A stretch of DNA of 64,000 nucleotides from Ruminococcus bromii (GTDB lineage: Bacteria > Bacillota > Clostridia > Oscillospirales > Acutalibacteraceae). Positions within the stretch are counted from its first letter, which is position 1, and each line of letters opens with the position of its first letter. Both the position numbers and the translations under genes were made by a program. This document shows, one piece after another, positions 1-64,000 of the stretch. The stretch covers positions 62,001-126,000 of the forward strand of contig NZ_NNBY01000027.1 of the NCBI RefSeq assembly GCF_002834235.1. Direction: 5' to 3'. The notes below the pieces were generated by a model. It searched no databases and was not told the DNA's origin. It saw nothing but the letters and a program-made list of their open reading frames with translations.

Positions 1-1515
1 CGGTGTGAGAAGTTCTCGACCGCTTATCTGATAGTTGGTGGAGTAGTTACCGCTTCGACCGGAACTCTTACCGTAAGTGTTCGTGTCGATAGTTTCTTTG
101 CCGAGCAGTTCCGACACATATTTGTGTGTACTTTGCTCGTTACCGCCAAGATACAGAAATTCATCGCAGTTGCCCACGATACTTTCCCATTGCTTTTCAA
201 ACAAGGCTTTAAGCTGTGCCAAGTTCTGTAAGATGATACTTACAGATACCCCACGGGAACGCATAACCGACAGTATCTTGTCAAAGTCATCCGGCAATGA
301 AACATTGGCAAATTCGTCCATCAGAAAATGGACGGGAATGGGAAGCGAACCTCCGTGGATATGGTCGGCGGCATAGAATAACTGCTGAAACAGTTGGGTA
401 TATAAAATCGACACCAGAAAATTGAAACTGGAGTCGTTATCGGGTATCAGGGCAAACAAGGCGACTTTTTTCTCGCCCATAGAGGGCAGGTCTAACTCGT
501 CTGTCGAAGTTAAAGAAGCAAGACTTTCAAGATTGAATTTCTCAAGCCTTGCGGCAAGCGTTATCTGAATGGATTTCAGTGTCTTTGCCGAACCGGAATG
601 ATAGGAACGGTAATACTTGAGAGCAATATGGTCGGGATTGTTCATCTCAAGCTCTGCAAATAATTCATCGAGAGGAGATGGTCTTGTATCTTCCTCATCC
701 TCAATCGAACCGGCTCTGAGCATTTCCATAACCATTGCAAAGTTCTGTTCTTCCTCCGGTGCTTCATAGCGTAAATAAAACACCAACGCCAAAAGGAGCA
801 TAGAAGCTGAAGTGTCCCAAAACGGGTCTTGGGACTGACTGCCCTTTGGTGTGGTGCTTTTGAATAAGTTAGTTACAAGTTTCTGCACATCGTTGTCGTT
901 CTGAAGATACACAAAAGGATTGTAACAGTGGCTCTTTTCCATAGAGATAAGGTCAAGAACTCTGACCTCATATCCTTTTTTCTCAAGAAGTTTTCCCGTA
1001 TCCCTCACGATTTCGCCTTTCGGGTCAAGGATTACAAAAGAGGTATTGCACTGCATAAGGTTGGGCTTACAGTAAAATCTTGTTTTACCTGCACCGGAAC
1101 CGCCGCATACCAGTGTATTCAGATTTCGTCTGTGCTTTTTCGCATTCAATCCGATACGGACATTCTGCGTCATCAGCTTGTTATCGGAATACGGAGACTG
1201 TCTGTACTTCTTATCCACGGCTCTTGCATTGCCCCATTTTGCAGAACCGTGTTCCTCCCGCCTGCGGTAGTTTCTCTGTGTGGAGAAATATATCCCGATA
1301 CCCATTCCATAGCACAAAAGCAAAATGAGGACAGTTTTCACACTGTCCTCACAAACTTCTATATGAAACGGATTGTTAAATACATTCATCAGGCTCGGCA
1401 ATATCTCCGGCAATCCGCCTTTAACTGACGGAGCTATGAGAAGTGCCAGCCACACAACCGGAACAATACCGATGACAGAAAGAATAATCGCAGACTGTCT
1501 TTCGTTATCTCGCAT
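1..1515 (-). CDS. VirD4/TraG-type conjugative coupling ATPase (C-terminus cut by window edge)
   Basis: Inner-membrane hexameric ATPase that links the relaxosome to the type IV secretion channel. The 505 residues visible start at ATG 1515 (MRDNERQSA), overlapping the stop of the upstream small gene by 11 bases. Two N-terminal membrane segments are visible (about residues 8-25 and 48-65). The Walker A motif GGSGAGKT lies near residue 140 and a Walker B-like FLMDEFAN near residue 395, followed by the VMRSRGVS and ILQNLAQLKA stretches typical of VirD4/TraG proteins. The reading frame is still open at base 1, so the end of the protein lies outside the window. Its position right after the relaxase, PcfB and ArdC genes is the usual one in Tn1549-like elements. 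Seen: motifs and topology. Family knowledge: role. Confidence 0.93.
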   Translation of the reverse strand, partial: MRDNERQSAIILSVIGIVPVVWLALLIAPSVKGGLPEILPSLMNVFNNPFHIEVCEDSVKTVLILLLCYGMGIGIYFSTQRNYRRREEHGSAKWGNARAVDKKYRQSPYSDNKLMTQNVRIGLNAKKHRRNLNTLVCGGSGAGKTRFYCKPNLMQCNTSFVILDPKGEIVRDTGKLLEKKGYEVRVLDLISMEKSHCYNPFVYLQNDNDVQKLVTNLFKSTTPKGSQSQDPFWDTSASMLLLALVFYLRYEAPEEEQNFAMVMEMLRAGSIEDEEDTRPSPLDELFAELEMNNPDHIALKYYRSYHSGSAKTLKSIQITLAARLEKFNLESLASLTSTDELDLPSMGEKKVALFALIPDNDSSFNFLVSILYTQLFQQLFYAADHIHGGSLPIPVHFLMDEFANVSLPDDFDKILSVMRSRGVSVSIILQNLAQLKALFEKQWESIVGNCDEFLYLGGNEQSTHKYVSELLGKETIDTNTYGKSSGRSGNYSTNYQISGRELLTP

Positions 1516-1708
1516 CGCCGGAGCGTTCCTTTTCGATAACCTTGAATTTTTTCTTTGGGGCAGTCCCGACCTTGATAATCAGGTCGTCCACAGCATCGGT
1601 TGATTTCCCCTCGTTCATTAAATCTGTTTTCTCATCATTAAGAGAACGGATAACGATACCGTGTTCATAATCATCCAACGCTATATGGTAAAGTTCTTCT
1701 TTTGCCAT
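1505..1708 (-). CDS. small DUF5720-like ICE protein
   Basis: A 67-residue charged soluble protein with the pattern YHIALDDYEHG...TDAVDD...KKKFKV. I recognise this as the small family annotated DUF5720 that normally sits immediately before virD4 in Tn1549-like ICEs; its function is unknown. It starts at ATG 1708, 11 bases after the ArdC-like gene and behind an AAGAGG-type ribosome site, and its end overlaps the virD4 start, so the two are probably translationally coupled. A second, 56-residue protein with the same pattern is encoded at 24726-24896 near the other end of the element. Family naming is from memory and should be taken as likely, not proven. Confidence 0.8.
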   Translation of the reverse strand: MAKEELYHIALDDYEHGIVIRSLNDEKTDLMNEGKSTDAVDDLIIKVGTAPKKKFKVIEKERSGDAR

Positions 1709-1719
1709 ATCAGTACCTC

Positions 1720-2604
1720 TTATCTTTCATAATCTTTTGAGCGTGCCTGCTTTTTCTTATACAGTTCATCGGACACACGGGAATGAATATCTGTCATCGC
1801 ATTTCTCGTCTTGGATAGTTCAAAACGAATGTCCTTCGGCTCTTTGTTTGCCAGCTTATCCGGAATACGGTTGATGGCAAAATTCTGTGTATCAATACCG
1901 TACTTTTTGCAAAGCATATATCCGATACACACCGCCTGAAAGCCCATATCGGAACGACTGTAACTGTCGCTGTTGATGGAAAGCTGTGCGTGTCCCAGTT
2001 CCTGTGCTACGCACTGAGCAATCGCTACGCTGTCTCCCACATCACGTTTTACATACAAGGTTTGCTCCTCATTGTTGTAAAACGCTGCCATATTCGGATA
2101 GGGGAGGTCGTTTGTTGCTTCTACATTCACAGGAGAAGAATCAAGCATTGTGGTAATCAGTGCTTTCGGGTCACGATTAGCTGTCGGTGCAGGCGGTCGT
2201 TTCCCATTGGTCTGTGCCACATCAAACACTTTCTTCACATTGTAGGAAATGCCTGTTGTTCCGTCACGCTTTGCATATTCTACCGGTTCAAGAATGGATA
2301 TGCTCTTAGCACCTTTTGTAATTTTAATGTTGTCTTTGCTCCAGTCATCAAAATCTTTAAGCTGTACCGCCTGCGGATACTGCTTGTAAATCAAAAGTGC
2401 GTTGACTGCCGAATATCTGTCAAGTCGGCTCTGTGTATCAAGGAACGCTTTGAATTTCTCCGGCGAAGATACAATCTCTTTCGCCGCTTCATCCGCAAGC
2501 TGATACACACCGTCTTTCTCGGCTCGTTTCTTCTCAGCATATTCCTCTTTGGAAAGTCTCGGTCGCTGACCGCCTGCTTTTGCAGGAGTAAAATTTTCTG
2601 TCAT
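1720..2604 (-). CDS. ArdC-like N-terminal domain protein with degenerate zincin motif
   Basis: A 294-residue protein. The N-terminal half (about residues 35-150) resembles the ArdC single-stranded-DNA-binding domain found in antirestriction and conjugation proteins (FLDTQSRLDRYSAVNALLIY, then DWSKDNIKITKGAKSI). The C-terminal half looks like the zincin-like metallopeptidase domain that usually follows. Here the expected HExxH site reads QELGH near residue 203, so the first metal ligand is Gln and proteolytic activity is doubtful. It may protect incoming single-stranded DNA or antagonise host restriction. It starts at ATG 2604 after an AGAGAGG ribosome site, six bases beyond the stop of the PcfB-like gene. 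Confidence 0.8.
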   Translation of the reverse strand: MTENFTPAKAGGQRPRLSKEEYAEKKRAEKDGVYQLADEAAKEIVSSPEKFKAFLDTQSRLDRYSAVNALLIYKQYPQAVQLKDFDDWSKDNIKITKGAKSISILEPVEYAKRDGTTGISYNVKKVFDVAQTNGKRPPAPTANRDPKALITTMLDSSPVNVEATNDLPYPNMAAFYNNEEQTLYVKRDVGDSVAIAQCVAQELGHAQLSINSDSYSRSDMGFQAVCIGYMLCKKYGIDTQNFAINRIPDKLANKEPKDIRFELSKTRNAMTDIHSRVSDELYKKKQARSKDYER

Positions 2605-2609
2605 TGTAA

Positions 2610-3416
2610 TTACCTCTCTTTCGGTTTCTTGGATTTTGTTTTCGGCTGTTGGTGTACCGTCTGCTTCGGTACAGAAGGATGCTTTGCCTTATCTGTTTCC
2701 GGCTCTTTGCGTTCTGCTTCTTTTTGCTGTTTTGCCTGAGCCTTATAGCGGTCAAGTTTCTCTTTAACCGATGGCTTCTTCTGTCTGTCAACAGCAATAC
2801 CCTTATCAGTTTGCATATCTTCCGGCTCTGAGTTTTGCCTTGACGGAGGGTTTTTGTCCGTTTTGGCGGTTGTGGGGTTTGACTGTGCGTTTTCCTCTTT
2901 CTGAAGTGGTTTTCGTACAGCTTCCTCCGTGATGATTTCATTCTTGGATTTTGTCGGCTTATCTTTTTCCACGGCTTCTCGTTTTTCAACCGCCTTCTGC
3001 GATTCTGTTACGATTGCCGCCTTATCCACCTTACCGAGTTCAAATCTCTCAACGATTCTCTGAATTTTAGAAGCGTCCTCCGCACGTGCGATAATATCAA
3101 TCGGGACATTATCTCCCCTTGTATTCTTATCTCGAAGAACACAATAGAGAACACCGTAGCGTTTTGCCTGTTCGGTGAATTTCTTCAAGTCCTTATTCGG
3201 AATAGAAAACACTTTCAATTCTTTGCCCGATTTAATCATATTGGTAAGACGGGCTTTTCCTCTGGTCTTGTTCGCCTGCGTTGCTTCCTGTTTTAATACG
3301 GAAGCAAGAAGAATTGCGATATTCTTTGCGGCTGAACCGGTAAGTCTTGCAGCAACTTCAAAGCCTTCAACGGATAACCTGACGACCTGTTCGGCTGCAT
3401 CACCTGAATTTGTCAT
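2610..3416 (-). CDS. PcfB-like (DUF3801) conjugation accessory protein
   Basis: The N-terminal about 150 residues (starting MTNSGDAAEQVVRLSVEG, with NKDLKKFTEQAKRYGVLYCV further on) match the PcfB/DUF3801 family, relaxosome accessory proteins that in pCF10 bind the relaxase and help dock it to the coupling protein. The C-terminal about 110 residues are a Lys/Glu/Pro-rich low-complexity tail. I chose ATG 3416 instead of the longer frame beginning at 3503 because GGAG lies about ten bases before it and it overlaps the relaxase end by 17 bases, a normal coupling arrangement. Length is then 268 residues. Confidence 0.85.
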   Translation of the reverse strand: MTNSGDAAEQVVRLSVEGFEVAARLTGSAAKNIAILLASVLKQEATQANKTRGKARLTNMIKSGKELKVFSIPNKDLKKFTEQAKRYGVLYCVLRDKNTRGDNVPIDIIARAEDASKIQRIVERFELGKVDKAAIVTESQKAVEKREAVEKDKPTKSKNEIITEEAVRKPLQKEENAQSNPTTAKTDKNPPSRQNSEPEDMQTDKGIAVDRQKKPSVKEKLDRYKAQAKQQKEAERKEPETDKAKHPSVPKQTVHQQPKTKSKKPKER

Positions 3417-4764
3417 TTCGCTTTTGCTCCTTTCGCTGTTGTTTTTCTTCTTCGGCTCTGATTGTTTCAAGGTTCTGCTCCATACCCTTTGACCTCTCGG
3501 CAATGTCGTTACAGAGTCGAACCTCTTTGTTCAGTTCCCGAATTTTGTCGCTTACCGTCGAAATCTGTTCTTTGACCTTAGACAGCTCATCGTCACTCAT
3601 CTTTGTTCTTACTTTTTTTCGCAGGTGCGTTCTGTCGTCATTCAAAGTATTAATTTGACCTTTCAGCGACTCTTTATATGAGAAAAGCTGCTCGTCCGTA
3701 GAAATATTTTCTCGTCCGAGCAGCCTTGTCTCTGCTGTGATTTTATCCAGCTTCAATAAATCCTCTTTCAAAAGATAGTGAAGCCTTGCTGTATTCTGTT
3801 TTTTATATTTTGGCAGATAACCGAGCCTGTAACAGTAATGCAGATACAAGCCATACAGTCCGCCCACTTTTTTGATTTTATTTTCTCTTGTAGGCAATCG
3901 GTACTGCCTGATAACCACCGTATGCTTTACAAACGGAACTATGCGTACTCTCTGATTTTCCATAAGCCTACGCCTGATTGCTTCCTCGGTATAATCTTCT
4001 CCGAGATTTTTAAGTCGTATGGGTTTCGTGTACCCTTTCGGTACAATCGTCCAATACTTCCGGCTCTCGCTTAGATAATGCTCATATCCCATCTGCGTAA
4101 GTGCGTAGTCAAGACTTCTGATATTTGTGCTGTGGGCAATCGCTTCATCTATGGCTTCTCGCACCATAGAATATCTGGTCTGCATTCCCGCCTGTTCCTG
4201 CTTATAGTAGTAAGAGGATTGTTTACTGCGATTCGGATTCGGATTGTAATATAATCCATATTTCTCACAAATACGGTCGGCAACTTTTCTGAACTTAAAC
4301 CACGAGGTATCTTGACATCGCTTGCCGTCTTTGAATGAAACAGAGTTAATTACATAGTGGCAATGCAGGTGTTTGGTGTTCAGGTGCGTTGTAACAACAA
4401 CTTGAAATCTTTTCCCCCACACTTCGTTTGCAAACTCCATTCCGATTTTCTGTGCAAGCTCCGGTGTGATATTTTGTTCCTTAAAACTCAAATATCCGTG
4501 ATAGGCTTGTATGCCGTCCTCTTTCCCATATGCCTGCTTGACTGAAACAAATTGGTCACGGGCAGTGGTCGGATTACAGTTGATACCTTCCACGAAATAT
4601 TCTCGTTCGGTTTTTTCTTCGTCCTTTGCATAGGAGAGAACATCTGCAAGTGCCTGATATTGTTCCTCGGTATAAATATCTGCCGCTGTCTTTTCAGGAT
4701 TAGCGGCATAATCAATAACCTGACCAAGCCTTGAATTGACTGCCCACAACTTGCTTACTGCCAT
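3400..4764 (-). CDS. relaxase / mobilisation nuclease (MobP-like)
   Basis: The 454-residue relaxase of the element. It would nick one strand at oriT and stay covalently bound through a tyrosine while the strand is transferred. The N-terminus (MAVSKLWAVNSRLGQVIDYA) is typical for Tn1549-family relaxases. The three-histidine metal site is seen as THLNTKHLHCHYVINSVSF near residues 122-142. The C-terminal third is rich in charged helices (about residues 350-454), probably coiled coil. The start ATG 4764 overlaps the end of mobC by ten bases. The probable oriT lies about 480 bases upstream. Confidence 0.92.
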   Translation of the reverse strand: MAVSKLWAVNSRLGQVIDYAANPEKTAADIYTEEQYQALADVLSYAKDEEKTEREYFVEGINCNPTTARDQFVSVKQAYGKEDGIQAYHGYLSFKEQNITPELAQKIGMEFANEVWGKRFQVVVTTHLNTKHLHCHYVINSVSFKDGKRCQDTSWFKFRKVADRICEKYGLYYNPNPNRSKQSSYYYKQEQAGMQTRYSMVREAIDEAIAHSTNIRSLDYALTQMGYEHYLSESRKYWTIVPKGYTKPIRLKNLGEDYTEEAIRRRLMENQRVRIVPFVKHTVVIRQYRLPTRENKIKKVGGLYGLYLHYCYRLGYLPKYKKQNTARLHYLLKEDLLKLDKITAETRLLGRENISTDEQLFSYKESLKGQINTLNDDRTHLRKKVRTKMSDDELSKVKEQISTVSDKIRELNKEVRLCNDIAERSKGMEQNLETIRAEEEKQQRKEQKRNDKFR

Positions 4765-5108
4765 TTCATTTCACTCTTATCGGGTCTTAAATAAGTACGC
4801 TCAATATCTGCCTGAAACTTATGCCAACGCTCCGCTTCCTTTTTAAGCTGCGGTGCGTCAACAAAGCCAAGAGCGTTTGCTTTAACTGCAAGTTGATTGA
4901 TGTTGTTGCCGATAGAAGAAAGCTCACGCATCACATCATAAAATCTTTCATCCGGCTTTTCCCTCGGCTCATATCCTCGAAGAAGCAAACGGATAAGTCC
5001 CGCTTCACTCAGGCAAGCCTTTTTTGCCTTCTTCTGCAAATCCTGTGCTTCGTCTCTACTGAACCTAACAATCTTCTGAATGTTTCTTTTCCTCATTTTC
5101 TGTGCCAT
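4755..5108 (-). CDS. mobC: MobC-type relaxosome accessory protein
   Basis: A 117-residue basic protein. The N-terminus (KIVRFSRDEAQDLQKKAKKACLS) looks like a ribbon-helix-helix DNA-binding domain, and the C-terminal part (LSSIGNNINQLAVKANALG) is the conserved MobC motif. MobC proteins bind near oriT and help the relaxase open the nick region. The gene overlaps the relaxase start by ten bases and is itself overlapped by the end of the DUF3789 gene. Confidence 0.9.
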   Translation of the reverse strand: MAQKMRKRNIQKIVRFSRDEAQDLQKKAKKACLSEAGLIRLLLRGYEPREKPDERFYDVMRELSSIGNNINQLAVKANALGFVDAPQLKKEAERWHKFQADIERTYLRPDKSEMKWQ

Positions 5109-5223
5109 CCTTTCTTGTGATGATATAATGTCTGTCCTTATTTATCTGGAACAGACACATAAAAGTAACTCCTGTAAAGCCGCCGGCAATTACACCGACG
5201 GCTACCAATGCTATCTCACGCAT
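5065..5223 (-). CDS. DUF3789-like small membrane protein
   Basis: A 52-residue protein with one membrane helix (MREIALVAVGVIAGGFTGVT) and a charged cytoplasmic tail ending SEDC. The ATG at 5223 has AAAGGAG seven bases upstream, and the last 44 bases overlap the start of mobC in another frame. Small single-helix proteins of this type (DUF3789) occupy this place in related ICEs; function unknown. It lies directly next to the proposed oriT. Confidence 0.8.
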   Translation of the reverse strand: MREIALVAVGVIAGGFTGVTFMCLFQINKDRHYIITRKDGTENEEKKHSEDC

Positions 5224-5240
5224 AGCGTTCTCCTTTCTCT

Positions 5241-5340
5241 TGGGGTATTAGGGGCAACCCCTAACGAGGTATTTGGTAGTGTGCTATCCAAATACACTGC
5301 TCGCTAAGAATATACAGACTCTCCGGGTTGCCCCATCGTC
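5241..5340. other. probable origin of transfer (oriT)
   Basis: The only sizeable non-coding gap in the mobilisation cluster contains nested inverted repeats. The outer pair GGGGCAACCC (5251-5260) and GGGTTGCCCC (5325-5334) is perfect. The inner pair TATTTGGTAG (5270-5279) and CTATCCAAATA (5284-5294) is separated by TGTG with one unpaired base. It is followed by CACTGCTCGCTAAGAA. An inverted repeat beside a nick region, next to mobC and the relaxase gene, is the standard layout of oriT for MobP relaxases. The exact nick position cannot be read from the sequence alone. Confidence 0.6.
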
Positions 5341-5347
5341 TGTCTTT

Positions 5348-5752
5348 TTATCGCTCCATATCTTTTGAAATTGGCTTATATGCTTTCGCTTCAATGCCCT
5401 TGTCCGTCTGATAAAAACGCTCCGGATACCGGAACTTATCCTCATATTTTTTCATCAAATCCTTTGGCATACTGAGAAAACTCTCCGACTCAATCGGTGC
5501 GTATGCGATAAAGAATTTTCCTGCAATAATGTCGAGGATTTCTTTATCATCGGAGTAAATTGCACGGTTTAACTCAGCACCGTTCATCTTCCCTTCCTCG
5601 TTACATACGATTGCAATCTCATCGTCAAAAGGCATATATTCCTCAATATACCCGCCTACGGTTTCCTGCATTGCTTCCAGCGTATCCTCAATCTCAATCT
5701 GTTTCGGATACTTGCCCGGTTCAATGAGAAGTACATTTATTTTTTCGCTCAT
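5348..5752 (-). CDS. DUF3846 domain protein
   Basis: A 134-residue acidic protein. The conserved DUF3846 pattern is visible: VLLIEPGKYPKQIEI near the N-terminus, then TVGGYIEEYMPFDDEIAIVCNEEG, LNRAIY and DIIAGKFFIAY. The family is common in ICEs and phages of Firmicutes and has no established function. Its ATG overlaps the stop of the Toprim gene by four bases (ATGA), indicating coupled translation. The proposed oriT follows directly downstream. Confidence 0.85.
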   Translation of the reverse strand: MSEKINVLLIEPGKYPKQIEIEDTLEAMQETVGGYIEEYMPFDDEIAIVCNEEGKMNGAELNRAIYSDDKEILDIIAGKFFIAYAPIESESFLSMPKDLMKKYEDKFRYPERFYQTDKGIEAKAYKPISKDMER

Positions 5753-6705
5753 CTCTCAAAACTCCTTTCATTTTTCTTGGAAATTCCTAATTTGATACAC
5801 AAAAAGTCGTTGACATCTTTCCCGCACTTGGGCGGATCGTCAACGACTTCGTATCTGTCTTTTAATTTTATTTTCAGTGCATTTGCCGCCTTTCTTCCGG
5901 CAATATCATTGTCAAAATGAAGCACGATACGGTTAATGTTCTTATTCTCTTCAAGCAGATTTTTAAGTGTAATCGGCACTTTGGATTTCTCTGTTTCTCT
6001 GTTAGGCGAATACACGCCGGAGAGAGAAACAAGGTTTAATTTGTGCCAATCCCTGCCCGCCATCTTCGCTAATGTGGCATAGGATAGCAGGTCGATAGCA
6101 CATTCAAACAGGTGTACCTCTGTGCTTTCTTCATTTGTCAGCCTGAAAGAAAACTGCTTCTTGCTACCGGTGCAGTCGCCCATAATACGACTGCTGTTTG
6201 TTGCCCGAAATGCGGCATACTTTGCTTCTTTTTTCTCGTCATAACCAATAAAAACAACATTGTGATATGGCAGTGATTCAATGATAAGTTCCTTATCAAG
6301 GCAGTAATTTATGATTTCATAATCAATCCCCCGACTGAAGAGATACTGCGTAACCACATCGTTACTCGGACTTTTATGCGGTAAAAGAAGCGGCTGATTT
6401 TCATAACTCCGGCTTTCTTTTTCATAGACCGGAGTAGAAACAGCACACTGTCCCATAATGGTTTCAACCGCTTCTACAAAATCAAGTCCTTTGACTTTGA
6501 TAAGATAGTCAAGGGCAGACTTACCACCGATACCTCTCGACCACCACATCCATTTCCCGTTTGAAATCTTCAAACTGTCGTGTTCTCTGGTACAGTAAGT
6601 GTTACCGCTGTAACGGACAAGTTCGCCCGGTTCATAGGTGCGAAGATAGGTCAGCAAATCCATTCTCTTTGCTTCGGTTATGACTTCCGGTGCTATATAT
6701 GGCAT
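5749..6705 (-). CDS. DUF3991/Toprim primase-like protein
   Basis: About 318 residues. The N-terminal region has a CHC2-like fold without the full set of zinc ligands (YCTREHDSLKISNGKWMWWS, then GGKSALDYLI), as in DUF3991 proteins. The C-terminal half carries a Toprim domain (LFECAIDLLSYATLA, RIVLHFDNDIAGRKAA with the DxD-type acidic pair, then GKDVNDFL). Such proteins probably prime or help replicate the transferred strand. I prefer ATG 6705 over a GTG nine bases earlier because GAGG lies eight bases before it. It is nearly adjacent to the large helicase gene upstream. Confidence 0.87.
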   Translation of the reverse strand: MPYIAPEVITEAKRMDLLTYLRTYEPGELVRYSGNTYCTREHDSLKISNGKWMWWSRGIGGKSALDYLIKVKGLDFVEAVETIMGQCAVSTPVYEKESRSYENQPLLLPHKSPSNDVVTQYLFSRGIDYEIINYCLDKELIIESLPYHNVVFIGYDEKKEAKYAAFRATNSSRIMGDCTGSKKQFSFRLTNEESTEVHLFECAIDLLSYATLAKMAGRDWHKLNLVSLSGVYSPNRETEKSKVPITLKNLLEENKNINRIVLHFDNDIAGRKAANALKIKLKDRYEVVDDPPKCGKDVNDFLCIKLGISKKNERSFER

Positions 6706-6728
6706 ACTGACCACCTCACATTTCTTTC

Positions 6729-9700
6729 TTATCTTTCATACGACTTCTCCTTTCGCTTCTCGGTGGATTCGCCCTCATCAGGCTCGCCGCCCACAATTTC
6801 ATTTTCCTTTTTATCCATATTGAGCAAGATATTCAATTCGTCCAAACGGGCAAGTTTTGACTTCAATTCTTCTTCCTGCACAAACGGTTTTTGGACTTCT
6901 TTTTGTGCAGTTTCAAACTGATTTTTCGTATCAGCAAGACTGTCCTTTGCTTTTTCAAGGTCGTCTGCAAAACGCTCAACCGCATTATCAATACGAGTGA
7001 TATTACCGAAAACATCATCGCCAAGCGATACCTGTTTGCCGGTTTCTCCTTTGACTGTTACGCAATAAAAACGCTCCGTCGTATCAAAAGAAAGTTCTGT
7101 TTCAAATCCTCTATACCTGCCCAGAGGAACAGGTGCAGGACTTGTCATCTCCTTGCAGGCTGCAATGATTGCTTTGCCGGCTTCTGCTTTTTCGGAATAA
7201 AAAACACCCTTAACCTCCATCCCGACAAAGCGGTCATCTGTTGGTTTCGGGTGTTGTTTTGCAGTTTCCACATCTGCCGTCAAACCGTTAATTCGGTTTT
7301 CAAGAGAAGTGATACGCTGCGGATAATATTTAATTATCTTGTCCTCAAGGCTGTACTTTTCAGATAAGAAATTGGATTTTAAAAGCTTCAATTTCTGTAC
7401 CTGAATGTCCAAATCCATCTTTTCCTTGATATATGGATTGCCTGTTGCAAGCATTTTAATCTCGGCATAAGACAGTGCGGTTTCATCAATATCTTCTGCA
7501 CTCCTAACAGGAGATTTGCTCGTCATAATCTGACTTGCAAACTTCTGCTTACCCTCAACAAGCTGATACAAATATGCGTCAAAGGTCTGCTTTGTAACAT
7601 AACGATAGATTTCCACCTTTGGATTTGAATTGCCCTGACGGATAATTCTACCACTGCGTTGCTCCAAGTCTGCCGGTCGCCAAGGACAATCAACATCGTG
7701 AAGTGCGATAAGCCTGTCCTGAACATTCGTACCGGCACCCATCTTTTGTGTTGAACCCATTAGCACTCTGACCTCTCCTTTACGAACTTTCTGAAACAGT
7801 TCCTTCTTTTTCACATCGGTTTCTGCTTCGTGGATAAATCGGACTTCGCTTTCGGGAACACCTCGCTCTATGAGCTTCTTTCTGATGTCATTGTAGACAG
7901 AAAATGTTCCGTCATTCTTTGGTGTCGATAAGTCGCAGAACACTAATTGTGCTGACTTTTTATCTTTGTTTTCCTCCCATATGCGGTACACATTATCAAC
8001 GCAGGCATTGATTTTGCTGTTCTCGAAGTCCGGCAGCATAGCATTTAGCATACGCTGGTCAAGTGCAAGTTTTCTTCCATCGTTTGTGATTTTAAGCATA
8101 TTATCTACGCTTGAATCTACACCTCCGCCACGAACTTTCTCGGCTCGCTCTGCAAGGGAGGCAACCATTTCTTTCTGCATTTCGGACGGTTCTACCGACA
8201 CATTATGATACTCTGCTTCCGGCACAGGAAGATTAAGCATATCGGCTGTTTTAATGTCTGCAACCTCTTTGAACATCGCCATAAGTTCGGGCAGATTATA
8301 GAATTTAGCAAAGCGTGTTTTCGCTCTGTAACCCGTTCCTTCCGGCGTAAGTTCTATTGCTGTTACCGTTTCTCCAAATGTGGAAGTCCAAGCATCGAAG
8401 TGCTGTAATCCATTTTTTACAAGGGTATTATATTGCAAGTATCGCTGAATGGTATAAAGTTCTACCATACTGTTTGAGATAGGCGTACCTGTCGCAAATA
8501 CAGTTCCTCGCCCGCCGGTAATCTCATCAAGGTATCGGCACTTCATAAAGAGGTCGGAAGATTTCTGTGCTTCCGTCTGTGCGATACCTCCTACATTACG
8601 CATTTTTGTGTAAAGATAAAGGTTCTTGTAGTAATGGCTTTCGTCAATAAAAAGCCTGTCCACACCTAATTCTTCAAAGGTTACAACATCATCCTTTCTG
8701 CTTTGGTCGTTGAGTTTTTGTAGCTTTTGCTTGACGGATTTTCTTGATTTTTCAAGCTGTTTGACAGAGAAGTTTTCCCCTCGATTACGCTTTAGTTCTG
8801 CAATTCCTTCCGTCAATTCATTCAACTGCTGTTCAAGAATTGCCCTCTGCCTTTCAATGGACATCGGAATTTTCTCAAATTGAGAATGCCCGATGATAAC
8901 TGCGTCATAATCTCCTGTTGCAATTCTGCCACAGAACTTTTTACGGTTCTTTGTTTCAAAATCTTTCTTCGTTGCAACCAGTATATTTGCCGACGGATAA
9001 AGTTGCAAGTATTCCGCCGCCCACTGTTCCGTCAGATGATTCGGTACAACAAACAGCGATTTATTACATAGTCCGAGTCTTTTCGACTCCTGCGATGCCG
9101 CTACCATCTCGAACGTCTTGCCTGCCCCGACTGCGTGTGCAAGTAAGGTATTTCCACCATAAAGAATGTGAGCTACAGCATTTCTCTGGTGTTCCCTTAA
9201 TGTGATTTCCGGATTCATACCACTAAATGTGATGTGACTTCCGTCATACTCACGAGGTCTTATGCTGTTGAATTTTTCGTTATACATCTTTGTCAGCTTT
9301 TCTCTGCGGTCAGGGTCTGCCCATATCCAATCCTGAAAACCTTGCTTGATAAGTTCCTGCTTTGCCTGTGCGATTGCCGTCTCCTTTTTATTAAGGACAG
9401 CCTTTTTCCTGCCCTCATCATCTTCGATATAGTCAAAGATACGGACATCTTTCAGGTTCAGCGTTTCCTCAATTATCTTGTAGGCATTGATACGACCTGT
9501 GCCGTATGTGCTATATGCTTTGACATTGGAACGGTCATAGGATTTACCCTCGATATTCCACTCGCCCGTATAGGGAGAGAAGTGAACTTTTATATTCCAC
9601 TGTGCATATCTCGGTGTATCAAGGAACTCAAACATAAACTGCTGGATTACTTCCTGCGGTAGCCAAGTAGCACCGAGCCTTACAGATATTTCACTTGCAG

Positions 9701-12700
9701 TCAAGTCTTTCGGCTGAACCTTTTCCAATGCTTCCACATTGATTTTATAATCTTCAGGATACACCTCGGCAGATTTTTTTGCTGTGATAAGTTTCTCCCT
9801 GATATTACCAGAGAGATATTCATCTGCCATCAAATACTTTGCCTCGGTTACATTCCCGTACCCGTGAAGAGGATTTAAGAAGATAACACCTTTCAAATCC
9901 TGATAGAGTGTTTCTTCATTTTTACCTGTGAGCTTTGACATATATTCCATATCAATTCCGGCTTTTTCTCCCATAGAAACAGCAAGTGCTTCACTGGCGG
10001 TATCTACCTTTTCTACCGGCTTATGCGGCTTAATTGTACGCTTGAAGAACATATCTGCCTTGCGTTCCAGTTCTCCGTTTTCGTTAATGACTTCAAGTGC
10101 AGAAAGCAAGGCAAAGGAACTGTCATCACTGAAAGCAGAGATATTTGCTCTGCTGTTAATCAGTCCATATTTCTTGGTATAACTGTCATAAAGACTGTTG
10201 AGTTTTGACTGCTCGGCTTTGATTTCTTCGTCCGGATAGTCCTCGGTTTGAAGTTCAATCAGATTGCGAACGCTGTCACGAACCGCAATCATACCCTTGA
10301 TTCTGTTCTCGGCGGTTGCCGACACCTCCACCGGAGTCATACGAGAATTCTCACGGAAATAGATTTTATCGTCCACCACTGTGTAAGAAAAATTCCTTAC
10401 CGTAGGGTCGGCAGGGATAGAATTATCTTCTTCCTCCAACTCGTCGGTTACTTCGTAATCGTTTATTTCTCCGTGGATATTTGCTACCGCTTCCGATAAC
10501 AATTCGGATAAATCGGCATTTTCAAACGGTACACAAGTTACTTCTTCTCCAAAGCGTCCACTTACTGTTTTCATCTCGCCCAGTATCATTTCGGAATGTT
10601 CCACAAAGTACGAGTTCATCGTGATACCGTCATCGGTTGTGCCAAGTTGTACCCAATTAGGCTCTATATCTATGAGCCTGTCACGCTTTTGCAGGAACAA
10701 AATATCCGATACAACCTCTGTACCGGCATTGCCTTTGAAAGTATCATTTGGAAGTCTAATTGCTCCCAACAGGTCGGCTCTTTGTGCGATATATTTTCTG
10801 ACCGACGAATTGGTTTTATCCATCGTGCCTTTGCTCGTAACAAGTGCCATCACACCGCCGGGTCTTAATTTATCCAAAGACTTGGCAAAGAAATAATCGT
10901 GAATAAGGAAGTTATACTTATCGTACCTCTTATCAAGCACCTTGAAATCGCCAAACGGAACATTCCCCACAACTCCGTCAAAGAAACTATCCGGCACATT
11001 GACTTCTTCAAATCCCTGTGCTGCTATGGATGATTTCTGATAAAGTTGCTGAGCAATCCCTGCCGAAATCTTATCAAGTTCCACGCCGTAAATCTTTGTG
11101 TTTTCCATTGAATTCGGCAGCATACCGATAAAATTACCGATACCGCAGGACGGTTCTAACAGATTGCCCTCACGAAAGCCCATCTGTTCCATTGCCTTGT
11201 ATATAGCGTCGATAACTTCGGGTGGAGTATAAAAGGCGGTTAATGTGCTTTCTCTTGCGGCGGCATATTCATCGGAAGACAGTGCTGTATATAGCTCAAC
11301 AAATTCATCTGCCCAAGCAGAATTGTTCTCGTCAAAGGCTTCGGACAAACCTCCCCAGCCGACATATTTAGACAAGATAAGTTGTTCTTCCGGTGTGGCA
11401 AATCTGTTTTCAAACTCACACTCTTTCAAAACTTTTATCGCTTCCATATTTCTGCGGAAGCGTTCTTTCTTGCCTGCCGGTTCTACCGGATTGGAACGCA
11501 AATCAAAAGTATTTCTCTCTGCCATCGGAATATCCGGGTGCAAATCAAAACTCTTGACCTTGCTCTTTTTATTCTCCCACTGCGGTTTTATCGGTTCAGG
11601 CTCTTTATCATAGCCGTTGCCGATACGAATGCCCTCGTTATACATTTCAACGTAGCTGTCGAAGCCATTCTGATTTGCAATGATTTCTCTGTAATCCTCA
11701 ATCGGAACATTGCCGATATTGGTTACTACCATATCACTTCTTTCGGCATTTTCAATGAGTGCTTCCATTGTGGCTGAAGTACAGTCGGTAAAATCCGGTG
11801 TCTGTCTAAAAGCATTATCTGCTTCTTCAAACCATTCTGTACCTACATCGGCAAGAGTTTGATTTGCGATACTGCCGAGGTAATCAAAGAACTCATCTGC
11901 CGACTTATTGTCTTGTGCCGCTTTTCTGATTTCATCAAAAGAAAGCGTATTTGTAACATACTGACCGCCGGCATTACTGTCCGGATTAAAGTACATCCAA
12001 GTAACGCTTTCCTGTTCTCTGTTAATGAAAAACGCATCCTCATAATATGTTTTCTGTTCGGTTTCGGTATCACTATGCGTGATATTTTCGTCTGTATCGG
12101 CTTTTTCTGCTGCTGGTAATACCGTTACTCTCAAATGGTCATTAAGCGGATTTTCCTGCACCTTACGGTCAAATTCAGCACGCTCAAACTCCTTGTTGAA
12201 CAATGGCATTTCGGTATCATAAAGCATTACTCTCTCATCATCAAAAGATAAGATTTCATACTCCGCTGCACCGATATATACCGTGTCTCCAAGATGATAT
12301 TCATATCGGGTATCAGGTAATTGCTGTTCCTGTGTTTGCACTGCAAGCAGACTGCGGACATAATCAATCTTCTCCACACGGTTAATCGGTAAGCCTACGC
12401 TGTCCTCAAAAGTGACATCACGCATAGAAACATCGCCACTGATTTTACCGACGCTTTCAATAACAAATCGGCGGTCATCAATCACAATTTTCTTACCGAT
12501 AATATCGTCATCATTTGCCTGCTCAGCTTCTTCCGGTGGTGCAGTAGAAAGAATTTCCCGATTTCTTTTCTGCTCCTCGATTTCTGCCCGTCTTGCTTCC
12601 TGCTTCTCAAGCCACTGCGGATACTGCTCCTTTTCCTTTGGATTTAAGTATCTATCTGCACGGATAAGCTCCCCGATACGCTTTTCCACCTGTGTCCATT

Positions 12701-14570
12701 TAAGAGTGAGTTTCGGTGCGTCGTTTCCAAATCCTCTTGAAAGAGTTATGCCTTTCCCATCGTGGTTTTCATCAATACCTGCACCGATAATGACAGGATA
12801 TGAACCTCCCCAACCGTATTCGTTTTTGAGAAAGTCTGCATTTTCTTTTGAAGATAAACTCTTTTGAAACTGCTCATAGATACGCATTTTACCTTCGTGA
12901 ATACCGCTTCCACGAGTCAAAACTGCGTCGATAATCTCCTGAGAAAAAGTAAAGGCAGAGGTTTTGTTTTCCTCTGCCTGACCGTCTAATATGAAGCTCA
13001 TCTGTCCGTCTGCCGACGGTAGTGGTTTCATTCTATCATTTAATTCTCCCAAAAGACGCATTGCTTCAAAGTGCTGTGCAATCACGCTCCAGTTATAGAA
13101 ACTCTGTGCAGTTCTGCTGTCATAATGACCTTCCCAAAGGTGCAAAACATTTTGAAATGTCTTGTAACCTACGGTTCTGCCATCCTCTAATGTGAGTTCC
13201 GTATAGTCGTTATTGAAGATGCTCTTGATATATTCGGTACGGGTATCGCTATCGGTATTTCTCTCATAGAAGTCTTTAATATCTTCGAGAGAAGCCAACA
13301 AATGCGGTGTAGTACCGAGTATTTCTCTTATAGTATCATCTCTGCCGAAAAACGGCAGGCTCTTGTCCTCGTTGCTTCTGTCATAATACTCTAAATGAAT
13401 ATTACCTGTGCTTTCACGACTTCCTGTGCCGAGTTCCTGATGTTGTTCATCAAGCGAATCCAATTCATCATATCGTCCGCTTTCATCTGCTCCGTCAGCC
13501 CCTCTTGCTGTGCCATCTGCCTGATAAGCGTCTCCTCCAACTCGGTCGCCCTCTGCTGGACTTCCGACAGATGACTGCTCAGTATCCCTTTCGTCAGGAG
13601 ATTGTAATACTGAACCTTGTGGTGTTCTTTCAGATAAGTTCTCCTCATCTGCGACCATTTGCCCTGAATGACCTCCGGCTGTTCGGGCAGAGTCAGGTTC
13701 GGAAGATTGTAATCCCCGACCATCGTGTATGTTATCTCGTTCATAATCGCTGCTCCTTTCGTCTTTGATGTCTTTATTGTATTCCGGTTGCCTGTTTGCT
13801 TCAATTATGCGATTTTGACGGTTCAGTGCCATCACTGTTTTTGAGATTTCCGAAAGCCCCATCTCTGCAATATCGCTTGTGGCAAATCCCAGAGCGTTCA
13901 TCGTATCCTGCGTATTGAAATTGGTAACATCTCGAAAATCATCGGCTTCAAAATATTCGCCGGTATCAATTCCAAGCCTTGTCATCATCATATATGCCAC
14001 GCTGTTTGTTACAACTTTTTTATACAGACTTGCAATCATCGTTTCGTCAAGTCCTTCAAGGAAACTGTCCTCGGAAGCATAGATGAGGTCATTAAGATAA
14101 TCCGGCAAATTATCTTCGGCGGCATTTTGTGCGGCACTCATAACTGCTTCGCCCAAAGTGACTTTGTTATCCAGTTCTCCGAATGTGCTTTCAAGCGTTT
14201 CAATAACATCGTCAGTGTATTCGTCCCTCATATTCCAAAGCGGAACAGGACGGGAATATCTGCTCTCGTGAGTATCGGAAATATCGAAGTAGTGGGTAAG
14301 TCTTTGTCTTGCTCTGTTTTCATCGGCAAATACCGCAATGCCTCTTGCACCTTTATTTACCCATCGTCCAAAACTCCTGTTCCAACGCTCGATTTCAAGA
14401 ACCGCCGTAGCGTCCGGTCGCTGTGCATAGATAAGCAACTGCTCATCATATCGCAGCTTGTAGTTTCTGCACGCAGACCGCAAGAAATTCTGCCAGTTCT
14501 GCGGATTGGAAACAACCGTCTTACAGGTTCTGTCATAGAGTTCGGATATGAGTTCATATTTTCTTGACAC
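6729..14570 (-). CDS. giant N6-adenine methylase plus SNF2-like helicase protein (LtrC-like)
   Basis: A 2613-residue multidomain protein, the largest gene of the element. The N-terminus (about 1-250) is the domain seen at the front of LtrC/ArdC-like ICE proteins. A low-complexity linker covers about 270-400. The methylase part has VGWGGLSEAF near 1075, the SAM motif LLEPSCGIGNF near 1140, and GNVPFGDF in the catalytic NPPY position near 1205. The helicase part has Walker A HAVGAGKTF near 1813, DESHYY near 1976 and helicase motifs QKMGAGTNVQDR to RSGRIIRQG near 2290. A coiled coil closes the protein. It probably modifies element DNA and remodels or unwinds it during transfer; substrates are unknown. 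The start is GTG 14570, nine bases after AAGGAGG. The linker DNA also encodes TnpV in another frame. Confidence 0.92.
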   Translation of the reverse strand: MSRKYELISELYDRTCKTVVSNPQNWQNFLRSACRNYKLRYDEQLLIYAQRPDATAVLEIERWNRSFGRWVNKGARGIAVFADENRARQRLTHYFDISDTHESRYSRPVPLWNMRDEYTDDVIETLESTFGELDNKVTLGEAVMSAAQNAAEDNLPDYLNDLIYASEDSFLEGLDETMIASLYKKVVTNSVAYMMMTRLGIDTGEYFEADDFRDVTNFNTQDTMNALGFATSDIAEMGLSEISKTVMALNRQNRIIEANRQPEYNKDIKDERSSDYERDNIHDGRGLQSSEPDSARTAGGHSGQMVADEENLSERTPQGSVLQSPDERDTEQSSVGSPAEGDRVGGDAYQADGTARGADGADESGRYDELDSLDEQHQELGTGSRESTGNIHLEYYDRSNEDKSLPFFGRDDTIREILGTTPHLLASLEDIKDFYERNTDSDTRTEYIKSIFNNDYTELTLEDGRTVGYKTFQNVLHLWEGHYDSRTAQSFYNWSVIAQHFEAMRLLGELNDRMKPLPSADGQMSFILDGQAEENKTSAFTFSQEIIDAVLTRGSGIHEGKMRIYEQFQKSLSSKENADFLKNEYGWGGSYPVIIGAGIDENHDGKGITLSRGFGNDAPKLTLKWTQVEKRIGELIRADRYLNPKEKEQYPQWLEKQEARRAEIEEQKRNREILSTAPPEEAEQANDDDIIGKKIVIDDRRFVIESVGKISGDVSMRDVTFEDSVGLPINRVEKIDYVRSLLAVQTQEQQLPDTRYEYHLGDTVYIGAAEYEILSFDDERVMLYDTEMPLFNKEFERAEFDRKVQENPLNDHLRVTVLPAAEKADTDENITHSDTETEQKTYYEDAFFINREQESVTWMYFNPDSNAGGQYVTNTLSFDEIRKAAQDNKSADEFFDYLGSIANQTLADVGTEWFEEADNAFRQTPDFTDCTSATMEALIENAERSDMVVTNIGNVPIEDYREIIANQNGFDSYVEMYNEGIRIGNGYDKEPEPIKPQWENKKSKVKSFDLHPDIPMAERNTFDLRSNPVEPAGKKERFRRNMEAIKVLKECEFENRFATPEEQLILSKYVGWGGLSEAFDENNSAWADEFVELYTALSSDEYAAARESTLTAFYTPPEVIDAIYKAMEQMGFREGNLLEPSCGIGNFIGMLPNSMENTKIYGVELDKISAGIAQQLYQKSSIAAQGFEEVNVPDSFFDGVVGNVPFGDFKVLDKRYDKYNFLIHDYFFAKSLDKLRPGGVMALVTSKGTMDKTNSSVRKYIAQRADLLGAIRLPNDTFKGNAGTEVVSDILFLQKRDRLIDIEPNWVQLGTTDDGITMNSYFVEHSEMILGEMKTVSGRFGEEVTCVPFENADLSELLSEAVANIHGEINDYEVTDELEEEDNSIPADPTVRNFSYTVVDDKIYFRENSRMTPVEVSATAENRIKGMIAVRDSVRNLIELQTEDYPDEEIKAEQSKLNSLYDSYTKKYGLINSRANISAFSDDSSFALLSALEVINENGELERKADMFFKRTIKPHKPVEKVDTASEALAVSMGEKAGIDMEYMSKLTGKNEETLYQDLKGVIFLNPLHGYGNVTEAKYLMADEYLSGNIREKLITAKKSAEVYPEDYKINVEALEKVQPKDLTASEISVRLGATWLPQEVIQQFMFEFLDTPRYAQWNIKVHFSPYTGEWNIEGKSYDRSNVKAYSTYGTGRINAYKIIEETLNLKDVRIFDYIEDDEGRKKAVLNKKETAIAQAKQELIKQGFQDWIWADPDRREKLTKMYNEKFNSIRPREYDGSHITFSGMNPEITLREHQRNAVAHILYGGNTLLAHAVGAGKTFEMVAASQESKRLGLCNKSLFVVPNHLTEQWAAEYLQLYPSANILVATKKDFETKNRKKFCGRIATGDYDAVIIGHSQFEKIPMSIERQRAILEQQLNELTEGIAELKRNRGENFSVKQLEKSRKSVKQKLQKLNDQSRKDDVVTFEELGVDRLFIDESHYYKNLYLYTKMRNVGGIAQTEAQKSSDLFMKCRYLDEITGGRGTVFATGTPISNSMVELYTIQRYLQYNTLVKNGLQHFDAWTSTFGETVTAIELTPEGTGYRAKTRFAKFYNLPELMAMFKEVADIKTADMLNLPVPEAEYHNVSVEPSEMQKEMVASLAERAEKVRGGGVDSSVDNMLKITNDGRKLALDQRMLNAMLPDFENSKINACVDNVYRIWEENKDKKSAQLVFCDLSTPKNDGTFSVYNDIRKKLIERGVPESEVRFIHEAETDVKKKELFQKVRKGEVRVLMGSTQKMGAGTNVQDRLIALHDVDCPWRPADLEQRSGRIIRQGNSNPKVEIYRYVTKQTFDAYLYQLVEGKQKFASQIMTSKSPVRSAEDIDETALSYAEIKMLATGNPYIKEKMDLDIQVQKLKLLKSNFLSEKYSLEDKIIKYYPQRITSLENRINGLTADVETAKQHPKPTDDRFVGMEVKGVFYSEKAEAGKAIIAACKEMTSPAPVPLGRYRGFETELSFDTTERFYCVTVKGETGKQVSLGDDVFGNITRIDNAVERFADDLEKAKDSLADTKNQFETAQKEVQKPFVQEEELKSKLARLDELNILLNMDKKENEIVGGEPDEGESTEKRKEKSYER
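13391..13744 (-). CDS. tnpV: TnpV-like transposon protein, overlapping gene inside the helicase gene
   Basis: A 117-residue protein encoded on the same strand as the giant helicase gene but shifted one base, wholly inside it. From memory it strongly resembles TnpV, the small protein first described in the Tn4451 family: ITYTMVGDYNLPNLTLPE, then RRTYLKEHHKVQYYNLLTKG, then EGLTEQMKADDMMNWIRLMN. Its ATG (13744) has AAAGGAG eight bases upstream, a full ribosome site in the middle of another gene. In the helicase frame the same bases encode residues about 276-393, a Ser/Gly/Asp/Glu-rich linker with no obvious fold, so the sequence seems constrained mainly by the TnpV frame. TnpV function is unknown. 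No frameshift is needed to explain either frame. Confidence 0.8.
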   Translation of the reverse strand: MNEITYTMVGDYNLPNLTLPEQPEVIQGKWSQMRRTYLKEHHKVQYYNLLTKGILSSHLSEVQQRATELEETLIRQMAQQEGLTEQMKADDMMNWIRLMNNIRNSAQEVVKAQVIFI

Positions 14571-14584
14571 TACTTTGCACCTCC

Positions 14585-14866
14585 TTATCGTTCTTTTTCT
14601 TTGCTTTTTGCCGGTTTTATCTTTTCCTTTCCGGCTGGTTCAACGGTATGACCGTTTCTTTCACACAGCTCTGCAAATTCACAGATATGGAAAACATCCG
14701 AGCCGATTTGTGTGTGATAGTCGTCGATATATTTACACTCACGCTCCAGTGTTGTTCCGTTTCTTGTGTGAATCAGGATTTTCTCTCCGTCATTTACACG
14801 AAATTTTTCGTTGTATCCACTGTCAATAAAGCGGATACTGTTTTCTTTATGTTCCTGACTGCTCAT
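14585..14866 (-). CDS. hypothetical ICE protein
   Basis: About 93 residues starting MSSQEHKENS at ATG 14866, eight bases after GGGAGG. The middle (GEKILIHTRNGTTLERECKYIDDYHTQIG) looks like a small beta-rich domain, followed by FHICEFAELCERNG and a Lys-rich tail. I do not recognise the family. It lies 14 bases before the giant helicase gene and overlaps the preceding small gene, so it is part of the same operon. Confidence 0.65.
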   Translation of the reverse strand: MSSQEHKENSIRFIDSGYNEKFRVNDGEKILIHTRNGTTLERECKYIDDYHTQIGSDVFHICEFAELCERNGHTVEPAGKEKIKPAKSKEKER

Positions 14867-15074
14867 CCGTTCCACCTCCCAAATACGAGAACAACTTGTT
14901 GGCTTTGGTTTCTTTCTGAAGTTCGATGATGAGTGCCATATCCGGTATCGTGATACCCGGAATCTTCAAAATACTCTCCATATCAAGCTGTTGTAGTTTC
15001 TTTTCTGTATTACAGCCGGAATCAAACAATTTCGCCATTAGCTTTGTTTTCTGTTGAAATGTCGGTTTGCTCAT
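14847..15074 (-). CDS. hypothetical small ICE protein
   Basis: About 75 residues starting MSKPTFQQKTKLM. The start was set at ATG 15074 because AAGGAGG lies just before it; the longer frame from 15095 would translate the ribosome site itself. The sequence has a helical, Lys/Leu-rich character with LQQLDMESILKIPGITIPDM in the centre. Family and function unknown. It overlaps its downstream neighbour by 20 bases. Confidence 0.65.
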   Translation of the reverse strand: MSKPTFQQKTKLMAKLFDSGCNTEKKLQQLDMESILKIPGITIPDMALIIELQKETKANKLFSYLGGGTDEQSGT

Positions 15075-15087
15075 CTTTCCGTCCTCC

Positions 15088-15378
15088 TTATTCAATTTCT
15101 ATGACTACACGAATACTGCTGTCGCAGCCACTGCACTGTCTGGAAAGTTCCGGGAACAAAGACTGCACCCTCTGTCTTGACCTGCGGATAGTTTCAAAGC
15201 ACGGTAAACCGTAGCCCTTATAGTTGTTGACTATATTCTCAAGAGATAAGTCGCCGACTTTCAAATAACTGTATCGGTTGTAATAGCAGAGGATAAGCTG
15301 CATATCGTCATACCTTGTTTCAGGGCATTCTCTGAGGATTGCAAGCACCTTGCTGTCAACCGTTCTCTGCTTATTCAT
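15088..15378 (-). CDS. hypothetical small ICE protein, possible winged-helix fold
   Basis: A 96-residue protein starting MNKQRTVDSKVLAILRECPE after a good TGGAGG site. It contains a helical N-terminal half, CFETIRRSRQRVQSLFPEL, which looks like a DNA-contacting helix, and a pair of cysteines in QCSGCDSS. Proteins of this shape are frequent in phages and ICEs of Clostridia. The DNA-binding suggestion is inference only. Confidence 0.6.
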   Translation of the reverse strand: MNKQRTVDSKVLAILRECPETRYDDMQLILCYYNRYSYLKVGDLSLENIVNNYKGYGLPCFETIRRSRQRVQSLFPELSRQCSGCDSSIRVVIEIE

Positions 15379-15438
15379 AAAGCACCTCCATAAAGTAAAT
15401 GGACGGAGTTTTTTACGCTCCGCCCACCATTTTGTTTC

Positions 15439-15528
15439 TTATTTCTTTCTGTTTTTAATCTGTAAGAAGATAAAGCCGCCGATAATAAAGGCGACCAAAA
15501 CAACTGCTACGATTGTCTTTGCGTCCAT
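15439..15528 (-). CDS. 29-residue single-pass membrane peptide coupled to adhesin gene
   Basis: A tiny protein: a short cytoplasmic start (MDAKT), one hydrophobic helix (IVAVVLVAFIIGGFIFLQI) and a positively charged end (KNRKK). Its ATG shares one base with the adhesin stop codon (TAATG), so ribosomes finishing the adhesin would reinitiate here. Too short for ordinary gene callers. It could be a membrane partner for pilin or adhesin export or sorting, but that is inference from position only. Confidence 0.6.
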   Translation of the reverse strand: MDAKTIVAVVLVAFIIGGFIFLQIKNRKK

Positions 15529-18500
15529 TATTCATTGCCCTCCTTTTTCTTCTTTCTCTTGGAAGCAACAACCGTTGCAACAATACCGAGTGCAGAAGCA
15601 CCTGCAAGTGCTACCCAAAGACCGGTCTTTTTGTCATCACCGGTTTTCGGTGTGTCACGAAGTTCGTTATGCATCTCGATTTCTACCGTTTCGCCGACCT
15701 TTACGGTCACTTTCTTATCGGCAGGTAAAATATATCCGGCAGATACATTGTCGCTGACCTCGGACACTGTGTATTCTCCGATACGAAGTCCATCTATGGA
15801 GATTTCGCCATTCTTATCGGTTGTAAAGGTGCTGTCATAACCGTTTACACCTGTCACTCTGAAAGTAAATCCTTCCACATTACCGTCGGAAGATGTCTTT
15901 TTGATTTTCAGGCTGCCTTTCATCGCTTCGTTGATAAAGCCGACTCCCGCTTTGTTTTCTACCTTGTAGGTGGTTTCATCTTTTTCAATGAATACGGAGT
16001 AAACGCCCTTATCAAGCACAAATCCCTCCGGTGCTTTGGTTTCTTGTACAAGATATTTACCGTAGAGAATTTCTTTCATCTCATAGATACCGGTTGCGGT
16101 TTCTTCAAGATTTCCGATAAGTTCATCGCCATCGTCCAGTTTACCGTCGCCATTAACATCCTTATACACATCAAAAGTTGCACCTGTCAGTTTGTTATCC
16201 GGATAATCAGCGTCCACTTTGGTAAGTTCAATATTACCGTAAATATACTCGTCGGTAATTTCCACTTCGATGACCTGCTCATTCTCCCCGATATTTACTT
16301 CGTAAGAAGTATCATCAAGCACAAAGCCTTCAGGAGCTTCAATCTCTCTTACAATCCATTTTCCGTAAGGAACTTTGGCAAAAGAAAAACTGCCGTCCTT
16401 TTCAGATGTGGCAGTCATAATAGCGTGTTCTTTTGTATACTCGGTTTCATCTGCTTTGAAAATGCCGATTAAAGCACCGCCCAGTGCTTCTCCGTTCTCG
16501 TCAATCTTCTTACCAAATACAGAACCGTAAATGAGTTTGTTCTCAATCGGCTTACCGTCATTTACCTTGATTTCAACCGTTTCGGTATCCTGACCAGCAT
16601 ACTCGAATGTGAACGGGTACTGTGTGTCGGAGAGGATATAATGTTCGTCCGTAGCAATTTCCTTGATATAGTAACTGCCAAACGGAAGGTCTGTATTTGC
16701 AGTCGCTGTTCCGTTTTCATCAAGCGTGATAATCTCAATCAAACCGTCAGCCGGAATTACTGTACCGCTCGAAGATACAATGTCTTCTTTTGCGTAAAGA
16801 CCGAAGCTGATGTTTTTGATTTTATCATTCTTGCCGATACCAAAGGTTTCATTCTGTTCAAGCACCTTTTCAAGGGAAATCTTCACTTTCTGTCGCTCGT
16901 TTACGAAGCTGGTTGCGGTTTCTGTTACCGCTACATCCTGTCCAGCATAAGTGAGTTCTACTGAATGTTTTTCTTTATTGATAACCATACCGTTTGGTGC
17001 TTTGGTTTCAACAACAGTATATTTACCAAGATAGAGTTCCTTGCTCTTGGCTTTGCCATCCTCATTTGTTGTTACGGTATCTACCACATCGCCCTTGTGA
17101 TAACGAAGTGTACCGTCCGGTGTGATAACATCTTCGTCGGCAGTGATTTCATAAACCGCACCTGCAAGTCCTTTGACCTTATACACTGGCTGATAAATCA
17201 CATCTTTATCTTCCTCGCCGGATACATTGACACCAAAGAATACTTCGCCGGTTTTCTCAACGGAAATCGTACCTTTCTGTGCCATATTCGGCTTATCCAC
17301 CTTAATCAATGTGATACCGCCTTCCTGTGTGGAATTTTCTTCTGTCACATCAAAAGAAACAGGAGTACTGTCGAGTACATATCCATACGGAGCCTGAACC
17401 TCAACAAGTGAATATCCCTTGCCATAGTCCAGTTTTTCAGGTGTAACAAGCTGACCGTCTGCGTCGGTATAGAATGTGTCGATGGTTGTCGGTGTAGGAT
17501 AAGTAAATGTCATACTTACTTTGTTACCGGCAGGGTCATAGATTTGGAAGCCTGCACCTGCATACGGAATTGTCTTGCCTGTTTCTGCATCAACCTTTAC
17601 GACCTTGATATATGACTCAAAGTTGGCATTGTTGATGAGATAACGGTAAGTCTGACCGTCCTGAGAAATGAAAACATCAAAGTCTTTCATAAGCTCACGA
17701 CCTTCCCAACCTTTGGTCTGATGAACGGTATATACACCATACGGCATATCCTTTGTCTGAGCAAATCCGTTTTCATCGCAAACAATAGTATCTCTTTCAT
17801 CTTTGTCGGCTTTTTCAAATGAGCCGGAAGATTTCAGATACACTTCAAATTCAGCACCATTTTCCGGTGTCTCAATCTTGGTTTCCCCATCATCGGTATG
17901 TTTGATGATAGCGATATTGCCTTTCATAACCTGCTCTGTCACATCATTTGCCACAAGATTGTGTTCAATCGTAAAGAGTTTTGGCTCTGCACCTACCTTG
18001 TGGATTGTCTTATCAAGGAGATAACCCTCGGACGGTGTGATTTCTCTGATTGTCCAATCGCTGTCGCAGACATATTCCTTTGTTGTGAACTGCCCCTCGC
18101 TGTCTGTCACATACTTATCCACAAGTGTGTCGCCTTTATAAATTCCGTAAACAGCACCGGAGAGTTTTGCGTCGCCCTGAGCAGTGCCTTCTTCTCGGTC
18201 ACTCTTTGTTACTGTAACGCTGAACTTTTTAAGAATATTGGTAAAGTCTCGATTTGTAACCTCGTTCCATTTAATCGGTGCAGTCTGCTTTTCAGGAACG
18301 ACATAACGGATTTCTGTATCCACTTCTTCGAGCGTATATGGTGTGCTTCCGCTGATAAGCACATCTTTGAATGTTGCTACACCATTTTTGTCAGTAACCG
18401 CATATTCATCAACGGCAATACCTGCAAGGGAAGTACCGTAAAGGTGGAATTTCACACCCTCAACAAGATTATCTTCCGATGATTTAATGACCTGAAGATT

Positions 18501-19778
18501 ACCTCTTTTGAGAACATTATTGAAGTTTACTGTTGCTACCTGACCGGCAACAACGGTTACTCTGTGAACCTCTTGCGGTACATATTTGTCGATAGATTGC
18601 TCTGTTACCGTATATACGCCCGGCATAAGGTTGTCAATCTGGAACTTACCACCGTTTGCTGTGGTAACTGTCTGATTTACTCCGTTGCCTGAAATAGTGA
18701 AATTGATACCGTCAACCTTTCCGTCCTCAGATGTTTTCACAATCTGACAAGAACCGTAGCTGACTTTCATCTTTACATATCCGCTTACAGGGTCGCTGAC
18801 TTCCTGTGCGTAAGTAACAACATCCTGCACACTTGAATTTTGACCGTGCTTTCCCTCAGACCATACGATGACACCTCTGCGGACACCGTTTTTCTTACTT
18901 GCGGTAATAGTAAATTCCTTACTCGGTGCTTTATCCATTGACACCGTAAGTTTGTTTCCGCTTGTGGAAAATGTTACACCACTGATATTCGCCTTGAAAT
19001 CATAATTGGAGAGTACACCGTTTGAGTCTGTAAGAGTCGCAACATATTTGCTTCCGTTCCATTCAAGTTCATTTACTTTCGCTGAACCGCTTGATTTAGT
19101 ACAGAAGCTCGGCACAACTGTATGATTCTGCACACTGCTGACCATACTGTTGTAGTAATTCATAATCTTACTGCGAAGCGGATGTTTGGCATTGATAACA
19201 TCTTTCACATTGCTGCAACCACTGGCTGCTTTGTGATTAAAGTTTGCGTCACGCTCTCCTACGACTGTTTCCCAAATAAGAAGCTGTGTTGCATAAGCGT
19301 GAGCAATACTGTTTGCCGCACTTTCGTTCTGCGACCTCCAGCTTGTTGAAATCGTTCCTCGATAGCCGTGCTGCAAGATACGACCGATAAAGAGTCTGAT
19401 TTCATCGCCGGAGATAACTCCGTTTGCTGTGATATTGTTAAAATAATTTTCATCGTATTTGTTCATACTCTGACCGGAGCTGAGTGAAACACCCGGCTCG
19501 ATACAATAGGCAATATTACCGGAATATGAACCGATTGCCTTTAAGTTAGTGTGGGTAGAACTGCCGGTATGCCAACCGTTCTTCAAAGTAAGGTTACTGT
19601 GTCCCCACACACCGTCGTAATTTGCGTCGCCGTCACGAGGAAAATCAACCATATACACTTTGGTCTTTTCTCCGCTTGCAGCAAACGCTGTGCTTGTCCC
19701 AATACTCATAAAAGCACTGAGACTGAGAACCGTCGCCATAACAAACGATACGGCTCTCTTGATTTTCGTCTTTACCAT
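15528..19778 (-). CDS. thioester/Cna-B repeat surface adhesin (SpaA-like, sortase-anchored)
   Basis: A 1416-residue cell-wall protein. A signal peptide occupies residues 1-34 (…STAFAA). The N-terminal domain (about 35-320) resembles a thioester domain: YCIEPG supplies the Cys and ATQLLIWE the Gln, which in known proteins form an internal thioester that bonds covalently to host surfaces. About ten Cna-B/SpaA-type repeats follow, with starts such as GSCQIVKTSEDG, GNLQVIKSSEDN and GNIELTKVDADYP, stiffened by isopeptide bonds in this family. One repeat contains a calcium-loop-like DVNGDGKLDDGDE. The C-terminus has a sortase-like TPKTGD, a hydrophobic helix and KRKKKK. It may hold mating cells together or bind host tissue. 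Start ATG 19778 follows AAGGAGG. No sortase gene is in the window. Confidence 0.92.
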   Translation of the reverse strand: MVKTKIKRAVSFVMATVLSLSAFMSIGTSTAFAASGEKTKVYMVDFPRDGDANYDGVWGHSNLTLKNGWHTGSSTHTNLKAIGSYSGNIAYCIEPGVSLSSGQSMNKYDENYFNNITANGVISGDEIRLFIGRILQHGYRGTISTSWRSQNESAANSIAHAYATQLLIWETVVGERDANFNHKAASGCSNVKDVINAKHPLRSKIMNYYNSMVSSVQNHTVVPSFCTKSSGSAKVNELEWNGSKYVATLTDSNGVLSNYDFKANISGVTFSTSGNKLTVSMDKAPSKEFTITASKKNGVRRGVIVWSEGKHGQNSSVQDVVTYAQEVSDPVSGYVKMKVSYGSCQIVKTSEDGKVDGINFTISGNGVNQTVTTANGGKFQIDNLMPGVYTVTEQSIDKYVPQEVHRVTVVAGQVATVNFNNVLKRGNLQVIKSSEDNLVEGVKFHLYGTSLAGIAVDEYAVTDKNGVATFKDVLISGSTPYTLEEVDTEIRYVVPEKQTAPIKWNEVTNRDFTNILKKFSVTVTKSDREEGTAQGDAKLSGAVYGIYKGDTLVDKYVTDSEGQFTTKEYVCDSDWTIREITPSEGYLLDKTIHKVGAEPKLFTIEHNLVANDVTEQVMKGNIAIIKHTDDGETKIETPENGAEFEVYLKSSGSFEKADKDERDTIVCDENGFAQTKDMPYGVYTVHQTKGWEGRELMKDFDVFISQDGQTYRYLINNANFESYIKVVKVDAETGKTIPYAGAGFQIYDPAGNKVSMTFTYPTPTTIDTFYTDADGQLVTPEKLDYGKGYSLVEVQAPYGYVLDSTPVSFDVTEENSTQEGGITLIKVDKPNMAQKGTISVEKTGEVFFGVNVSGEEDKDVIYQPVYKVKGLAGAVYEITADEDVITPDGTLRYHKGDVVDTVTTNEDGKAKSKELYLGKYTVVETKAPNGMVINKEKHSVELTYAGQDVAVTETATSFVNERQKVKISLEKVLEQNETFGIGKNDKIKNISFGLYAKEDIVSSSGTVIPADGLIEIITLDENGTATANTDLPFGSYYIKEIATDEHYILSDTQYPFTFEYAGQDTETVEIKVNDGKPIENKLIYGSVFGKKIDENGEALGGALIGIFKADETEYTKEHAIMTATSEKDGSFSFAKVPYGKWIVREIEAPEGFVLDDTSYEVNIGENEQVIEVEITDEYIYGNIELTKVDADYPDNKLTGATFDVYKDVNGDGKLDDGDELIGNLEETATGIYEMKEILYGKYLVQETKAPEGFVLDKGVYSVFIEKDETTYKVENKAGVGFINEAMKGSLKIKKTSSDGNVEGFTFRVTGVNGYDSTFTTDKNGEISIDGLRIGEYTVSEVSDNVSAGYILPADKKVTVKVGETVEIEMHNELRDTPKTGDDKKTGLWVALAGASALGIVATVVASKRKKKKEGNE

Positions 19779-19804
19779 CTAAGTTTCCTCCTTAAAATGA
19801 AAGA

Positions 19805-19828
19805 ACGCACCGATTATCTCAGTGCGTC
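19805..19828 (-). terminator. hairpin between lipoprotein and adhesin genes
   Basis: ACGCAC and GTGCGT pair around an 11-base loop, and on the minus strand a T-rich stretch follows. It could attenuate read-through from the lipoprotein gene into the adhesin gene. The stem is short, so this is a weak call. Confidence 0.35.
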
Positions 19829-19852
19829 CGATACTGTATTTTATTTTGTTTT

Positions 19853-20533
19853 TTAGCAGTAGCCGATATAGATTTCATATTCCGTATCGGATACCTTTTC
19901 TGCCCATACCCACACTGCGGTAAATCCTTCCACATTTTTGTATCTCTTCAGCCTGCTTTGAATATCGTCCTTAATGCCTGTGCGTTTGGCATTGGCGGTT
20001 ATCGGATTATCCCAACAATCCGTTGCGGTACTGTCCAACTCCAAACCGATACTTTGAGCATAACTCTTGGCGTAACTCAAATAAGGATTAACATCAAAGC
20101 TCGGCTTCGCTTCTTCCGTCGGTTTTGGCTTTGTGGGTTTCACTTCTTCCTTAACTGGCGGTGTTTCCGGCTCTGGCTTCGGTTGTTGCTGTGGCTGCTC
20201 CTGTTCTTGAATACTGTCAGGCTTTTTCGTTACCTGAACGGATTCATAGCTTTTTGCAGTTTCCGCCCTACTACCTGCCGTAGAAGAAACATCCGACTTT
20301 TCCTGCTGACTTGGCTCTGTTGTTGCTTCACTTGATACTGGTTGCTCCGTTTCAGGAACAACACTTGTATCCTCTGCTTTTTCTGTTCCGTTCGTTGTTT
20401 CGGTATTACCAGCCGTAAAAGAAATCCTTTTATCCGTGTCATTTCGTGCGGTTTCTTTGGCTGTGTTACCGTTACATCCGGCAAACAAAATCATCAAGCA
20501 GGCAATCATACAAACCATCCATTTCTTTCTCAT
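19853..20533 (-). CDS. ICE-encoded lipoprotein of unknown function
   Basis: A 226-residue secreted lipoprotein. The signal peptide (MRKKWMVCMIACLMILFAGC) ends in a lipobox whose Cys is residue 20. A Ser/Thr/Glu/Gln-rich linker with KPTKPKPTEEAKP spans about residues 25-145. The C-terminal domain of about 80 residues (NPYLSYAKSYAQSIGL...VWVWAEKVSDTEYEIYIGYC) is probably the functional part; I do not recognise it. It is transcribed with the adhesin gene downstream. Start ATG 20533 follows AAAGGAG. It might modify the surface of the recipient or donor, for example for exclusion, but that is speculation. Confidence 0.75.
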   Translation of the reverse strand: MRKKWMVCMIACLMILFAGCNGNTAKETARNDTDKRISFTAGNTETTNGTEKAEDTSVVPETEQPVSSEATTEPSQQEKSDVSSTAGSRAETAKSYESVQVTKKPDSIQEQEQPQQQPKPEPETPPVKEEVKPTKPKPTEEAKPSFDVNPYLSYAKSYAQSIGLELDSTATDCWDNPITANAKRTGIKDDIQSRLKRYKNVEGFTAVWVWAEKVSDTEYEIYIGYC

Positions 20534-20773
20534 AAGCTATCGCTCCTTTCGCCTTAATCGTAATCAATCAGACAAAAAACAGCAAAGGTGCGAATATCCT
20601 AACTTTTTATCGTATCAGACACTTTGTTTACACTTCAAATGTGCGAACCCTTTATTAGACAGCTATAAGTTATGAGAGATAGGTATATTCAAGTGAGATA
20701 GAATATATCTTTTCAGCAAGTAAACAGTAGGTATTAGGGGGTAGAGTGTGAGAAGGGGGAGTAACAAAATCGG

Positions 20774-21706
20774 CTATCTGCTATCACGGTCTGCCCGTTG
20801 CCTGAGATACTTGTTGTAATGCTCCAATGCCTTGCACACGAAGTCCTCCGTTTGGCTGATTGGGATATTTTTCGGGATGAGTTGTCGCACTCTGTCGCCC
20901 CTTAGCACAATCTTCTCTTTCTGGTTTGGCTTTTCCTCCGACATAATGGCTTGGATAGCTTCGGTTGTCAGTTTGCCCTCATCGAAAAACTTTCGCATAC
21001 GGATAGTCTGGTCGTGAGAGGGAGTTGCGTCGTTCATATCAATCTCATCAACCACATCACGCTGACAATCTTCGTCAAGATACGAAAGCTCTACCGCCGG
21101 TCGCATTTTAATTCGCCCTTCATCGACAAATTCAAGCAGTTCGGGAACAAGGTTTGTAAGGCGAACATAACGCTGGATTTGCGTTTTACTATCAGCAGAA
21201 TTTTCTGCAATTTGTTCCACCGAGAACTTCTGACCCACTGGGGCAGAAGTTAAATCAGAACGAAATCCTTGCCTTTTCATAGCGTCCAAACGCATTTTGT
21301 AGGCAAAGGCTTTTTCAGAGGGAAGTATCTGCGACCTTTGGAAATTACTTTCCACCATTAGAATTGTGGCTTCATCTCGATTAAGGTCAACAACCTCACA
21401 TCTTAACGTTTCAAAACCGGCAAGTTCGCTTGCTCGTTTTCGTCTGTGACCGGATACGAGTTCATATCTTCCGTCCTCTTTCTGCCTTACCGTTGCCGGA
21501 GTAATTACTCCACGTTCCTTGATACTCTCGACAAGCTGCTGCATATCTTCATCGTCCCTGACCTTGAACGGGTGGTCTGGGAAATCGTCAATCAGCTCTA
21601 ATGGAATATCTCGGATTTTAGAAAGTCTTTCTTCCTCTCTCTGTGCCTGCGTTGTAAAAAGGTCATCGAGCCTCGTGAGAGTGAAGTCGCTCTTTCTTTC
21701 TGCCAT
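20774..21706 (-). CDS. parB: ParB/Spo0J-family partition protein
   Basis: A 310-residue DNA-binding partition protein. The ParB nuclease-like domain covers about residues 30-125 (IPLELIDDFPDHPFKVRDDE, ELVSGHRRKRASELAG). It is followed by the ESNFQRSQILPSEKAFAY region and a helix-turn-helix (FSVEQIAENSADSKTQIQRYVRL). With ParA it probably stabilises the circular, excised form of the element. Its ATG at 21706 follows GGAGG, and the gene overlaps parA by 44 bases in another frame, implying coupled expression. No parS site could be identified with confidence. Confidence 0.93.
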   Translation of the reverse strand: MAERKSDFTLTRLDDLFTTQAQREEERLSKIRDIPLELIDDFPDHPFKVRDDEDMQQLVESIKERGVITPATVRQKEDGRYELVSGHRRKRASELAGFETLRCEVVDLNRDEATILMVESNFQRSQILPSEKAFAYKMRLDAMKRQGFRSDLTSAPVGQKFSVEQIAENSADSKTQIQRYVRLTNLVPELLEFVDEGRIKMRPAVELSYLDEDCQRDVVDEIDMNDATPSHDQTIRMRKFFDEGKLTTEAIQAIMSEEKPNQKEKIVLRGDRVRQLIPKNIPISQTEDFVCKALEHYNKYLRQRADRDSR

Positions 21707-22487
21707 CGGCTAACACCTCCTTCGTAAATTCGGTGTATGCCTTAGACACCGTACTGTTTGGCTCATATGCAAAAATGCTCTTCCCTTTGGAAGAAGTTTC
21801 TGCGGCTTTTACAGCAATCGGAATAGATGTGCGATACAGCTTAATCTGATTTCCGAAATTCTCCCGCAACGCTTCCACCGTACTTTTGGCGAGGTTTGTG
21901 CGGTTATCCACCAAAGTAAGAAGCATACCGTCTATCTTAATATCCTGATTGATATACTTCTTGACTTTTGAAATGGTCTGCACAAGCTGGGTCATACCTT
22001 TAGCCGGCAAATACTGTGCCTGCACCGGAATAATCACGCTGTCTGCCGCAGATAGAGCATTGAGTGTTACCATACTCAGAGAAGGCATACAGTCAATCAA
22101 GACAAAATCGTATCTGTCTTTGACCTGACTCAAATAATTCCTCAAAGTGGTTTCTCTGCTCATAGCGTTCATCAGGTTATATTCCATCGCCGAAAGTTCA
22201 AGGTTCGCCGGTAAAAGGTCAACACCTTCCTCGTGGTGCAGAATACCGTCTGTCGGGTCATTCATCGTTTCACTAATCACATCTGTAAGTTTCGTTGCAA
22301 GCGTGATACCCAAGTTGTCTGTATCTCTCCAACCGAGACAAGTAGTTAAATCTCCCTGTGGGTCTGCGTCTATGAGCAACACTTTCTTACCCTGCATTGC
22401 AAGACCAACACCAAGATTAACCGTTGTCGTTGTCTTTCCGACTCCGCCTTTTTGATTGCATATGGCAATCGTTTTGCAGTTTGACAC
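21663..22487 (-). CDS. parA: ParA-family partition ATPase
   Basis: A 274-residue deviant Walker-type ATPase. The Walker A motif KGGVGKTTTTVNLG lies near residues 13-26, and DADPQGDLTTCLG and FVLIDCMPSL supply the other nucleotide-binding motifs. It starts with GTG at 22487 after AAAGGAGG, and is the first gene of the leftward ICE operon. ParA proteins position plasmids and circular ICE forms through a ParB-DNA complex. Confidence 0.94.
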   Translation of the reverse strand: MSNCKTIAICNQKGGVGKTTTTVNLGVGLAMQGKKVLLIDADPQGDLTTCLGWRDTDNLGITLATKLTDVISETMNDPTDGILHHEEGVDLLPANLELSAMEYNLMNAMSRETTLRNYLSQVKDRYDFVLIDCMPSLSMVTLNALSAADSVIIPVQAQYLPAKGMTQLVQTISKVKKYINQDIKIDGMLLTLVDNRTNLAKSTVEALRENFGNQIKLYRTSIPIAVKAAETSSKGKSIFAYEPNSTVSKAYTEFTKEVLADGRKKERLHSHEAR

Positions 22488-22542
22488 CCCTTGCGTCCTC
22501 CTTTCAATTTATTCATAGCCAATAAAATATGACTATGTACTT

Positions 22543-22566
22543 GACCGTTTCATTTCCTAAACGGTC
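22543..22566. repeat. inverted repeat upstream of parA
   Basis: GACCGTTT and AAACGGTC form a perfect 8-bp inverted repeat with an 8-base centre, 56-79 bases before the parA start codon. It is placed where an operator of the par operon would be expected. Confidence 0.5.
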
Positions 22567-23030
22567 GTGGCAATATTTATTCTCAATATCCCTTGCCAAG
22601 CATATCGCTTTCGGGAAGTCGTTAAGGAACAGACTGCTTATCTGTATCATAGGAATCTAACCTCTGCCGGGTACTCCGCCAGCTCCGTAGAGAAGTATCA
22701 TTATCTTTCTGACCGTCATCGCCATATCGGTTGCAATCCGATACTCATAGCAGGAGTTCTCGCTGTTCTGAAATTTTCAGAAGTTTCGGCGTACCTGCTA
22801 AAGTGGCTATCATCAGAATTAAAGTCTTAACGACCTGTGTATTCAATTGTCAAAGAACAATTGAAAAGGCTTCCGTTTTCATCATCAGGAATTAACCCCT
22901 TCACTCATTGCACAAAAGGCTTCATTTTGGACACCCAAAATCGCTGCTTTTCCGAAAAAATTTCAAAAAATTTTTAGGCGACAAAAAAAGCCGCCTATTT
23001 TCCTCACAATCAAGGTCAATAGACGTCGGG

Positions 23031-23059
23031 TAGAAATTTTAACATTTATGATGTATAAT
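23031..23059 (+). promoter_or_regulatory. sigma-A-like promoter of the methyltransferase gene
   Basis: A perfect TATAAT (23054-23059) preceded by TAGAAA (23031-23036) at 17 bases. It lies about 55 bases before the methyltransferase start, in AT-rich DNA. The -35 box is only a partial match. Confidence 0.5.
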
Positions 23060-23113
23060 AAAACACAGAGGAATATTTGAAGTTGTATTATTGAATAAAA
23101 TGGAGATTTTGAT

Positions 23114-23737
23114 ATGAAAGACAAGGCAAACAAGGGTTATTGGCAACGACTTGCAAAAATATATGCACCTTTGATGGAGTCAGATAAGAAATTTTATAAT
23201 GCAATCTGCGGATATATTAGAGATTATCTCAAATCTGATATGAATGTATTAGAATTAGCTTGTGGAACAGGGCAGCTATCTTTCCCATTGTCTGATTGTA
23301 CTAATAGCTGGACGGCAACCGATTTTTCGGAAAATATGATTAAGCAAGCGAAAAGGAGAGGTACAACAGAAAAACTTAGTTTTTGCGTAGCCGATGCAAC
23401 GGCACTTTCATATGAGAATGAAAATTTTGATTGTGTAGTAATTTCAAATGCACTGCACATTATGCCAGAGCCTGAAAAAGCAATGCAGGAAATTCGTAGA
23501 GTATTAAAAAAAGATGGTATTTTGTACGCACCAACCTTCTTATGGGCAGAGAAAAAATCAAGTGGTTTACGAAAGCGATTGATGTCTATTACAGGATTTA
23601 AAGCATACAAAGAATGGAACAAGGAAAATTTTTGTGAGTTTATTGCGGATTATGGCTTTACAGTCGTCAAAGTGAATTTGGTGGATGGCGGTTTAGCTCC
23701 TGTTGGAGTTTTGATTGCGAAAAAAACTAATTATTAA
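23114..23737 (+). CDS. class I SAM-dependent methyltransferase (UbiE-like fold)
   Basis: A 207-residue Rossmann-fold methyltransferase. Motif I is VLELACGTGQLSFPL (about residues 46-60), motif II ends in TATDFSENMI, and the later motifs FDCVVISNALHIMPEP and LKKDGILYAPTF are clear. Substrate unknown. It is clearly more AT-rich than the minus-strand ICE genes and points the other way, which suggests separate acquisition as cargo. The second methyltransferase follows 91 bases later, probably on the same transcript. Confidence 0.85.
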   Translation: MKDKANKGYWQRLAKIYAPLMESDKKFYNAICGYIRDYLKSDMNVLELACGTGQLSFPLSDCTNSWTATDFSENMIKQAKRRGTTEKLSFCVADATALSYENENFDCVVISNALHIMPEPEKAMQEIRRVLKKDGILYAPTFLWAEKKSSGLRKRLMSITGFKAYKEWNKENFCEFIADYGFTVVKVNLVDGGLAPVGVLIAKKTNY

Positions 23738-23828
23738 ATTTGAATTTTTCTAAGTGATAGATACTTTACAAAATAAACTTCATATGTTAGATTGGTCAGC
23801 AAAAACTAACTAAAGAAAGAGGTAGATT

Positions 23829-24638
23829 ATGAATAAATTTGATGGTGTTGCAAATACGTTATTTGTTCCGTTAGTGGCAAGAATCAATATCTCTAAAAAA
23901 TTTCCAGAATATTTTATGGATGAAAAGGCTCTTGAGTTGGAGAAGTATTTACCACAAGGTGTAGATAAAGGTTCTTCTGAATATAGCAATATGGCATCGG
24001 TAGCACGTTATTACAATATGGACAAAACAGTTATTGCGTTTGCAAAAAGTTACGCAGAAAGTAATATTGTATATCTTGGTGCAGGATTAGAGACTGCTTA
24101 TGACCGTTTAAGTGATAAGATTGAAAACAGAACTGTACATTGGTATGAGACTGATTTGCCAGAAGTAATAGAGGCAAGAAAAAAAGTATTTGGTCAGCGA
24201 AAAAATGAAACGCTCATTGCAGGCGATATGTTTAAATTGGAATGGGTAAAGGAAATAGACAATTCGCTTCCTACACTGCTAATTGTGTCAGGTGTGTTCC
24301 AATATTTCCATGAAGAAGAAATCATAGCATTTATTAAGGGGTGTGGAAAAGCATTTCCAAAAGGTGAGATGTTGTTTGACGCTACAAGTGAGAGTGGATT
24401 AAAGTTTACGAACTGGTTTATCAAACGTACAGGAAATGCAAGTGCTATTATGTATTTTGGTATTAACGATAGCAAAGAATTTGCAAACAAATGTAGTATG
24501 GAATTATTGGAAGAAAAGACATTCTTTCCAGAAGCATTGAAGATGTTAGGGAAGAAACTTTCTTTTGTTACAAAAGTATCTATGAAGGTTGCAGAGAAGA
24601 AGAAACAGGTAATAATTCTTCGTTTGAAATTGAATTAA
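23829..24638 (+). CDS. leucine carboxyl methyltransferase (LCMT)-family methyltransferase
   Basis: A 269-residue protein of the LCMT/PpmA-like family, which in bacteria methylates carboxyl or hydroxyl groups of small molecules. Visible features: KGSSEYSNMASVARYYNMD near the N-terminus, motif I IVYLGAGLETAYDRL (about 80-94), HWYETDLPEVIEARKKVF (about 105-122), and LLIVSGVFQYFHEEEI (about 150-165). AT-rich like its neighbour. The ribosome site is AAAGAGG. The pair could modify one metabolite or signal together; no biosynthetic genes lie nearby. Confidence 0.85.
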   Translation: MNKFDGVANTLFVPLVARINISKKFPEYFMDEKALELEKYLPQGVDKGSSEYSNMASVARYYNMDKTVIAFAKSYAESNIVYLGAGLETAYDRLSDKIENRTVHWYETDLPEVIEARKKVFGQRKNETLIAGDMFKLEWVKEIDNSLPTLLIVSGVFQYFHEEEIIAFIKGCGKAFPKGEMLFDATSESGLKFTNWFIKRTGNASAIMYFGINDSKEFANKCSMELLEEKTFFPEALKMLGKKLSFVTKVSMKVAEKKKQVIILRLKLN

Positions 24639-24672
24639 CTACCGTAAAATTTCAGTTTCACGAAGCATAATT

Positions 24673-24710
24673 AAAGACCGCTTACATTATAAAGGTGTAG
24701 GCGGTCTTTT
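24673..24710. terminator. bidirectional terminator
   Basis: AAAGACCGC and GCGGTCTTT pair with a further 4-bp extension, with T-runs on both sides. It closes the methyltransferase pair (plus) and the small DUF5720-like gene (minus). Confidence 0.85.
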
Positions 24711-24725
24711 GTGTGTTTAGATATA

Positions 24726-24896
24726 TTAGATTTTGACTTTCTTTTTCTTGGCTGTCAGCACCTTGCAAAGGACATCGTCAACTGCATCAGTGTATCTGCC
24801 TTGTGCTATCAAGTTATTTTTTAGGTTGATAAGCGACTGTATCACTCTGCTTTGCTCGTCATCGGTTAGATAAATATGATATTTCTTTTCTCTCAT
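24726..24896 (-). CDS. second DUF5720-like small protein
   Basis: A 56-residue protein starting MREKKYHIYLTDDEQSRVIQ and ending KKKKVKI, with the core LIAQGRYTDAVDD. It shares the layout YHI-acidic-SL-G-x-TDAVDD-KKK with the 67-residue protein before virD4. Its ATG overlaps the stop of the treble-clef repeat gene by four bases (ATGA), so the two are translated together. Too short for common ORF cutoffs. Function unknown; its presence supports the view that this stretch still belongs to the ICE. Confidence 0.75.
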   Translation of the reverse strand: MREKKYHIYLTDDEQSRVIQSLINLKNNLIAQGRYTDAVDDVLCKVLTAKKKKVKI

Positions 24897-26281
24897 CGGC
24901 TGCTCCTCCAGTTCTCAAATGTTTTCCTTATTATCCTGACATCTTCCTGTGTGTCGGAAGATATAAATATATGTACGCTCTGAAATGCCGCTTTGATACG
25001 CTGTGCATAATCGGGTTCCGCTTCGTTTGGCTTCATCGGCAACTTAATGAGTTTGATTCCACGTTGTTTACAGAGATGTTTCTTTAGTATGTCTATCTTC
25101 TCCGAGTCCGTATTCACTTGAATGGCAACCTGCTCCAGTGGGATATATACATCAAGTGGAATGCCGAATAACCTATCAGAACCAAGTTCAACTTTCAATC
25201 CTTTCAAATTGGCATAATAACTGATTGCAAGAGCCGGGAACAATGACAAATACTCCTGCTCACATATCCTGCACCCTTTATTGAGAACAGTACGCTCGTT
25301 TATCTTCATACTCCAAGAATGACCGTATCTGCATTGCCACCACGCTCTCTTTGCTGAATTTCTTGAAACTTCCGTCGGCTTCAACTTATTTAATTCATAA
25401 TCCCATTCTGTCAGAAGCTGCTTATCCGTCGTAGCCAAATCATTGTATCCGGCAAGTACCTCTCGTTCTGCACAAACAGGGCAGACCGTTCCTTTCACAC
25501 GAGCATTAATAACTGACTTCCACTCATTACCGCATTTCCTGCAATGCCACCATACATTTTTTCTTGACTTTGCATTAACCTCATCCGGTTGCAGAGGATA
25601 ATTCTTCTCTGACCATTCTTTTGCTATTAGTGGATGTGTACTTTTCAGGTCATTCTTTCCTTTTATAAATGTATATCCACTGCAACAAGGACATTTACTG
25701 CCGCCTGAGCGTGTGGAAATAAGCGTATTCCATTCGTAGCCACAGATTTTACATTTCCACCAAGCCTTGCTGTTTGCAAACGCCGTGACTTCTGTTGGTT
25801 TCTTTTCATTCTTATCTGACCATTCGTCTGCAACTTCCGGAAACAGGGTTGCAAGGTCATTAAATCCGGCAAGCACTTTGTTATGGGAGCAGTAAGGGCA
25901 ACCTGTTTTGTTGATGGTTCTGCTCTTTACGGTGGCTATCCATTCGTGTCCCTTTTCACATCTCCATATCACTTTCTTATGAGAACCAATAGAAACTTCT
26001 GTCGGTTTTATCTTATTCTTTTTTGACCACTGTTTTACCAGTAATGGCTCTAATGTCGCCAAATCGTTAATACCTGCAACCACTCTCGCACCGGAGCATA
26101 TAGGGCATTTCTCTCCGCCGGAGCGAGCCTTAACGCTTGCTTGCCATTCGTGACCGCAAGAACCTTTCCACCAAACTCTTTTATTTGAACCGAAGGTTAT
26201 CTTGTCCGATGTCAGTGGCAGGTTCTTATCTGACCATTCCGAAACAAGCTCCGGATGTACGCTTTGTAAAGTGTTACTCAT
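24893..26281 (-). CDS. five-repeat treble-clef zinc protein with degenerate Vsr-like tail
   Basis: About 462 residues. Five tandem units of roughly 68 residues each carry a zinc-finger pattern (GCGHEW...CPIC, KGHEW...CPYC, ICGYEW...CPCC, KCGNEW...CPVC, YGHSW...CRIC) preceded by EWS-K-N and T-E-V; this is the probable zinc-ribbon family DUF4379. The C-terminal about 110 residues resemble a Vsr/PD-(D/E)xK nuclease fold: LDVYIPLEQVAIQVN, then KHLCKQRGIKLIKLP. The usual AIEYDG catalytic Glu is Gln here, so cleavage may be lost. I prefer ATG 26281, ten bases after GGAG, over ATG 26314. It may bind nucleic acid; function unknown. Confidence 0.8.
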   Translation of the reverse strand: MSNTLQSVHPELVSEWSDKNLPLTSDKITFGSNKRVWWKGSCGHEWQASVKARSGGEKCPICSGARVVAGINDLATLEPLLVKQWSKKNKIKPTEVSIGSHKKVIWRCEKGHEWIATVKSRTINKTGCPYCSHNKVLAGFNDLATLFPEVADEWSDKNEKKPTEVTAFANSKAWWKCKICGYEWNTLISTRSGGSKCPCCSGYTFIKGKNDLKSTHPLIAKEWSEKNYPLQPDEVNAKSRKNVWWHCRKCGNEWKSVINARVKGTVCPVCAEREVLAGYNDLATTDKQLLTEWDYELNKLKPTEVSRNSAKRAWWQCRYGHSWSMKINERTVLNKGCRICEQEYLSLFPALAISYYANLKGLKVELGSDRLFGIPLDVYIPLEQVAIQVNTDSEKIDILKKHLCKQRGIKLIKLPMKPNEAEPDYAQRIKAAFQSVHIFISSDTQEDVRIIRKTFENWRSSR

Positions 26282-26367
26282 AGCATAACCACTCCTTCCT
26301 CTGTGATTATCCATATTATATTGACAAACACAGATTCACGGTAGTTTGCGATTCTTCCTATAAAAAT

Positions 26368-26401
26368 TGCCCCGACGGAGCATTTACGTTCCATCAGGGC
26401 A
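26368..26401 (-). terminator. terminator of the XRE regulator gene
   Basis: On the minus strand TGCCCTGATGGA pairs with TCCGTCGGGGCA (including G-U pairs) and is followed by ATTTTTAT. It lies 20 bases after the regulator stop codon. Confidence 0.8.
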
Positions 26402-26421
26402 GGTTTTACTTGTAGCGGGTC

Positions 26422-26928
26422 TTATTTTTTTCGTGTCAAAAAGGCTCCAACAGCAGCACCAATCAAAACAAGTGGTGCTATTCTTGTGAACAACCACTCC
26501 ATTGCGTGAAAGCCAATTCCAATAACTGCGTTTTCCGGGTCACTGTAATCCCAACCTAAGTATGGACTATTTAGCAAAATTAAAACCGCAAAAGCAATTA
26601 CTATAATCACACATAAGAAAATAAAAAACCAATGAATTGCTTTTTGCCTTCCTTGTTTTCTTTGTGCTAATTGAAGGTTTATGACCTCAAGCTTTTCAGA
26701 AATTGCTCTTAAATCATCAGCTTTCGACTCGGAAATCGTTTCTCCAAGCAAAGTACTTACTGGTGTTTCTAACACTTCTGATATAGAAATCAACATATCA
26801 GAATCAGGAACAGACAACCCTTGCTCCCATTTGGAAATTGTCTGTCGAACCACATTCAGCTTAACAGCAAGTTCCTCTTGTGAAAGTCCTTTTGATTTCC
26901 TGATTGATTTTATGTTTTCGTTTAACAT
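26422..26928 (-). CDS. membrane-anchored XRE-family transcriptional regulator
   Basis: A 168-residue protein. The N-terminal helix-turn-helix (IKSIRKSKGLSQEELAVKLNV, then QTISKWEQGLSVPD) spans about residues 5-60. A helical linker leads to two membrane segments (about 99-119 and 143-162), ending in TRKK. HTH proteins tethered to the membrane this way occur in Clostridia and often regulate their own locus; the signal is unknown. The ATG at 26928 follows AAAGGAGG. A 13-bp palindrome upstream is a candidate operator. Confidence 0.88.
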   Translation of the reverse strand: MLNENIKSIRKSKGLSQEELAVKLNVVRQTISKWEQGLSVPDSDMLISISEVLETPVSTLLGETISESKADDLRAISEKLEVINLQLAQRKQGRQKAIHWFFIFLCVIIVIAFAVLILLNSPYLGWDYSDPENAVIGIGFHAMEWLFTRIAPLVLIGAAVGAFLTRKK

Positions 26929-26983
26929 TATGGATAACCTCCTTTCTCTGAGTCGTTACCATAATTGTATGTTGGACTGCCCA

Positions 26984-26996
26984 TTGCTACAAGCAA
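26984..26996. promoter_or_regulatory. palindromic operator candidate upstream of XRE gene
   Basis: TTGCT-ACA-AGCAA overlaps a possible -35 (TTGTAG) whose matching TACAAT -10 lies 17 bases closer to the gene on the minus strand. Position and symmetry fit autoregulation by the XRE protein. Confidence 0.45.
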
Positions 26997-27062
26997 CGCA
27001 AATTAACATTCAACTCATCCGTCGTGGTTTTGGGATAAAAATAGGTTTTTAAGTCGAGAAAA

Positions 27063-27092
27063 GGGCGATGTCCGCTAATTCAGACACCGCCC
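27063..27092 (-). terminator. hairpin terminator downstream of lysS
   Basis: GGGCGGTGTC pairs with GACATCGCCC on the minus strand and is followed by TTTTCTCG. It lies about 150 bases beyond the lysS stop, on the far side of the repeat cluster described next, so it may belong to the element and not to the chromosome. Confidence 0.65.
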
Positions 27093-27157
27093 TCATAAAT
27101 TCTATTGTATCGCCTGTAATTATGCGATTTTTTAGGCTCTGCACCGTTTCAAGCACC

Positions 27158-27245
27158 ATTTGGTGTAAATTTGGTGTATTTGTGTATTTTCAGAGATTTT
27201 TCACAAATGAAGTACATCCCGTTTTGTAGGTTAAAACGGTACTTC
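27158..27245. other. candidate ICE attachment end (arm repeats plus core inverted repeat)
   Basis: Two direct copies of ATTTGGTGTA (27158-27167 and 27169-27178) have an 11-bp period, followed by a third, diverged TTGTGTATTTT. Next comes an inverted repeat: GAAGTAC-atc-CCGTTTT (27209-27225) and AAAACGG-TACTTC (27233-27245) around the 7-base centre GTAGGTT. Short direct arm repeats beside an inverted core with a 7-bp spacer are the layout of tyrosine-recombinase attachment sites. The lysS stop codon begins at the next base. The hairpin could instead simply be part of the lysS 3' untranslated region. Confidence 0.45.
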
Positions 27246-29168
27246 TTAATAGAGCTTTGCACCTGCCGGAATGTGGTCATCAACCATCAGAAGATGAAGC
27301 TTTTCTTCGCCTTCTTCTTCGTGAATAGCACTGAGGAGCATACCGCAGGAGTCAATGCCCATCATAGCTCTCGGTGGAAGATTTGTGATGGCGATAAGAG
27401 TCTTTCCAACCAGTTCTTCCGGCTCGTAATAAGCGTGAATACCGCTTAAAATGGTTCTGTCTGTGCCTGTTCCGTCATCAAGAGTGAACTGTAACAGTTT
27501 CTTTGACTTCGGTACTGCAACACACTCTTTAACCTTTACTGCACGGAAATCTGACTTGCTAAATGTATCAAAGTCTACCATTTCCTCAAACAAAGGCTCA
27601 ATCTTTACATTAGAGAAATCAATCTTTTCCGGCTCTGAATTTGGTGTAGAAACCTCTTTAGAATTTACACCATTTTCGGATTTTACACCACCGAGGGTCT
27701 TCATTGTCGGGAAGAGGAGAACATCACGGATTGCGGCTGAATCTGTGAGGAGCATACACATTCTGTCGATACCAAAGCCGATACCGCCTGTCGGAGGCAT
27801 ACCGATTTCAAGTGCGTTGAGGAAATCCTCATCGGTTGTGTTAGCCTCATCATCGCCCTGTGCGAGAAGTGCCTCCTGAGCCTTAAAACGCTCTCTCTGG
27901 TCAATCGGATCGTTAAGCTCTGAATATGCATTAGCCATTTCCCAGCCGTTCATAAAGAACTCAAATCTCTCAACATAATCGGGATTTTCGGGTTTCTTCT
28001 TTGTAAGCGGAGAAATTTCAATCGGATGATCCATAACGAAAGTAGGCTGAATCATATGCTCTTCTGCAAATTCTTCAAAGAAAAGGTTGAGGATGTCGCC
28101 CTTCTTGTGGCGTTCTTCAAACTCAACACCCTTTTCCTTAGCAATTGCCTTAGCCTCTTCGTCAGAATGAATTTCGTTGAAATCAACGCCTGAATACTTT
28201 TTAACAGCGTCAAGCATTGTAATTCTCTCAAACGGCTTGCCAAGATCCATTTCAATGCCGTTGTATGTGATTGTTGTTGTGCCGAGAACCTCCTGTGCAA
28301 CATGGCGATAGAGGTTTTCGGTAAGATCCATCATACCGTTGTAGTCGGTATATGCCTGATAAAGCTCCATAAGAGTAAACTCAGGGTTGTGACGGGTGTC
28401 AACACCCTCGTTACGGAATACTCTGCCGATTTCGTAAACCTTTTCAAGTCCGCCTACGATAAGTCTTTTGAGGTAAAGTTCAAGAGAAATTCTGAGCTTT
28501 AAATCCTCGTCAAGAGCGTTGAAGTGAGTAAGGAACGGACGAGCCGACGCACCGCCGGCATTTGCAACGAGCATAGGAGTTTCAACCTCCATAAAGCCCT
28601 GATTGTCAAGGTAGCGGCGGATACTGCCGATAATTTTTGAACGCTTTACAAAGGTATCCTTTACCTCGGGATTCATAATAAGGTCAACATAACGCTGACG
28701 GTAACGAAGGTCTGTATTTGTAAGACCGTGATACTTTTCGGGGAGGGGTTTGAGTGATTTGGAAAGGAGCTTAACCTCTTTTGCATGAACAGAAATTTCG
28801 CCCATTTGCGTTTTGAAAACAAAGCCCTTTACTTCAACGATATCGCCGATATCCCACTTTTTAAGGAAACCGTATTCTTCTTCACCGAGATCGTCAAATT
28901 TTGCAAAAATCTGGATTTTGCCCGAACGATCCCAAAGGTCCATAAACGAAACCTTGCCCTTGCCTCTTTTTGAAAGCAAACGGCCTGCAACGCATACATC
29001 TTTGTTTTCGTACTCTTCAAAATTGTTTTTAATTGTTTCCGTGAGAACATCACGGTCACTTGTTGTAATTACAAACGGATCTCTGCCTGCTTTTTTGAGG
29101 GCGTCAAGCTTTTCGTATCTGACCTTGATAACATCGCTTGTGCCGTTCTGCTGTGGCTTCTGACTCAT
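27246..29168 (-). CDS. lysS: lysyl-tRNA synthetase, class II, with C-terminal Trbp111 domain
   Basis: Charges tRNA-Lys in the cytoplasm. About 640 residues. The N-terminal OB-fold anticodon domain is followed by the class II core with motif 2 (VFRNEGVDTRHNPEFT) and motif 3 (GGIGFGIDRMCMLLTD). After residue about 505 a linker (GVKSENGVNSKEVSTPNSEP) leads to a tRNA-binding domain of the Trbp111/EMAPII type (FDTFSKSDFRAVKVKECVAV to GMLLSAIHEEEG), normally seen at the end of MetG. Usual LysS is about 500 residues, so this is an extended form. ATG 29168 is preferred over TTG 29174. It follows greA in one operon, and its 3' end abuts the ICE. Confidence 0.95.
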   Translation of the reverse strand: MSQKPQQNGTSDVIKVRYEKLDALKKAGRDPFVITTSDRDVLTETIKNNFEEYENKDVCVAGRLLSKRGKGKVSFMDLWDRSGKIQIFAKFDDLGEEEYGFLKKWDIGDIVEVKGFVFKTQMGEISVHAKEVKLLSKSLKPLPEKYHGLTNTDLRYRQRYVDLIMNPEVKDTFVKRSKIIGSIRRYLDNQGFMEVETPMLVANAGGASARPFLTHFNALDEDLKLRISLELYLKRLIVGGLEKVYEIGRVFRNEGVDTRHNPEFTLMELYQAYTDYNGMMDLTENLYRHVAQEVLGTTTITYNGIEMDLGKPFERITMLDAVKKYSGVDFNEIHSDEEAKAIAKEKGVEFEERHKKGDILNLFFEEFAEEHMIQPTFVMDHPIEISPLTKKKPENPDYVERFEFFMNGWEMANAYSELNDPIDQRERFKAQEALLAQGDDEANTTDEDFLNALEIGMPPTGGIGFGIDRMCMLLTDSAAIRDVLLFPTMKTLGGVKSENGVNSKEVSTPNSEPEKIDFSNVKIEPLFEEMVDFDTFSKSDFRAVKVKECVAVPKSKKLLQFTLDDGTGTDRTILSGIHAYYEPEELVGKTLIAITNLPPRAMMGIDSCGMLLSAIHEEEGEEKLHLLMVDDHIPAGAKLY

Positions 29169-29257
29169 TTCCAATCATTCCTCTCTTTTTCAACATCAAT
29201 AAATCTGACGGATTGCAAAAGCAGAATCCGTCAGCAAAAATTCAATAGATAAACAAA

Positions 29258-29740
29258 TTACTTTGAGATTTCAAGAATCTTAAATGCCTTTACGCCGCCG
29301 GGAGTTTCAACCTCAACAACATCACCGACACATCTGTCCATTAGAGCCTTGCCCACAGGTGATTCGTCTGAAATTTTGCCCTGTGCGGGATTTGTTTCGT
29401 TAGAACCCGAACCAACGATTTTGTATGTCATCTGTCTGTCTGTGCCAACCATTTCGATTGTAACAACAGAAGTGAGGTGTACCTTATCGTTAGATGTTTC
29501 GGACTCATCAATAATCTGAGCAGTTTTGAGGATAGACTCGATAGTAGCGATTCTTGCCTCCATAATAGCCTGCTCGTTCTTTGCATCATCATATTCACTG
29601 TTCTCGGACAAGTCGCCGTAGGAACGGGCTACCTTGATTTTCTCTGCAATTTCTTTACGCTTGACATTTTGTAATTCTGCAAGTTCCTCTTCAAGATTTT
29701 TAAGACCTTCCGCAGTAAGCATTGTTGGTTTAGCTGCCAT
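29258..29740 (-). CDS. greA: transcription elongation factor GreA
   Basis: A 160-residue factor that stimulates transcript cleavage by stalled RNA polymerase. The N-terminal coiled coil has the acidic tip region SYGDLSENSEYDDAKNEQ. The C-terminal FKBP-like domain ends in KALMDRCVGDVVEVETPGG. It is the first gene of a greA-lysS operon, as in many Firmicutes, driven by a consensus promoter. Confidence 0.97.
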   Translation of the reverse strand: MAAKPTMLTAEGLKNLEEELAELQNVKRKEIAEKIKVARSYGDLSENSEYDDAKNEQAIMEARIATIESILKTAQIIDESETSNDKVHLTSVVTIEMVGTDRQMTYKIVGSGSNETNPAQGKISDESPVGKALMDRCVGDVVEVETPGGVKAFKILEISK

Positions 29741-29762
29741 TTTATATCGTTCCTTTCAGTTA

Positions 29763-29794
29763 ATACCGCACCTGCACAAGCGTGCATACGGTAT
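29763..29794 (-). promoter_or_regulatory. hairpin in the greA leader
   Basis: On the minus strand ATACCG...CGGTAT encloses TGCAC...GTGCA, ending about 22 bases before the greA start and just before its AAAGGA site. It may stabilise or tune the leader RNA. Confidence 0.45.
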
Positions 29795-29833
29795 AAAATT
29801 CTTTCATATCAGCAAAAAACTGCATATAGATTT

Positions 29834-29862
29834 ATTATAATTTTTTTCACACCGATTGTCAA
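29834..29862 (-). promoter_or_regulatory. consensus sigma-A promoter for greA-lysS
   Basis: TTGACA (complement of 29857-29862) and TATAAT (complement of 29834-29839) are both perfect and separated by 17 bases. The -35 box overlaps the stop codon of the upstream hypothetical gene. Confidence 0.9.
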
Positions 29863-30686
29863 GCAAAACGGGCAAGATAACTGCAAAGAGATTTCACTGT
29901 CTGCGCCTCTGTATCATTACGGCACAAATCGGGAACAATTGAACCGAGTTCGTACTGTGAACCGAGTGTATAGAGTGCTGAGCAGAAGTATTCCTCCGAC
30001 AATCCCTCAGGCCGCAAAAGTGCGAATCCGTTCGGCATTTTGAAGCAATAGCGAAAATACACAAAGCCCTTTATATTTTCCTTAGGTCTGCCATTTGTGA
30101 GGATGACCGCATCATTTCTTACAGGCAGATTTTCTTCAATTTCAAACGGTGCAATGACAAGGTCACAATTTGAAAGCTGTTCACGGTGGTGAGTAACAAC
30201 GGCACACGCACCTGTTTCTTCGGCAATGGTATTCAGCTCATCATAGAACACATCTTCGTTGTCTGTGATAATACAGACATTGCCAGTATATTTCAACACA
30301 AATGAAACAAGGTCGGTGCATTGAGCATCGGGATCATAAATTCCGACCGTCAGCCTTTCGGGAGCGTCAAATTTGCTGAGGGCATAAAGCGCCATATTTG
30401 TACAAAGTCTTGCCGAAAAAAGCGGCGAGTAAAAACGCTTGTAACCGCTGTCATTTGGAAAAGTCATTTCTTCGCAACACAAAAGTCTTGTGCGCTGACT
30501 GCCGATTGCCCTGTCAATTTTATTGAGATTGACCTTTTGTCTGCGACAGATGTATGTAAGCTGTTTTACGCTTACGCCCCTTGCCCTTTTGATTTCAACG
30601 CACACCTTGTCCCCTCTCAGCCTGTTAAAAAATCCCCTTATTTTCCCGCACTTTTCGGGAAACACAACATTCAATGAAGTAATCAA
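29859..30686 (-). CDS. conserved hypothetical protein
   Basis: A 275-residue protein with no signal peptide or membrane helix. I do not recognise a family. The segment RLTVGIYDPDAQCTDLVSFVL followed by GNVCIITDNEDVFYDEL suggests a Rossmann-like alpha/beta core, and the N-terminus is basic and Cys-containing. The start is TTG 30686: GGAGG lies eight bases before it. That GGAGG is also one strand of the hairpin terminating the upstream hydrolase gene, so translation may be limited by that structure. Confidence 0.65.
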   Translation of the reverse strand: MITSLNVVFPEKCGKIRGFFNRLRGDKVCVEIKRARGVSVKQLTYICRRQKVNLNKIDRAIGSQRTRLLCCEEMTFPNDSGYKRFYSPLFSARLCTNMALYALSKFDAPERLTVGIYDPDAQCTDLVSFVLKYTGNVCIITDNEDVFYDELNTIAEETGACAVVTHHREQLSNCDLVIAPFEIEENLPVRNDAVILTNGRPKENIKGFVYFRYCFKMPNGFALLRPEGLSEEYFCSALYTLGSQYELGSIVPDLCRNDTEAQTVKSLCSYLARFA

Positions 30687-30694
30687 AACAAAAA

Positions 30695-30730
30695 CCTCCG
30701 CATATTTACTTATTTAAGTATATGCGAAGG
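30695..30730 (-). terminator. terminator of the M23 gene that also masks the next ribosome site
   Basis: On the minus strand CCTTCGCATA...TATGCGGAGG forms a long hairpin followed by TTTTTGTTTTG. The 3' arm contains the GGAGG used by the next gene. Confidence 0.7.
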
Positions 30731-30765
30731 CTTTTAAATTAATTATCAAATTGTGTATGTACAGA

Positions 30766-32067
30766 TTAATATTCTGACATCGGGTTGTATCTTACACCGT
30801 TAAGACGGCATTCGTAGTGGAGATGAGGTCCTGTAGAGTTACCTGTTGAACCGACATAGCCGATAACCTGTCCTCTTGAAACGGTCTGACCTGTACTTAC
30901 TGTAAGACTTGTAAGGTGACCGTAAACTGTCATCTTACCGCCCGCGTGGCTGATCATTACATAGTTACCGTAACCGCCGCCGCAGCCGCAGCTGTAGCTC
31001 TTGCCCCAGTTGTGTGTACAACTGCTGTTGCTTGCGATAACAGTACCGTCGGCAGCCGCAACAACGGGAGTTCCCATAATGCCTGCGCCGGCAATATCAA
31101 TTCCGCCGTGGTTATAAACCTCTCTGTCCTCATACCACTCCGAGGAAAGATATGTAAAGCCCGGTGTCGGCCATGCAAAGCCCGAACCCGACGGAACAAT
31201 TACAGATGATGAACCTGAGCTTGATGAACCCGAACTGCTTGAGCCGCTTGATGAACTGCTTGAAGAGCTGCTTGATGAACTGCTTGAGCTCTGTGAAGCC
31301 TGAGCAGCGTGTTCCGCAGCAGCCTTTTGAGCGGCATAGTACTGGCTGATTTTAGCTTCAATCTCATCACTCTGCAAAGCCGCACTTTCCAAGGAATTCT
31401 GCGCCTCGGAATTTGATGCGTAAAGATTTTTAAGAATCTCGTCATTATCGGAAATGAGTTTATTAAACTCGTCCTGATCCGACTTCAATGACGCCTGCTG
31501 AGTTTCAAGGTCTTTCTTGTCGGCCTCAAGTGATTCCTTCTTGGTGCTGAGCTCGTCCAGCTTTGTCTGGATTTCGCTGATAAGCTCCTTGTCGCTGTTT
31601 GCAAGGCTCTTTACAAGCTCCATCTTATCAATAAGGTCAGAAAAATCCTTTGCACCGAAAATGATTTCAAGGTCGGTTGCATTGCCTGACATATAGAGAA
31701 TTCTGAGTCTGTTTGCAAGTGCGTCAAACTGATCCTCAACTTCCGAAAGTCCCTTGTCATAAGCGTCCTGCTTTTCCTTAATATCATCGTTAAGGCTTGA
31801 AATTTTCTCACGGGTTACTGCAATTTTTTCATCAAGAACCTGAACCTTGCTTACAAGGGCGCTCTTGTATTCTTCCTTTTCTGCGATGTCAGACTTTGTA
31901 TCATCAAGAATCTTCTGATACTTTTCGTTTTCCTGTTCAAGCTGCTGAAGCTGTTGTTCAAGGTCTGAGATGCTGTCCTCAGCAGAAACAGTAGTCGGTA
32001 TTGCCATTGGAATTGAAATCATGCATACGCAGAGCATTGCACATAAAATTCTTTTTAATTTGTTCAT
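30766..32067 (-). CDS. M23 peptidoglycan hydrolase with coiled coil (EnvC/PcsB-like, FtsEX-linked)
   Basis: A 433-residue secreted cell-wall hydrolase. After a signal peptide (KRILCAMLCVCMISIPMAI...VSA), residues about 27-240 form a long coiled coil. A Ser-rich linker follows. The C-terminal LytM/M23 domain has the zinc motifs NHGGIDIAG and GPHLHYE, plus MISHAGGKMTVYGHL. Coiled-coil hydrolases of this kind are held inactive and opened by FtsEX during division; this gene lies directly after ftsE and ftsX. ATG 32067 is chosen since AAAGGAGG lies eight bases before it; the longer frame to 32106 would include that site. Confidence 0.93.
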   Translation of the reverse strand: MNKLKRILCAMLCVCMISIPMAIPTTVSAEDSISDLEQQLQQLEQENEKYQKILDDTKSDIAEKEEYKSALVSKVQVLDEKIAVTREKISSLNDDIKEKQDAYDKGLSEVEDQFDALANRLRILYMSGNATDLEIIFGAKDFSDLIDKMELVKSLANSDKELISEIQTKLDELSTKKESLEADKKDLETQQASLKSDQDEFNKLISDNDEILKNLYASNSEAQNSLESAALQSDEIEAKISQYYAAQKAAAEHAAQASQSSSSSSSSSSSSSSSGSSSSGSSSSGSSSVIVPSGSGFAWPTPGFTYLSSEWYEDREVYNHGGIDIAGAGIMGTPVVAAADGTVIASNSSCTHNWGKSYSCGCGGGYGNYVMISHAGGKMTVYGHLTSLTVSTGQTVSRGQVIGYVGSTGNSTGPHLHYECRLNGVRYNPMSEY

Positions 32068-32099
32068 CGTAATCTCCTCCTTTAAGATTTCTGTCGGGA

Positions 32100-32996
32100 T
32101 TACCAACCGAGTATTTCGTTACCTTCCATTTTAAGGTATTTTCTGATTGAAATAAAGCTGCCGAAGAAGCCGATAACAATACCTGCAATTGCAAACAAGC
32201 CGCCTGTAATCCAGATGACATTGTTAATCGGGATAAAATCAATCGGAACAATCTGATAAACAAGAGCCTGTGCAGTCTCATAGAGGATTGCAATTGCGCC
32301 TGTTGAAACAATTGCGGAAATAAGTCCGATTATCATACCTTCAATAAGAAACGGCCATCGTACAAACGAGTTCGTTGCACCAACCGATTTCATAATGCTG
32401 ATTTCAAATCTTCGTGAATACATCGTTGCACGAATTGTGTTGGCAATGATGAAGATTGAAATGATTGTCAGCGCACAAACAACCGCAATACAAATCATAT
32501 TGACAAGATTGCTGATGTCCGTAAGCTTCTTTGCAAGCTCACGGTGGTTGCTTATGCTGTCAACACCGTCAATTTTTTTAATCTGAGCAACAGTATCGTC
32601 ATACTTCGACAAGTCCTTCATAACTACAATGAAAGAATCGGGGAGTTTGTTTCTGCCCTGCATCTCGGCAAAAAGATCATCACCGAGAGTAGATTTATAC
32701 TGCTTTATCGCATCTTCCTTTGAAAGAAAGGTTGCCGACTCAACATTGTCAAGCTTTTCAATTTCTTTTCCTACATAAACAGCCTCAAGCTGTGAATATC
32801 CGTCTTTAACATAAACTGAGGTTTCGTTTGACTTGCCAACAGATTCAACAACATTGTCAACATTCATCGAAAAAAGTGCCGCCGCACCTGTGAGAACAAG
32901 ACAGCTTATAAGTACGCAGACAGAAGCGATACTCATAATACGGTTGTTCCACACATTTTTGAAACCTTCTTTTGCTAAATAACCAAATCCGGTCAT
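32100..32996 (-). CDS. ftsX: cell division protein FtsX
   Basis: A 298-residue membrane protein with four helices: one near the N-terminus (about 22-44) and three in the C-terminal half (about 170-192, 218-240, 265-288). An extracellular domain between the first two (KDGYSQLEAVYVGKEIEKL ... DGVDSISNHRELAKK) would contact the hydrolase encoded next. It lacks transport activity in known systems and instead transmits the ATPase cycle of FtsE. The gene follows ftsE with a 38-base gap and ends 32 bases before the M23 gene start. Confidence 0.95.
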   Translation of the reverse strand: MTGFGYLAKEGFKNVWNNRIMSIASVCVLISCLVLTGAAALFSMNVDNVVESVGKSNETSVYVKDGYSQLEAVYVGKEIEKLDNVESATFLSKEDAIKQYKSTLGDDLFAEMQGRNKLPDSFIVVMKDLSKYDDTVAQIKKIDGVDSISNHRELAKKLTDISNLVNMICIAVVCALTIISIFIIANTIRATMYSRRFEISIMKSVGATNSFVRWPFLIEGMIIGLISAIVSTGAIAILYETAQALVYQIVPIDFIPINNVIWITGGLFAIAGIVIGFFGSFISIRKYLKMEGNEILGW

Positions 32997-33034
32997 ATCA
33001 AAAATCCTTTCAAAATCCTATTTGCGCAAACGCA

Positions 33035-33799
33035 TTATTCCGGAACAACCACTGCATTATCGGGATAATCCGGTGTGTTTTCTTCTTCACCGCTGTCATC
33101 ACCGTAATCGTCAGTATAGTCATCTTTAACAAACAAATCCTTGGTGTCGCTCTTAATTTTTCCGTGGTCAAGAACAACAACTCGTCTGTCAAACTCACGA
33201 ACAAGGTCATGTTCATGCGTTACAACAATAACGGTTGTGCCTGTTGCGTTAATTTCATTGAGAAGCTCAATGATTTCGTGTGACATCTCGGGGTCAACAT
33301 TACCTGTCGGCTCATCGGCAATAATAATTTCGGGGTTATTCACAAGGGCTCTTGCAAGGCTTACACGCTGTTGCTCACCGCCCGAGAGTTCACTCGGTCT
33401 GTTTTTCATCTTATCTTTAAGACCGACAAGCTCAAGCACATACGGAACACGCTTTTTGATTACTGCCGAAGGTTTTCCGACAGCACGCATCGCAAACGCA
33501 ACATTGTCGAAAACATTCATCTTGTCAATAAGTCTGAAATCCTGAAAAACAATGCCCATATGACGGCGCATATAAGGAACCTTGCTCCTTCTCAGCTTTG
33601 TAACATCAGTGTCGTTGATAACGATTTTGCCCGATGTCGGAGTCTCCTCATGCATAATGAGTTTAAGAAATGTACTCTTGCCTGCGCCCGATGCACCGAC
33701 AATAAATACAAACTCGCCCTTATCAATACTCAGCGTAATACCGTAGAGAGCATGAGTGCCATTAGGGTATGTTTTAGACACATTTATAAAATCAATCAT
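33035..33799 (-). CDS. ftsE: cell division ATP-binding protein FtsE
   Basis: A 254-residue ABC ATPase: Walker A GASGAGKSTFLK (about 35-46), signature LSGGEQQRVSLARAL (about 138-152), Walker B IIIADEP (about 158-164). It works with FtsX at the septum. The usual length is near 228; here an extra acidic tail rich in Asp, Glu and Tyr (DDYTDDYGDDSGEEE) follows. It is first in the ftsE-ftsX-M23 operon. The ribosome site AAAGGTG lies before ATG 33799. Confidence 0.96.
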   Translation of the reverse strand: MIDFINVSKTYPNGTHALYGITLSIDKGEFVFIVGASGAGKSTFLKLIMHEETPTSGKIVINDTDVTKLRRSKVPYMRRHMGIVFQDFRLIDKMNVFDNVAFAMRAVGKPSAVIKKRVPYVLELVGLKDKMKNRPSELSGGEQQRVSLARALVNNPEIIIADEPTGNVDPEMSHEIIELLNEINATGTTVIVVTHEHDLVREFDRRVVVLDHGKIKSDTKDLFVKDDYTDDYGDDSGEEENTPDYPDNAVVVPE

Positions 33800-33853
33800 A
33801 AAGTCACCTTTGTTTTGTAGTTATTGTACAAATACTCACAAAAAAGTCAAAAC

Positions 33854-33885
33854 GCCCAAAGCACAGCAAGACACTGTGCTCGGGC
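33854..33885 (-). terminator. terminator of the CdaR/PucR-type gene
   Basis: GCCCGAGCACAG and CTGTGCTTTGGGC pair on the minus strand, followed by GTTTTGACTTTTTT. It separates the regulator from ftsE. Confidence 0.85.
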
Positions 33886-33899
33886 ACACTTTAACCAAA

Positions 33900-34985
33900 T
33901 CAGTATTTTGTAGGACTTGCGTTGAGGTATTTCTTAACCATAAGAGCTACCTTGAACACGATTGCGTCCTCAAACTCACGGAGGTCAAGACCTGTGAGCT
34001 TTTTAATTTTTTCAAGTCTGTACACAAGAGTGTTTCTGTGTACAAAAAGCTTTCTTGATGTTTCGGAAACATTGAGGTTGTTTTCAAAGAAACGCTGGAT
34101 TGTAAAGAGAGTTTCCTGATCAAGGCTCTCAATTGAACCACGCTTGAAAACTTCTTTGAGGAACATTTCACACAATGTTGTGGGAAGCTGATAGATAAGA
34201 CGGGCAATGCCGAGGTTATCATAGCTTACGATTGTACGGTCTGTGTCAAATACCTTTGCAACCTCAAGAGCTGACTGAGCCTCCTTAAAGCTTCTTGCAA
34301 GATCCTTGATGCCTGTAACCGTTGTGCCGATGCCGACAACACAGTGTGTGTAGAACTCGCTCGAAAGTGTGTCTGAAATCGAGCTTGCAAGCTTTTCAAG
34401 GTCACGGCTCTCTGTGTCGGGTTTAATTTCCTTAACAAGTGCAATTTCAACCTCGTTAATATTTATAACAAAGTCCTTTGACTTGTCCGGGAAAAGATTC
34501 TGAACTATATCATAAGCGGAAACATCTGTTTTTGAAACAATTTTAATAAGCAGACACACACGGGAAACCTCGCTGTTAAAGTGAAGTTCTCTTGCTTTAA
34601 GGTAAATGTCACCCGGAAGAATGTTGTCAAGAATAACATTCTTAATAAAGTTTGAACGATCATACTTTTCGTCATAATACTGCTTGATGCTTGCAAAAGA
34701 AACCGACAAAAGCTGAGCATACTTCTGAGCATACTCATCGGTACCCTGAACAAATACTGCATAATCATACTTTGCATTGCTGCCGAAAGATCTGTATGTA
34801 TAGCCGTTCACAACAAACGGTGCTGTCGAGCTGAGTGTTTCGGAATTAACGCTCTCGTTTACCTCGCCGATTTTTCCAAGCTCGGAGCAGGCAATAACAA
34901 CCGAAGTCTCGTCAATTACGCCAATCGTTCTGTCGATTGCGTCTTTCATCTGGTGTACAATACCTTGAAATAATCTGTTTGACAT
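33900..34985 (-). CDS. CdaR/PucR-family transcriptional regulator
   Basis: A 361-residue cytoplasmic regulator. The N-terminal part (about 1-110) is a sensory region; the middle resembles the GGDEF-like domain of CdaR proteins (VVGIGTTVTGIKDLARSFKEAQSALEV). The C-terminal helix-turn-helix of the PucR type is clear (NNLNVSETSRKLFVHRNTLVYRLEKIKKLTG, about 303-334). Such regulators sense sugar acids or related metabolites. No obvious target lies next to it; the downstream division genes have a terminator in between. Confidence 0.85.
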   Translation of the reverse strand: MSNRLFQGIVHQMKDAIDRTIGVIDETSVVIACSELGKIGEVNESVNSETLSSTAPFVVNGYTYRSFGSNAKYDYAVFVQGTDEYAQKYAQLLSVSFASIKQYYDEKYDRSNFIKNVILDNILPGDIYLKARELHFNSEVSRVCLLIKIVSKTDVSAYDIVQNLFPDKSKDFVININEVEIALVKEIKPDTESRDLEKLASSISDTLSSEFYTHCVVGIGTTVTGIKDLARSFKEAQSALEVAKVFDTDRTIVSYDNLGIARLIYQLPTTLCEMFLKEVFKRGSIESLDQETLFTIQRFFENNLNVSETSRKLFVHRNTLVYRLEKIKKLTGLDLREFEDAIVFKVALMVKKYLNASPTKY

Positions 34986-35280
34986 AAATCTTTACCTCGT
35001 TTTCTCCGCAGTTATATATTGTGATTGTAAAAGAGTTCAATAAAATACAATCTGTCTCATATACATATTACACAAAAACGAGAAAAAAATCAACCTCTAT
35101 TTACAATTTTTCTTGAATTTTTTTAGAGAATTTGCATAATCAGCAACAAGTTACAGTTTTGAAAGCAAAATTAAACAATTGTTACAAAATCTTATTTGTT
35201 TTTTAATATATCACAACATTGTGTTGATTTTGTGACAAAATACGAAAAAATGTTCATACATTAAAATTCAACCACGGTGA

Positions 35281-35350
35281 GCCGCCGTTCCCTATTCGTG
35301 CAGACAGTTTGAAAAAATCATAACATATTTTGCCAGAGCGAAACATTGCA
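35281..35350. repeat. interspersed repeat, copy 1
   Basis: Shares the blocks CGTGCAGACAGTTT and GAGCG-AACATTGC, with similar spacing, with 45466-45532. Both copies lie in intergenic DNA. Identity is patchy outside the blocks. Confidence 0.65.
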
Positions 35351-35364
35351 ATTGATAGTACATA

Positions 35365-35523
35365 CAGTAGCGGCGTTCAGTGAACGCCAATCGTTTTGGT
35401 TGCAAAACCAAAACGACACACAGCAAATACATTATTATATCATTGTTAATTAAACAGGTCATTTGTAATGTCGAACCGATTGTGAAAATCGGTTCGATTG
35501 GCGGTCACTGACCGCCGCTACTG
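35365..35523. repeat. MITE-like palindromic element
   Basis: The 24-bp ends (35365-35388 and 35500-35523) are inverted copies beginning CAGTAGCGGCG, differing only by a compensated base pair, since each end is itself a palindrome (GGCG-TTCAGTGAA-CGCC and GGCG-GTCACTGAC-CGCC). Two more hairpins lie inside (35392-35415 with CGTTTTGGTT arms, 35472-35496 with CGAACCGAT arms). There is no coding frame. A degenerate relative lies at 51485-51573. Confidence 0.75.
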
Positions 35524-35540
35524 TTACACAAAACGCAAAA

Positions 35541-35565
35541 ACGGCGGAGCATAACGCTCCGCCGT
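35541..35565 (-). terminator. terminator of the sugar ABC ATPase gene
   Basis: ACGGCGGAGC and GCTCCGCCGT pair around five bases and are followed by TTTTTGCG on the minus strand. Confidence 0.9.
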
Positions 35566-35586
35566 AAAATACAAATTAAATTATAA

Positions 35587-36693
35587 TCAGTTTGTGATTG
35601 TTTTCTCAGTATCCTTATCAAAGATGTGGAGTTTGCTGAGGTCGAAAGCAATCTCAATGTCGTCGCCCGGCTTAGCTGTTGAAGTAGGTTCAACACGAGC
35701 TGTGATAGGTGTACCGTTGATATTTACATAGAGATAAATTTCAGCGCCCATAAGCTCGGTAACATCAACATTGGCTTTGAGAAGACACTCAGCCTTAGCA
35801 ATTTCTTCAGGCTCATCGTGAACATGCTCAGGACGGATGCCCAAAACAACTTCCTTGCCAACATAGTTGTCGAGGTCAGCATTGACCTTTGACTCCGGAA
35901 CAGGAACGTGATACTTGTCAAAATCAAGAGTATACTTGCCGCCGTTCTTAGAGAGAACAGCGTTGATGAAGTTCATCTGAGGTGAACCGATAAATCCGGC
36001 AACAAACATATTGCAAGGCAGATCATAAAGATGCTGAGGAGTATCAACCTGCTGAATGAAACCGTCTTTCATAACAACAATTCTTGTACCCATTGTCATA
36101 GCCTCTGTCTGGTCATGGGTTACATAGATAAATGTTGTGCCGAGACGCTGATAAATTTTTGAAATCTCTGTTCTCATCTGAGCACGGAGCTTAGCATCAA
36201 GGTTTGAAAGCGGTTCGTCAAGAAGGAATACCTTCGGGTTACGAACGATAGCACGACCGAGAGCAACACGCTGTCTCTGACCGCCTGAAAGAGCCTTTGG
36301 CTTTCTGTCAAGATACTGCTCGATACCGAGGATTCTTGCAGCCTCTTCAACTCTTCTCTTAATCTCTTCCTTAGAGAACTTACGGAGCTTAAGACCGAAT
36401 GCCATATTATCATATACAGTCATATGAGGATAAAGAGCATAGTTCTGGAATACCATTGCGATATCTCTGTCCTTAGGAGCAACATCGTTTGCGAGTGTAT
36501 CGCCGATGTAAAGCTCACCCTTTGAAATATCCTCAAGACCTGCAATCATTCTGAGGGTTGTTGATTTACCGCAACCTGAAGGACCAACGAGAATGATGAA
36601 TTCTTTGTCGGCAATTTCAAGGTTGAAGTCTGTAACAGCAGTTACACCGCCGTCATAAATCTTGTAAACATGTCTTAATGAAACATTTGCCAT
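35587..36693 (-). CDS. ugpC: sugar ABC transporter ATPase (MsmK/UgpC family)
   Basis: A 368-residue ATPase that powers carbohydrate ABC importers. Walker A GPSGCGKSTTLRM (about 37-49), signature LSGGQRQRVALGRAIV, Walker B and D-loop LLDEPLSNLDAKLR are all present. The C-terminal TOBE/MalK-type regulatory region (about 240-368) includes GIRPEHVHDEPEE. It stands alone, without permease or binding-protein genes, as is usual for the shared MsmX/MsmK-type ATPases of Firmicutes that serve several importers. Start ATG 36693 follows GGAGG. The symbol follows common annotation; msmX or msmK would be equally apt. Confidence 0.93.
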   Translation of the reverse strand: MANVSLRHVYKIYDGGVTAVTDFNLEIADKEFIILVGPSGCGKSTTLRMIAGLEDISKGELYIGDTLANDVAPKDRDIAMVFQNYALYPHMTVYDNMAFGLKLRKFSKEEIKRRVEEAARILGIEQYLDRKPKALSGGQRQRVALGRAIVRNPKVFLLDEPLSNLDAKLRAQMRTEISKIYQRLGTTFIYVTHDQTEAMTMGTRIVVMKDGFIQQVDTPQHLYDLPCNMFVAGFIGSPQMNFINAVLSKNGGKYTLDFDKYHVPVPESKVNADLDNYVGKEVVLGIRPEHVHDEPEEIAKAECLLKANVDVTELMGAEIYLYVNINGTPITARVEPTSTAKPGDDIEIAFDLSKLHIFDKDTEKTITN

Positions 36694-36853
36694 TGTGTAT
36701 AAACCTCCAATTAGTCGATAACGATAAAGTCCTTAGCTTTATTACATACAATAATATACCACTTTTCGCACAATTTGACCATACCGAAATTGACCAAAGA
36801 TATATGCATTATTTTATTTAAAACCGACACAGGATAAAATTCAGATGCATTTT

Positions 36854-37573
36854 TTAGTGTATATTGCCGATAAAAACCGACTTTTTATCCAAATCCGTTA
36901 ACAATTTGCACTCGCCTATGTGCAAATTGCTATCAAGATGCAAACCGCCTATTGAAATTCGTTGAAGATGCACAACTTTTAATCCACAACACAAAAACAT
37001 TTTTTTAACCTGATGATATTTACCCTCACAAATTGTGACAATTCCTGTTTTTTTATCATTTTCGTCACATTCAAGCACGGCACTGCGACACTTCGTACCG
37101 TCAGAGAACTCAATTCCATCAGAAAAAGCCTTGATAGTATCATCTGTAATTTCACCGTCAAGCTTTGCAACATACTTCTTGTCCACATGCTTTTTAGGCG
37201 AGGTTATGCTGTGCGCAAAGTCACCGTCATCTGTAATAAGAAGCAGTCCCTCCGTATCACGGTCAAGTCTGCCGACGGGAAAAAGTCCCTTTCGTTTCAT
37301 ATCTTCGGGGATAATATCAATAACAGTCTTAAACTGCCTGTCCTCGGTTGCCGACACAACTCCCGCAGGCTTGTTCATCATTATATATATGTGTTTGCTG
37401 TAATTCAAAGCCTGTCCGTCCACAACAATTTCATCCTTGTCGGGGTCAACCTTAGTATCAGGCTTTTTACAGATTTTTCCGTTCACAAGAACCGCACCGC
37501 TTTTTATGAGCTTTTGAACCTCTTTTCTGCCGTCGGCTCTTTGTGACGAAATAAGCTTATCAAGTCTTTCCAT
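36854..37573 (-). CDS. rsuA: RsuA-family 16S rRNA pseudouridine synthase
   Basis: A 239-residue enzyme. An S4 RNA-binding domain (MERLDKLISSQRADGRKEVQKLI) comes first, then the catalytic domain with the Asp in GLFPVGRLDRDTEGLLLITDD and the KYHQVKKMF motif. RsuA modifies U516 of 16S rRNA in E. coli; which uridine this protein targets is inferred. ATG 37573 lies two bases after the DUF4830 stop, so translation is probably coupled; a TTG at 37585 is the alternative start. Confidence 0.92.
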   Translation of the reverse strand: MERLDKLISSQRADGRKEVQKLIKSGAVLVNGKICKKPDTKVDPDKDEIVVDGQALNYSKHIYIMMNKPAGVVSATEDRQFKTVIDIIPEDMKRKGLFPVGRLDRDTEGLLLITDDGDFAHSITSPKKHVDKKYVAKLDGEITDDTIKAFSDGIEFSDGTKCRSAVLECDENDKKTGIVTICEGKYHQVKKMFLCCGLKVVHLQRISIGGLHLDSNLHIGECKLLTDLDKKSVFIGNIH

Positions 37574-37574
37574 C

Positions 37575-38045
37575 TTATTCAACAAGCGGCAGATTTTTAC
37601 TGCCGTATTCTCCGTTTGTAATGTGTCCGCCGATTACCCTGTTTTTGTAAACAAGCAAAACGGCATTGTTATCCTTTGACTTTTCCAGGGGAACGATAAT
37701 CTCCGTAACCTCTTTGCCTTTAAATTTTCCGAGGTCAAGTCCGATTTTCTTCTGAAGTTCGTTGTATTCCTCATAATATTTATTAAAATCCGACGGAATT
37801 ACAACCGACCTTTTCTCAGGCTTTGCGTCGGCAGTTTCAATTCCGAACTGTTCAAGGAATTTTTTCTCCTCACCGTCATTAAGCACAAGAGAATACTCCC
37901 CTGTTTTATCACTTACGGCTGTATCGGGCAACCGTGAATTTATTGCAACCGTGACGGCTGTACATATTATCGCCGCTGTTACGGACAGCACCGCCGCCAA
38001 AATTACTGTTTTTTTAGCCTTAATTTTTAAATTGAAAACGAACAT
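37575..38045 (-). CDS. DUF4830 single-pass membrane protein
   Basis: About 156 residues. One N-terminal membrane helix (about residues 12-34) leads to an extracytoplasmic domain with FLEQFGIETADAKPEKRSVV and NAVLLVYKNRVIGGHI, which match DUF4830, a Clostridia family of unknown function. ATG 38045 is chosen because GGAGG lies seven bases upstream; the longer frame to 38063 has no such site. It lies between the HAD gene and rsuA in one operon. Confidence 0.82.
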   Translation of the reverse strand: MFVFNLKIKAKKTVILAAVLSVTAAIICTAVTVAINSRLPDTAVSDKTGEYSLVLNDGEEKKFLEQFGIETADAKPEKRSVVIPSDFNKYYEEYNELQKKIGLDLGKFKGKEVTEIIVPLEKSKDNNAVLLVYKNRVIGGHITNGEYGSKNLPLVE

Positions 38046-38129
38046 TATAAATCCTCCGCACATTTTATTCTCTGATAAAATGTATGCGAAAAATCTTCGG
38101 ATAATTCCGTTTGTCCGATTTCAAATTAT

Positions 38130-38792
38130 TTACTTTGTAAGAACATCCAAGAGTTCAGCCGTGGTTTTCACAAACACCCTGCCGCCCTCTTTTTTCATAC
38201 TTTCAAGGTCGCCGTAGCCGTATTCAACACCGACAAAATCAACACCGCAAAGTCTTGCACCCTTTGTGTCAAACCAAGTATCACCTATCATAACGATATT
38301 TTTTCTGTCATTTTCAAGGCTGCCGCCAAGTCTTTCAACTGCATACGGAATAAGGTCTTTTTTATCTTTTCTGCTGCCGTCAAGTGTTGAACCGCAGATT
38401 GCGTCAAACATATCATGCACACCGAGAAGTTCTGTAATTTCTTCGGCAAACTTTTCATACTTTGACGAACACACGGCAAGCTTTGCACCGCTGTTTTTAA
38501 GCTCTGCAAGAACCCTGTCAATGCCGTCATAAAGCTTGTTCACAAGCTTACCCTTGGTGTTGTAGTATTCACGATAAATCTCAACGCCTCTTGCCGATTC
38601 TTCCTCATTGAAACGGCAGATATTGCGGAATGTATCGAGCAACGGCGGTCCGATGTACAATGTGTAATCGTCAAGATTCGGCAACGGCTTGCCCATACTT
38701 TTAATTGCGTTTTCAAGTGACTCTCTTATGCCCAATGCGCTCTCGCTGATTGTGCCGTCAAGGTCAAACAGATAATATTTGTACTTATTCAT
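38130..38792 (-). CDS. HAD hydrolase, phosphoglycolate phosphatase-like
   Basis: About 220 residues. HAD motif I YLFDLDGTISES at the N-terminus, motif II in KLAVCSSKYEKF, and motifs III/IV in GDTWFDTKGARLCGVDFVG are present, with a helical cap domain (about 17-85). The substrate is probably a small phosphate ester such as phosphoglycolate or a nucleotide; HAD specificity cannot be read from the sequence. ATG 38792 overlaps the thioesterase end. Confidence 0.87.
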   Translation of the reverse strand: MNKYKYYLFDLDGTISESALGIRESLENAIKSMGKPLPNLDDYTLYIGPPLLDTFRNICRFNEEESARGVEIYREYYNTKGKLVNKLYDGIDRVLAELKNSGAKLAVCSSKYEKFAEEITELLGVHDMFDAICGSTLDGSRKDKKDLIPYAVERLGGSLENDRKNIVMIGDTWFDTKGARLCGVDFVGVEYGYGDLESMKKEGGRVFVKTTAELLDVLTK

Positions 38793-39174
38793 CAAACTTG
38801 CTGTCCGCCTTCATCTGAAATTTTTCTGATTTTACGCTTACTCTTGTGTGAGTGCCTCTTGCGATTTCACCCTTTTTATCTTCGGCAAAAACTTCAAAAT
38901 TAAACATTCTGCCGTCAATGCTTTTGAGAACGGCTGTTGCCGTAACCTCAGCACCGAGAGGAGTAGGGCTTGTGTGTTCAATTGAAATCATCGTGCCGAC
39001 AGTTGTAAGCTCATCGTTGTCAAGAACCTTGTCTGCAAGAGCTGCGGCGGCATTTTCCATAAGAGCCACAACGCACGGAGTTGCAAGCACGCAAAGACTG
39101 CCGCTGCCCATTGAAACGGCAAGATTTTCTTCTTCAACCTTAATTGTTACAGAATATGTATTTATTTCGCTCAT
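38785..39174 (-). CDS. FlK-like hotdog thioesterase
   Basis: A 129-residue hotdog-fold protein. LCVLATPCVVALMENAAAAL is the hallmark helix region, TVGTMISIEHTSPTPLGAEV follows, and the FEVFAEDKKGEIARGTHTR strands complete the fold. The relatives are fluoroacetyl-CoA thioesterase (FlK)-like proteins; the natural substrate is unknown. First gene of the thioesterase-HAD-DUF4830-rsuA group. Confidence 0.88.
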   Translation of the reverse strand: MSEINTYSVTIKVEEENLAVSMGSGSLCVLATPCVVALMENAAAALADKVLDNDELTTVGTMISIEHTSPTPLGAEVTATAVLKSIDGRMFNFEVFAEDKKGEIARGTHTRVSVKSEKFQMKADSKFDE

Positions 39175-39249
39175 AAAAATTTCCTTTCTTATTGTTTAAA
39201 GCAATTTTATGTGATATACTTAACAAAGTGTGCATTACTCGTCTGTGAA

Positions 39250-39279
39250 TTGACAGAGTAAGTATCCATACGATATAAT
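39250..39279 (+). promoter_or_regulatory. sigma-A promoter of ychF
   Basis: Perfect TTGACA (39250-39255) and TATAAT (39274-39279), 18 bases apart, about 60 bases before the ychF start. Confidence 0.85.
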
Positions 39280-39339
39280 AATACAATATTCAGTGAAAAT
39301 AGGCAAGCATTGCCCGAATATTATTTGAGGTGAAAATAA

Positions 39340-40434
39340 ATGAAACTCGGAATCGTCGGACTTCCAAATGTCGGCAAAAGTACTCTTTTTAACGCAATTA
39401 CAGACGCAGGTGCTCAGAGTGCAAACTATCCTTTCTGCACAATTGAGCCGAATATCGGTGTTGTTGCAGTTCCGGACAAAAGACTTGATAAACTTGCGGA
39501 AATGTATGATCCTGACAAATATACTCCTGCATCAATTGAATTTGTAGATATTGCAGGTCTTGTAAAGGGTGCGTCAAAGGGCGAGGGACTCGGCAACAAG
39601 TTCCTTTCAAACATCCGTGAATGTGACGCTATCGTTCATGTTGTCCGTTGCTTTGAAAACGATGACATTATCCATGTTGAAGGCAACATCAACCCTGCCC
39701 GTGACATTGAAACAATTAATCTTGAGCTTATTCTCTCCGATGTTGAAATGCTCGAACGCAGAATTGACAAGACAAAGAAAATGCTCAAGGGCGATAAAAA
39801 GTATCAGAAAGACATCGACCTTTTTGAAAGAGTTCTTGCCGCACTCAACGAGGGCAAGCCTGCAAGAAGTGTTGAATGTGACGATGACGAAAAAGCAATT
39901 CTTTCAGAGGTTGCGCTTCTCACAAACAAGCCTGTTATCTATGCCGCAAATATGAGTGACGAGGATTTCTCAAACGGCATAGACTCAAACGAGGGCTACA
40001 AGGCTGTTCAGAAGATTGCCGCCGAGGAACACGCCGGCGTTCTTCCAATCTGTGCTCAGATTGAGGAAGAAATCGTTGAAATGGACAAGGAAGAAAAGGA
40101 AATGTTCCTTGCCGATATGGGACTTGAGGAAAGCGGTCTTGACAGACTTATCAAGGAATGCTATGCACTTCTTGGACTTATCTCCTACCTTACAGCCGGC
40201 AAACAGGAGGTTCGTGCATGGACAATCAAAAAAGGAACAAAAGCACCTCAGGCAGCGGGCAAAATTCACTCGGATTTTGAGCGTGGATTTATCAGAGCCG
40301 AGGTTATCGCATATGACGACCTTATCGCCTGCGGAAGTATGACAGCCGCAAAAGAAAAAGGTCTTGTCCGCAGTGAAGGCAAGGACTATGTTATGAAAGA
40401 CGGCGATGTCGTTCTTTTCAGATTCAATGTTTAA
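39340..40434 (+). CDS. ychF: YchF/Obg-family redox-responsive ATPase
   Basis: A 364-residue P-loop protein that binds ATP and associates with ribosomes. Motifs: G1 GLPNVGKSTLFNA (residues 6-18), G3 DIAGLVKGASKGEG, and NMSDED in the G4 position, where the change from NKxD gives ATP preference in this family. The C-terminal TGS domain ends with YVMKDGDVVLFRFNV. The ribosome site GAGGTG precedes ATG 39340. It is transcribed alone and followed by a terminator. Confidence 0.97.
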   Translation: MKLGIVGLPNVGKSTLFNAITDAGAQSANYPFCTIEPNIGVVAVPDKRLDKLAEMYDPDKYTPASIEFVDIAGLVKGASKGEGLGNKFLSNIRECDAIVHVVRCFENDDIIHVEGNINPARDIETINLELILSDVEMLERRIDKTKKMLKGDKKYQKDIDLFERVLAALNEGKPARSVECDDDEKAILSEVALLTNKPVIYAANMSDEDFSNGIDSNEGYKAVQKIAAEEHAGVLPICAQIEEEIVEMDKEEKEMFLADMGLEESGLDRLIKECYALLGLISYLTAGKQEVRAWTIKKGTKAPQAAGKIHSDFERGFIRAEVIAYDDLIACGSMTAAKEKGLVRSEGKDYVMKDGDVVLFRFNV

Positions 40435-40451
40435 TTAAATCATTACAATTG

Positions 40452-40489
40452 ATGACGGTTACGAATATTTTCGCAGCCGTCATTTTTTG
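40452..40489 (+). terminator. terminator of ychF
   Basis: ATGACGG and CCGTCAT pair and are followed by TTTTTTG. Confidence 0.88.
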
Positions 40490-40547
40490 ATGTCACACAT
40501 TTCTCCTTTTGCAATAATATGTAGTGTAAACGAAAGGAGGTAAGCGT

Positions 40548-40676
40548 ATGTGTAACTTTGGTAACGGCAACGGTTGCTGCTCATGGATTATTCTTCTTAT
40601 CATCGTTCTCTGCTGTTGCGGCGGAAACAACGGCGGCTGTGGTTGTGACAACAACAGCTGTGGCTGCGGCTGCTGA
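40548..40676 (+). CDS. 42-residue Cys/Gly-rich membrane peptide
   Basis: A small protein with 11 cysteines. A short start (MCNFGNGNGCCS) leads to one hydrophobic helix (WIILLIIVL), then CCCGGNNGGCGCDNNSCGCGC. The ATG at 40548 has GAAAGGAGG six bases upstream, one of the best ribosome sites in the window. The Gly-rich start plus membrane helix recalls small YjcZ-type proteins of spore formers; the Cys-rich tail could bind metal or be modified. Function unknown. Confidence 0.7.
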   Translation: MCNFGNGNGCCSWIILLIIVLCCCGGNNGGCGCDNNSCGCGC

Positions 40677-40732
40677 TAAAGCACGCTGACTAAAGCCCCA
40701 TTCGGCTTATTGCTGAGGATGTTTTAATATAA

Positions 40733-40769
40733 AAAGGGCGGCTGCCGTTTTTTGCGATATCCGCCCTTT
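40733..40769 (+). terminator. terminator of the Cys-rich peptide gene
   Basis: AAAGGGCGG and CCGCCCTTT pair and are followed by GCTTTTTATT. Confidence 0.82.
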
Positions 40770-40802
40770 GCTTTTTATTCAATTGAACGGTACATACAAA
40801 AA

Positions 40803-40828
40803 ACGGTCGGTTTGAACAAACCGACCGT
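40803..40828 (-). terminator. terminator of the transketolase genes
   Basis: ACGGTCGGTTT and AAACCGACCGT pair around four bases; TTTTTTG follows on the minus strand. Confidence 0.9.
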
Positions 40829-40861
40829 TAATATTTTGCAATTATTAAATTAATTCAGAAA

Positions 40862-41812
40862 TTATTTATCCTCTTTAACAACATCTCTGACAACCTTTGC
40901 AAGGTGCGGCTGTGTCAGACCGAACTTGTCAAGAAGCTCAAGAGCCGGACCGCTGTAACCGAAACGATCGTTCACACCGATCTTTGTAACCTTAACAGGA
41001 CACTCTGCACTTACAACATCACAAACAGCGTCACCGAGACCGCCGATAACATTGTGTTCCTCAACGGTGATGATTCTGCCTGTTTCCTTTGCAGCCTTAA
41101 TGATGATATCTCTGTCGATAGGCTTTATTGTGTGAATATTGATAAGACGAGCGTTGATGCCCTCAGCCTCAAGTTCCTTAACAGCCTTTAAAGCCTCGTT
41201 TACAACAAGTCCTGTTGCAATAACAGCCACATCGTTGCCCTCATGGAGAGTAATACCCTTGCCGAGCTCAAATGTATAGGTATCAGGATCATTAAAACTG
41301 TCAACAGCAAGTCTGCCGAGACGGATATAAACAGGACCGTTGTACTCAATTGCAGCCTTTGTAGCGGCCATCATTTCGTAGTGATCGGCAGGGTTAAGGA
41401 CAACCATACCCGGAATTGTACGCATAATACCGATATCTTCAAGGCACTGATGAGTAGCACCGTCTTCACCTGTTGAAATACCTGCGTGACTGCCGGCAAT
41501 TTTAACATTAAGATGAGGGTAAGCAACCGAGTTACGAATCTGCTCAAATGCTCTGCCTGTTGCAAACATTGCAAATGATGCGGCAACCGGGATTTTGCCT
41601 GCCGCTGCCATACCTGCCGCAACGCCTACCATATTGCCCTCGGCAATACCGCAGTCAAAAAATCTTTCGGGAAATTCTTTTTTAAAAATTCCTGTCTTTG
41701 TAGCAGCTGCGAGGTCTGCATCAAAAACAATAATGTCCTTATTTGTCTTTGCAAGCTCACAAAGAGCCATGCCAAAACTTTCTCTTGTAGCCTTTTTAAT
41801 TACCTGTGCCAT
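40862..41812 (-). CDS. transketolase, C-terminal subunit
   Basis: The 316-residue pyrimidine-binding and C-terminal half of a split transketolase. Conserved parts: FFDCGIAEGNMVGVAAGMA with the catalytic Glu, GSHAGISTGEDGATHQCLEDIG, and ITVEEHNVIGGLG. With the N-terminal subunit it moves two-carbon units between sugar phosphates (non-oxidative pentose phosphate pathway). Its ATG overlaps the stop of the N-terminal gene by one base (TGATG), so the two chains are made in equal amounts. Confidence 0.95.
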   Translation of the reverse strand: MAQVIKKATRESFGMALCELAKTNKDIIVFDADLAAATKTGIFKKEFPERFFDCGIAEGNMVGVAAGMAAAGKIPVAASFAMFATGRAFEQIRNSVAYPHLNVKIAGSHAGISTGEDGATHQCLEDIGIMRTIPGMVVLNPADHYEMMAATKAAIEYNGPVYIRLGRLAVDSFNDPDTYTFELGKGITLHEGNDVAVIATGLVVNEALKAVKELEAEGINARLINIHTIKPIDRDIIIKAAKETGRIITVEEHNVIGGLGDAVCDVVSAECPVKVTKIGVNDRFGYSGPALELLDKFGLTQPHLAKVVRDVVKEDK

Positions 41813-42660
41813 CAGCAGTTGCCCTCCAATCTGTCAATTTCAGCCTGAAGCTCGGCAGTAGCCTGTTCATACTGTTCCTTGTTGGGAGCAGTGCCGTGCC
41901 AGCCAACCTGATTTTCCATAAATGAAACGCCCTTGCCCTTGATTGTCTTAGCAAGAATTGCAGTAGGCTTGCCCTTTACTGTCTTAGCCTTTTCGAGAGC
42001 CGATTCAATCTGATTGAAGTCGTGACCGTCAATTTTGATTACTTCAAAGCCAAAGCTTTCAAACTTTTTATCAAGAGGCTCAATGCCTGCAACCTCTTCA
42101 ACAGTACCGTCAATCTGAAGTCCGTTCTGGTCAACAATTACAACGAGATTGTCAAGCTTGTTGTGAGCGGCAAACATTGCAGCCTCCCAAACCTGACCTT
42201 CTTCAACTTCACCGTCACCGAGAACTGTATATGTGCGATAGCTCTTGTTATCAAGCTTAGCCGCAAGTGCCATACCGCAGGCAGCCGAAATGCCCTGACC
42301 GAGTGAGCCTGTACTCATATCAATACCCGGAGTACCCTTCATATCGGGATGTCCCTGAAGCATAGCGCCTACATGACGGAGCTTTGTAAGCTCGTCCCAT
42401 TCAAAAAAGCCCTTGAGTGCAAGTGTTGCATAAAGAGCCGGACAGCAGTGACCTTTTGAAAGAACAAAACGATCTCTGTCCTGCATATCGGGATTTTTAG
42501 GATCAACATTCATTTCCTTAAAGTAGAGATATGTGAAAATATCTGCTGCCGAAAGCGATCCGCCGGGATGACCTGATTTGGCGTGGTAAGTGCCGAGAAT
42601 TGCGCCCATTCTTGACCTTGCGGCAAGAATTCGGAGCTGCTTGATTTCTGAACTGTCCAT
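41812..42660 (-). CDS. transketolase, N-terminal subunit
   Basis: The 282-residue thiamine diphosphate pyrophosphate-binding half. Key motifs: YHAKSGHPGGSLSAADIFTYL, KGHCCPALYATLALKG, and the ThDP motif beginning GDGEVEEGQVWEAAMFA with the matching NGLQIDG. Split transketolases of this kind are common in Clostridia and archaea. It is preceded by a sigma-A-type promoter at 42724-42751. Confidence 0.95.
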   Translation of the reverse strand: MDSSEIKQLRILAARSRMGAILGTYHAKSGHPGGSLSAADIFTYLYFKEMNVDPKNPDMQDRDRFVLSKGHCCPALYATLALKGFFEWDELTKLRHVGAMLQGHPDMKGTPGIDMSTGSLGQGISAACGMALAAKLDNKSYRTYTVLGDGEVEEGQVWEAAMFAAHNKLDNLVVIVDQNGLQIDGTVEEVAGIEPLDKKFESFGFEVIKIDGHDFNQIESALEKAKTVKGKPTAILAKTIKGKGVSFMENQVGWHGTAPNKEQYEQATAELQAEIDRLEGNC

Positions 42661-42723
42661 TTAATAAACCATTCCTTTCAGAATTTTGCGTAATACATGA
42701 CCGTGTTATACACACCTATTTTA

Positions 42724-42751
42724 ATTATACACAATCCAACGCAAATTTCAA
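42724..42751 (-). promoter_or_regulatory. sigma-A promoter of the transketolase genes
   Basis: TTGAAA (complement of 42746-42751) and TATAAT (complement of 42724-42729), 16 bases apart, with a TG directly before the -10. Confidence 0.82.
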
Positions 42752-42800
42752 CAATTTTTTCGGATTTTCCAAAAATCGGATAAATTCCTTAAATTCGCCC

Positions 42801-42828
42801 TTGAAGAAATAATTTTTTATGATATAAT
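42801..42828 (+). promoter_or_regulatory. sigma-A promoter of coaX
   Basis: TTGAAG (42801-42806) and TATAAT (42823-42828), 16 bases apart, with ATGA before the -10. About 75 bases before the coaX start. Confidence 0.78.
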
Positions 42829-42902
42829 AAGCAAAGTAAAATACGATTAAATCTAAACTTTTGTAAAAGCATATTTATAAAAACCGTTTGGAGGGAACAG
42901 CA

Positions 42903-43670
42903 ATGCTGCTTGCGGCCGATGTCGGAAACACCAATGTCAAGCTCGGCATTTTTGACGGAGATAATTTAAAATTCAAACTCCGTTTTTCAACCGATGAAAA
43001 CAAAACAAGCGACGAGCTTGCCGTTGAACTTTTCACATTTTTGCAGATTTACAACATTGACGCAAAAAGCATTGACGGCGCTATTATAAGCTCTGTTGTT
43101 CCGAAATTTACATATAACCTCAGAAGTGCGATTATGACCGTTACAGGCAAAAAAAGTCTGCTCATCGGTCCGGGACTCAAGACAGGTCTTGACATCAAGA
43201 TTGAACATCCCGAAACCTTGGGCGCAGATATCGTTGCCGGCTGTGTGGGAGCGTGTGAAAAATACGGCGGTCCTCTCATTATGATTTTTATGGGAACTGC
43301 AACCGCAATTGTCTATGTTGACGCAAGCAACGCGTATCACGGCGGTGCAATTGCCCCCGGTATGGGAATTTCGCTTGATGCACTCACAAATCACGGCGCA
43401 TTGCTGTCATCTGTTGATATGAAAGCTCCAAAGAAGGTAATTTCATCAAACACATCCGACTGCATTCGTTCGGGAATTATGTTCGGAACAGCCTGTATGC
43501 TTGACGGAATGGTTGATATGTTTAACGAGGAATGCAAGACAGAATGCAAGGTTATTGCAACAGGCGGTCTTGCTCCGCTTGCAATCAAAAACTGCCGTCA
43601 CGATATTATCTTTGATGAGAATATTATTCTTGACGGACTCAAAATTATTTACGAGAGAAATAAAAAATAA
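42903..43670 (+). CDS. coaX: type III pantothenate kinase
   Basis: A 255-residue ASKHA-fold kinase for the first step of coenzyme A synthesis. DVGNTNVKLGIFDGD at the N-terminus, LLIGPGLKTGLDI, and GGAIAPGMGISLDAL are family hallmarks. Two usual residues differ: the GADR motif reads GADI, and DxGTA reads FMGTA (near residue 135). ATG 42903 is used, after GGAGGG; a TTG at 42888 would put the ribosome site inside the coding region. The neighbour panT probably imports its substrate. Confidence 0.9.
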   Translation: MLLAADVGNTNVKLGIFDGDNLKFKLRFSTDENKTSDELAVELFTFLQIYNIDAKSIDGAIISSVVPKFTYNLRSAIMTVTGKKSLLIGPGLKTGLDIKIEHPETLGADIVAGCVGACEKYGGPLIMIFMGTATAIVYVDASNAYHGGAIAPGMGISLDALTNHGALLSSVDMKAPKKVISSNTSDCIRSGIMFGTACMLDGMVDMFNEECKTECKVIATGGLAPLAIKNCRHDIIFDENIILDGLKIIYERNKK

Positions 43671-43718
43671 AGACAATTTAATATACAACTTGTTTTTGAA
43701 TTATTAATTTGATGCAAC

Positions 43719-43786
43719 GGGGTTCTCCCCTTGTAAATATTATTTGCGTTTCACCTGCGGAAAATGAGCAGGGAAACAGCAGGAGG
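43719..43786 (+). promoter_or_regulatory. structured leader before panT with competing hairpins
   Basis: After a GGGG-TTCT-CCCC hairpin (43719-43730), GTTTCACCTGC (43748-43758) can pair with GCAGGGAAAC (43768-43777). The same CCTGC can instead pair with a second GCAGG at 43779-43783, which is fused to the AGGAGG ribosome site of panT. This is a layout expected for a translational switch. It does not match any riboswitch consensus I know. Confidence 0.4.
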
Positions 43787-43794
43787 AATTTTTT

Positions 43795-44412
43795 ATGAAT
43801 AAGACAGGAAACTTTTCAAAGGTGCAAAGAATGGTTATTCTTGCAGTGCTTATCGCATTGACGCTTGTAATGGCGCTCACACCGCTCGGATATCTGAAGA
43901 TCGGTGCGCTTTCCATTTCATTCCTTTGCATTCCGATTGCAATCGGTGCAACCGTTCTCGGTCCTACAGCAGGATTGATTCTCGGCACACTCTTTGGTAT
44001 CACAAGCTTTGTACAATGCTTTGGTATGGACGCATTCGGCACGGCAATGCTTTCAATCAACTGGTTCTACACCTTTATAATTTGTGTTGTTGCACGAGCT
44101 CTTATGGGTTGGTTCACAGGACTTATCGCAAAAGGTCTGGGCAAGGTATTTGAAGGTAAAACTGTAGGCAAGTTCAATCTTAACGACCTTATTGCTACTA
44201 TACTCTGCCCTGTTATGAACACAGCCTTCTTCCTTGGCTTTATGGCAATCCTTTTCGGCAGTATCGAAGTTATGGGACTTAATGTAATCACAGCCGTGGT
44301 TATCCCTGCTCTTTCAATCAACTGCATTCTTGAAATCATTGCTTGCTTTGTTGTCGGTTCGGCAGTAAGCATTGCAGTCAAGAAAATTGTTGCGGCAAAC
44401 AAAAGTAAATAA
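43795..44412 (+). CDS. panT: ECF transporter S component, probably pantothenate-specific (PanT)
   Basis: A 205-residue membrane protein with about six helices. ALTPLGYLKIGALSISFLCIPIAIGATVLGPTAGLILGTLFGITSF is the typical S-component N-terminal region (residues about 23-68), written here in overlapping pieces: ALTPLGYLKIGALSIS, then IPIAIGATVLGPTAGL, then GTLFGITSF. S components bind a vitamin and dock onto a shared EcfAA'T module, which is not in this window. Assignment to pantothenate rests on family resemblance and on coaX lying immediately upstream; other vitamins remain possible. The ribosome site AGGAGG is eight bases before the ATG. Confidence 0.78.
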   Translation: MNKTGNFSKVQRMVILAVLIALTLVMALTPLGYLKIGALSISFLCIPIAIGATVLGPTAGLILGTLFGITSFVQCFGMDAFGTAMLSINWFYTFIICVVARALMGWFTGLIAKGLGKVFEGKTVGKFNLNDLIATILCPVMNTAFFLGFMAILFGSIEVMGLNVITAVVIPALSINCILEIIACFVVGSAVSIAVKKIVAANKSK

Positions 44413-44425
44413 TTAACATTCAAAA

Positions 44426-44459
44426 ACGGGCGATTTTGTTTAGAATCGTCCGTAATTTT
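44426..44459 (+). terminator. terminator of coaX-panT
   Basis: ACGGGCGATT and AATCGTCCGT pair and are followed by AATTTTTT. Confidence 0.85.
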
Positions 44460-44488
44460 TTACATTATATTTTAAAATCGGTGATGTT

Positions 44489-45457
44489 ATGCAAAAGAAA
44501 ATTATTGAACTTTTAACAAAAACAGACGGCTATGTTTCGGGCAGTGAAATTTCCGAACAGCTTGGTGTGTCAAGACAGGCAGTGTGGAAAGCAATCAACG
44601 GACTTAAAGAGCAGGGTTACACAATTGACTCTGTAACAAACCGTGGATACCGCCTTGTTGCCTATCCCCCACACCTCAACGAGCCTGCAATCGAAAAATA
44701 CCTGAAAACCTCCGTAATCGGTAAAAACCTCATCGTCCTTGACGCGGTGGGTTCAACAAACGATTACCTCAAAAAGCTGGGTGCAGACGGTTGCGAAAAC
44801 GGCACGGTTGCCGTTGCCAGGGAACAAACTCAGGGCAAGGGCAGACTCGGCAGAGTTTGGAAAGCAAAAAAGGATGACAGCATCACCTTTTCGTTTTTGT
44901 TAAGACCAAAGATTGCCCCGTCAGAGGTATCGTCAATCACCCCTCTTGCAGGTCTTGCAGTCTGCAAGGCAATCAGAGAATTCACGGGACTTGACTGCCG
45001 TATAAAATGGCCGAACGATATCATCATCGGCAAGAAAAAGCTTGTCGGTATTTTAACCGAAATGAGTGCCGAATTTGACGCCGTAGAATATGTAATTACA
45101 GGCATCGGAATCAATGCCGATACTCAGGATTTCCCCGATGACATAAAGGAAAAGGCAACTTCAATATATCTTGCAACAGGCGGTCATTTTGACAAGAACA
45201 AATTCTTTGCCTGTGTGCTTAACCACATTGAAGAGGAATTCATCAAAAACGATTTAAAGCTTTCCCCTGTCGCATTAAAGGAATACACAAGCCTTTGCGC
45301 AACAGTCGGCAGAGATATAACATTCACCAAAGACGGAAAGTCCGTTACCGCAAAAGCTGTGGGAGTAAACCCTGACGGCGAGCTTATTGCAGAGCTTCCC
45401 GACAAAACCACCAAACTTATCAATTCAGGCGAAGTCACCGTACAAGGCATTTACTAA
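44489..45457 (+). CDS. birA: bifunctional biotin ligase / repressor
   Basis: A 322-residue protein. The N-terminal winged helix (DGYVSGSEISEQLGVSRQAV, then WKAINGLKEQGYTI) is followed by the ligase domain: EQTQGKGRLGRVWKA (biotin-AMP loop), LDCRIKWPNDIIIGKKKLVGIL and YVITGIGINAD. A C-terminal SH3-like domain ends EVTVQGIY. It attaches biotin to carboxylases and probably represses biotin uptake or synthesis genes. It starts 30 bases after the coaX-panT terminator, so it is either read through or has its own weak promoter. Confidence 0.95.
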   Translation: MQKKIIELLTKTDGYVSGSEISEQLGVSRQAVWKAINGLKEQGYTIDSVTNRGYRLVAYPPHLNEPAIEKYLKTSVIGKNLIVLDAVGSTNDYLKKLGADGCENGTVAVAREQTQGKGRLGRVWKAKKDDSITFSFLLRPKIAPSEVSSITPLAGLAVCKAIREFTGLDCRIKWPNDIIIGKKKLVGILTEMSAEFDAVEYVITGIGINADTQDFPDDIKEKATSIYLATGGHFDKNKFFACVLNHIEEEFIKNDLKLSPVALKEYTSLCATVGRDITFTKDGKSVTAKAVGVNPDGELIAELPDKTTKLINSGEVTVQGIY

Positions 45458-45465
45458 CGGCGTGT

Positions 45466-45532
45466 CGCCGTCCCCCGTTCGTGCAGACAGTTTTACAAAT
45501 ACAAAGCTATAAATGCCCGAGCGTAACATTGC
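45466..45532. repeat. interspersed repeat, copy 2
   Basis: Shares CGTGCAGACAGTTT and CCCGAGCGTAACATTGC with the copy at 35281-35350 (where the second block reads CCAGAGCGAAACATTGC). It lies just after birA in the gap before the purL terminator. Confidence 0.65.
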
Positions 45533-45612
45533 CGATTATATTTTAATGTCACAATGCTACTGCCACTACAATAACAATACAATATTATTGCGTACTATAC
45601 CGCACAAACAAC

Positions 45613-45640
45613 AAGGACATCCGAAAAAACGGATGTCCTT
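45613..45640. terminator. bidirectional terminator between birA and purL
   Basis: AAGGACATCCG and CGGATGTCCTT pair around a six-base A-run; AGTTTTTATA follows on the plus strand. Confidence 0.88.
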
Positions 45641-45669
45641 AGTTTTTATATAAAATATTCGGTTATAAA

Positions 45670-48600
45670 TTACTTGAAGTATTTTACGCCGCTTTCAAAA
45701 ATCTGCTGGTCTTTTGCAAAAGGAACATTTTTGTAAAGGTTTTCGCCCTTTCTCTCGCTGTGTCCCATTTTACCGAGAACTCTGCCGTCAGGTGATGTGA
45801 TACCCTCAATTGCACAAACAGAACCGTTGAGGTTGAACTCAATGTCGCTGCTTGGGTTGCCGGCAAGGTCAACATACTGTGTTGCAATCTGACCGTTCTT
45901 TGCAAGTTCTTTTACAGTTTCAACATCAGCCATAAATCTGCCCTCACCGTGTGACACTGGAACTGCAAACACATCGCCTGCGTTGACATTTGCAAACCAC
46001 GGCGACTTAACGGAAGTAACTCTTGTATAAGCCATATGTGAAATATGTCTGCCGATTGTGTTGAATGTGAGCGTCGGATCATTTGCTTTAAGCTCTCTGA
46101 TTTCGCCGTAAGGAACAAGTCCGAGCTTGATAAGAGCCTGGAATCCGTTACAGATACCGAGCATAAGACCGTCACGATTCTTGAGAAGGTTGTTAACCTG
46201 CTCTGCAATTCTCGGGTTGCGGAATGTTGTTGCAATGAACTTACCTGAACCGTCAGGCTCGTCACCGCCTGAGAAACCGCCCGGAAGCATAATCATCTGT
46301 GACTTTGCAATGAGCTTTTCCATTTCGTCAATTGTTTCCTCGATATCGTTTGAAGAAAGGTTCTTGACGATGAGCATTTCAACATTTGCACCTGCTTTTT
46401 CAAATGCCCTTGCTGTATCAACCTCGCAGTTTGTACCCGGGAATACAGGGATAAATACAGTAGGCTTTGCAACCTTGATTGCAGGTGAAGATGTATTTCT
46501 CTCGCTGTAAAGCGGAACATCAACTTCGATTTCAGGCACTTCAGCCTTTGTCGGGAATACCTTTTCAAGCGGAGCAGTCCACTTTTCGAGGAGTGCGGAA
46601 AGTTCGATTTCCTTGCCGTTTACCGTAATCTTTGCATCGTTCGTAACAGTACCGAGGTCATAGTGAAGAACATCGTTTGAAAGCTCTGCACCGTCTGCAA
46701 GTTCGATAACAAGCGAACCCGAAAGCGGAGCGAAAAGCTCGTCATTTGTGAGTTCGTTTGCAAACTTAAAGCCAAAGCCGTTACCGAAGCAAGCCTTACA
46801 TACGCTTGCGGCAGTACCGCCCTCTTTAACAACCGATGCAGAAAGCACCTTGCCGTCCTCGCAGAGAGCATAAACAGCGTTGTACATTTCGATAAGCTTA
46901 TCCCATACAGGCATAAGTGTTTCTTTATTTTCGGGAACGGGAACAAAGATAACCTTTGAACCTGCGTTCTTGAATTCTGTTGAAATTGTCTTTGATGCCT
47001 TTGTCATTGCAACGGCGAAACTTACGAGTGTAGGCGGAACATCAATGTCCTCAAATGTACCCGACATACTGTCCTTACCGCCGATTGACGGAAGTCCGAG
47101 CTTGAGTTGAGCCTGCATAGCACCGAGGAGTGCTGCGGCAGGTTTACCCCAACGGGAAGGAACATCTTTAAGTCTTTCAAAATATTCCTGGAATGTAAGT
47201 CTTGCTGTCATCGGGTTTGCACCGATTGCAAGCAGCTTTGAAAGCGACTCAACAACTGCATAAGCAGAGCCGTGGAACGGACTCCAGCGTGAAACACCGG
47301 GAATATAGCCGTAACTCATTGCTGTTGCATCGTCTGTTTCGCCCTTCTCAAGCGGAATCTTTGCAGCCATAGCCTCCTGAGGAGTGAGCTGATTCTTACC
47401 GCCGAACGGCATAATTACCGTAGCCGCACCGATTGATGCGTCAAATCTTTCTGCAAGACCAATCTGTGAGCAAACTTCAAGTCTTGACATATTTTCAAGG
47501 AATGCCTCGTCAGCAGGCATATCTTTAAGCTTTGCGGGAGCAACCTTACGGTAGCAGCCCTCCCACTTCGGAGCCTCGATATAAGCCTTGGCAACCTGGG
47601 TAACACCGTTTGTGTTGAGGAACTCACGGCTGAGGTCAACTATTGTGTCGCCTCTCCAGTTCATTGTAAGACGAGGACTTTCGGTTACAACCGCAACGGC
47701 TGTAGCCTCAAGGTTTTCTTTTGATGCAAGTGAAATAAACTTGTCAACATCTTTTTTATCGAGAACAACAGCCATTCTTTCCTGACTTTCGGATATAGCA
47801 AGCTCCGTACCGTCAAGGCCGTCATATTTCTTTGTTACCTTGTCGAGGTCAACCGTAAGACCGTCGGCAAGTTCACCGATAGCAACGCAAACACCGCCTG
47901 CACCGAAGTCGTTACATCTCTTGATGAGCTTTGCAACTTCGGGATTGCGGAACAAACGCTGAATTTTTCTTTCTGTAGGAGGATTACCCTTCTGAACCTC
48001 TGCACCGCAGGTTTCGATTGAGCTTTCATCGTGAGCCTTTGAAGAGCCTGTTGCACCGCCGCAGCCGTCACGGCCTGTTCTTCCGCCGAGAAGTACGATT
48101 ACATCATCGGGGAGAGGAGTTTCACGGATAACATTTTCCTTTGGAGATGCGCCGATAACAGCACCGATTTCCATTCTCTTTGCAACATAGCCCTGATCGT
48201 AAAGCTCGGTTACCTGACCTGTTGCAAGACCGATCTGGTTACCGTATGAGCTGTAGCCCTGAGCGGCACCTGTTGTAATTTTGCGTGAAGGGAGCTTGCC
48301 GTGCATTGTATCCTTGAAAGGAATTGTCGGATCGCCCGAGCCTGTAACACGCATAGCCTGATATACATATGAACGGCCTGAAAGCGGATCACGGATTGCA
48401 CCGCCAAGACAGGTTGCGGCACCGCCGAAAGGCTCGATTTCTGTCGGGTGGTTGTGAGTTTCGTTCTTGAACTGAACAAGCCACTGTTCTGTTTTTCCAT
48501 CTATAGTAACGGGAACCTGAATTGAGCAGGCATTGATTTCTTCACTTTCGTCAAGATCGGGAATGAGTCCCTTTTTCTTGAGTGACTTCATACCGATGAG

Positions 48601-49437
48601 AGCCATATCCATAAGTGAAACGATTCTCTTTGTATCCTTGCCGTAAACCTCGTCACGGGTTGCATAATACTCGCTGAGTGCGTCCTCGATAACCTTGCCG
48701 AGAGCAGACTTTTCAATCTCAATCTCTTCAAGTCTTGTGAGGAATGTTGTGTGACGGCAATGGTCAGACCAGTATGTGTCAATTACACGAAGCTCTGTAA
48801 CCGACGGATCACGGTGCTCTGTATCTCTGAAGTAATCACGGCAGAACTTGAGGTCTGCAAGTGTCATTGCAAAGCCCATTGAATCGTAATACTTCTGCAT
48901 CTCATCATCATTCCAACCGTTGAAGCCCTCTACCCTCTTAACATTTTCGGGAACGGGAATTTCCATATCAAGAGTCTTTGGCTTTTCAAGAGATGCAAGA
49001 CGGCTTTCAACAGGGTTGATGAGGTACTCCTCAACCTTTACAAGTTCTTCGTCTGTAATATTGCCCTTGAGAGCAATTACTCTTGCTGTGAGGACCTTGC
49101 AACGCTCACCCTGAGTAAGAAGCTGAACGCACTGCTCGGCAGAGTCGCCGCGCTGATCGTACTGACCGGGGAGATACTCCATTGCGAATACCTTCCAGCC
49201 GTCCTCAACGGGGAGAGTTTCTTCATAGATTACATCGGCATTAGGCTCTGACAAAACAATGGTTTTCGCCTTGTCATATTCTTCCTTAGTAAGTCCCTCA
49301 AGATCGTAACGCACAATGTAACGAAGATCTTCGACAGACTTCATACCGAGGTTGTGGCGGATGTCCCAAAGCGTCTGCTTTGCAAGAACATTGAAGCCAT
49401 CCTTTTTTTCAACAAAAATTCTGATTACTTCTGACAT
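45670..49437 (-). CDS. purL: phosphoribosylformylglycinamidine synthase (PurL-PurQ fusion)
   Basis: A 1255-residue single-chain enzyme for the fourth step of purine synthesis (FGAR + ATP + Gln to FGAM). Conserved synthetase parts: TYWSDHCRHTTFLTRLEE (about 225-242), NETHNHPTEIEPFGGAATC (about 330), and NDFGAGGVCVAIGELADGL (about 505). The C-terminal glutaminase has MLPGGFSGGDEPDGSGKF and the nucleophile Cys in MLGICNGFQALIKLG. It stands alone, away from other pur genes. Start ATG 49437. Confidence 0.96.
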   Translation of the reverse strand: MSEVIRIFVEKKDGFNVLAKQTLWDIRHNLGMKSVEDLRYIVRYDLEGLTKEEYDKAKTIVLSEPNADVIYEETLPVEDGWKVFAMEYLPGQYDQRGDSAEQCVQLLTQGERCKVLTARVIALKGNITDEELVKVEEYLINPVESRLASLEKPKTLDMEIPVPENVKRVEGFNGWNDDEMQKYYDSMGFAMTLADLKFCRDYFRDTEHRDPSVTELRVIDTYWSDHCRHTTFLTRLEEIEIEKSALGKVIEDALSEYYATRDEVYGKDTKRIVSLMDMALIGMKSLKKKGLIPDLDESEEINACSIQVPVTIDGKTEQWLVQFKNETHNHPTEIEPFGGAATCLGGAIRDPLSGRSYVYQAMRVTGSGDPTIPFKDTMHGKLPSRKITTGAAQGYSSYGNQIGLATGQVTELYDQGYVAKRMEIGAVIGASPKENVIRETPLPDDVIVLLGGRTGRDGCGGATGSSKAHDESSIETCGAEVQKGNPPTERKIQRLFRNPEVAKLIKRCNDFGAGGVCVAIGELADGLTVDLDKVTKKYDGLDGTELAISESQERMAVVLDKKDVDKFISLASKENLEATAVAVVTESPRLTMNWRGDTIVDLSREFLNTNGVTQVAKAYIEAPKWEGCYRKVAPAKLKDMPADEAFLENMSRLEVCSQIGLAERFDASIGAATVIMPFGGKNQLTPQEAMAAKIPLEKGETDDATAMSYGYIPGVSRWSPFHGSAYAVVESLSKLLAIGANPMTARLTFQEYFERLKDVPSRWGKPAAALLGAMQAQLKLGLPSIGGKDSMSGTFEDIDVPPTLVSFAVAMTKASKTISTEFKNAGSKVIFVPVPENKETLMPVWDKLIEMYNAVYALCEDGKVLSASVVKEGGTAASVCKACFGNGFGFKFANELTNDELFAPLSGSLVIELADGAELSNDVLHYDLGTVTNDAKITVNGKEIELSALLEKWTAPLEKVFPTKAEVPEIEVDVPLYSERNTSSPAIKVAKPTVFIPVFPGTNCEVDTARAFEKAGANVEMLIVKNLSSNDIEETIDEMEKLIAKSQMIMLPGGFSGGDEPDGSGKFIATTFRNPRIAEQVNNLLKNRDGLMLGICNGFQALIKLGLVPYGEIRELKANDPTLTFNTIGRHISHMAYTRVTSVKSPWFANVNAGDVFAVPVSHGEGRFMADVETVKELAKNGQIATQYVDLAGNPSSDIEFNLNGSVCAIEGITSPDGRVLGKMGHSERKGENLYKNVPFAKDQQIFESGVKYFK

Positions 49438-49592
49438 AATTCATTCACCTGCTTAATTAAGATATAAAACAAAATAAATCCCGTCTGATAACCTGTATCA
49501 CATCACATAATACCACATTCGACTATTTTTTTATTTCATTTAAGGCATTAAAAGGTATTCTGTAAAAGTAAAATTAAATACACACAGAAAAA

Positions 49593-49625
49593 GCGGTCAG
49601 ACAAAGCAAAATGCCGTCTGACCGC
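49593..49625 (-). terminator. terminator of the HAD gene
   Basis: GCGGTCAGAC and GTCTGACCGC pair and TTTTTCTG follows on the minus strand. Confidence 0.88.
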
Positions 49626-49640
49626 ACAATATAATCATAT

Positions 49641-50357
49641 TTAATCGCCTTTGAGAAAATCTTTGTAAAACTCCTCAAAACTGCCGTTTTTGTAGTCTGA
49701 ATAATCCTTATTATCTCTGTTCACAATTGTGTCGGTAATAAGGTATGTATCAAAGCCGAGTTTTGCGCTGCACAAATCCTCGTCAACATCGTTGCCGATC
49801 ATAATGCTGTCTTCGGGCTTGATATCCTGCTTTTTGCAGATTTCTTCAAAATATTTCAGATTCGGCTTGCAGCAACCAAAGTTTTCGTATGTTGTAACAA
49901 GTTCAAAATCGTCGGGAGAAACTCCTGCCCATTCAAGTCTGCGTTTTGTTGCAACAAACGGAAAAATCGGATTTGTTGCGGCAATAAGTCTGCCGCCGTT
50001 TTTCTTTATGAAATCAATGCTTTTCTTTGCATAAGGAGTAAAGCTTGTAGCATCTTTCGGAACGATAAACTCGTTTTCGTAATAATCGGTAAAAAGGTCA
50101 TCAAACTTTTCAAGGTCGGCACCGCTGACTTTGCCTGCTGTTTCCCAGAAAACTTCACGGTTTGTACGGCTGTTATCGTTCTTTGTCATAGCGTCCGTGC
50201 CTGCCCACATCGCCTTTATAAGGGTGTCGGGTTCGATTTTTATAACAGGAGTGCAACGCTTGCAGAGCGATGAAAAATACAGCTTTACGAATTTTTCCAT
50301 ATCCATGGGAAGCAAAGTTCCGTCCAAATCAAAAAGATAATTTTTATACATTAACAT
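49641..50357 (-). CDS. HAD-superfamily hydrolase
   Basis: A 238-residue phosphatase-like protein. Motif I YLFDLDGTLLPMDMEKFV, motif II GRLIAATNPIF, and motifs III/IV CKPNLKYFEEICKK followed by IMIGNDVDEDLCSAKLGF are intact, with a helical cap (about 20-95). The substrate cannot be told from the sequence. Start ATG 50357 lies five bases after AAAGGA; ATG 50351 is possible. Confidence 0.87.
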   Translation of the reverse strand: MLMYKNYLFDLDGTLLPMDMEKFVKLYFSSLCKRCTPVIKIEPDTLIKAMWAGTDAMTKNDNSRTNREVFWETAGKVSGADLEKFDDLFTDYYENEFIVPKDATSFTPYAKKSIDFIKKNGGRLIAATNPIFPFVATKRRLEWAGVSPDDFELVTTYENFGCCKPNLKYFEEICKKQDIKPEDSIMIGNDVDEDLCSAKLGFDTYLITDTIVNRDNKDYSDYKNGSFEEFYKDFLKGD

Positions 50358-50463
50358 ACCGTTCCTTTCAATTTATGCACGAATATTATACAAAATTTCG
50401 ATTTGGATTGCAAGGAAAAATTTTTCGGTATATACTATAGTCAGTAAAAAACGAGGTGATAAG

Positions 50464-51411
50464 ATGAAAATAGTTTTAACAGACGCACAGACTGTTCTTG
50501 ACGATATTGTAAATGCCGATGTGCTTAATCGGTTCGGCGAGGTTGAGTCGTTCGGTCTTTTGAAATATGAAGAGGTTGCGGAGAAAATTGCAGATGCAGA
50601 TATCGTTGTGTGCAACAAAACTCTGCTTGATTCGCACACAATGCGACTTGCAAAAAATCTGAAATATATAGGACTTTTTGCAACAGGTTACAACAACATT
50701 GACCTTGACTACTGCACCAAAAACGGCATAACCGTCTGCAACGCAGGTTCATATTCAACAAATGCGGTTGCACAGCACACATTTGCACTCATTCTTGAAC
50801 ATTTCAATCACACTGCGGAATATAATCGGTTTGTTCAGGACGGCAAGTGGAAAAGAAGCAAAACTTTTTCACCGTTTGTATATCCGCTGAATGAACTTGC
50901 AGGCAAAACACTCGGCATTGTCGGACTCGGAAACATCGGAAAGGCTGTTGCAAAAATTGCAAACGCTTTTGATATGAATGTAATCGCATCGAGCAGAACT
51001 CCGAAAAATATTGACGGAATCAAAGATGTTTCATTTGACGAACTTCTTGAAACAAGCGACATTGTAAGCGTTCATTGTCCGCTAAATCCACAGTCGGAAA
51101 ATATGTTTGACAAAAATGCCTTTGCCAAAATGAAACAGGGTGCATTGTTCGTAAACACGGCAAGAGGCGGTGTTATGGTTGAAGAAGATTTGCTTGAGGC
51201 ACTCGAAAGCGGTCACCTCGGCGGTGCGGCAATCGACACTCTCAAGGTTGAGCCTATGGTTGAGGACTGCATTCTTATGGGTGCAAAAAATTGCATCATC
51301 ACCCCCCACATCGCATGGGCGCCCGTTGAAACCAGAGAACGCCTTATGGGCATAGTTTCGGACAACATCAAAAATTTTCTGAACGAAACTCCGACAAATA
51401 AAGTAAATTAA
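50464..51411 (+). CDS. D-2-hydroxyacid dehydrogenase (glycerate/hydroxypyruvate type)
   Basis: A 315-residue NAD-dependent oxidoreductase. The nucleotide fold GIVGLGNIGKAVAKIANAF (about 142-160) and the catalytic residues Arg in NTARGGVMVEEDL, Glu in LKVEPM and His in TPHIAWAP are present. Glycerate or hydroxypyruvate is the likely substrate by family resemblance, but formate or lactate relatives share the fold. It is transcribed alone after a GAGGTG ribosome site. Confidence 0.9.
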   Translation: MKIVLTDAQTVLDDIVNADVLNRFGEVESFGLLKYEEVAEKIADADIVVCNKTLLDSHTMRLAKNLKYIGLFATGYNNIDLDYCTKNGITVCNAGSYSTNAVAQHTFALILEHFNHTAEYNRFVQDGKWKRSKTFSPFVYPLNELAGKTLGIVGLGNIGKAVAKIANAFDMNVIASSRTPKNIDGIKDVSFDELLETSDIVSVHCPLNPQSENMFDKNAFAKMKQGALFVNTARGGVMVEEDLLEALESGHLGGAAIDTLKVEPMVEDCILMGAKNCIITPHIAWAPVETRERLMGIVSDNIKNFLNETPTNKVN

Positions 51412-51484
51412 CGGTGAGTAAGTAATGACATAAATTATATATTAAGATATATTTTATAAATGTCACGATGTAATTGACCTACTG

Positions 51485-51573
51485 TAGCGGTAATTCTATT
51501 CTATTTATATAATTGGATTTATCCATATCATTGTACGACGATTACTTGCTGGCGGATAATATCCGCTCCTACA
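51485..51573. repeat. degenerate relative of the MITE-like element
   Basis: Begins CTGTAGCGG and ends GGCGGATAATATCCGCTCCTACAG in pieces: the end palindrome GGCGGATA-ATATCCGC followed by TCCTACAG mirrors the start. The layout matches the ends of the element at 35365-35523. Confidence 0.45.
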
Positions 51574-51598
51574 GAATAACAATCATGTCATCAAACAG

Positions 51599-51632
51599 AA
51601 ACAACCGCCCACCTTTCGGTGAGCGGTTGTTT
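51599..51632. terminator. bidirectional terminator
   Basis: AAACAACCGC and GCGGTTGTTT pair with a 14-base loop. It lies between the dehydrogenase (plus) and lipoprotein (minus) genes. Confidence 0.85.
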
Positions 51633-51671
51633 TGTGTAGTGTAGTATTAGGAAATTGGGATTAGATTACAA

Positions 51672-52154
51672 TTACTGCTGTCTTTCGCAATAACTTGAAA
51701 GGCCTGTGTTAGGATCTGTGTATTTGAGCATATCATTGTCAGCGTCATATGTGTAGTTAAACTGCTGTTCGCCTACTGTCATAACGAGATCTGTACCCTC
51801 AAATGTGTAATTGCCCGAAACAGTCACACCGCTCATTTCGCCTGAGAATGTGCCGTCCTCTGCAAATGTGTATGTACATTTCAAAGTTTCGGGATCAACA
51901 CCGTTTGCTGTTGCGTAGTCATCAATTGAAACCGCTTTACCGTCTGTACCCTCAAGTGCGGTAACAGTCCAAGTACCTACCACGCTTGCCGATGAATCGC
52001 CGTCCTTTGAATCAGCGGCGCTGTCGTCAGCAGTTTGTGATGCCGAGCTTTCGTTTTTGCTTGATGAGCCACCGTCATTACCGCAGCCTACAAGACCTAC
52101 TGTGCCTACCATACAAATTGCGAGCAATAAAGCTAACTTTTTAATTTTTGTCAT
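51672..52154 (-). CDS. small lipocalin-like lipoprotein, likely target of the adjacent two-component system
   Basis: A 160-residue lipoprotein: signal peptide MTKIKKLALLLAICMVGTVG with lipobox LVGC, a Ser/Asp-rich linker to about residue 55, then a beta-rich domain (SVVGTWTVTALEG, CTYTFAEDGTFSGEMSG, DLVMTVGEQQFNYTYDADN) of the lipocalin-like type seen in Clostridia lipoproteins. It has its own promoter, with two tandem repeats just upstream of the -35, and is divergent to the LytTR regulator gene. Ligand or role unknown. Confidence 0.8.
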   Translation of the reverse strand: MTKIKKLALLLAICMVGTVGLVGCGNDGGSSSKNESSASQTADDSAADSKDGDSSASVVGTWTVTALEGTDGKAVSIDDYATANGVDPETLKCTYTFAEDGTFSGEMSGVTVSGNYTFEGTDLVMTVGEQQFNYTYDADNDMLKYTDPNTGLSSYCERQQ

Positions 52155-52215
52155 AGTGGATTACCTCTTTCCGATTTTGATTTGCGGAAACACCGCAATT
52201 TTCGTGCTTGCTTCA

Positions 52216-52244
52216 ATGATAGCCAATTTAATGCAACATTTCAA
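52216..52244 (-). promoter_or_regulatory. promoter of the lipoprotein gene
   Basis: TTGAAA (complement of 52239-52244) and TATCAT (complement of 52216-52221), 17 bases apart. The -35 box overlaps the edge of the tandem repeats at 52241-52281. Confidence 0.7.
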
Positions 52245-52281
52245 TAGTTTGGCACAAACATCAATCTTTTGGCAAAAAACA
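52241..52281. promoter_or_regulatory. tandem 20-bp repeats, probable LytTR regulator site
   Basis: Two consecutive copies of TCAAT-nn-TTTGGCA-n-AAA (52241-52260 and 52261-52281) in the same orientation, two helical turns long. LytTR regulators bind tandem direct repeats next to the -35 box; these lie directly upstream of the lipoprotein promoter and about 100 bases before the regulator gene. Confidence 0.6.
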
Positions 52282-52377
52282 TATGACAATCGGATATAAT
52301 ATTTTTCAAATTTATGGTATAATCTAAGTGCAGTTAATCATTGCTCCGAATTAAATTATTTCAAAGGAGGCGATATC

Positions 52378-53109
52378 TTGAAAATTGCAGTTATTGACGA
52401 CGAAAAGCCTCAGGCAGACATTCTCTACTCAATCTGCAACGCATATTTTGGCGGACACAAGCAAAATGTGCAGATTGATTGTTTTCCTGACGGAATAGCT
52501 TTTTTCAATTCATTCAAGGAAAACACCTACAAAATAGCCTTTGTAGATATTTTTATGGAGAAGATGAACGGCATTGCCGTGGCTGGAAAGCTTCGTGAAA
52601 AAGACCGTGATATTATTATTGTATTTGTCACAACAAGCCCCGATTTTATGATGCAGGCATTTTCCGTTCACGCTTTTCATTACATAACAAAACCCTACAA
52701 AGCTGAACAGATTTACAAGGTACTTGATGATGCCTCGTCATATGTATCGGATAATTCAAAATACATTGAAGTTATGTGTGACCGCCGAAACACGCTGATT
52801 TCGCTTAAGGAAATTGTTTCTGTTGAATCCGATGCACATTATATCAACATAGGTGTTGTTTCGGGACTTAGATATCGCACACGAATGACCATTGCAGAGT
52901 TTCTCAAGCTTGCAGACAACGACACCCGTTTCATACCCGTAAACAGGGGAATCGTGCTGAATGCCAATTACATAAAGGACATTGAAGGCTCTGTATGTGT
53001 TACAGGCAACGGTGAAAGATTCCCGATTAAAATTCGTGAAAAAACTCGGATTGAACAGAGTATCCGTGAATATATGTTCAAAAAAATCAGAGAAAACCAG
53101 CGGAGGTGA
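52378..53109 (+). CDS. LytTR-family response regulator
   Basis: A 243-residue AgrA/LytR-type regulator. The receiver domain starts KIAVIDDEKPQADIL; the phospho-accepting Asp is in FVDIFMEKMNG (about residue 58) and the Lys in HYITKPYK. The C-terminal LytTR DNA-binding domain (about 135-235) has SVESDAHYINIG and FIPVNRGIVLNANYI. The start codon is TTG, set by AAAGGAGG seven bases upstream. It is followed two bases later by its sensor kinase gene. Confidence 0.93.
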   Translation: MKIAVIDDEKPQADILYSICNAYFGGHKQNVQIDCFPDGIAFFNSFKENTYKIAFVDIFMEKMNGIAVAGKLREKDRDIIIVFVTTSPDFMMQAFSVHAFHYITKPYKAEQIYKVLDDASSYVSDNSKYIEVMCDRRNTLISLKEIVSVESDAHYINIGVVSGLRYRTRMTIAEFLKLADNDTRFIPVNRGIVLNANYIKDIEGSVCVTGNGERFPIKIREKTRIEQSIREYMFKKIRENQRR

Positions 53110-53111
53110 AT

Positions 53112-54425
53112 ATGAACACACTCGTAAATTTTTTTCAGACATTGTTCAGCTTTGCCATAATAATACCGTTAAGTTTATTCTGCCTTTTACCGTTAAAAAA
53201 TCAATTAAAATACCCGATTTCAAAGATAGTAACGCTCTTTTTGTGTTCATTTTTCATACTCGGTTCTCTCTCGTCAATTGTGATGACGGCTTTTGACATT
53301 CAGAATTTAAACTTTGTTCTCTTCCCCGACCTTGTAATATTTTTCTTCCTTATTAAAAGCGTTACAAAGGTCGGAACAGCACGCTGTTTGTTTGTTTTTA
53401 TAAGTGTGTGCTGTTTGATTTCATTCTTTTCGCTGTATGCATATTTTATCAACGCATTTTTTCAGGAGGAAATTTCAAGAGGAGTTGACACTTCATATAG
53501 CCTGATTCAAATGGGGCTTTCGGTTGTGGCAATGGGGGCACTTGTTCCGCTTACAAAATACTATGCATGGATGATTGACAATATAAATATCGGCAAGGTG
53601 TGGTATTTGTTTTCAATTTTGCCCATTGCACTTATGGTGTCAACCATCTATACCATACCGATTTCCTACGCAAATATTCGTGTTGGAAAGGTTTATGCAA
53701 AAGGATTCATCATTACAATATTTGAGCTTGCATTGTATCTTATAGTATTCATATTATTCTACATTTTCAGCAAGACTACTATTGAAAAAACAAAGCTTAC
53801 AGAACGAAACAACATTCTTGAAATTCAGAAAAGTTACACAGAATCGTTGCAGTCGTACATAAAATACACCTCAAAAGCAAGGCATGATTTTAAACATTCA
53901 GTTCATGTTATGAGCCGACTTGCAGATGAAGGAAATCTTTCGGCGCTGAAAGACTACATTGCCCAGTATGAAAATTCGCTGACTGTAACAGCACCTGTGC
54001 GAATCTGCAAAAGTGACGCACTCAATGCTTTGTTCAATCACTATCGTCAACAGGCGATTGAGAACAATGTTGACATTAACTGGCGGATTGATTTGCCCGA
54101 CAAATCGAGAATTCTTGATGTTGACCTCTGCAGTATTTTCGGCAACATACTTGAAAACGCAATTGACGGTTGCTGTACCGTAGACGAAGGCAAAAGATAT
54201 TTTAACCTGACTTCCGAAATAAAAGGCGACTGTTTGTACATTGTTTCAACAAACAACTACGGCAAGCCTTTGGAAATGGACGGCGAAACTTATTCGTCCA
54301 CAAAGCATCTGGGCAAGGGCATCGGACTTCACTCCATGAAGAGCATAACCGAAGTCTATGACGGAATTTTTGATGCAGGCAACAATAACGGTGAATTTTT
54401 CGTTGACATAATGCTTAAATATTAA
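53112..54425 (+). CDS. GHKL-type sensor histidine kinase (AgrC-like)
   Basis: A 437-residue kinase. The N-terminal half holds about six membrane helices (first about 3-25, last about 195-217), as in peptide-sensing AgrC relatives. The phosphorylated His lies in KARHDFKHSVHVMS, and the ATP domain has IFGNILENAIDGC (N box) and LGKGIGLHSMKSI (G box). ATG 53112 is preferred over GTG 53106 because GGAGG is five bases before it. No signal peptide precursor or AgrB-like peptidase was found nearby, so the stimulus is unknown. Confidence 0.92.
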   Translation: MNTLVNFFQTLFSFAIIIPLSLFCLLPLKNQLKYPISKIVTLFLCSFFILGSLSSIVMTAFDIQNLNFVLFPDLVIFFFLIKSVTKVGTARCLFVFISVCCLISFFSLYAYFINAFFQEEISRGVDTSYSLIQMGLSVVAMGALVPLTKYYAWMIDNINIGKVWYLFSILPIALMVSTIYTIPISYANIRVGKVYAKGFIITIFELALYLIVFILFYIFSKTTIEKTKLTERNNILEIQKSYTESLQSYIKYTSKARHDFKHSVHVMSRLADEGNLSALKDYIAQYENSLTVTAPVRICKSDALNALFNHYRQQAIENNVDINWRIDLPDKSRILDVDLCSIFGNILENAIDGCCTVDEGKRYFNLTSEIKGDCLYIVSTNNYGKPLEMDGETYSSTKHLGKGIGLHSMKSITEVYDGIFDAGNNNGEFFVDIMLKY

Positions 54426-54432
54426 ACTCAAA

Positions 54433-54458
54433 AAGGGTATGCATCCTCGCATACCCTT
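54433..54458. terminator. terminator after the kinase gene
   Basis: AAGGGTATGC and GCATACCCTT pair around six bases; TCTTTGTT follows. A weaker hairpin with AAAACAC/GTGTTTT arms (54484-54517) serves the minus-strand CHAP gene. Confidence 0.8.
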
Positions 54459-54534
54459 CTTTGTTATAAAAGTTCCAAACAAAAAAACACACTCTGCGTT
54501 TTGCAAAGCGTGTTTTGATTTTGTTTTGTTGTTA

Positions 54535-55728
54535 TCAGTTGTTACCGACAACAAGTTTCTGGATTTCTGTGGCATCCACGACATTGATTTCACCGTCATG
54601 GTTGTAATCCGCAAGTTCTCTCTGAACATCAGAAAGTGTTGAAATTGAAACAATGTACTTGCTGATTTCAGTTGCGTCAATAACATTGACATGACCGTCA
54701 AGGTTTACATCGCCGATCATATACGGAGTATCATTGTTGTTGTCATTGCTCGGCTGTGTAGTTACAGGAGCTGTTGTTGCCTGTACCGTAGTAGGCTGTA
54801 CTGTTGCAGGCTGTGTAGCCTTGGCTGTTGTCGGCTGAACAGTTGCCTTTGCAGTAGTCGGCTGAACCGTAGCTTTGGCTGTGGTAGGCTGTACAGCAGG
54901 CTTTGCTGTTGTTGGCTGTACCGTTGATGAAGAAACAAAAGTACAGAAATCAAGAGCAACCCAACCTGTCTTGCCGTTGTACGAGGTGTAACCCCATGTG
55001 TAACCGCCGGAAGCCGAAACCTTTGTTACATTAAGAGTAACATTGCCCGGAACAGATGTTACATATGAATAGCTTGTACCCGCACCGCTTCTCATGTTGA
55101 GATAATCGTCAACATCTGTTTTATATGTACCTGTTGTGTAAGTTACCTTTTTGGTTGTAGTCTGAGTAGTGCTTGTACTGCCGCTGAAATCGCCAAGGTA
55201 AATGTAGCCCTGAAAATTCCACCAGCTGTTACCGCCGGCATTCTTGTCGGATGTGCTTGCATAGGAAAGGTAGAAGTTCTTACCGCTCCATGCAGAGTTA
55301 GAAAATGTAATCTGACCGTTTTCAACCTTTTCTACAACAGCAACATGACCGCCGCCATTGTCATATGACCAGCAGGCAATTGCGCCGACCTTTGGAGTCT
55401 GACCGTACTTGTAGTAGCCGTTAGACTTGTTGTAATCGTACCACTGCTCGGCATTGTTCCATGAAAGCTTTGGCTCAGAACCGAGAATCTCATAAGCTCT
55501 GCCGTAGGCATATGCTGTACAGTTAGGCATGCCGTAACCATACTTATAAAAAACATTTAAATTACTGTAATAATATTTGTTACTTGAACTCGGGGCAGAC
55601 AGTCTCGGTGAGAACGATGCCGCACTCGCAATCATCGACATTGAGAAAACCGACACAAACAGCATTACAGCCGTGAGAACTGCCGCAGAAACCTTTTTGC
55701 TAAAAACACTTTTTAAAACATTTCGCAA
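54535..55728 (-). CDS. secreted CHAP-domain wall hydrolase with SH3 and dockerin modules
   Basis: About 397 residues. A signal peptide (…MLFVSVFSMSMIASAA) precedes a CHAP peptidase/amidase domain whose Cys is in MPNCTAYAYGRAYE and His in GGGHVAVVEKVE. An SH3-type domain (VDDYLNMRSGAGTSYSYVTS) follows, then a Thr/Ala/Gln/Val/Pro repeat linker (VQPTTAKA units). The C-terminus is a type I dockerin with two calcium loops, DVNLDGHVNVIDATEI and DYNHDGEINVVDATEI, so the enzyme could attach to a cohesin scaffold. The start is TTG 55728 behind AGGAG; the frame upstream has no ribosome site. A WalR-like box lies in its leader. Confidence 0.88.
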   Translation of the reverse strand: MRNVLKSVFSKKVSAAVLTAVMLFVSVFSMSMIASAASFSPRLSAPSSSNKYYYSNLNVFYKYGYGMPNCTAYAYGRAYEILGSEPKLSWNNAEQWYDYNKSNGYYKYGQTPKVGAIACWSYDNGGGHVAVVEKVENGQITFSNSAWSGKNFYLSYASTSDKNAGGNSWWNFQGYIYLGDFSGSTSTTQTTTKKVTYTTGTYKTDVDDYLNMRSGAGTSYSYVTSVPGNVTLNVTKVSASGGYTWGYTSYNGKTGWVALDFCTFVSSSTVQPTTAKPAVQPTTAKATVQPTTAKATVQPTTAKATQPATVQPTTVQATTAPVTTQPSNDNNNDTPYMIGDVNLDGHVNVIDATEISKYIVSISTLSDVQRELADYNHDGEINVVDATEIQKLVVGNN

Positions 55729-55760
55729 AGAAACACTCCTTTTTTTGAATTCAAAGTGAT

Positions 55761-55777
55761 TGTTACCTATTTGTAAC
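55761..55777 (+). promoter_or_regulatory. WalR-like box in the CHAP gene leader
   Basis: TGTTAC-CTATT-TGTAAC matches the published WalR (YycF) consensus TGTWAH-N5-TGTWAH exactly. It lies 33-49 bases before the TTG start, just downstream of the predicted transcription start, which would favour repression. Confidence 0.5.
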
Positions 55778-55789
55778 CACTTTATGTAC

Positions 55790-55817
55790 ATTCTATCACA
55801 AATTGCTCCAAATTCAA
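55790..55817 (-). promoter_or_regulatory. promoter of the CHAP gene
   Basis: TTGAAT (complement of 55812-55817) and TAGAAT (complement of 55790-55795), 16 bases apart, with TG two bases before the -10. Confidence 0.6.
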
Positions 55818-56031
55818 AGAGTAGAAATGCTGAAAATAGCCTTTATAATCTATTTTTTTAAGCCATTGTACACAACAATTTTCATTTTATGCATACTTTG
55901 CACAAAATTTAACTCACATTCTTTAAAAGACAGTGTTTATTGTACAAGGACAAGGTCTGAGTTTTAAGGTGTAAAGGATTAGATAAACTTAATCATCAGA
56001 AACGCTTACGGCGTTAGACTGTTTATATGTT

Positions 56032-56394
56032 TCATTTATCGTTTTTCTTTACTGTATTGATCGATGAAATCAGCATTCTCCTGATTGTGCCGCACTGATT
56101 TTGCAATGGCTTATATACGGTTTCGGATATATATCCTGTTTCAAAAAGAAGTTTCAGCCAATATTCAGTTTCAAAGCACTCTTTTTGTGCTATTTCCAAC
56201 TTGGAGATAAAATCCTTTTTACCCTGCGCATATTGTGCTTCGTGAATATTTGCACCTATACTTGTTCCCGAACGCAAAAGTTGATTAGTTAAAACCGATT
56301 CTCTTGCATTTGCTTTGATATCACGACACATATATACAATCTGTTTTGCAAATTCTTTTGATTTATTCCGTAAAATACTTTCAGACACAATCAT
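56032..56394 (-). CDS. four-helix-bundle protein (S23/IVP family)
   Basis: A 120-residue protein of the S23 family, first known from intervening sequences in 23S rRNA genes and related in fold to the Avd protein of diversity-generating retroelements. Family marks: LLRSGTSIGANIHEAQYAQ and FISKLEIAQKECFETEYWLKLL. Molecular function unknown; relatives bind nucleic acid. No strong ribosome site precedes ATG 56394. A long palindromic array lies just upstream on its 5' side (56440-56600), a pairing that recurs in gut Firmicutes as far as I recall. Confidence 0.85.
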   Translation of the reverse strand: MIVSESILRNKSKEFAKQIVYMCRDIKANARESVLTNQLLRSGTSIGANIHEAQYAQGKKDFISKLEIAQKECFETEYWLKLLFETGYISETVYKPLQNQCGTIRRMLISSINTVKKNDK

Positions 56395-56439
56395 CACCCA
56401 AAATACAATATATCACAAAGCCGAATGTCTGTAAAGTTA

Positions 56440-56600
56440 TCGGTGATATGCCTCGTTTAACTCGGCGTGATATAAATGTGTTATCGCTCGCTTTCGCTCT
56501 CGGTGATATTATATTCGCTTTAAAACTGCCGCAGGCAATATCACTCGGTATGACCGAATATCACTGCACGGCAATATCACTCGCCGACAGGCGAATATAA
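56440..56600. repeat. palindromic array next to the four-helix-bundle gene
   Basis: The left part has CGGTGATAT, GCGTGATAT and CGGTGATAT units; the right part has the mirrored AATATCAC units three times (GCAATATCACTCGG, GAATATCACTGC, GCAATATCACTCGC). Together they form a long imperfect inverted repeat able to fold into one large cruciform or RNA hairpin. Confidence 0.7.
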
Positions 56601-56602
56601 CT

Positions 56603-56636
56603 GAAAAACGCACTTGTTTACACAAGTGCGTTTTTC
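56603..56636. terminator. terminator after tRNA-Arg
   Basis: GAAAAACGCACTTGT and ACAAGTGCGTTTTTC form a perfect 15-bp stem with four loop bases. It ends one base after the encoded CCA of the tRNA. Confidence 0.88.
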
Positions 56637-56637
56637 T

Positions 56638-56714
56638 TGGCGCGCCGGAAGAGACTCGAACTCCCGACCTTCTGATTCGTAGTCAGACACTCTATCCAGC
56701 TGAGCTACCGGCGC
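56638..56714 (-). tRNA. tRNA-Arg(ACG)
   Basis: A full cloverleaf can be drawn: acceptor GCGCCGG/CCGGCGC, D-arm GCTCAGCTGGATAGAGC-like, anticodon arm CTGACTACGAATCAG with anticodon ACG, T-arm with GTTCGAGTC. The 3' CCA is encoded (56638-56640). ACG is normally edited to ICG by TadA and reads CGN codons. Confidence 0.95.
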
Positions 56715-56798
56715 ATGTGCGGCCTTTTATCAGCCGCAAGTAGTATGATATCACAACTCGGTGCAAAAATCAAGTGTTTTTTTGTATTTTTTCCGAAA

Positions 56799-58211
56799 TT
56801 AATCTTTTGTATCAAAAAAAGTGAAGAATGCTCTGTATGCCATATAAACATCTGTCTTGGAAACAATTTCAAACGGAGCATGCATTGAGAGCACGGGAAC
56901 ACCGAGATCAACAACATCGACATTCATATTGGCAACATACTTTGCGATTGTTCCGCCACCGCCGCCGTCAACCTTACCGAGTTCACCGACCTGCCAGAGA
57001 ATATCGTTGTTCTCAAGCATAGCCCTGATTTTTCCCATATATTCGGCAGACGCATCTGATGTGTCATACTTTCCGCCGTGACCTGTGTATTTTGAAATAA
57101 TTACACCGTTGTTAATGTATGAGCAGTTGTTAGCCTCATATGCAGACGCAAAAGTCGGATCAAATGCGGCATTTACATCGGCTGAAAGACAGGTGCTTTT
57201 TGAAAGAACACGGTAGCCGTCAACACCGTCCTGCTTTGCAAGGTCATAGATGAAGAAGCGGAGGAAGTCGCTCTGCATACCTGTGTTGCCGTCACTGCCT
57301 GTTTCTTCTTTGTCTGTAAGATATGTGATACAAGTCTGCTCGGGCATTTCAACATCAAGAGCCGCCATAACAGCCGGATAAGCACAAACCTTATCATCGT
57401 GACCGTAACCGCCGATCATGCTTCTGTCAAAACCGATATCTCTTGACTTGAAAGACGGGATAAGACAGAGCTCAGCCGAAAGGAAGTCACCCTCGCAAAT
57501 GCCATACTTCTCATTGAGAATAGCCATTACATTAAGCTTTACAAGGTCCTTTTCCTCGCTGTCTGCATCATACGGACGAGAGCCGAGGATAACATTGAGG
57601 TTTTCACCCTCAATTGCCTTTGCCATTGGCTTTGAAGCCTGCTCCCTTGCAAGGTGCGGAAGAAGGTCTGTAATGCAGAAACAGCTTTCGTTCTCATCAT
57701 CGCCCCAGCAGATGTCAACTCTTGTACCGTCAAGCTTTACAACCGAACCGTGAAGTGAAAGCGGAATTGTTGTCCACTGATATTTTTTAAGGCCGCCGTA
57801 GTAATGAGTCTTAAAGAAAGCAAGATTGTTTGCCTCAAAAAGAGGATTCGGTTTGAGGTCAACTCTCGGGGAATCAATATGAGCGATTGCAAGCCTTGCA
57901 CCGTTCTTAACACCGTTTTTACCGATTACAACAAGAGCAATAGCCTTGTCACGGTTTACATAATAAAGCCTGTCGCCGGCCTTGTATTCTTTGTCCTGCT
58001 CATACTCTGCAAAACCTGCTTTTTTGGCAAGCTCAACAGTATAGCGAACAGCCTCACGCTCAACGGGTGAGTTATCAAGAAACTTTTTGTAACCATCGCA
58101 AAAGCTGTCTGCCTTTTTAATTTCTTCCTCCGAAAGAGCCTTAACGCCCTTCGGTTCGGTCATCATAATTTTTTCCTTTAATAAAGTTGTCTTTGACTTT
58201 TCTTCAGCCAT
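56799..58211 (-). CDS. M18-family aminopeptidase
   Basis: A 470-residue zinc aminopeptidase. Metal-site regions: RLAIAHIDSPRVDLKPNP, TDKEETGSDGNTGMQ and YTGHGGKYDTSDASAEYM. M18 enzymes form large dodecamers and release N-terminal acidic or neutral residues in the cytoplasm. ATG 58211 is used since AAAGGA lies eight bases before it; a longer frame reaches 58241. It ends the DUF951-prfA-sua5-coaE-transglycosylase gene group, 86 bases after the transglycosylase. Confidence 0.93.
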   Translation of the reverse strand: MAEEKSKTTLLKEKIMMTEPKGVKALSEEEIKKADSFCDGYKKFLDNSPVEREAVRYTVELAKKAGFAEYEQDKEYKAGDRLYYVNRDKAIALVVIGKNGVKNGARLAIAHIDSPRVDLKPNPLFEANNLAFFKTHYYGGLKKYQWTTIPLSLHGSVVKLDGTRVDICWGDDENESCFCITDLLPHLAREQASKPMAKAIEGENLNVILGSRPYDADSEEKDLVKLNVMAILNEKYGICEGDFLSAELCLIPSFKSRDIGFDRSMIGGYGHDDKVCAYPAVMAALDVEMPEQTCITYLTDKEETGSDGNTGMQSDFLRFFIYDLAKQDGVDGYRVLSKSTCLSADVNAAFDPTFASAYEANNCSYINNGVIISKYTGHGGKYDTSDASAEYMGKIRAMLENNDILWQVGELGKVDGGGGGTIAKYVANMNVDVVDLGVPVLSMHAPFEIVSKTDVYMAYRAFFTFFDTKD

Positions 58212-58297
58212 AATAACCGTCCTTTCTGTGCCGTAAAACACGGCAAAACCATTTTATTTTGAAATCCGCCGCCAAAGGCATCGGAACATCTCTGCAC

Positions 58298-58918
58298 TTA
58301 ATTAGATTGTGAATAATAAAGTTTTATATACATTTCCTTGGCACTTTCAACCTTGTCAACATAATTCTTTGTTTCGGGATACGGAATGGAATCAAGATTT
58401 TTTCCGTCCGAACTGTAATTAGTATCGTTGAGCCAGTCGCTTACAACAAAGCCGGCATTATATGCGGCAATTGCCGAGCGTTCCGTGCCGTAATAATCGT
58501 AAAAATATTTTAAAAGATAACTTCCGTAATCAATACAGATTTCGGGGTCAAACAGGTCATCCTCGGTGTACTGTCCCGCACAACCTCTTTGCTCCTGCAG
58601 CCACTCAAAGGACGATGGCATCATCTGCATAACACCCTTCGCTCCGACTCCCGATTCGGCTTTCGGATCAAAGCCGCTTTCCGTGTGGATTATGGCATAT
58701 ATCAACGCAGGATCAAGGTCATAATCCTTGGCGGCTTTTTCAACATATGTGCTGTAGGTGCGTGGATAATTCATCTCATCAAGCTTTTTCTTTGCGTCCT
58801 CGTAAAAGACCGAAACAAACACAAATACTCCCGCCGCAAGAATTGCAAGCACAATTATCCATGCCAAAATCGCCTTTCCTGCACTTTTTTTCTTTTTATA
58901 TCGCCTTGATTGGGGCAT
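58298..58918 (-). CDS. lytic transglycosylase (SLT domain)
   Basis: A 206-residue membrane-anchored wall enzyme. A basic start (RRYKKKK) and one membrane helix (about 16-37) come before the SLT domain: the catalytic Glu is in AIIHTESGFDPKAESGVGAKGVMQMMP, seen as HTESGF (about residue 78), with later AIAAYNAGF and YVDKV. It cleaves glycan strands of peptidoglycan. ATG 58918 lies four bases after the coaE stop, so the two are cotranscribed. Confidence 0.92.
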   Translation of the reverse strand: MPQSRRYKKKKSAGKAILAWIIVLAILAAGVFVFVSVFYEDAKKKLDEMNYPRTYSTYVEKAAKDYDLDPALIYAIIHTESGFDPKAESGVGAKGVMQMMPSSFEWLQEQRGCAGQYTEDDLFDPEICIDYGSYLLKYFYDYYGTERSAIAAYNAGFVVSDWLNDTNYSSDGKNLDSIPYPETKNYVDKVESAKEMYIKLYYSQSN

Positions 58919-58922
58919 CCTA

Positions 58923-59534
58923 TCACCTCATCAGGTTGTTAATAGCCTCTGCCGCCTTTTGTGTGGCAAGCTCGACTTGCTCTATAGAAAAATTGTTTTC
59001 AATGACAATGTCGCTGTGACTTCTGAAAAATTCCTCGTCAAGCTGTGCAGACATTCTTAGCTCTGCACGGGAAATGTCAATGTTATCCCTTTTGCAGATT
59101 CGCTCAAGCCTTATTTCCTTTTTTGCGGTAACGCTTACAATAAGGTCGCAAAACACATCGGCACCGCTTTCAAAAAGCTGAGGAGCGTCATAAATCACAA
59201 CGCTTTTGCCGTCTGTCTGAGCCTGTTTCGCCATCTGCATAAATTCATATGTAACAAACGGATGAACAATTGAATTGAGCAAATGTGTGTTTTCTTTGCT
59301 TGAAAATGCCCTTTTGGCAAGCAACGGTCTGTCAATGTTGCCGTCAGAAAGGATAATATCCTGACCGAAAACACCCGAAACAGCCTTTAAGCATACGGAA
59401 TCGGGAGTGTAAAGATTTTTTACAATCTCGTCAGCATTTATAACACACATTCCGTTTTTGGCAAAATATGCCGAAACCGTGCTTTTTCCCGCACCGCTCT
59501 GTCCCGTAAGACCGACAATTTTAATTTTGTTCAA
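58923..59534 (-). CDS. coaE: dephospho-CoA kinase
   Basis: About 203 residues. P-loop GLTGQSGAGKSTVSAYF at the N-terminus, INADEIVKNLY, and SIVHPFVTYEF are the CoaE hallmarks. It makes CoA from dephospho-CoA, the last step of the pathway that coaX opens. The start is taken as TTG 59534, six bases after GAGGTGA; TTG 59540 is the alternative. It overlaps the sua5 end. Confidence 0.93.
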   Translation of the reverse strand: MNKIKIVGLTGQSGAGKSTVSAYFAKNGMCVINADEIVKNLYTPDSVCLKAVSGVFGQDIILSDGNIDRPLLAKRAFSSKENTHLLNSIVHPFVTYEFMQMAKQAQTDGKSVVIYDAPQLFESGADVFCDLIVSVTAKKEIRLERICKRDNIDISRAELRMSAQLDEEFFRSHSDIVIENNFSIEQVELATQKAAEAINNLMR

Positions 59535-60564
59535 GGTCAATCACCTCAAAGCCTGCCGCTCTTATAAGTCGGTTGTAAACAGCCATTCCGACACCGTTCG
59601 TTTTTGGCAGTCTTGAATATACAACCTTAACGCTGTCATCCTCATCAATTCTGCGAAGCTCGTCAAAAAGCGTGTGAGCCTGTCTTGTATAGTCGTTTCG
59701 TTTTCCGAGAGAGAAAACGGGAGTTTTCAAAAGCGGAATATCCTCGTCACAACAGAGCGCCGCAACTCCTTCAGCCGCCTTTTTGTTTACATAATCAATA
59801 TATTGCTCATCGTTGCAATTAAGAAGTATTACTCTCGCCCTTGGCGCATAGTGCTTGTACTTCATACCGGGGCTTGCAACCTTAACATTGTCTGCTAGTT
59901 TGTGCAAAACCGCATCATCAACTTCAACCTTGCCGAGAACGCTTTCAAGCATTTCAACAGTAATTCCGCCCGGACGAAGCACCCTCGGAACATCTCCCGC
60001 AAGAGTGATTACCGTGCTTTCAAGACCTACCTCACTTGCACCGCCGTCAAGAACAGCGTCGATTTTGCCGTCCATATCGTTCATAACATGCTGTGCGGTT
60101 GTCGGACTGGGTGAGCCCGAAATATTTGCCGAAGGTGCGGCAAGAACCGTACCTGATTCACGGATAATCGCCTGTGCGGTTTTGTGGCTCGGAAAACGGA
60201 TTGCAACCGTGTCAAGTCCTGCCGAAACTTCATTCGGAATAACATCCGACTTTTTCATAATCATTGTGAGCGGTCCCGGCCAGAACGCATTGGCAAGCTT
60301 TTTTGCCGTGTCGGGGATTTTCGTCACAAGGTTAAGTCTTTCAATATCGGAAAAATCGCAGATGTGGACAATCAGCGGATTATCCCCGGGTCTGCCCTTT
60401 GCTTTAAAAATCTTCTTTACGGCCTCGGGGTTGAGTGCGTCAGCCGCAAGTCCGTAAACTGTTTCGGTCGGAATTCCTACAACACCGCCGTTTTTAAGCA
60501 GCTCTGCGGCGGTTTTTATATCTTCCTCTGTATTTTTTAACAACAATGTTTTCACAATTATCAC
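59521..60564 (-). CDS. L-threonylcarbamoyladenylate synthase (Sua5)
   Basis: About 347 residues. The YrdC-type catalytic domain (GGVVGIPTETVYGLAADALN, KGRPGDNPLIVHI, GPLTMIMKKSD, TVAIRFPSH) is followed by the Sua5 extension domain (about 230-347) with SPGMKYKHYAP. It makes the intermediate for the t6A modification of tRNAs that read ANN codons. The frame begins upstream inside prfA; GTG 60564 just after the prfA stop is the likely start, GTG 60555 the alternative. Confidence 0.92.
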   Translation of the reverse strand: MIIVKTLLLKNTEEDIKTAAELLKNGGVVGIPTETVYGLAADALNPEAVKKIFKAKGRPGDNPLIVHICDFSDIERLNLVTKIPDTAKKLANAFWPGPLTMIMKKSDVIPNEVSAGLDTVAIRFPSHKTAQAIIRESGTVLAAPSANISGSPSPTTAQHVMNDMDGKIDAVLDGGASEVGLESTVITLAGDVPRVLRPGGITVEMLESVLGKVEVDDAVLHKLADNVKVASPGMKYKHYAPRARVILLNCNDEQYIDYVNKKAAEGVAALCCDEDIPLLKTPVFSLGKRNDYTRQAHTLFDELRRIDEDDSVKVVYSRLPKTNGVGMAVYNRLIRAAGFEVIDLEQN

Positions 60565-60568
60565 CGGA

Positions 60569-61642
60569 TTATTTTTCCATACTTTCTTTGAGCTTTTCGG
60601 CTCTGTCAGCGGCAACAAGTGCGTCAATCACTTCGTCAAGGCTGCCGTTGAGAATTTCTTCAAGCTTGTAAAGGGTAAGACCGATTCTGTGGTCGGTTAC
60701 TCTGCCCTGCGGATAGTTATATGTGCGGATTCGCTCACTGCGGTCGCCCGTACCTACCTGCATTTTTCTGTTTTCGGCAATTTCACTCGCCTGTTTGTCC
60801 TGTTTTTCCTTGAGAAGTCGGCTTTTGAGAACTTTAAGGGCTTTGTCCTTGTTCTTGTACTGACTTCTCTCGTCCTGGCACTCAACTACCATACCTGTGG
60901 GCAAGTGAGTGATTCGGATTGCGGAACTTGTTTTGTTGATATGCTGACCGCCTGCGCCGCTTGAACGGAAGGTGTCAATTTTGAGGTCATTCGGATCAAT
61001 TTCAAGCTCAACATCTTCTGCCTCGGGCAAAACCGCAACGGTTGTTGTCGATGTGTGAACTCTGCCCTGACTTTCGGTTTCGGGTACTCGCTGAACACGG
61101 TGAACACCGCTTTCGTACTTAAAGCGTGAGTATGCACCCTCGCCCTCAATCATAAAGGAAATTTCCTTGTAACCGCCGATTTCGGTTTCATTGGCATTGA
61201 TAATCTCGATTTTGAAGCCCTTTTTTTCGGCATACATCGAGTACATTCTGAACAGAACCGCACTGAACAGAGCCGATTCCTCACCACCTGCACCGCCACG
61301 GATTTCAACGATAACATTCCGTTCATCGTTCGGATCCTTCGGCAAAAGCAGAATTTTCAAATCTTCCGCAAGATTTTTGATATTATTCTTAGCCTCATCA
61401 AGCTCGAGCTGAGCAAGCTCTTTAAGCTCTTTGTCGCTTGTTTCCTCAAGAATTTCAAGGCTGTCTTTTTCAGTCTGAACAGCCTCTTTGTATTTACGGT
61501 AGGTCAAAACGATTTCCTCAATCGACTTGATTTCCTTCATAATTTTCTGATATTCCTCGGGATTGCCCGCTACTGACGGCTGGTAGAGCCTTTCGGAAAG
61601 CTCGGAGTACCTTTTGTCAAATATTTCGATTTTTTCAAACAT
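60569..61642 (-). CDS. prfA: peptide chain release factor 1
   Basis: A 357-residue factor that reads UAA and UAG stop codons. GGQ is in [19 protein letters not shown] (about residues 225-243) and the codon-reading PxT region is in the domain with [22 protein letters not shown], where PET is seen. In the usual order it is followed by sua5. ATG 61642 follows a weak ribosome site, close behind DUF951. Confidence 0.96.
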
Positions 61643-61649
61643 ATATATC

Positions 61650-61829
61650 TTACTCCGTCAAAATTTTTTTAATATTTTTTTCAATCTTTGCACGGGGCGC
61701 CATAACCTCTCTGCCGCATTTTTCGCATTTTATCTTAAAATCCATTCCCACACGCAGAATTTCAAAGGTTTTGCAGCCACATGGGTGCTGTTTTTTCATC
61801 TCAACTCTGTCGCCAACGCTGATATCCAC
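61650..61829 (-). CDS. DUF951 zinc-ribbon-like protein
   Basis: A 59-residue protein: [18 protein letters not shown], then [17 protein letters not shown]. Two Cys pairs (HPCGC and CEKC) suggest a zinc site. The DUF951 family is widely conserved in Firmicutes with unknown role. GTG 61829 is chosen over GTG 61838 because the family begins at MD-VGD and GGAGG is nine bases before it. Confidence 0.9.
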
Positions 61830-61949
61830 AAAAATCACCCTCCTGCAAATTTTTTACATTTTTCACATTTTGAATTTCTATGATTATTTACATCACTTTA
61901 GAGATGCAAATAATCTGCACTTAGATTATACAACAGAGATTTAAAAATA

Positions 61950-62597
61950 TCAACCAATGCCGATAATTCCGAGAAGTCCCGTGTATTCAAGCGAAAGGGC
62001 AACGGGAATTGAAATCAGCAGAGAAAATGCACTCTGTTTTACATCCTTGAACAAAATTCCGATGCTTGCAAGCCAAAGTATAAATTCGGGGAAGTACAGA
62101 ATTCTGAAATCGGCAAAGTTGAGATTAAACGCAAAGCAACAGAATATTGCTATGAGTACGGAAGAAATTCCGATTGCAAGCGCACCCCGTCCCCTTGCAT
62201 ACCAAATCAGAAATGCCAAAAACGGCGATACAACAGCAAGAATCAGCCACCTCATAAGGTACGGAATATCGGGATAAAAGCCTGCAAAAACACTTGTCCA
62301 CACATAGTACCCTATTAACATTCCCACAAAAAACGCAAAAACATTAATTCCTGCTTTTAAGGGTGATTTGCTGAATACGGCAAGGCACACGGCAATAAAA
62401 ATCCACGGTGCCGTTCTGCCCAAAAAGTTTGACAAATCAAGCCAATCGAGAAAGCTCGGCAGTCTGTTCAAATCAAGAAACTTTGCGACAATTCCCATGC
62501 CACCGCCAAAAAGCAGAGCAAAGAATGTTGTCATAATTTGTTTTGGTACGGACATTTTGCCCGATACCTTTCGGGTTTTATTCAAAATTTTTAACAT
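61950..62597 (-). CDS. multi-pass membrane protein of unknown function
   Basis: A 215-residue protein with about six hydrophobic helices (about 22-40, 64-80, 84-104, 115-132, 140-160, 170-205). The first part GGGMGIVAKFLDLN is distinctive, and the whole resembles the DUF6518-type membrane proteins from memory, without certainty. No catalytic motif is seen. It stands alone between DUF951 and the patatin gene. Confidence 0.72.
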   Translation of the reverse strand: MLKILNKTRKVSGKMSVPKQIMTTFFALLFGGGMGIVAKFLDLNRLPSFLDWLDLSNFLGRTAPWIFIAVCLAVFSKSPLKAGINVFAFFVGMLIGYYVWTSVFAGFYPDIPYLMRWLILAVVSPFLAFLIWYARGRGALAIGISSVLIAIFCCFAFNLNFADFRILYFPEFILWLASIGILFKDVKQSAFSLLISIPVALSLEYTGLLGIIGIG

Positions 62598-62623
62598 AAA
62601 ATCCTCGTTTCATCTACATCAAA

Positions 62624-62647
62624 AGGACTTCTCAAAAAAGAAGTCCT
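62624..62647 (-). terminator. terminator of the patatin-like gene
   Basis: AGGACTTCT and AGAAGTCCT pair around six bases; TTTTGATG follows on the minus strand. Confidence 0.82.
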
Positions 62648-62659
62648 CTTTAATCTTAA

Positions 62660-63568
62660 TTATTCCGCACTGTTTTGCTCACCGAAAACCTTTAAAATTT
62701 CGTCCTTGTGAGCCATAATCGCATCGTAGCCCTCCTGAATGGTTTCGTCAACGCTGTCCATTGAGAAAAGCTGTGTGTTTTCGTTCTTGATATCAATTGC
62801 GAGGTCAGCCATTTTCTTTGACTCTCTTGTGCCGTCAATTGAATAAACATCAAGCGCACGCCAAATAACCTTAATAAGACCGCCCAGGCCTGCGTCGGGA
62901 TTGTAGGTCATAATATCAAAGCCGATTGCAAGAACCTTGCCGACGCCCATATCACGCAGAATTTTTACGGGCAAATTGTCCTTTGAACCGCCGTCAATAA
63001 AGTTGTACTTGTCATAAGGACAGGTTGTATAAATTGCAGGGAACGACATACTTGCACGAACAGCAGTTTCAAGCGGAGCGCCTGTTATGTAGTGAATATG
63101 CTCGTTTTCAAGATTTTCTTCCTTGGTTGTAAAAATACATTCATCGGTTGTAAGCGTGTCAACCGTACAGATTGAAAGGTTAATCGGAAGATTTTCAAAG
63201 CCTGTTATACCTTTTTCATTCATAATGTCACGGATAACATCTTCAATCAGTTCACCCGACTTGATGCCGTCTTTCTGAATCTTTTTATTTAGAATAAGCT
63301 GTGCAAGAGATTTGAAAATAAGGCCGTTGTCGATTTCGGCAAGAGTTTTCCAATGCTTTTTTGCAACTCTTTTCATTTCATCGGAATCACAGCCCATTGC
63401 AACGATTGCCGCCATTGCCGCACCCGAGCTTGTACCCGAAACATACTGCGGATGGATTCCGAGTTCATAAAGAGCCTGAACAGCACCGATGTGAGCAATA
63501 CCTTGAAGTCCGCCGCCCGAAAATGCTACACCGATAGAATTTTTGCGATCGATTTTATCCGAATTCAT
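62660..63568 (-). CDS. patatin-like phospholipase
   Basis: About 302 residues. The oxyanion loop SGGGLQGIAHIGAVQAL, the nucleophile Ser in SGTSSGAAMAA (about residue 50) and the Asp of the dyad in FIDGGSKDNLPV (about residue 193) are all present. These enzymes hydrolyse acyl esters of lipids. No signal peptide is seen, so it is probably cytoplasmic or peripheral. ATG 63568 is chosen after AGAGGTG; the longer frame reaches 63607. Confidence 0.92.
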   Translation of the reverse strand: MNSDKIDRKNSIGVAFSGGGLQGIAHIGAVQALYELGIHPQYVSGTSSGAAMAAIVAMGCDSDEMKRVAKKHWKTLAEIDNGLIFKSLAQLILNKKIQKDGIKSGELIEDVIRDIMNEKGITGFENLPINLSICTVDTLTTDECIFTTKEENLENEHIHYITGAPLETAVRASMSFPAIYTTCPYDKYNFIDGGSKDNLPVKILRDMGVGKVLAIGFDIMTYNPDAGLGGLIKVIWRALDVYSIDGTRESKKMADLAIDIKNENTQLFSMDSVDETIQEGYDAIMAHKDEILKVFGEQNSAE

Positions 63569-63582
63569 TTTAAACACCTCTG

Positions 63583-64000
63583 TTAATAAAAACGATAAAC
63601 ATTGCAATACGACTCGGTTTCAACAAAATAGTCGTACCAGTTGTAGAAATCTTCAAAGCTGTAATCAGCCTGAATAAGCTCATAATTCTTAAATTTTGTG
63701 TTTTCCGTTATGTATTTAAGCACATCATCTTTGTCTGCAAGGCGGGAAACATAAACCGTTACCTCGTCAAGTGACGCAAGCTTTTTGTCCGTTTTGAGTT
63801 TTTCCATGCAGTCGGTTTCCTGCTTATTTGTGTCGCCGTTAAACATAAATGCCTCGGCTAGCGAAGAAACCTTTCCGTTGGTGATAACTCCTCGTTTTTC
63901 GGCAAATTCTTCAAGCTCATCACCGAGAGTCGGAGAGAACTTTGAACTCTGAACAATCATTGTGCTGTCGTAGTTCATAAACTTGTCAATACACTTGTTC
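63583..64000 (-). CDS. unknown protein, N-terminus outside the window
   Basis: The frame is open through base 64000, so the gene starts to the right of the window; 138 residues are seen, ending ESYCNVYRFY. No membrane helix or known motif is visible. VTVYVSRLADKDDVLKYI and YSFEDFYNWYDYFVE look like part of a soluble alpha/beta domain. It ends 14 bases before the patatin gene, suggesting cotranscription. Confidence 0.6.
   Translation of the reverse strand, partial: NKCIDKFMNYDSTMIVQSSKFSPTLGDELEEFAEKRGVITNGKVSSLAEAFMFNGDTNKQETDCMEKLKTDKKLASLDEVTVYVSRLADKDDVLKYITENTKFKNYELIQADYSFEDFYNWYDYFVETESYCNVYRFY

Follow-up and report, generated by a model that had tools for sequence, protein, structure and literature searches.

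To our knowledge, few bacterial same-strand nested genes are strongly supported by evolution, and those that have been described tend to be young orphans. Several protein genes that lie within or across another gene and were missed by annotation are on record, namely nog1/citC, ano, pop, asa and mcjX (PMC4683798, PMC5960689, PMC7103648, PMC6294744 and PMC13361873). Of these, mcjX is described as occupying the +1 frame of the same strand but as being 31 residues long and overlapping only the end of mcjA (PMC13361873), and nog1, in frame -2 of citC, as a recent, short orphan that is not essential (PMC4683798). Mobile elements offer a further case in ardD, an accessory gene nested in tniA of Tn5053; it is, however, described as lying on the complementary strand, belonging to one transposon and encoding an antirestriction protein (PMC3533173). 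The TnpV family (PF14198) is represented by free-standing genes in Tn4451 and IMEs, and a role in excision is reported to have been postulated for the Tn4451 protein from its homology with lambda Xis (PMC3158075). In Streptococcus suis ICEs, TnpV is described as meeting the ICE snf2 gene by way of IMEs and CIMEs, i.e. as cargo of an inserted element (PMC9815147).

The locus described here resembles each of these in part, in that a protein gene that annotation tends to miss lies inside another gene, that it belongs to the Tn4451/IME TnpV family over its full length and that it is found together with a helicase of the SNF2 type. Unlike the free-standing tnpV of Tn4451 and the IMEs, it is enclosed by the helicase gene and read in a different frame, and unlike the S. 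suis cases it is part of an intact helicase gene rather than being brought by an inserted element. Unlike nog1 and mcjX, the inner gene is of a known family and recurs in diverged helicases, and it is the outer frame that lacks detectable constraint. Searches of an open-access library, whose coverage mostly excludes subscription papers, showed no description of a TnpV nested in a helicase.

In the window, i.e. the whole stretch of 64,000 nucleotides of Ruminococcus bromii DNA that was analysed, the outer gene (6729..14570, minus strand) has a GTG start and encodes a protein of 2613 aa with an ArdC-like N-terminus, an Eco57I-type methylase and a SNF2 helicase. It matches the Pfam families Eco57I, SNF2-rel_dom, ResIII and Helicase_C, and plasmid records matching its N-terminus bear the names ArdC family protein, SNF2-related protein or helicase-related protein. 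Wholly enclosed by this ORF is tnpV (13391..13744, minus strand; 117 aa and a stop), whose frame lies one base downstream of the helicase frame (+1) and overlaps helicase residues 276-393. The 117 residues match PF14198 with 137.5 bits (E 2.3e-40, cut-off 27) over positions 1-111 of the 111 in the profile. The Shine-Dalgarno-like site AAAGGAG (13753..13759, minus strand), which is read as Glu-Arg-Ser codons in the helicase frame, is situated eight bases 5' of the tnpV ATG (13744); the inner frame lies fully inside the outer one and has its own start and Shine-Dalgarno signal. The translation and ORF coordinates thus bear out the original prediction of a TnpV within the helicase gene, on the same strand, shifted by one base and equipped with its own ribosome site, and the protein search that it called for gave the expected family.

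Judging by its gene content, the region around the helicase resembles an integrative conjugative element. It includes a MobA/VirD2-type relaxase (3400-4764), a SpaA-domain surface protein (15528-19778), DUF3846 and DUF3991/Toprim proteins, ParB and ParA; beyond ParB/ParA the window holds chromosomal-type genes, such as those for a class II tRNA synthetase, GreA/GreB and FtsX. Upstream of the window are ORFs which, from their first residues only, we take to be of the conjugation and restriction-modification types.

The same nesting recurs in other helicases, beginning with those of the same genome. Among the eight TnpV matches of this R. bromii genome, three lie in helicases that share 100, 58 and 33% identity with the present one in their best tblastn segment; the offset is +1 in all three, and the helicase frames can be aligned across the overlap with 50 and 31% identity. 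At the other five loci this helicase was unmatched within the 1.5-kb flanks. Further genomes were sampled with a profile of the helicase N-terminus, so that loci were not chosen through TnpV. In the class sample of 291 genomes the profile matched in 78, and 85 helicase places were examined after leaving out 47 matches of 60.6 bits or less (ORFs of 128-1367 aa, most covering only part of the profile). TnpV and the helicase N-terminus stood in the same order, TnpV downstream, at offset +1 in 80 of these 85, in 77 cases within an open helicase ORF. The other five comprise three contig ends (L088, L091, L115), a helicase broken after 186 codons (L084) and an intact one (L087). Similarly, TnpV was present at 54 of 62 loci on named genome contigs, the remainder being contig ends (L162, L165, L182, L188), N-terminal fragments (L186, L187, L189) and L180, which diverges from the family inside the start of tnpV. 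In the phylum sample (398 genomes, 33 with a match; weaker short-ORF rows were left out, and L233-L243, L246 and L247 were set aside as not being this helicase), 20 of the 21 helicase loci outside the class had TnpV, the exception being L257.

Over the three samples, then, TnpV is missing at 14 loci, of which 12 are accounted for by contig ends or broken genes and two, L087 and L257, are helicases without tnpV; a helicase of this type can therefore persist without tnpV. The offset was +1 in all 154 loci with TnpV in these samples, some genomes being present in both collections. When the same 291 genomes were searched with the domain behind the linker (53 matched), TnpV was found at 32 of 35 loci examined, the exceptions being a contig end (L307) and two split helicases of which the 3' portion was matched (L308, L309); these loci largely repeat the places sampled by the N-terminus, and most other rows were left out. 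Named hosts include Ruminococcus, Blautia, Lacrimispora and Oscillibacter, as well as plasmids of Anaerococcus, Cohnella and Virgibacillus; a scan of viral contigs with the helicase N-terminus gave no relative. Of 109 entries first labelled nested, L071 proved to be the TnpV of an inserted element (it is retained in the 109-entry start, AGG-codon and wobble-T counts below), leaving 108 distinct nested sequences with helicase N-terminal domains down to about 21% identity to that of the window. The divergence of the helicase N-terminus and that of the nested TnpV are correlated across 76 loci (Mantel r 0.84, 0 of 1000 permutations), as would be expected from a long common descent. That TnpV occupies one fixed position and offset in such diverged helicases agrees with the earlier suggestion that a gene is hidden in the linkers of many ICE helicases, or that these linkers formed around it.

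The start signals of tnpV persist along with the gene. Its start is ATG in 109 of 109 distinct entries, and AGGA or GGAG is present in the expected interval in 103 of 109, as against 7.3% (1940/26610) of matched positions in the helicase N-terminus; both counts are somewhat inflated because the start in relatives was chosen by a score favouring ATG and a strong Shine-Dalgarno site. In the helicase frame, the codon lying 13 to 11 bases upstream of the tnpV ATG encodes Arg in 87 of 109 entries and is AGG in 82 of these 87; the share of AGG among Arg codons in the same helicase N-termini is 13.5%. The AGG codon test is less affected by the start-picking score. The constant +1 offset on the same strand, together with a TnpV frame that is open for 20 codons ahead of its ATG in the window, could alternatively reflect programmed frameshifting out of the helicase frame, with TnpV being made as a fusion to the N-terminal domain and not as a free protein. 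However, the ATG in every distinct entry, the Shine-Dalgarno-like site and the preferred AGG codon point to internal initiation on the helicase mRNA as the likely route of TnpV expression, and frameshifting appears highly improbable. Promoter-like sites around the tnpV site (six versus 3.2 expected) are uninformative.

The two frames differ in their patterns of substitution. Substitutions were classed by their effect in both frames for 35 disjoint pairs of 70-97.5% identity, which yielded a dN/dS in the overlap of 0.18 (0.16-0.21) for TnpV and 1.02 (0.91-1.15) for the helicase frame; 37 pairs within wider limits yielded 0.17 (0.15-0.20) and 0.91 (0.82-1.02), respectively. As a control, the helicase N-terminus in 37 pairs gave 0.16 (0.14-0.18) for the helicase frame and 0.79 (0.73-0.85) for an imaginary +1 frame, so the baseline for an unused frame is nearer 0.8 than 1. 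Differences per helicase codon position are 0.223, 0.104 and 0.084 in the overlap and 0.131, 0.089 and 0.324 in the N-terminus, i.e. substitutions in the overlap cluster at TnpV wobble positions. By these measures the TnpV frame is under purifying selection in the overlap, no amino-acid selection on the helicase frame was detected there in either the 35 or the 37 pairs, and the two frames exchange their selective roles cleanly between the overlap and the flanking helicase domain. The frame-by-frame comparison asked for in the original prediction, along with the persistence in relatives of an open frame, the ATG and the Shine-Dalgarno-like site, thus speaks for the inner gene.

These patterns also bear on the idea that the locus is the remnant of a TnpV-bearing element that inserted into the helicase gene, with a TnpV frame that is decaying or conserved as DNA only. 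Present-day TnpV-bearing elements do insert into snf2 genes, as described for S. suis (PMC9815147), L071 carries such an insertion, and in L019 and L197 a free TnpV begins 16 bases behind a helicase-like ORF. Yet the TnpV dN/dS is 0.13-0.18 in each of the identity bands of 70-80, 80-90 and 90-98.5%, which agree with one another, and the changes are concentrated at TnpV wobble positions, making a remnant of this kind scarcely credible. A depletion of hydrophobic residues in the helicase frame (0.125 versus 0.213 expected, 107 of 107 below) was considered as a sign of selection on the linker; the claim was dropped because the unused third frame shifts too (0.225 versus 0.360 expected).

The helicase frame is open across the overlap in 107 of 108 nested copies, whereas the same relative frame is open in none of 26 TnpV genes outside the helicase. 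With the TnpV protein fixed and helicase codon usage applied, chance openness has a mean of 0.0008 (0.08% of draws, 107 copies). Within-gene codon shuffling places it at about 6% (mean 0.057; mean of a second shuffle 0.067), weaker odds because shuffling keeps the T-poor codon content that avoidance of stops may itself have made. A wobble T that creates a helicase stop is seen at 9 of 2586 sites in the nested set, eight of the nine belonging to one non-nested entry, versus 151 of 580 in free genes. For the remaining wobble sites the figures for T are 1348 of 5360 and 535 of 1282, respectively. Judging from these comparisons, this openness is very unlikely to be chance. They also argue against the view that only TnpV is real and that the helicase consists of two separate genes, with a frame between them that is open by chance or codon bias. 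The lack of detected selection at the amino-acid level in this part of the helicase frame would fit two genes, as would the single helicase-frame stop in the overlap of L053, where TnpV is intact. Against them stand the near-universal openness of nested copies, its low chance expectation under either scheme, the closed frame in all free genes and the depletion of T at would-be helicase stop sites, and two separate genes are therefore an improbable explanation.

An AlphaFold2 model of helicase residues 1-560 places the overlap between two folded regions. Residues 1-259 (13794..14570, minus strand) are predicted to form a folded N-terminal domain (ten-residue pLDDT means of 63-96, mostly above 80), and residues 402-511 (13038..13367, minus strand) another domain behind the linker (ten-residue means of 52-86). 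Residues 260-401 (13368..13793, minus strand), which hold the tnpV overlap with its helicase-frame dN/dS of about 1, have pLDDT below 50 and are predicted to be a disordered linker, in keeping with the earlier reading of residues 276-393 as a featureless linker. The AlphaFold2 model of TnpV itself (mean pLDDT 86.3, pTM 0.69) is a hairpin followed by helices, which agrees with the expectation of a folded protein. In loci with TnpV the profile origins on either side of the linker are separated by a median of 387.5 residues and a minimum of 330 (n=162, duplicates of place included). The intact helicase of L087, which provides the one linker length without tnpV since the N-terminal match of L257 is partial, has 264 residues, about 124 below that median. 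Given that selection was detected on the TnpV frame only, the predicted disorder and the shorter linker of L087, the helicase linker is, in terms of its sequence, the shadow of a gene.

Taken together, these observations very probably reflect a real and old same-strand nested gene, in which one stretch of the helicase mRNA encodes both a linker and an internally initiated TnpV. Ribosomes coming from the helicase start would read the stretch as a flexible linker, a disordered tether joining two folded domains, while those entering at the internal Shine-Dalgarno site and ATG would make TnpV, a small and mostly helical protein. We infer that both frames are translated, in which case the supply of TnpV would be tied to the helicase transcript and the protein made whenever the helicase is transcribed. 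Such nesting would amount to a replicated natural test of the tolerance of an outer protein for a foreign reading frame, with tnpV as a concealed component of a common ICE class.

With respect to origin, the term overprinting used in the original prediction holds for the same-strand nesting but not in its usual sense, in which a gene arises anew within a frame already in use. De novo overprinting, i.e. a young orphan within an older frame, is not supported, since TnpV has free homologues and is the constrained frame. In trees of TnpV (112 proteins, or 108 without four long branches; 113 usable columns, with free copies drawn from the best Pfam hits and the viral-contig scan and hence a biased sample) six changes between nested and free labels are needed; free copies are mostly together and nested copies more diverse. 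Neither a single clade of all 35 free copies (AU test p 0.22) nor one of a core of 30 (p 0.92) is rejected. The arrangement may have an ancient origin by insertion into a helicase gene. It is conceivable, though rather doubtful, that the nested position in conjugative helicases across Bacillota is the primary state of TnpV, the free Tn4451/IME copies being offshoots and the ICE and IME copies acting on the same mobility step, or alternatively that the helicase arose when an ArdC-like gene and a helicase gene fused through an intervening tnpV. If the free copies are offshoots and act on that same step, there would be a link between the hidden gene of ICEs and the tendency of TnpV-bearing elements to invade snf2 genes.

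The function of the nested protein can be approached through its structure and its free relatives. Lambda Xis-like excisionases possess a small winged-helix DNA-binding fold. The TnpV model gave no match at E 0.001 or better in Foldseek searches of PDB and BFVD, its best Z in VIA-align (6.0) is within the stated noise for helical models, and a profile search of PDB sequences gave nothing usable, with no lambda-Xis-like entry among the matches listed. Non-nested TnpV genes lie directly behind a serine recombinase in 7 of 44 cases, with four more having one within 3 kb, as against 1 of 126 nested copies with one within 3 kb; these counts come from a profile seeded with six such proteins and from short flanks. 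Of 35 ORFs found upstream of free TnpV, ten were scanned with Pfam, revealing three serine recombinases, a Mob_Pre relaxase, a T4SS coupling protein, a phage-type integrase, an interrupted SNF2 protein, a GGDEF protein and two without a family. The placement of free TnpV beside recombinase, relaxase and coupling-protein genes, along with the excision role postulated for Tn4451, tentatively favours an accessory or regulatory part in excision, mobilisation or transfer of the element. A role on the helicase itself, as chaperone, inhibitor or subunit, is nearly as likely, though still on the doubtful side; the near-constant co-occurrence of the two proteins and their co-divergence suggest it, while the free TnpV genes, with no such helicase N-terminus seen in the fetched flanks, and the two helicases that do without TnpV argue against it.

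The annotation of the site was compared in four plasmid records whose helicase frame has no stop within the fetched stretch and in which each frame matches its profile. At this position the gene tables, which are stated to be incomplete, name either TnpV or the helicase but never the two together. TnpV alone is annotated in Monoglobus, where an SNF2 protein starts 1.9 kb further on, and in Cohnella, and the helicase alone in Anaerococcus and Virgibacillus.

In the genome from which the window is drawn, the second copy of the helicase gene appears to be split into two pieces on the same contig (G000:C36). The N-terminal piece (locus L006, 231547-234879) includes the helicase N-terminus and a tnpV gene, which together occupy 233047-234217; the other (L309, 188000-194500) holds the domain that follows the linker, matched at 192257-192622, about 40 kb from the first piece. 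Judged by their residues alone, a frame adjoining the L006 piece resembles a tetracycline-resistance ribosomal protection protein and one adjoining the L309 piece a serine recombinase.

At locus L071 (G076:C216) the 3' end of a nested tnpV is occupied by an element that carries a serine recombinase and a TnpV of its own; a match to the domain behind the linker (L308) lies about 20 kb away. In L053 (G054:C50) the helicase frame contains a single stop near TnpV codon 14 and the TnpV frame is intact; despite this stop, the ORF with the domain behind the linker still spans 2195 codons.

Two further loci, L019 and L197, each have a free TnpV whose start is 16 bases past an interrupted helicase-like ORF, which in L197 contains a SNF2 domain detected by Pfam and in L019 is helicase-like from its residues only. 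The arrangement looks as if TnpV-bearing elements ended in snf2 genes, and may be compared with the TnpV-bearing IMEs/CIMEs inserted in snf2 of Streptococcus suis ICEs (PMC9815147).

Within the window, the element with the nested tnpV also encodes a 294-residue ORF (1720-2604, minus strand), in which a Pfam scan at E 1e-5 recovered no families. Its segment at 1882-2505 matches the helicase N-terminal profile with 50 bits, and the ORF may encode a relative of the ArdC-like domain as a separate protein.
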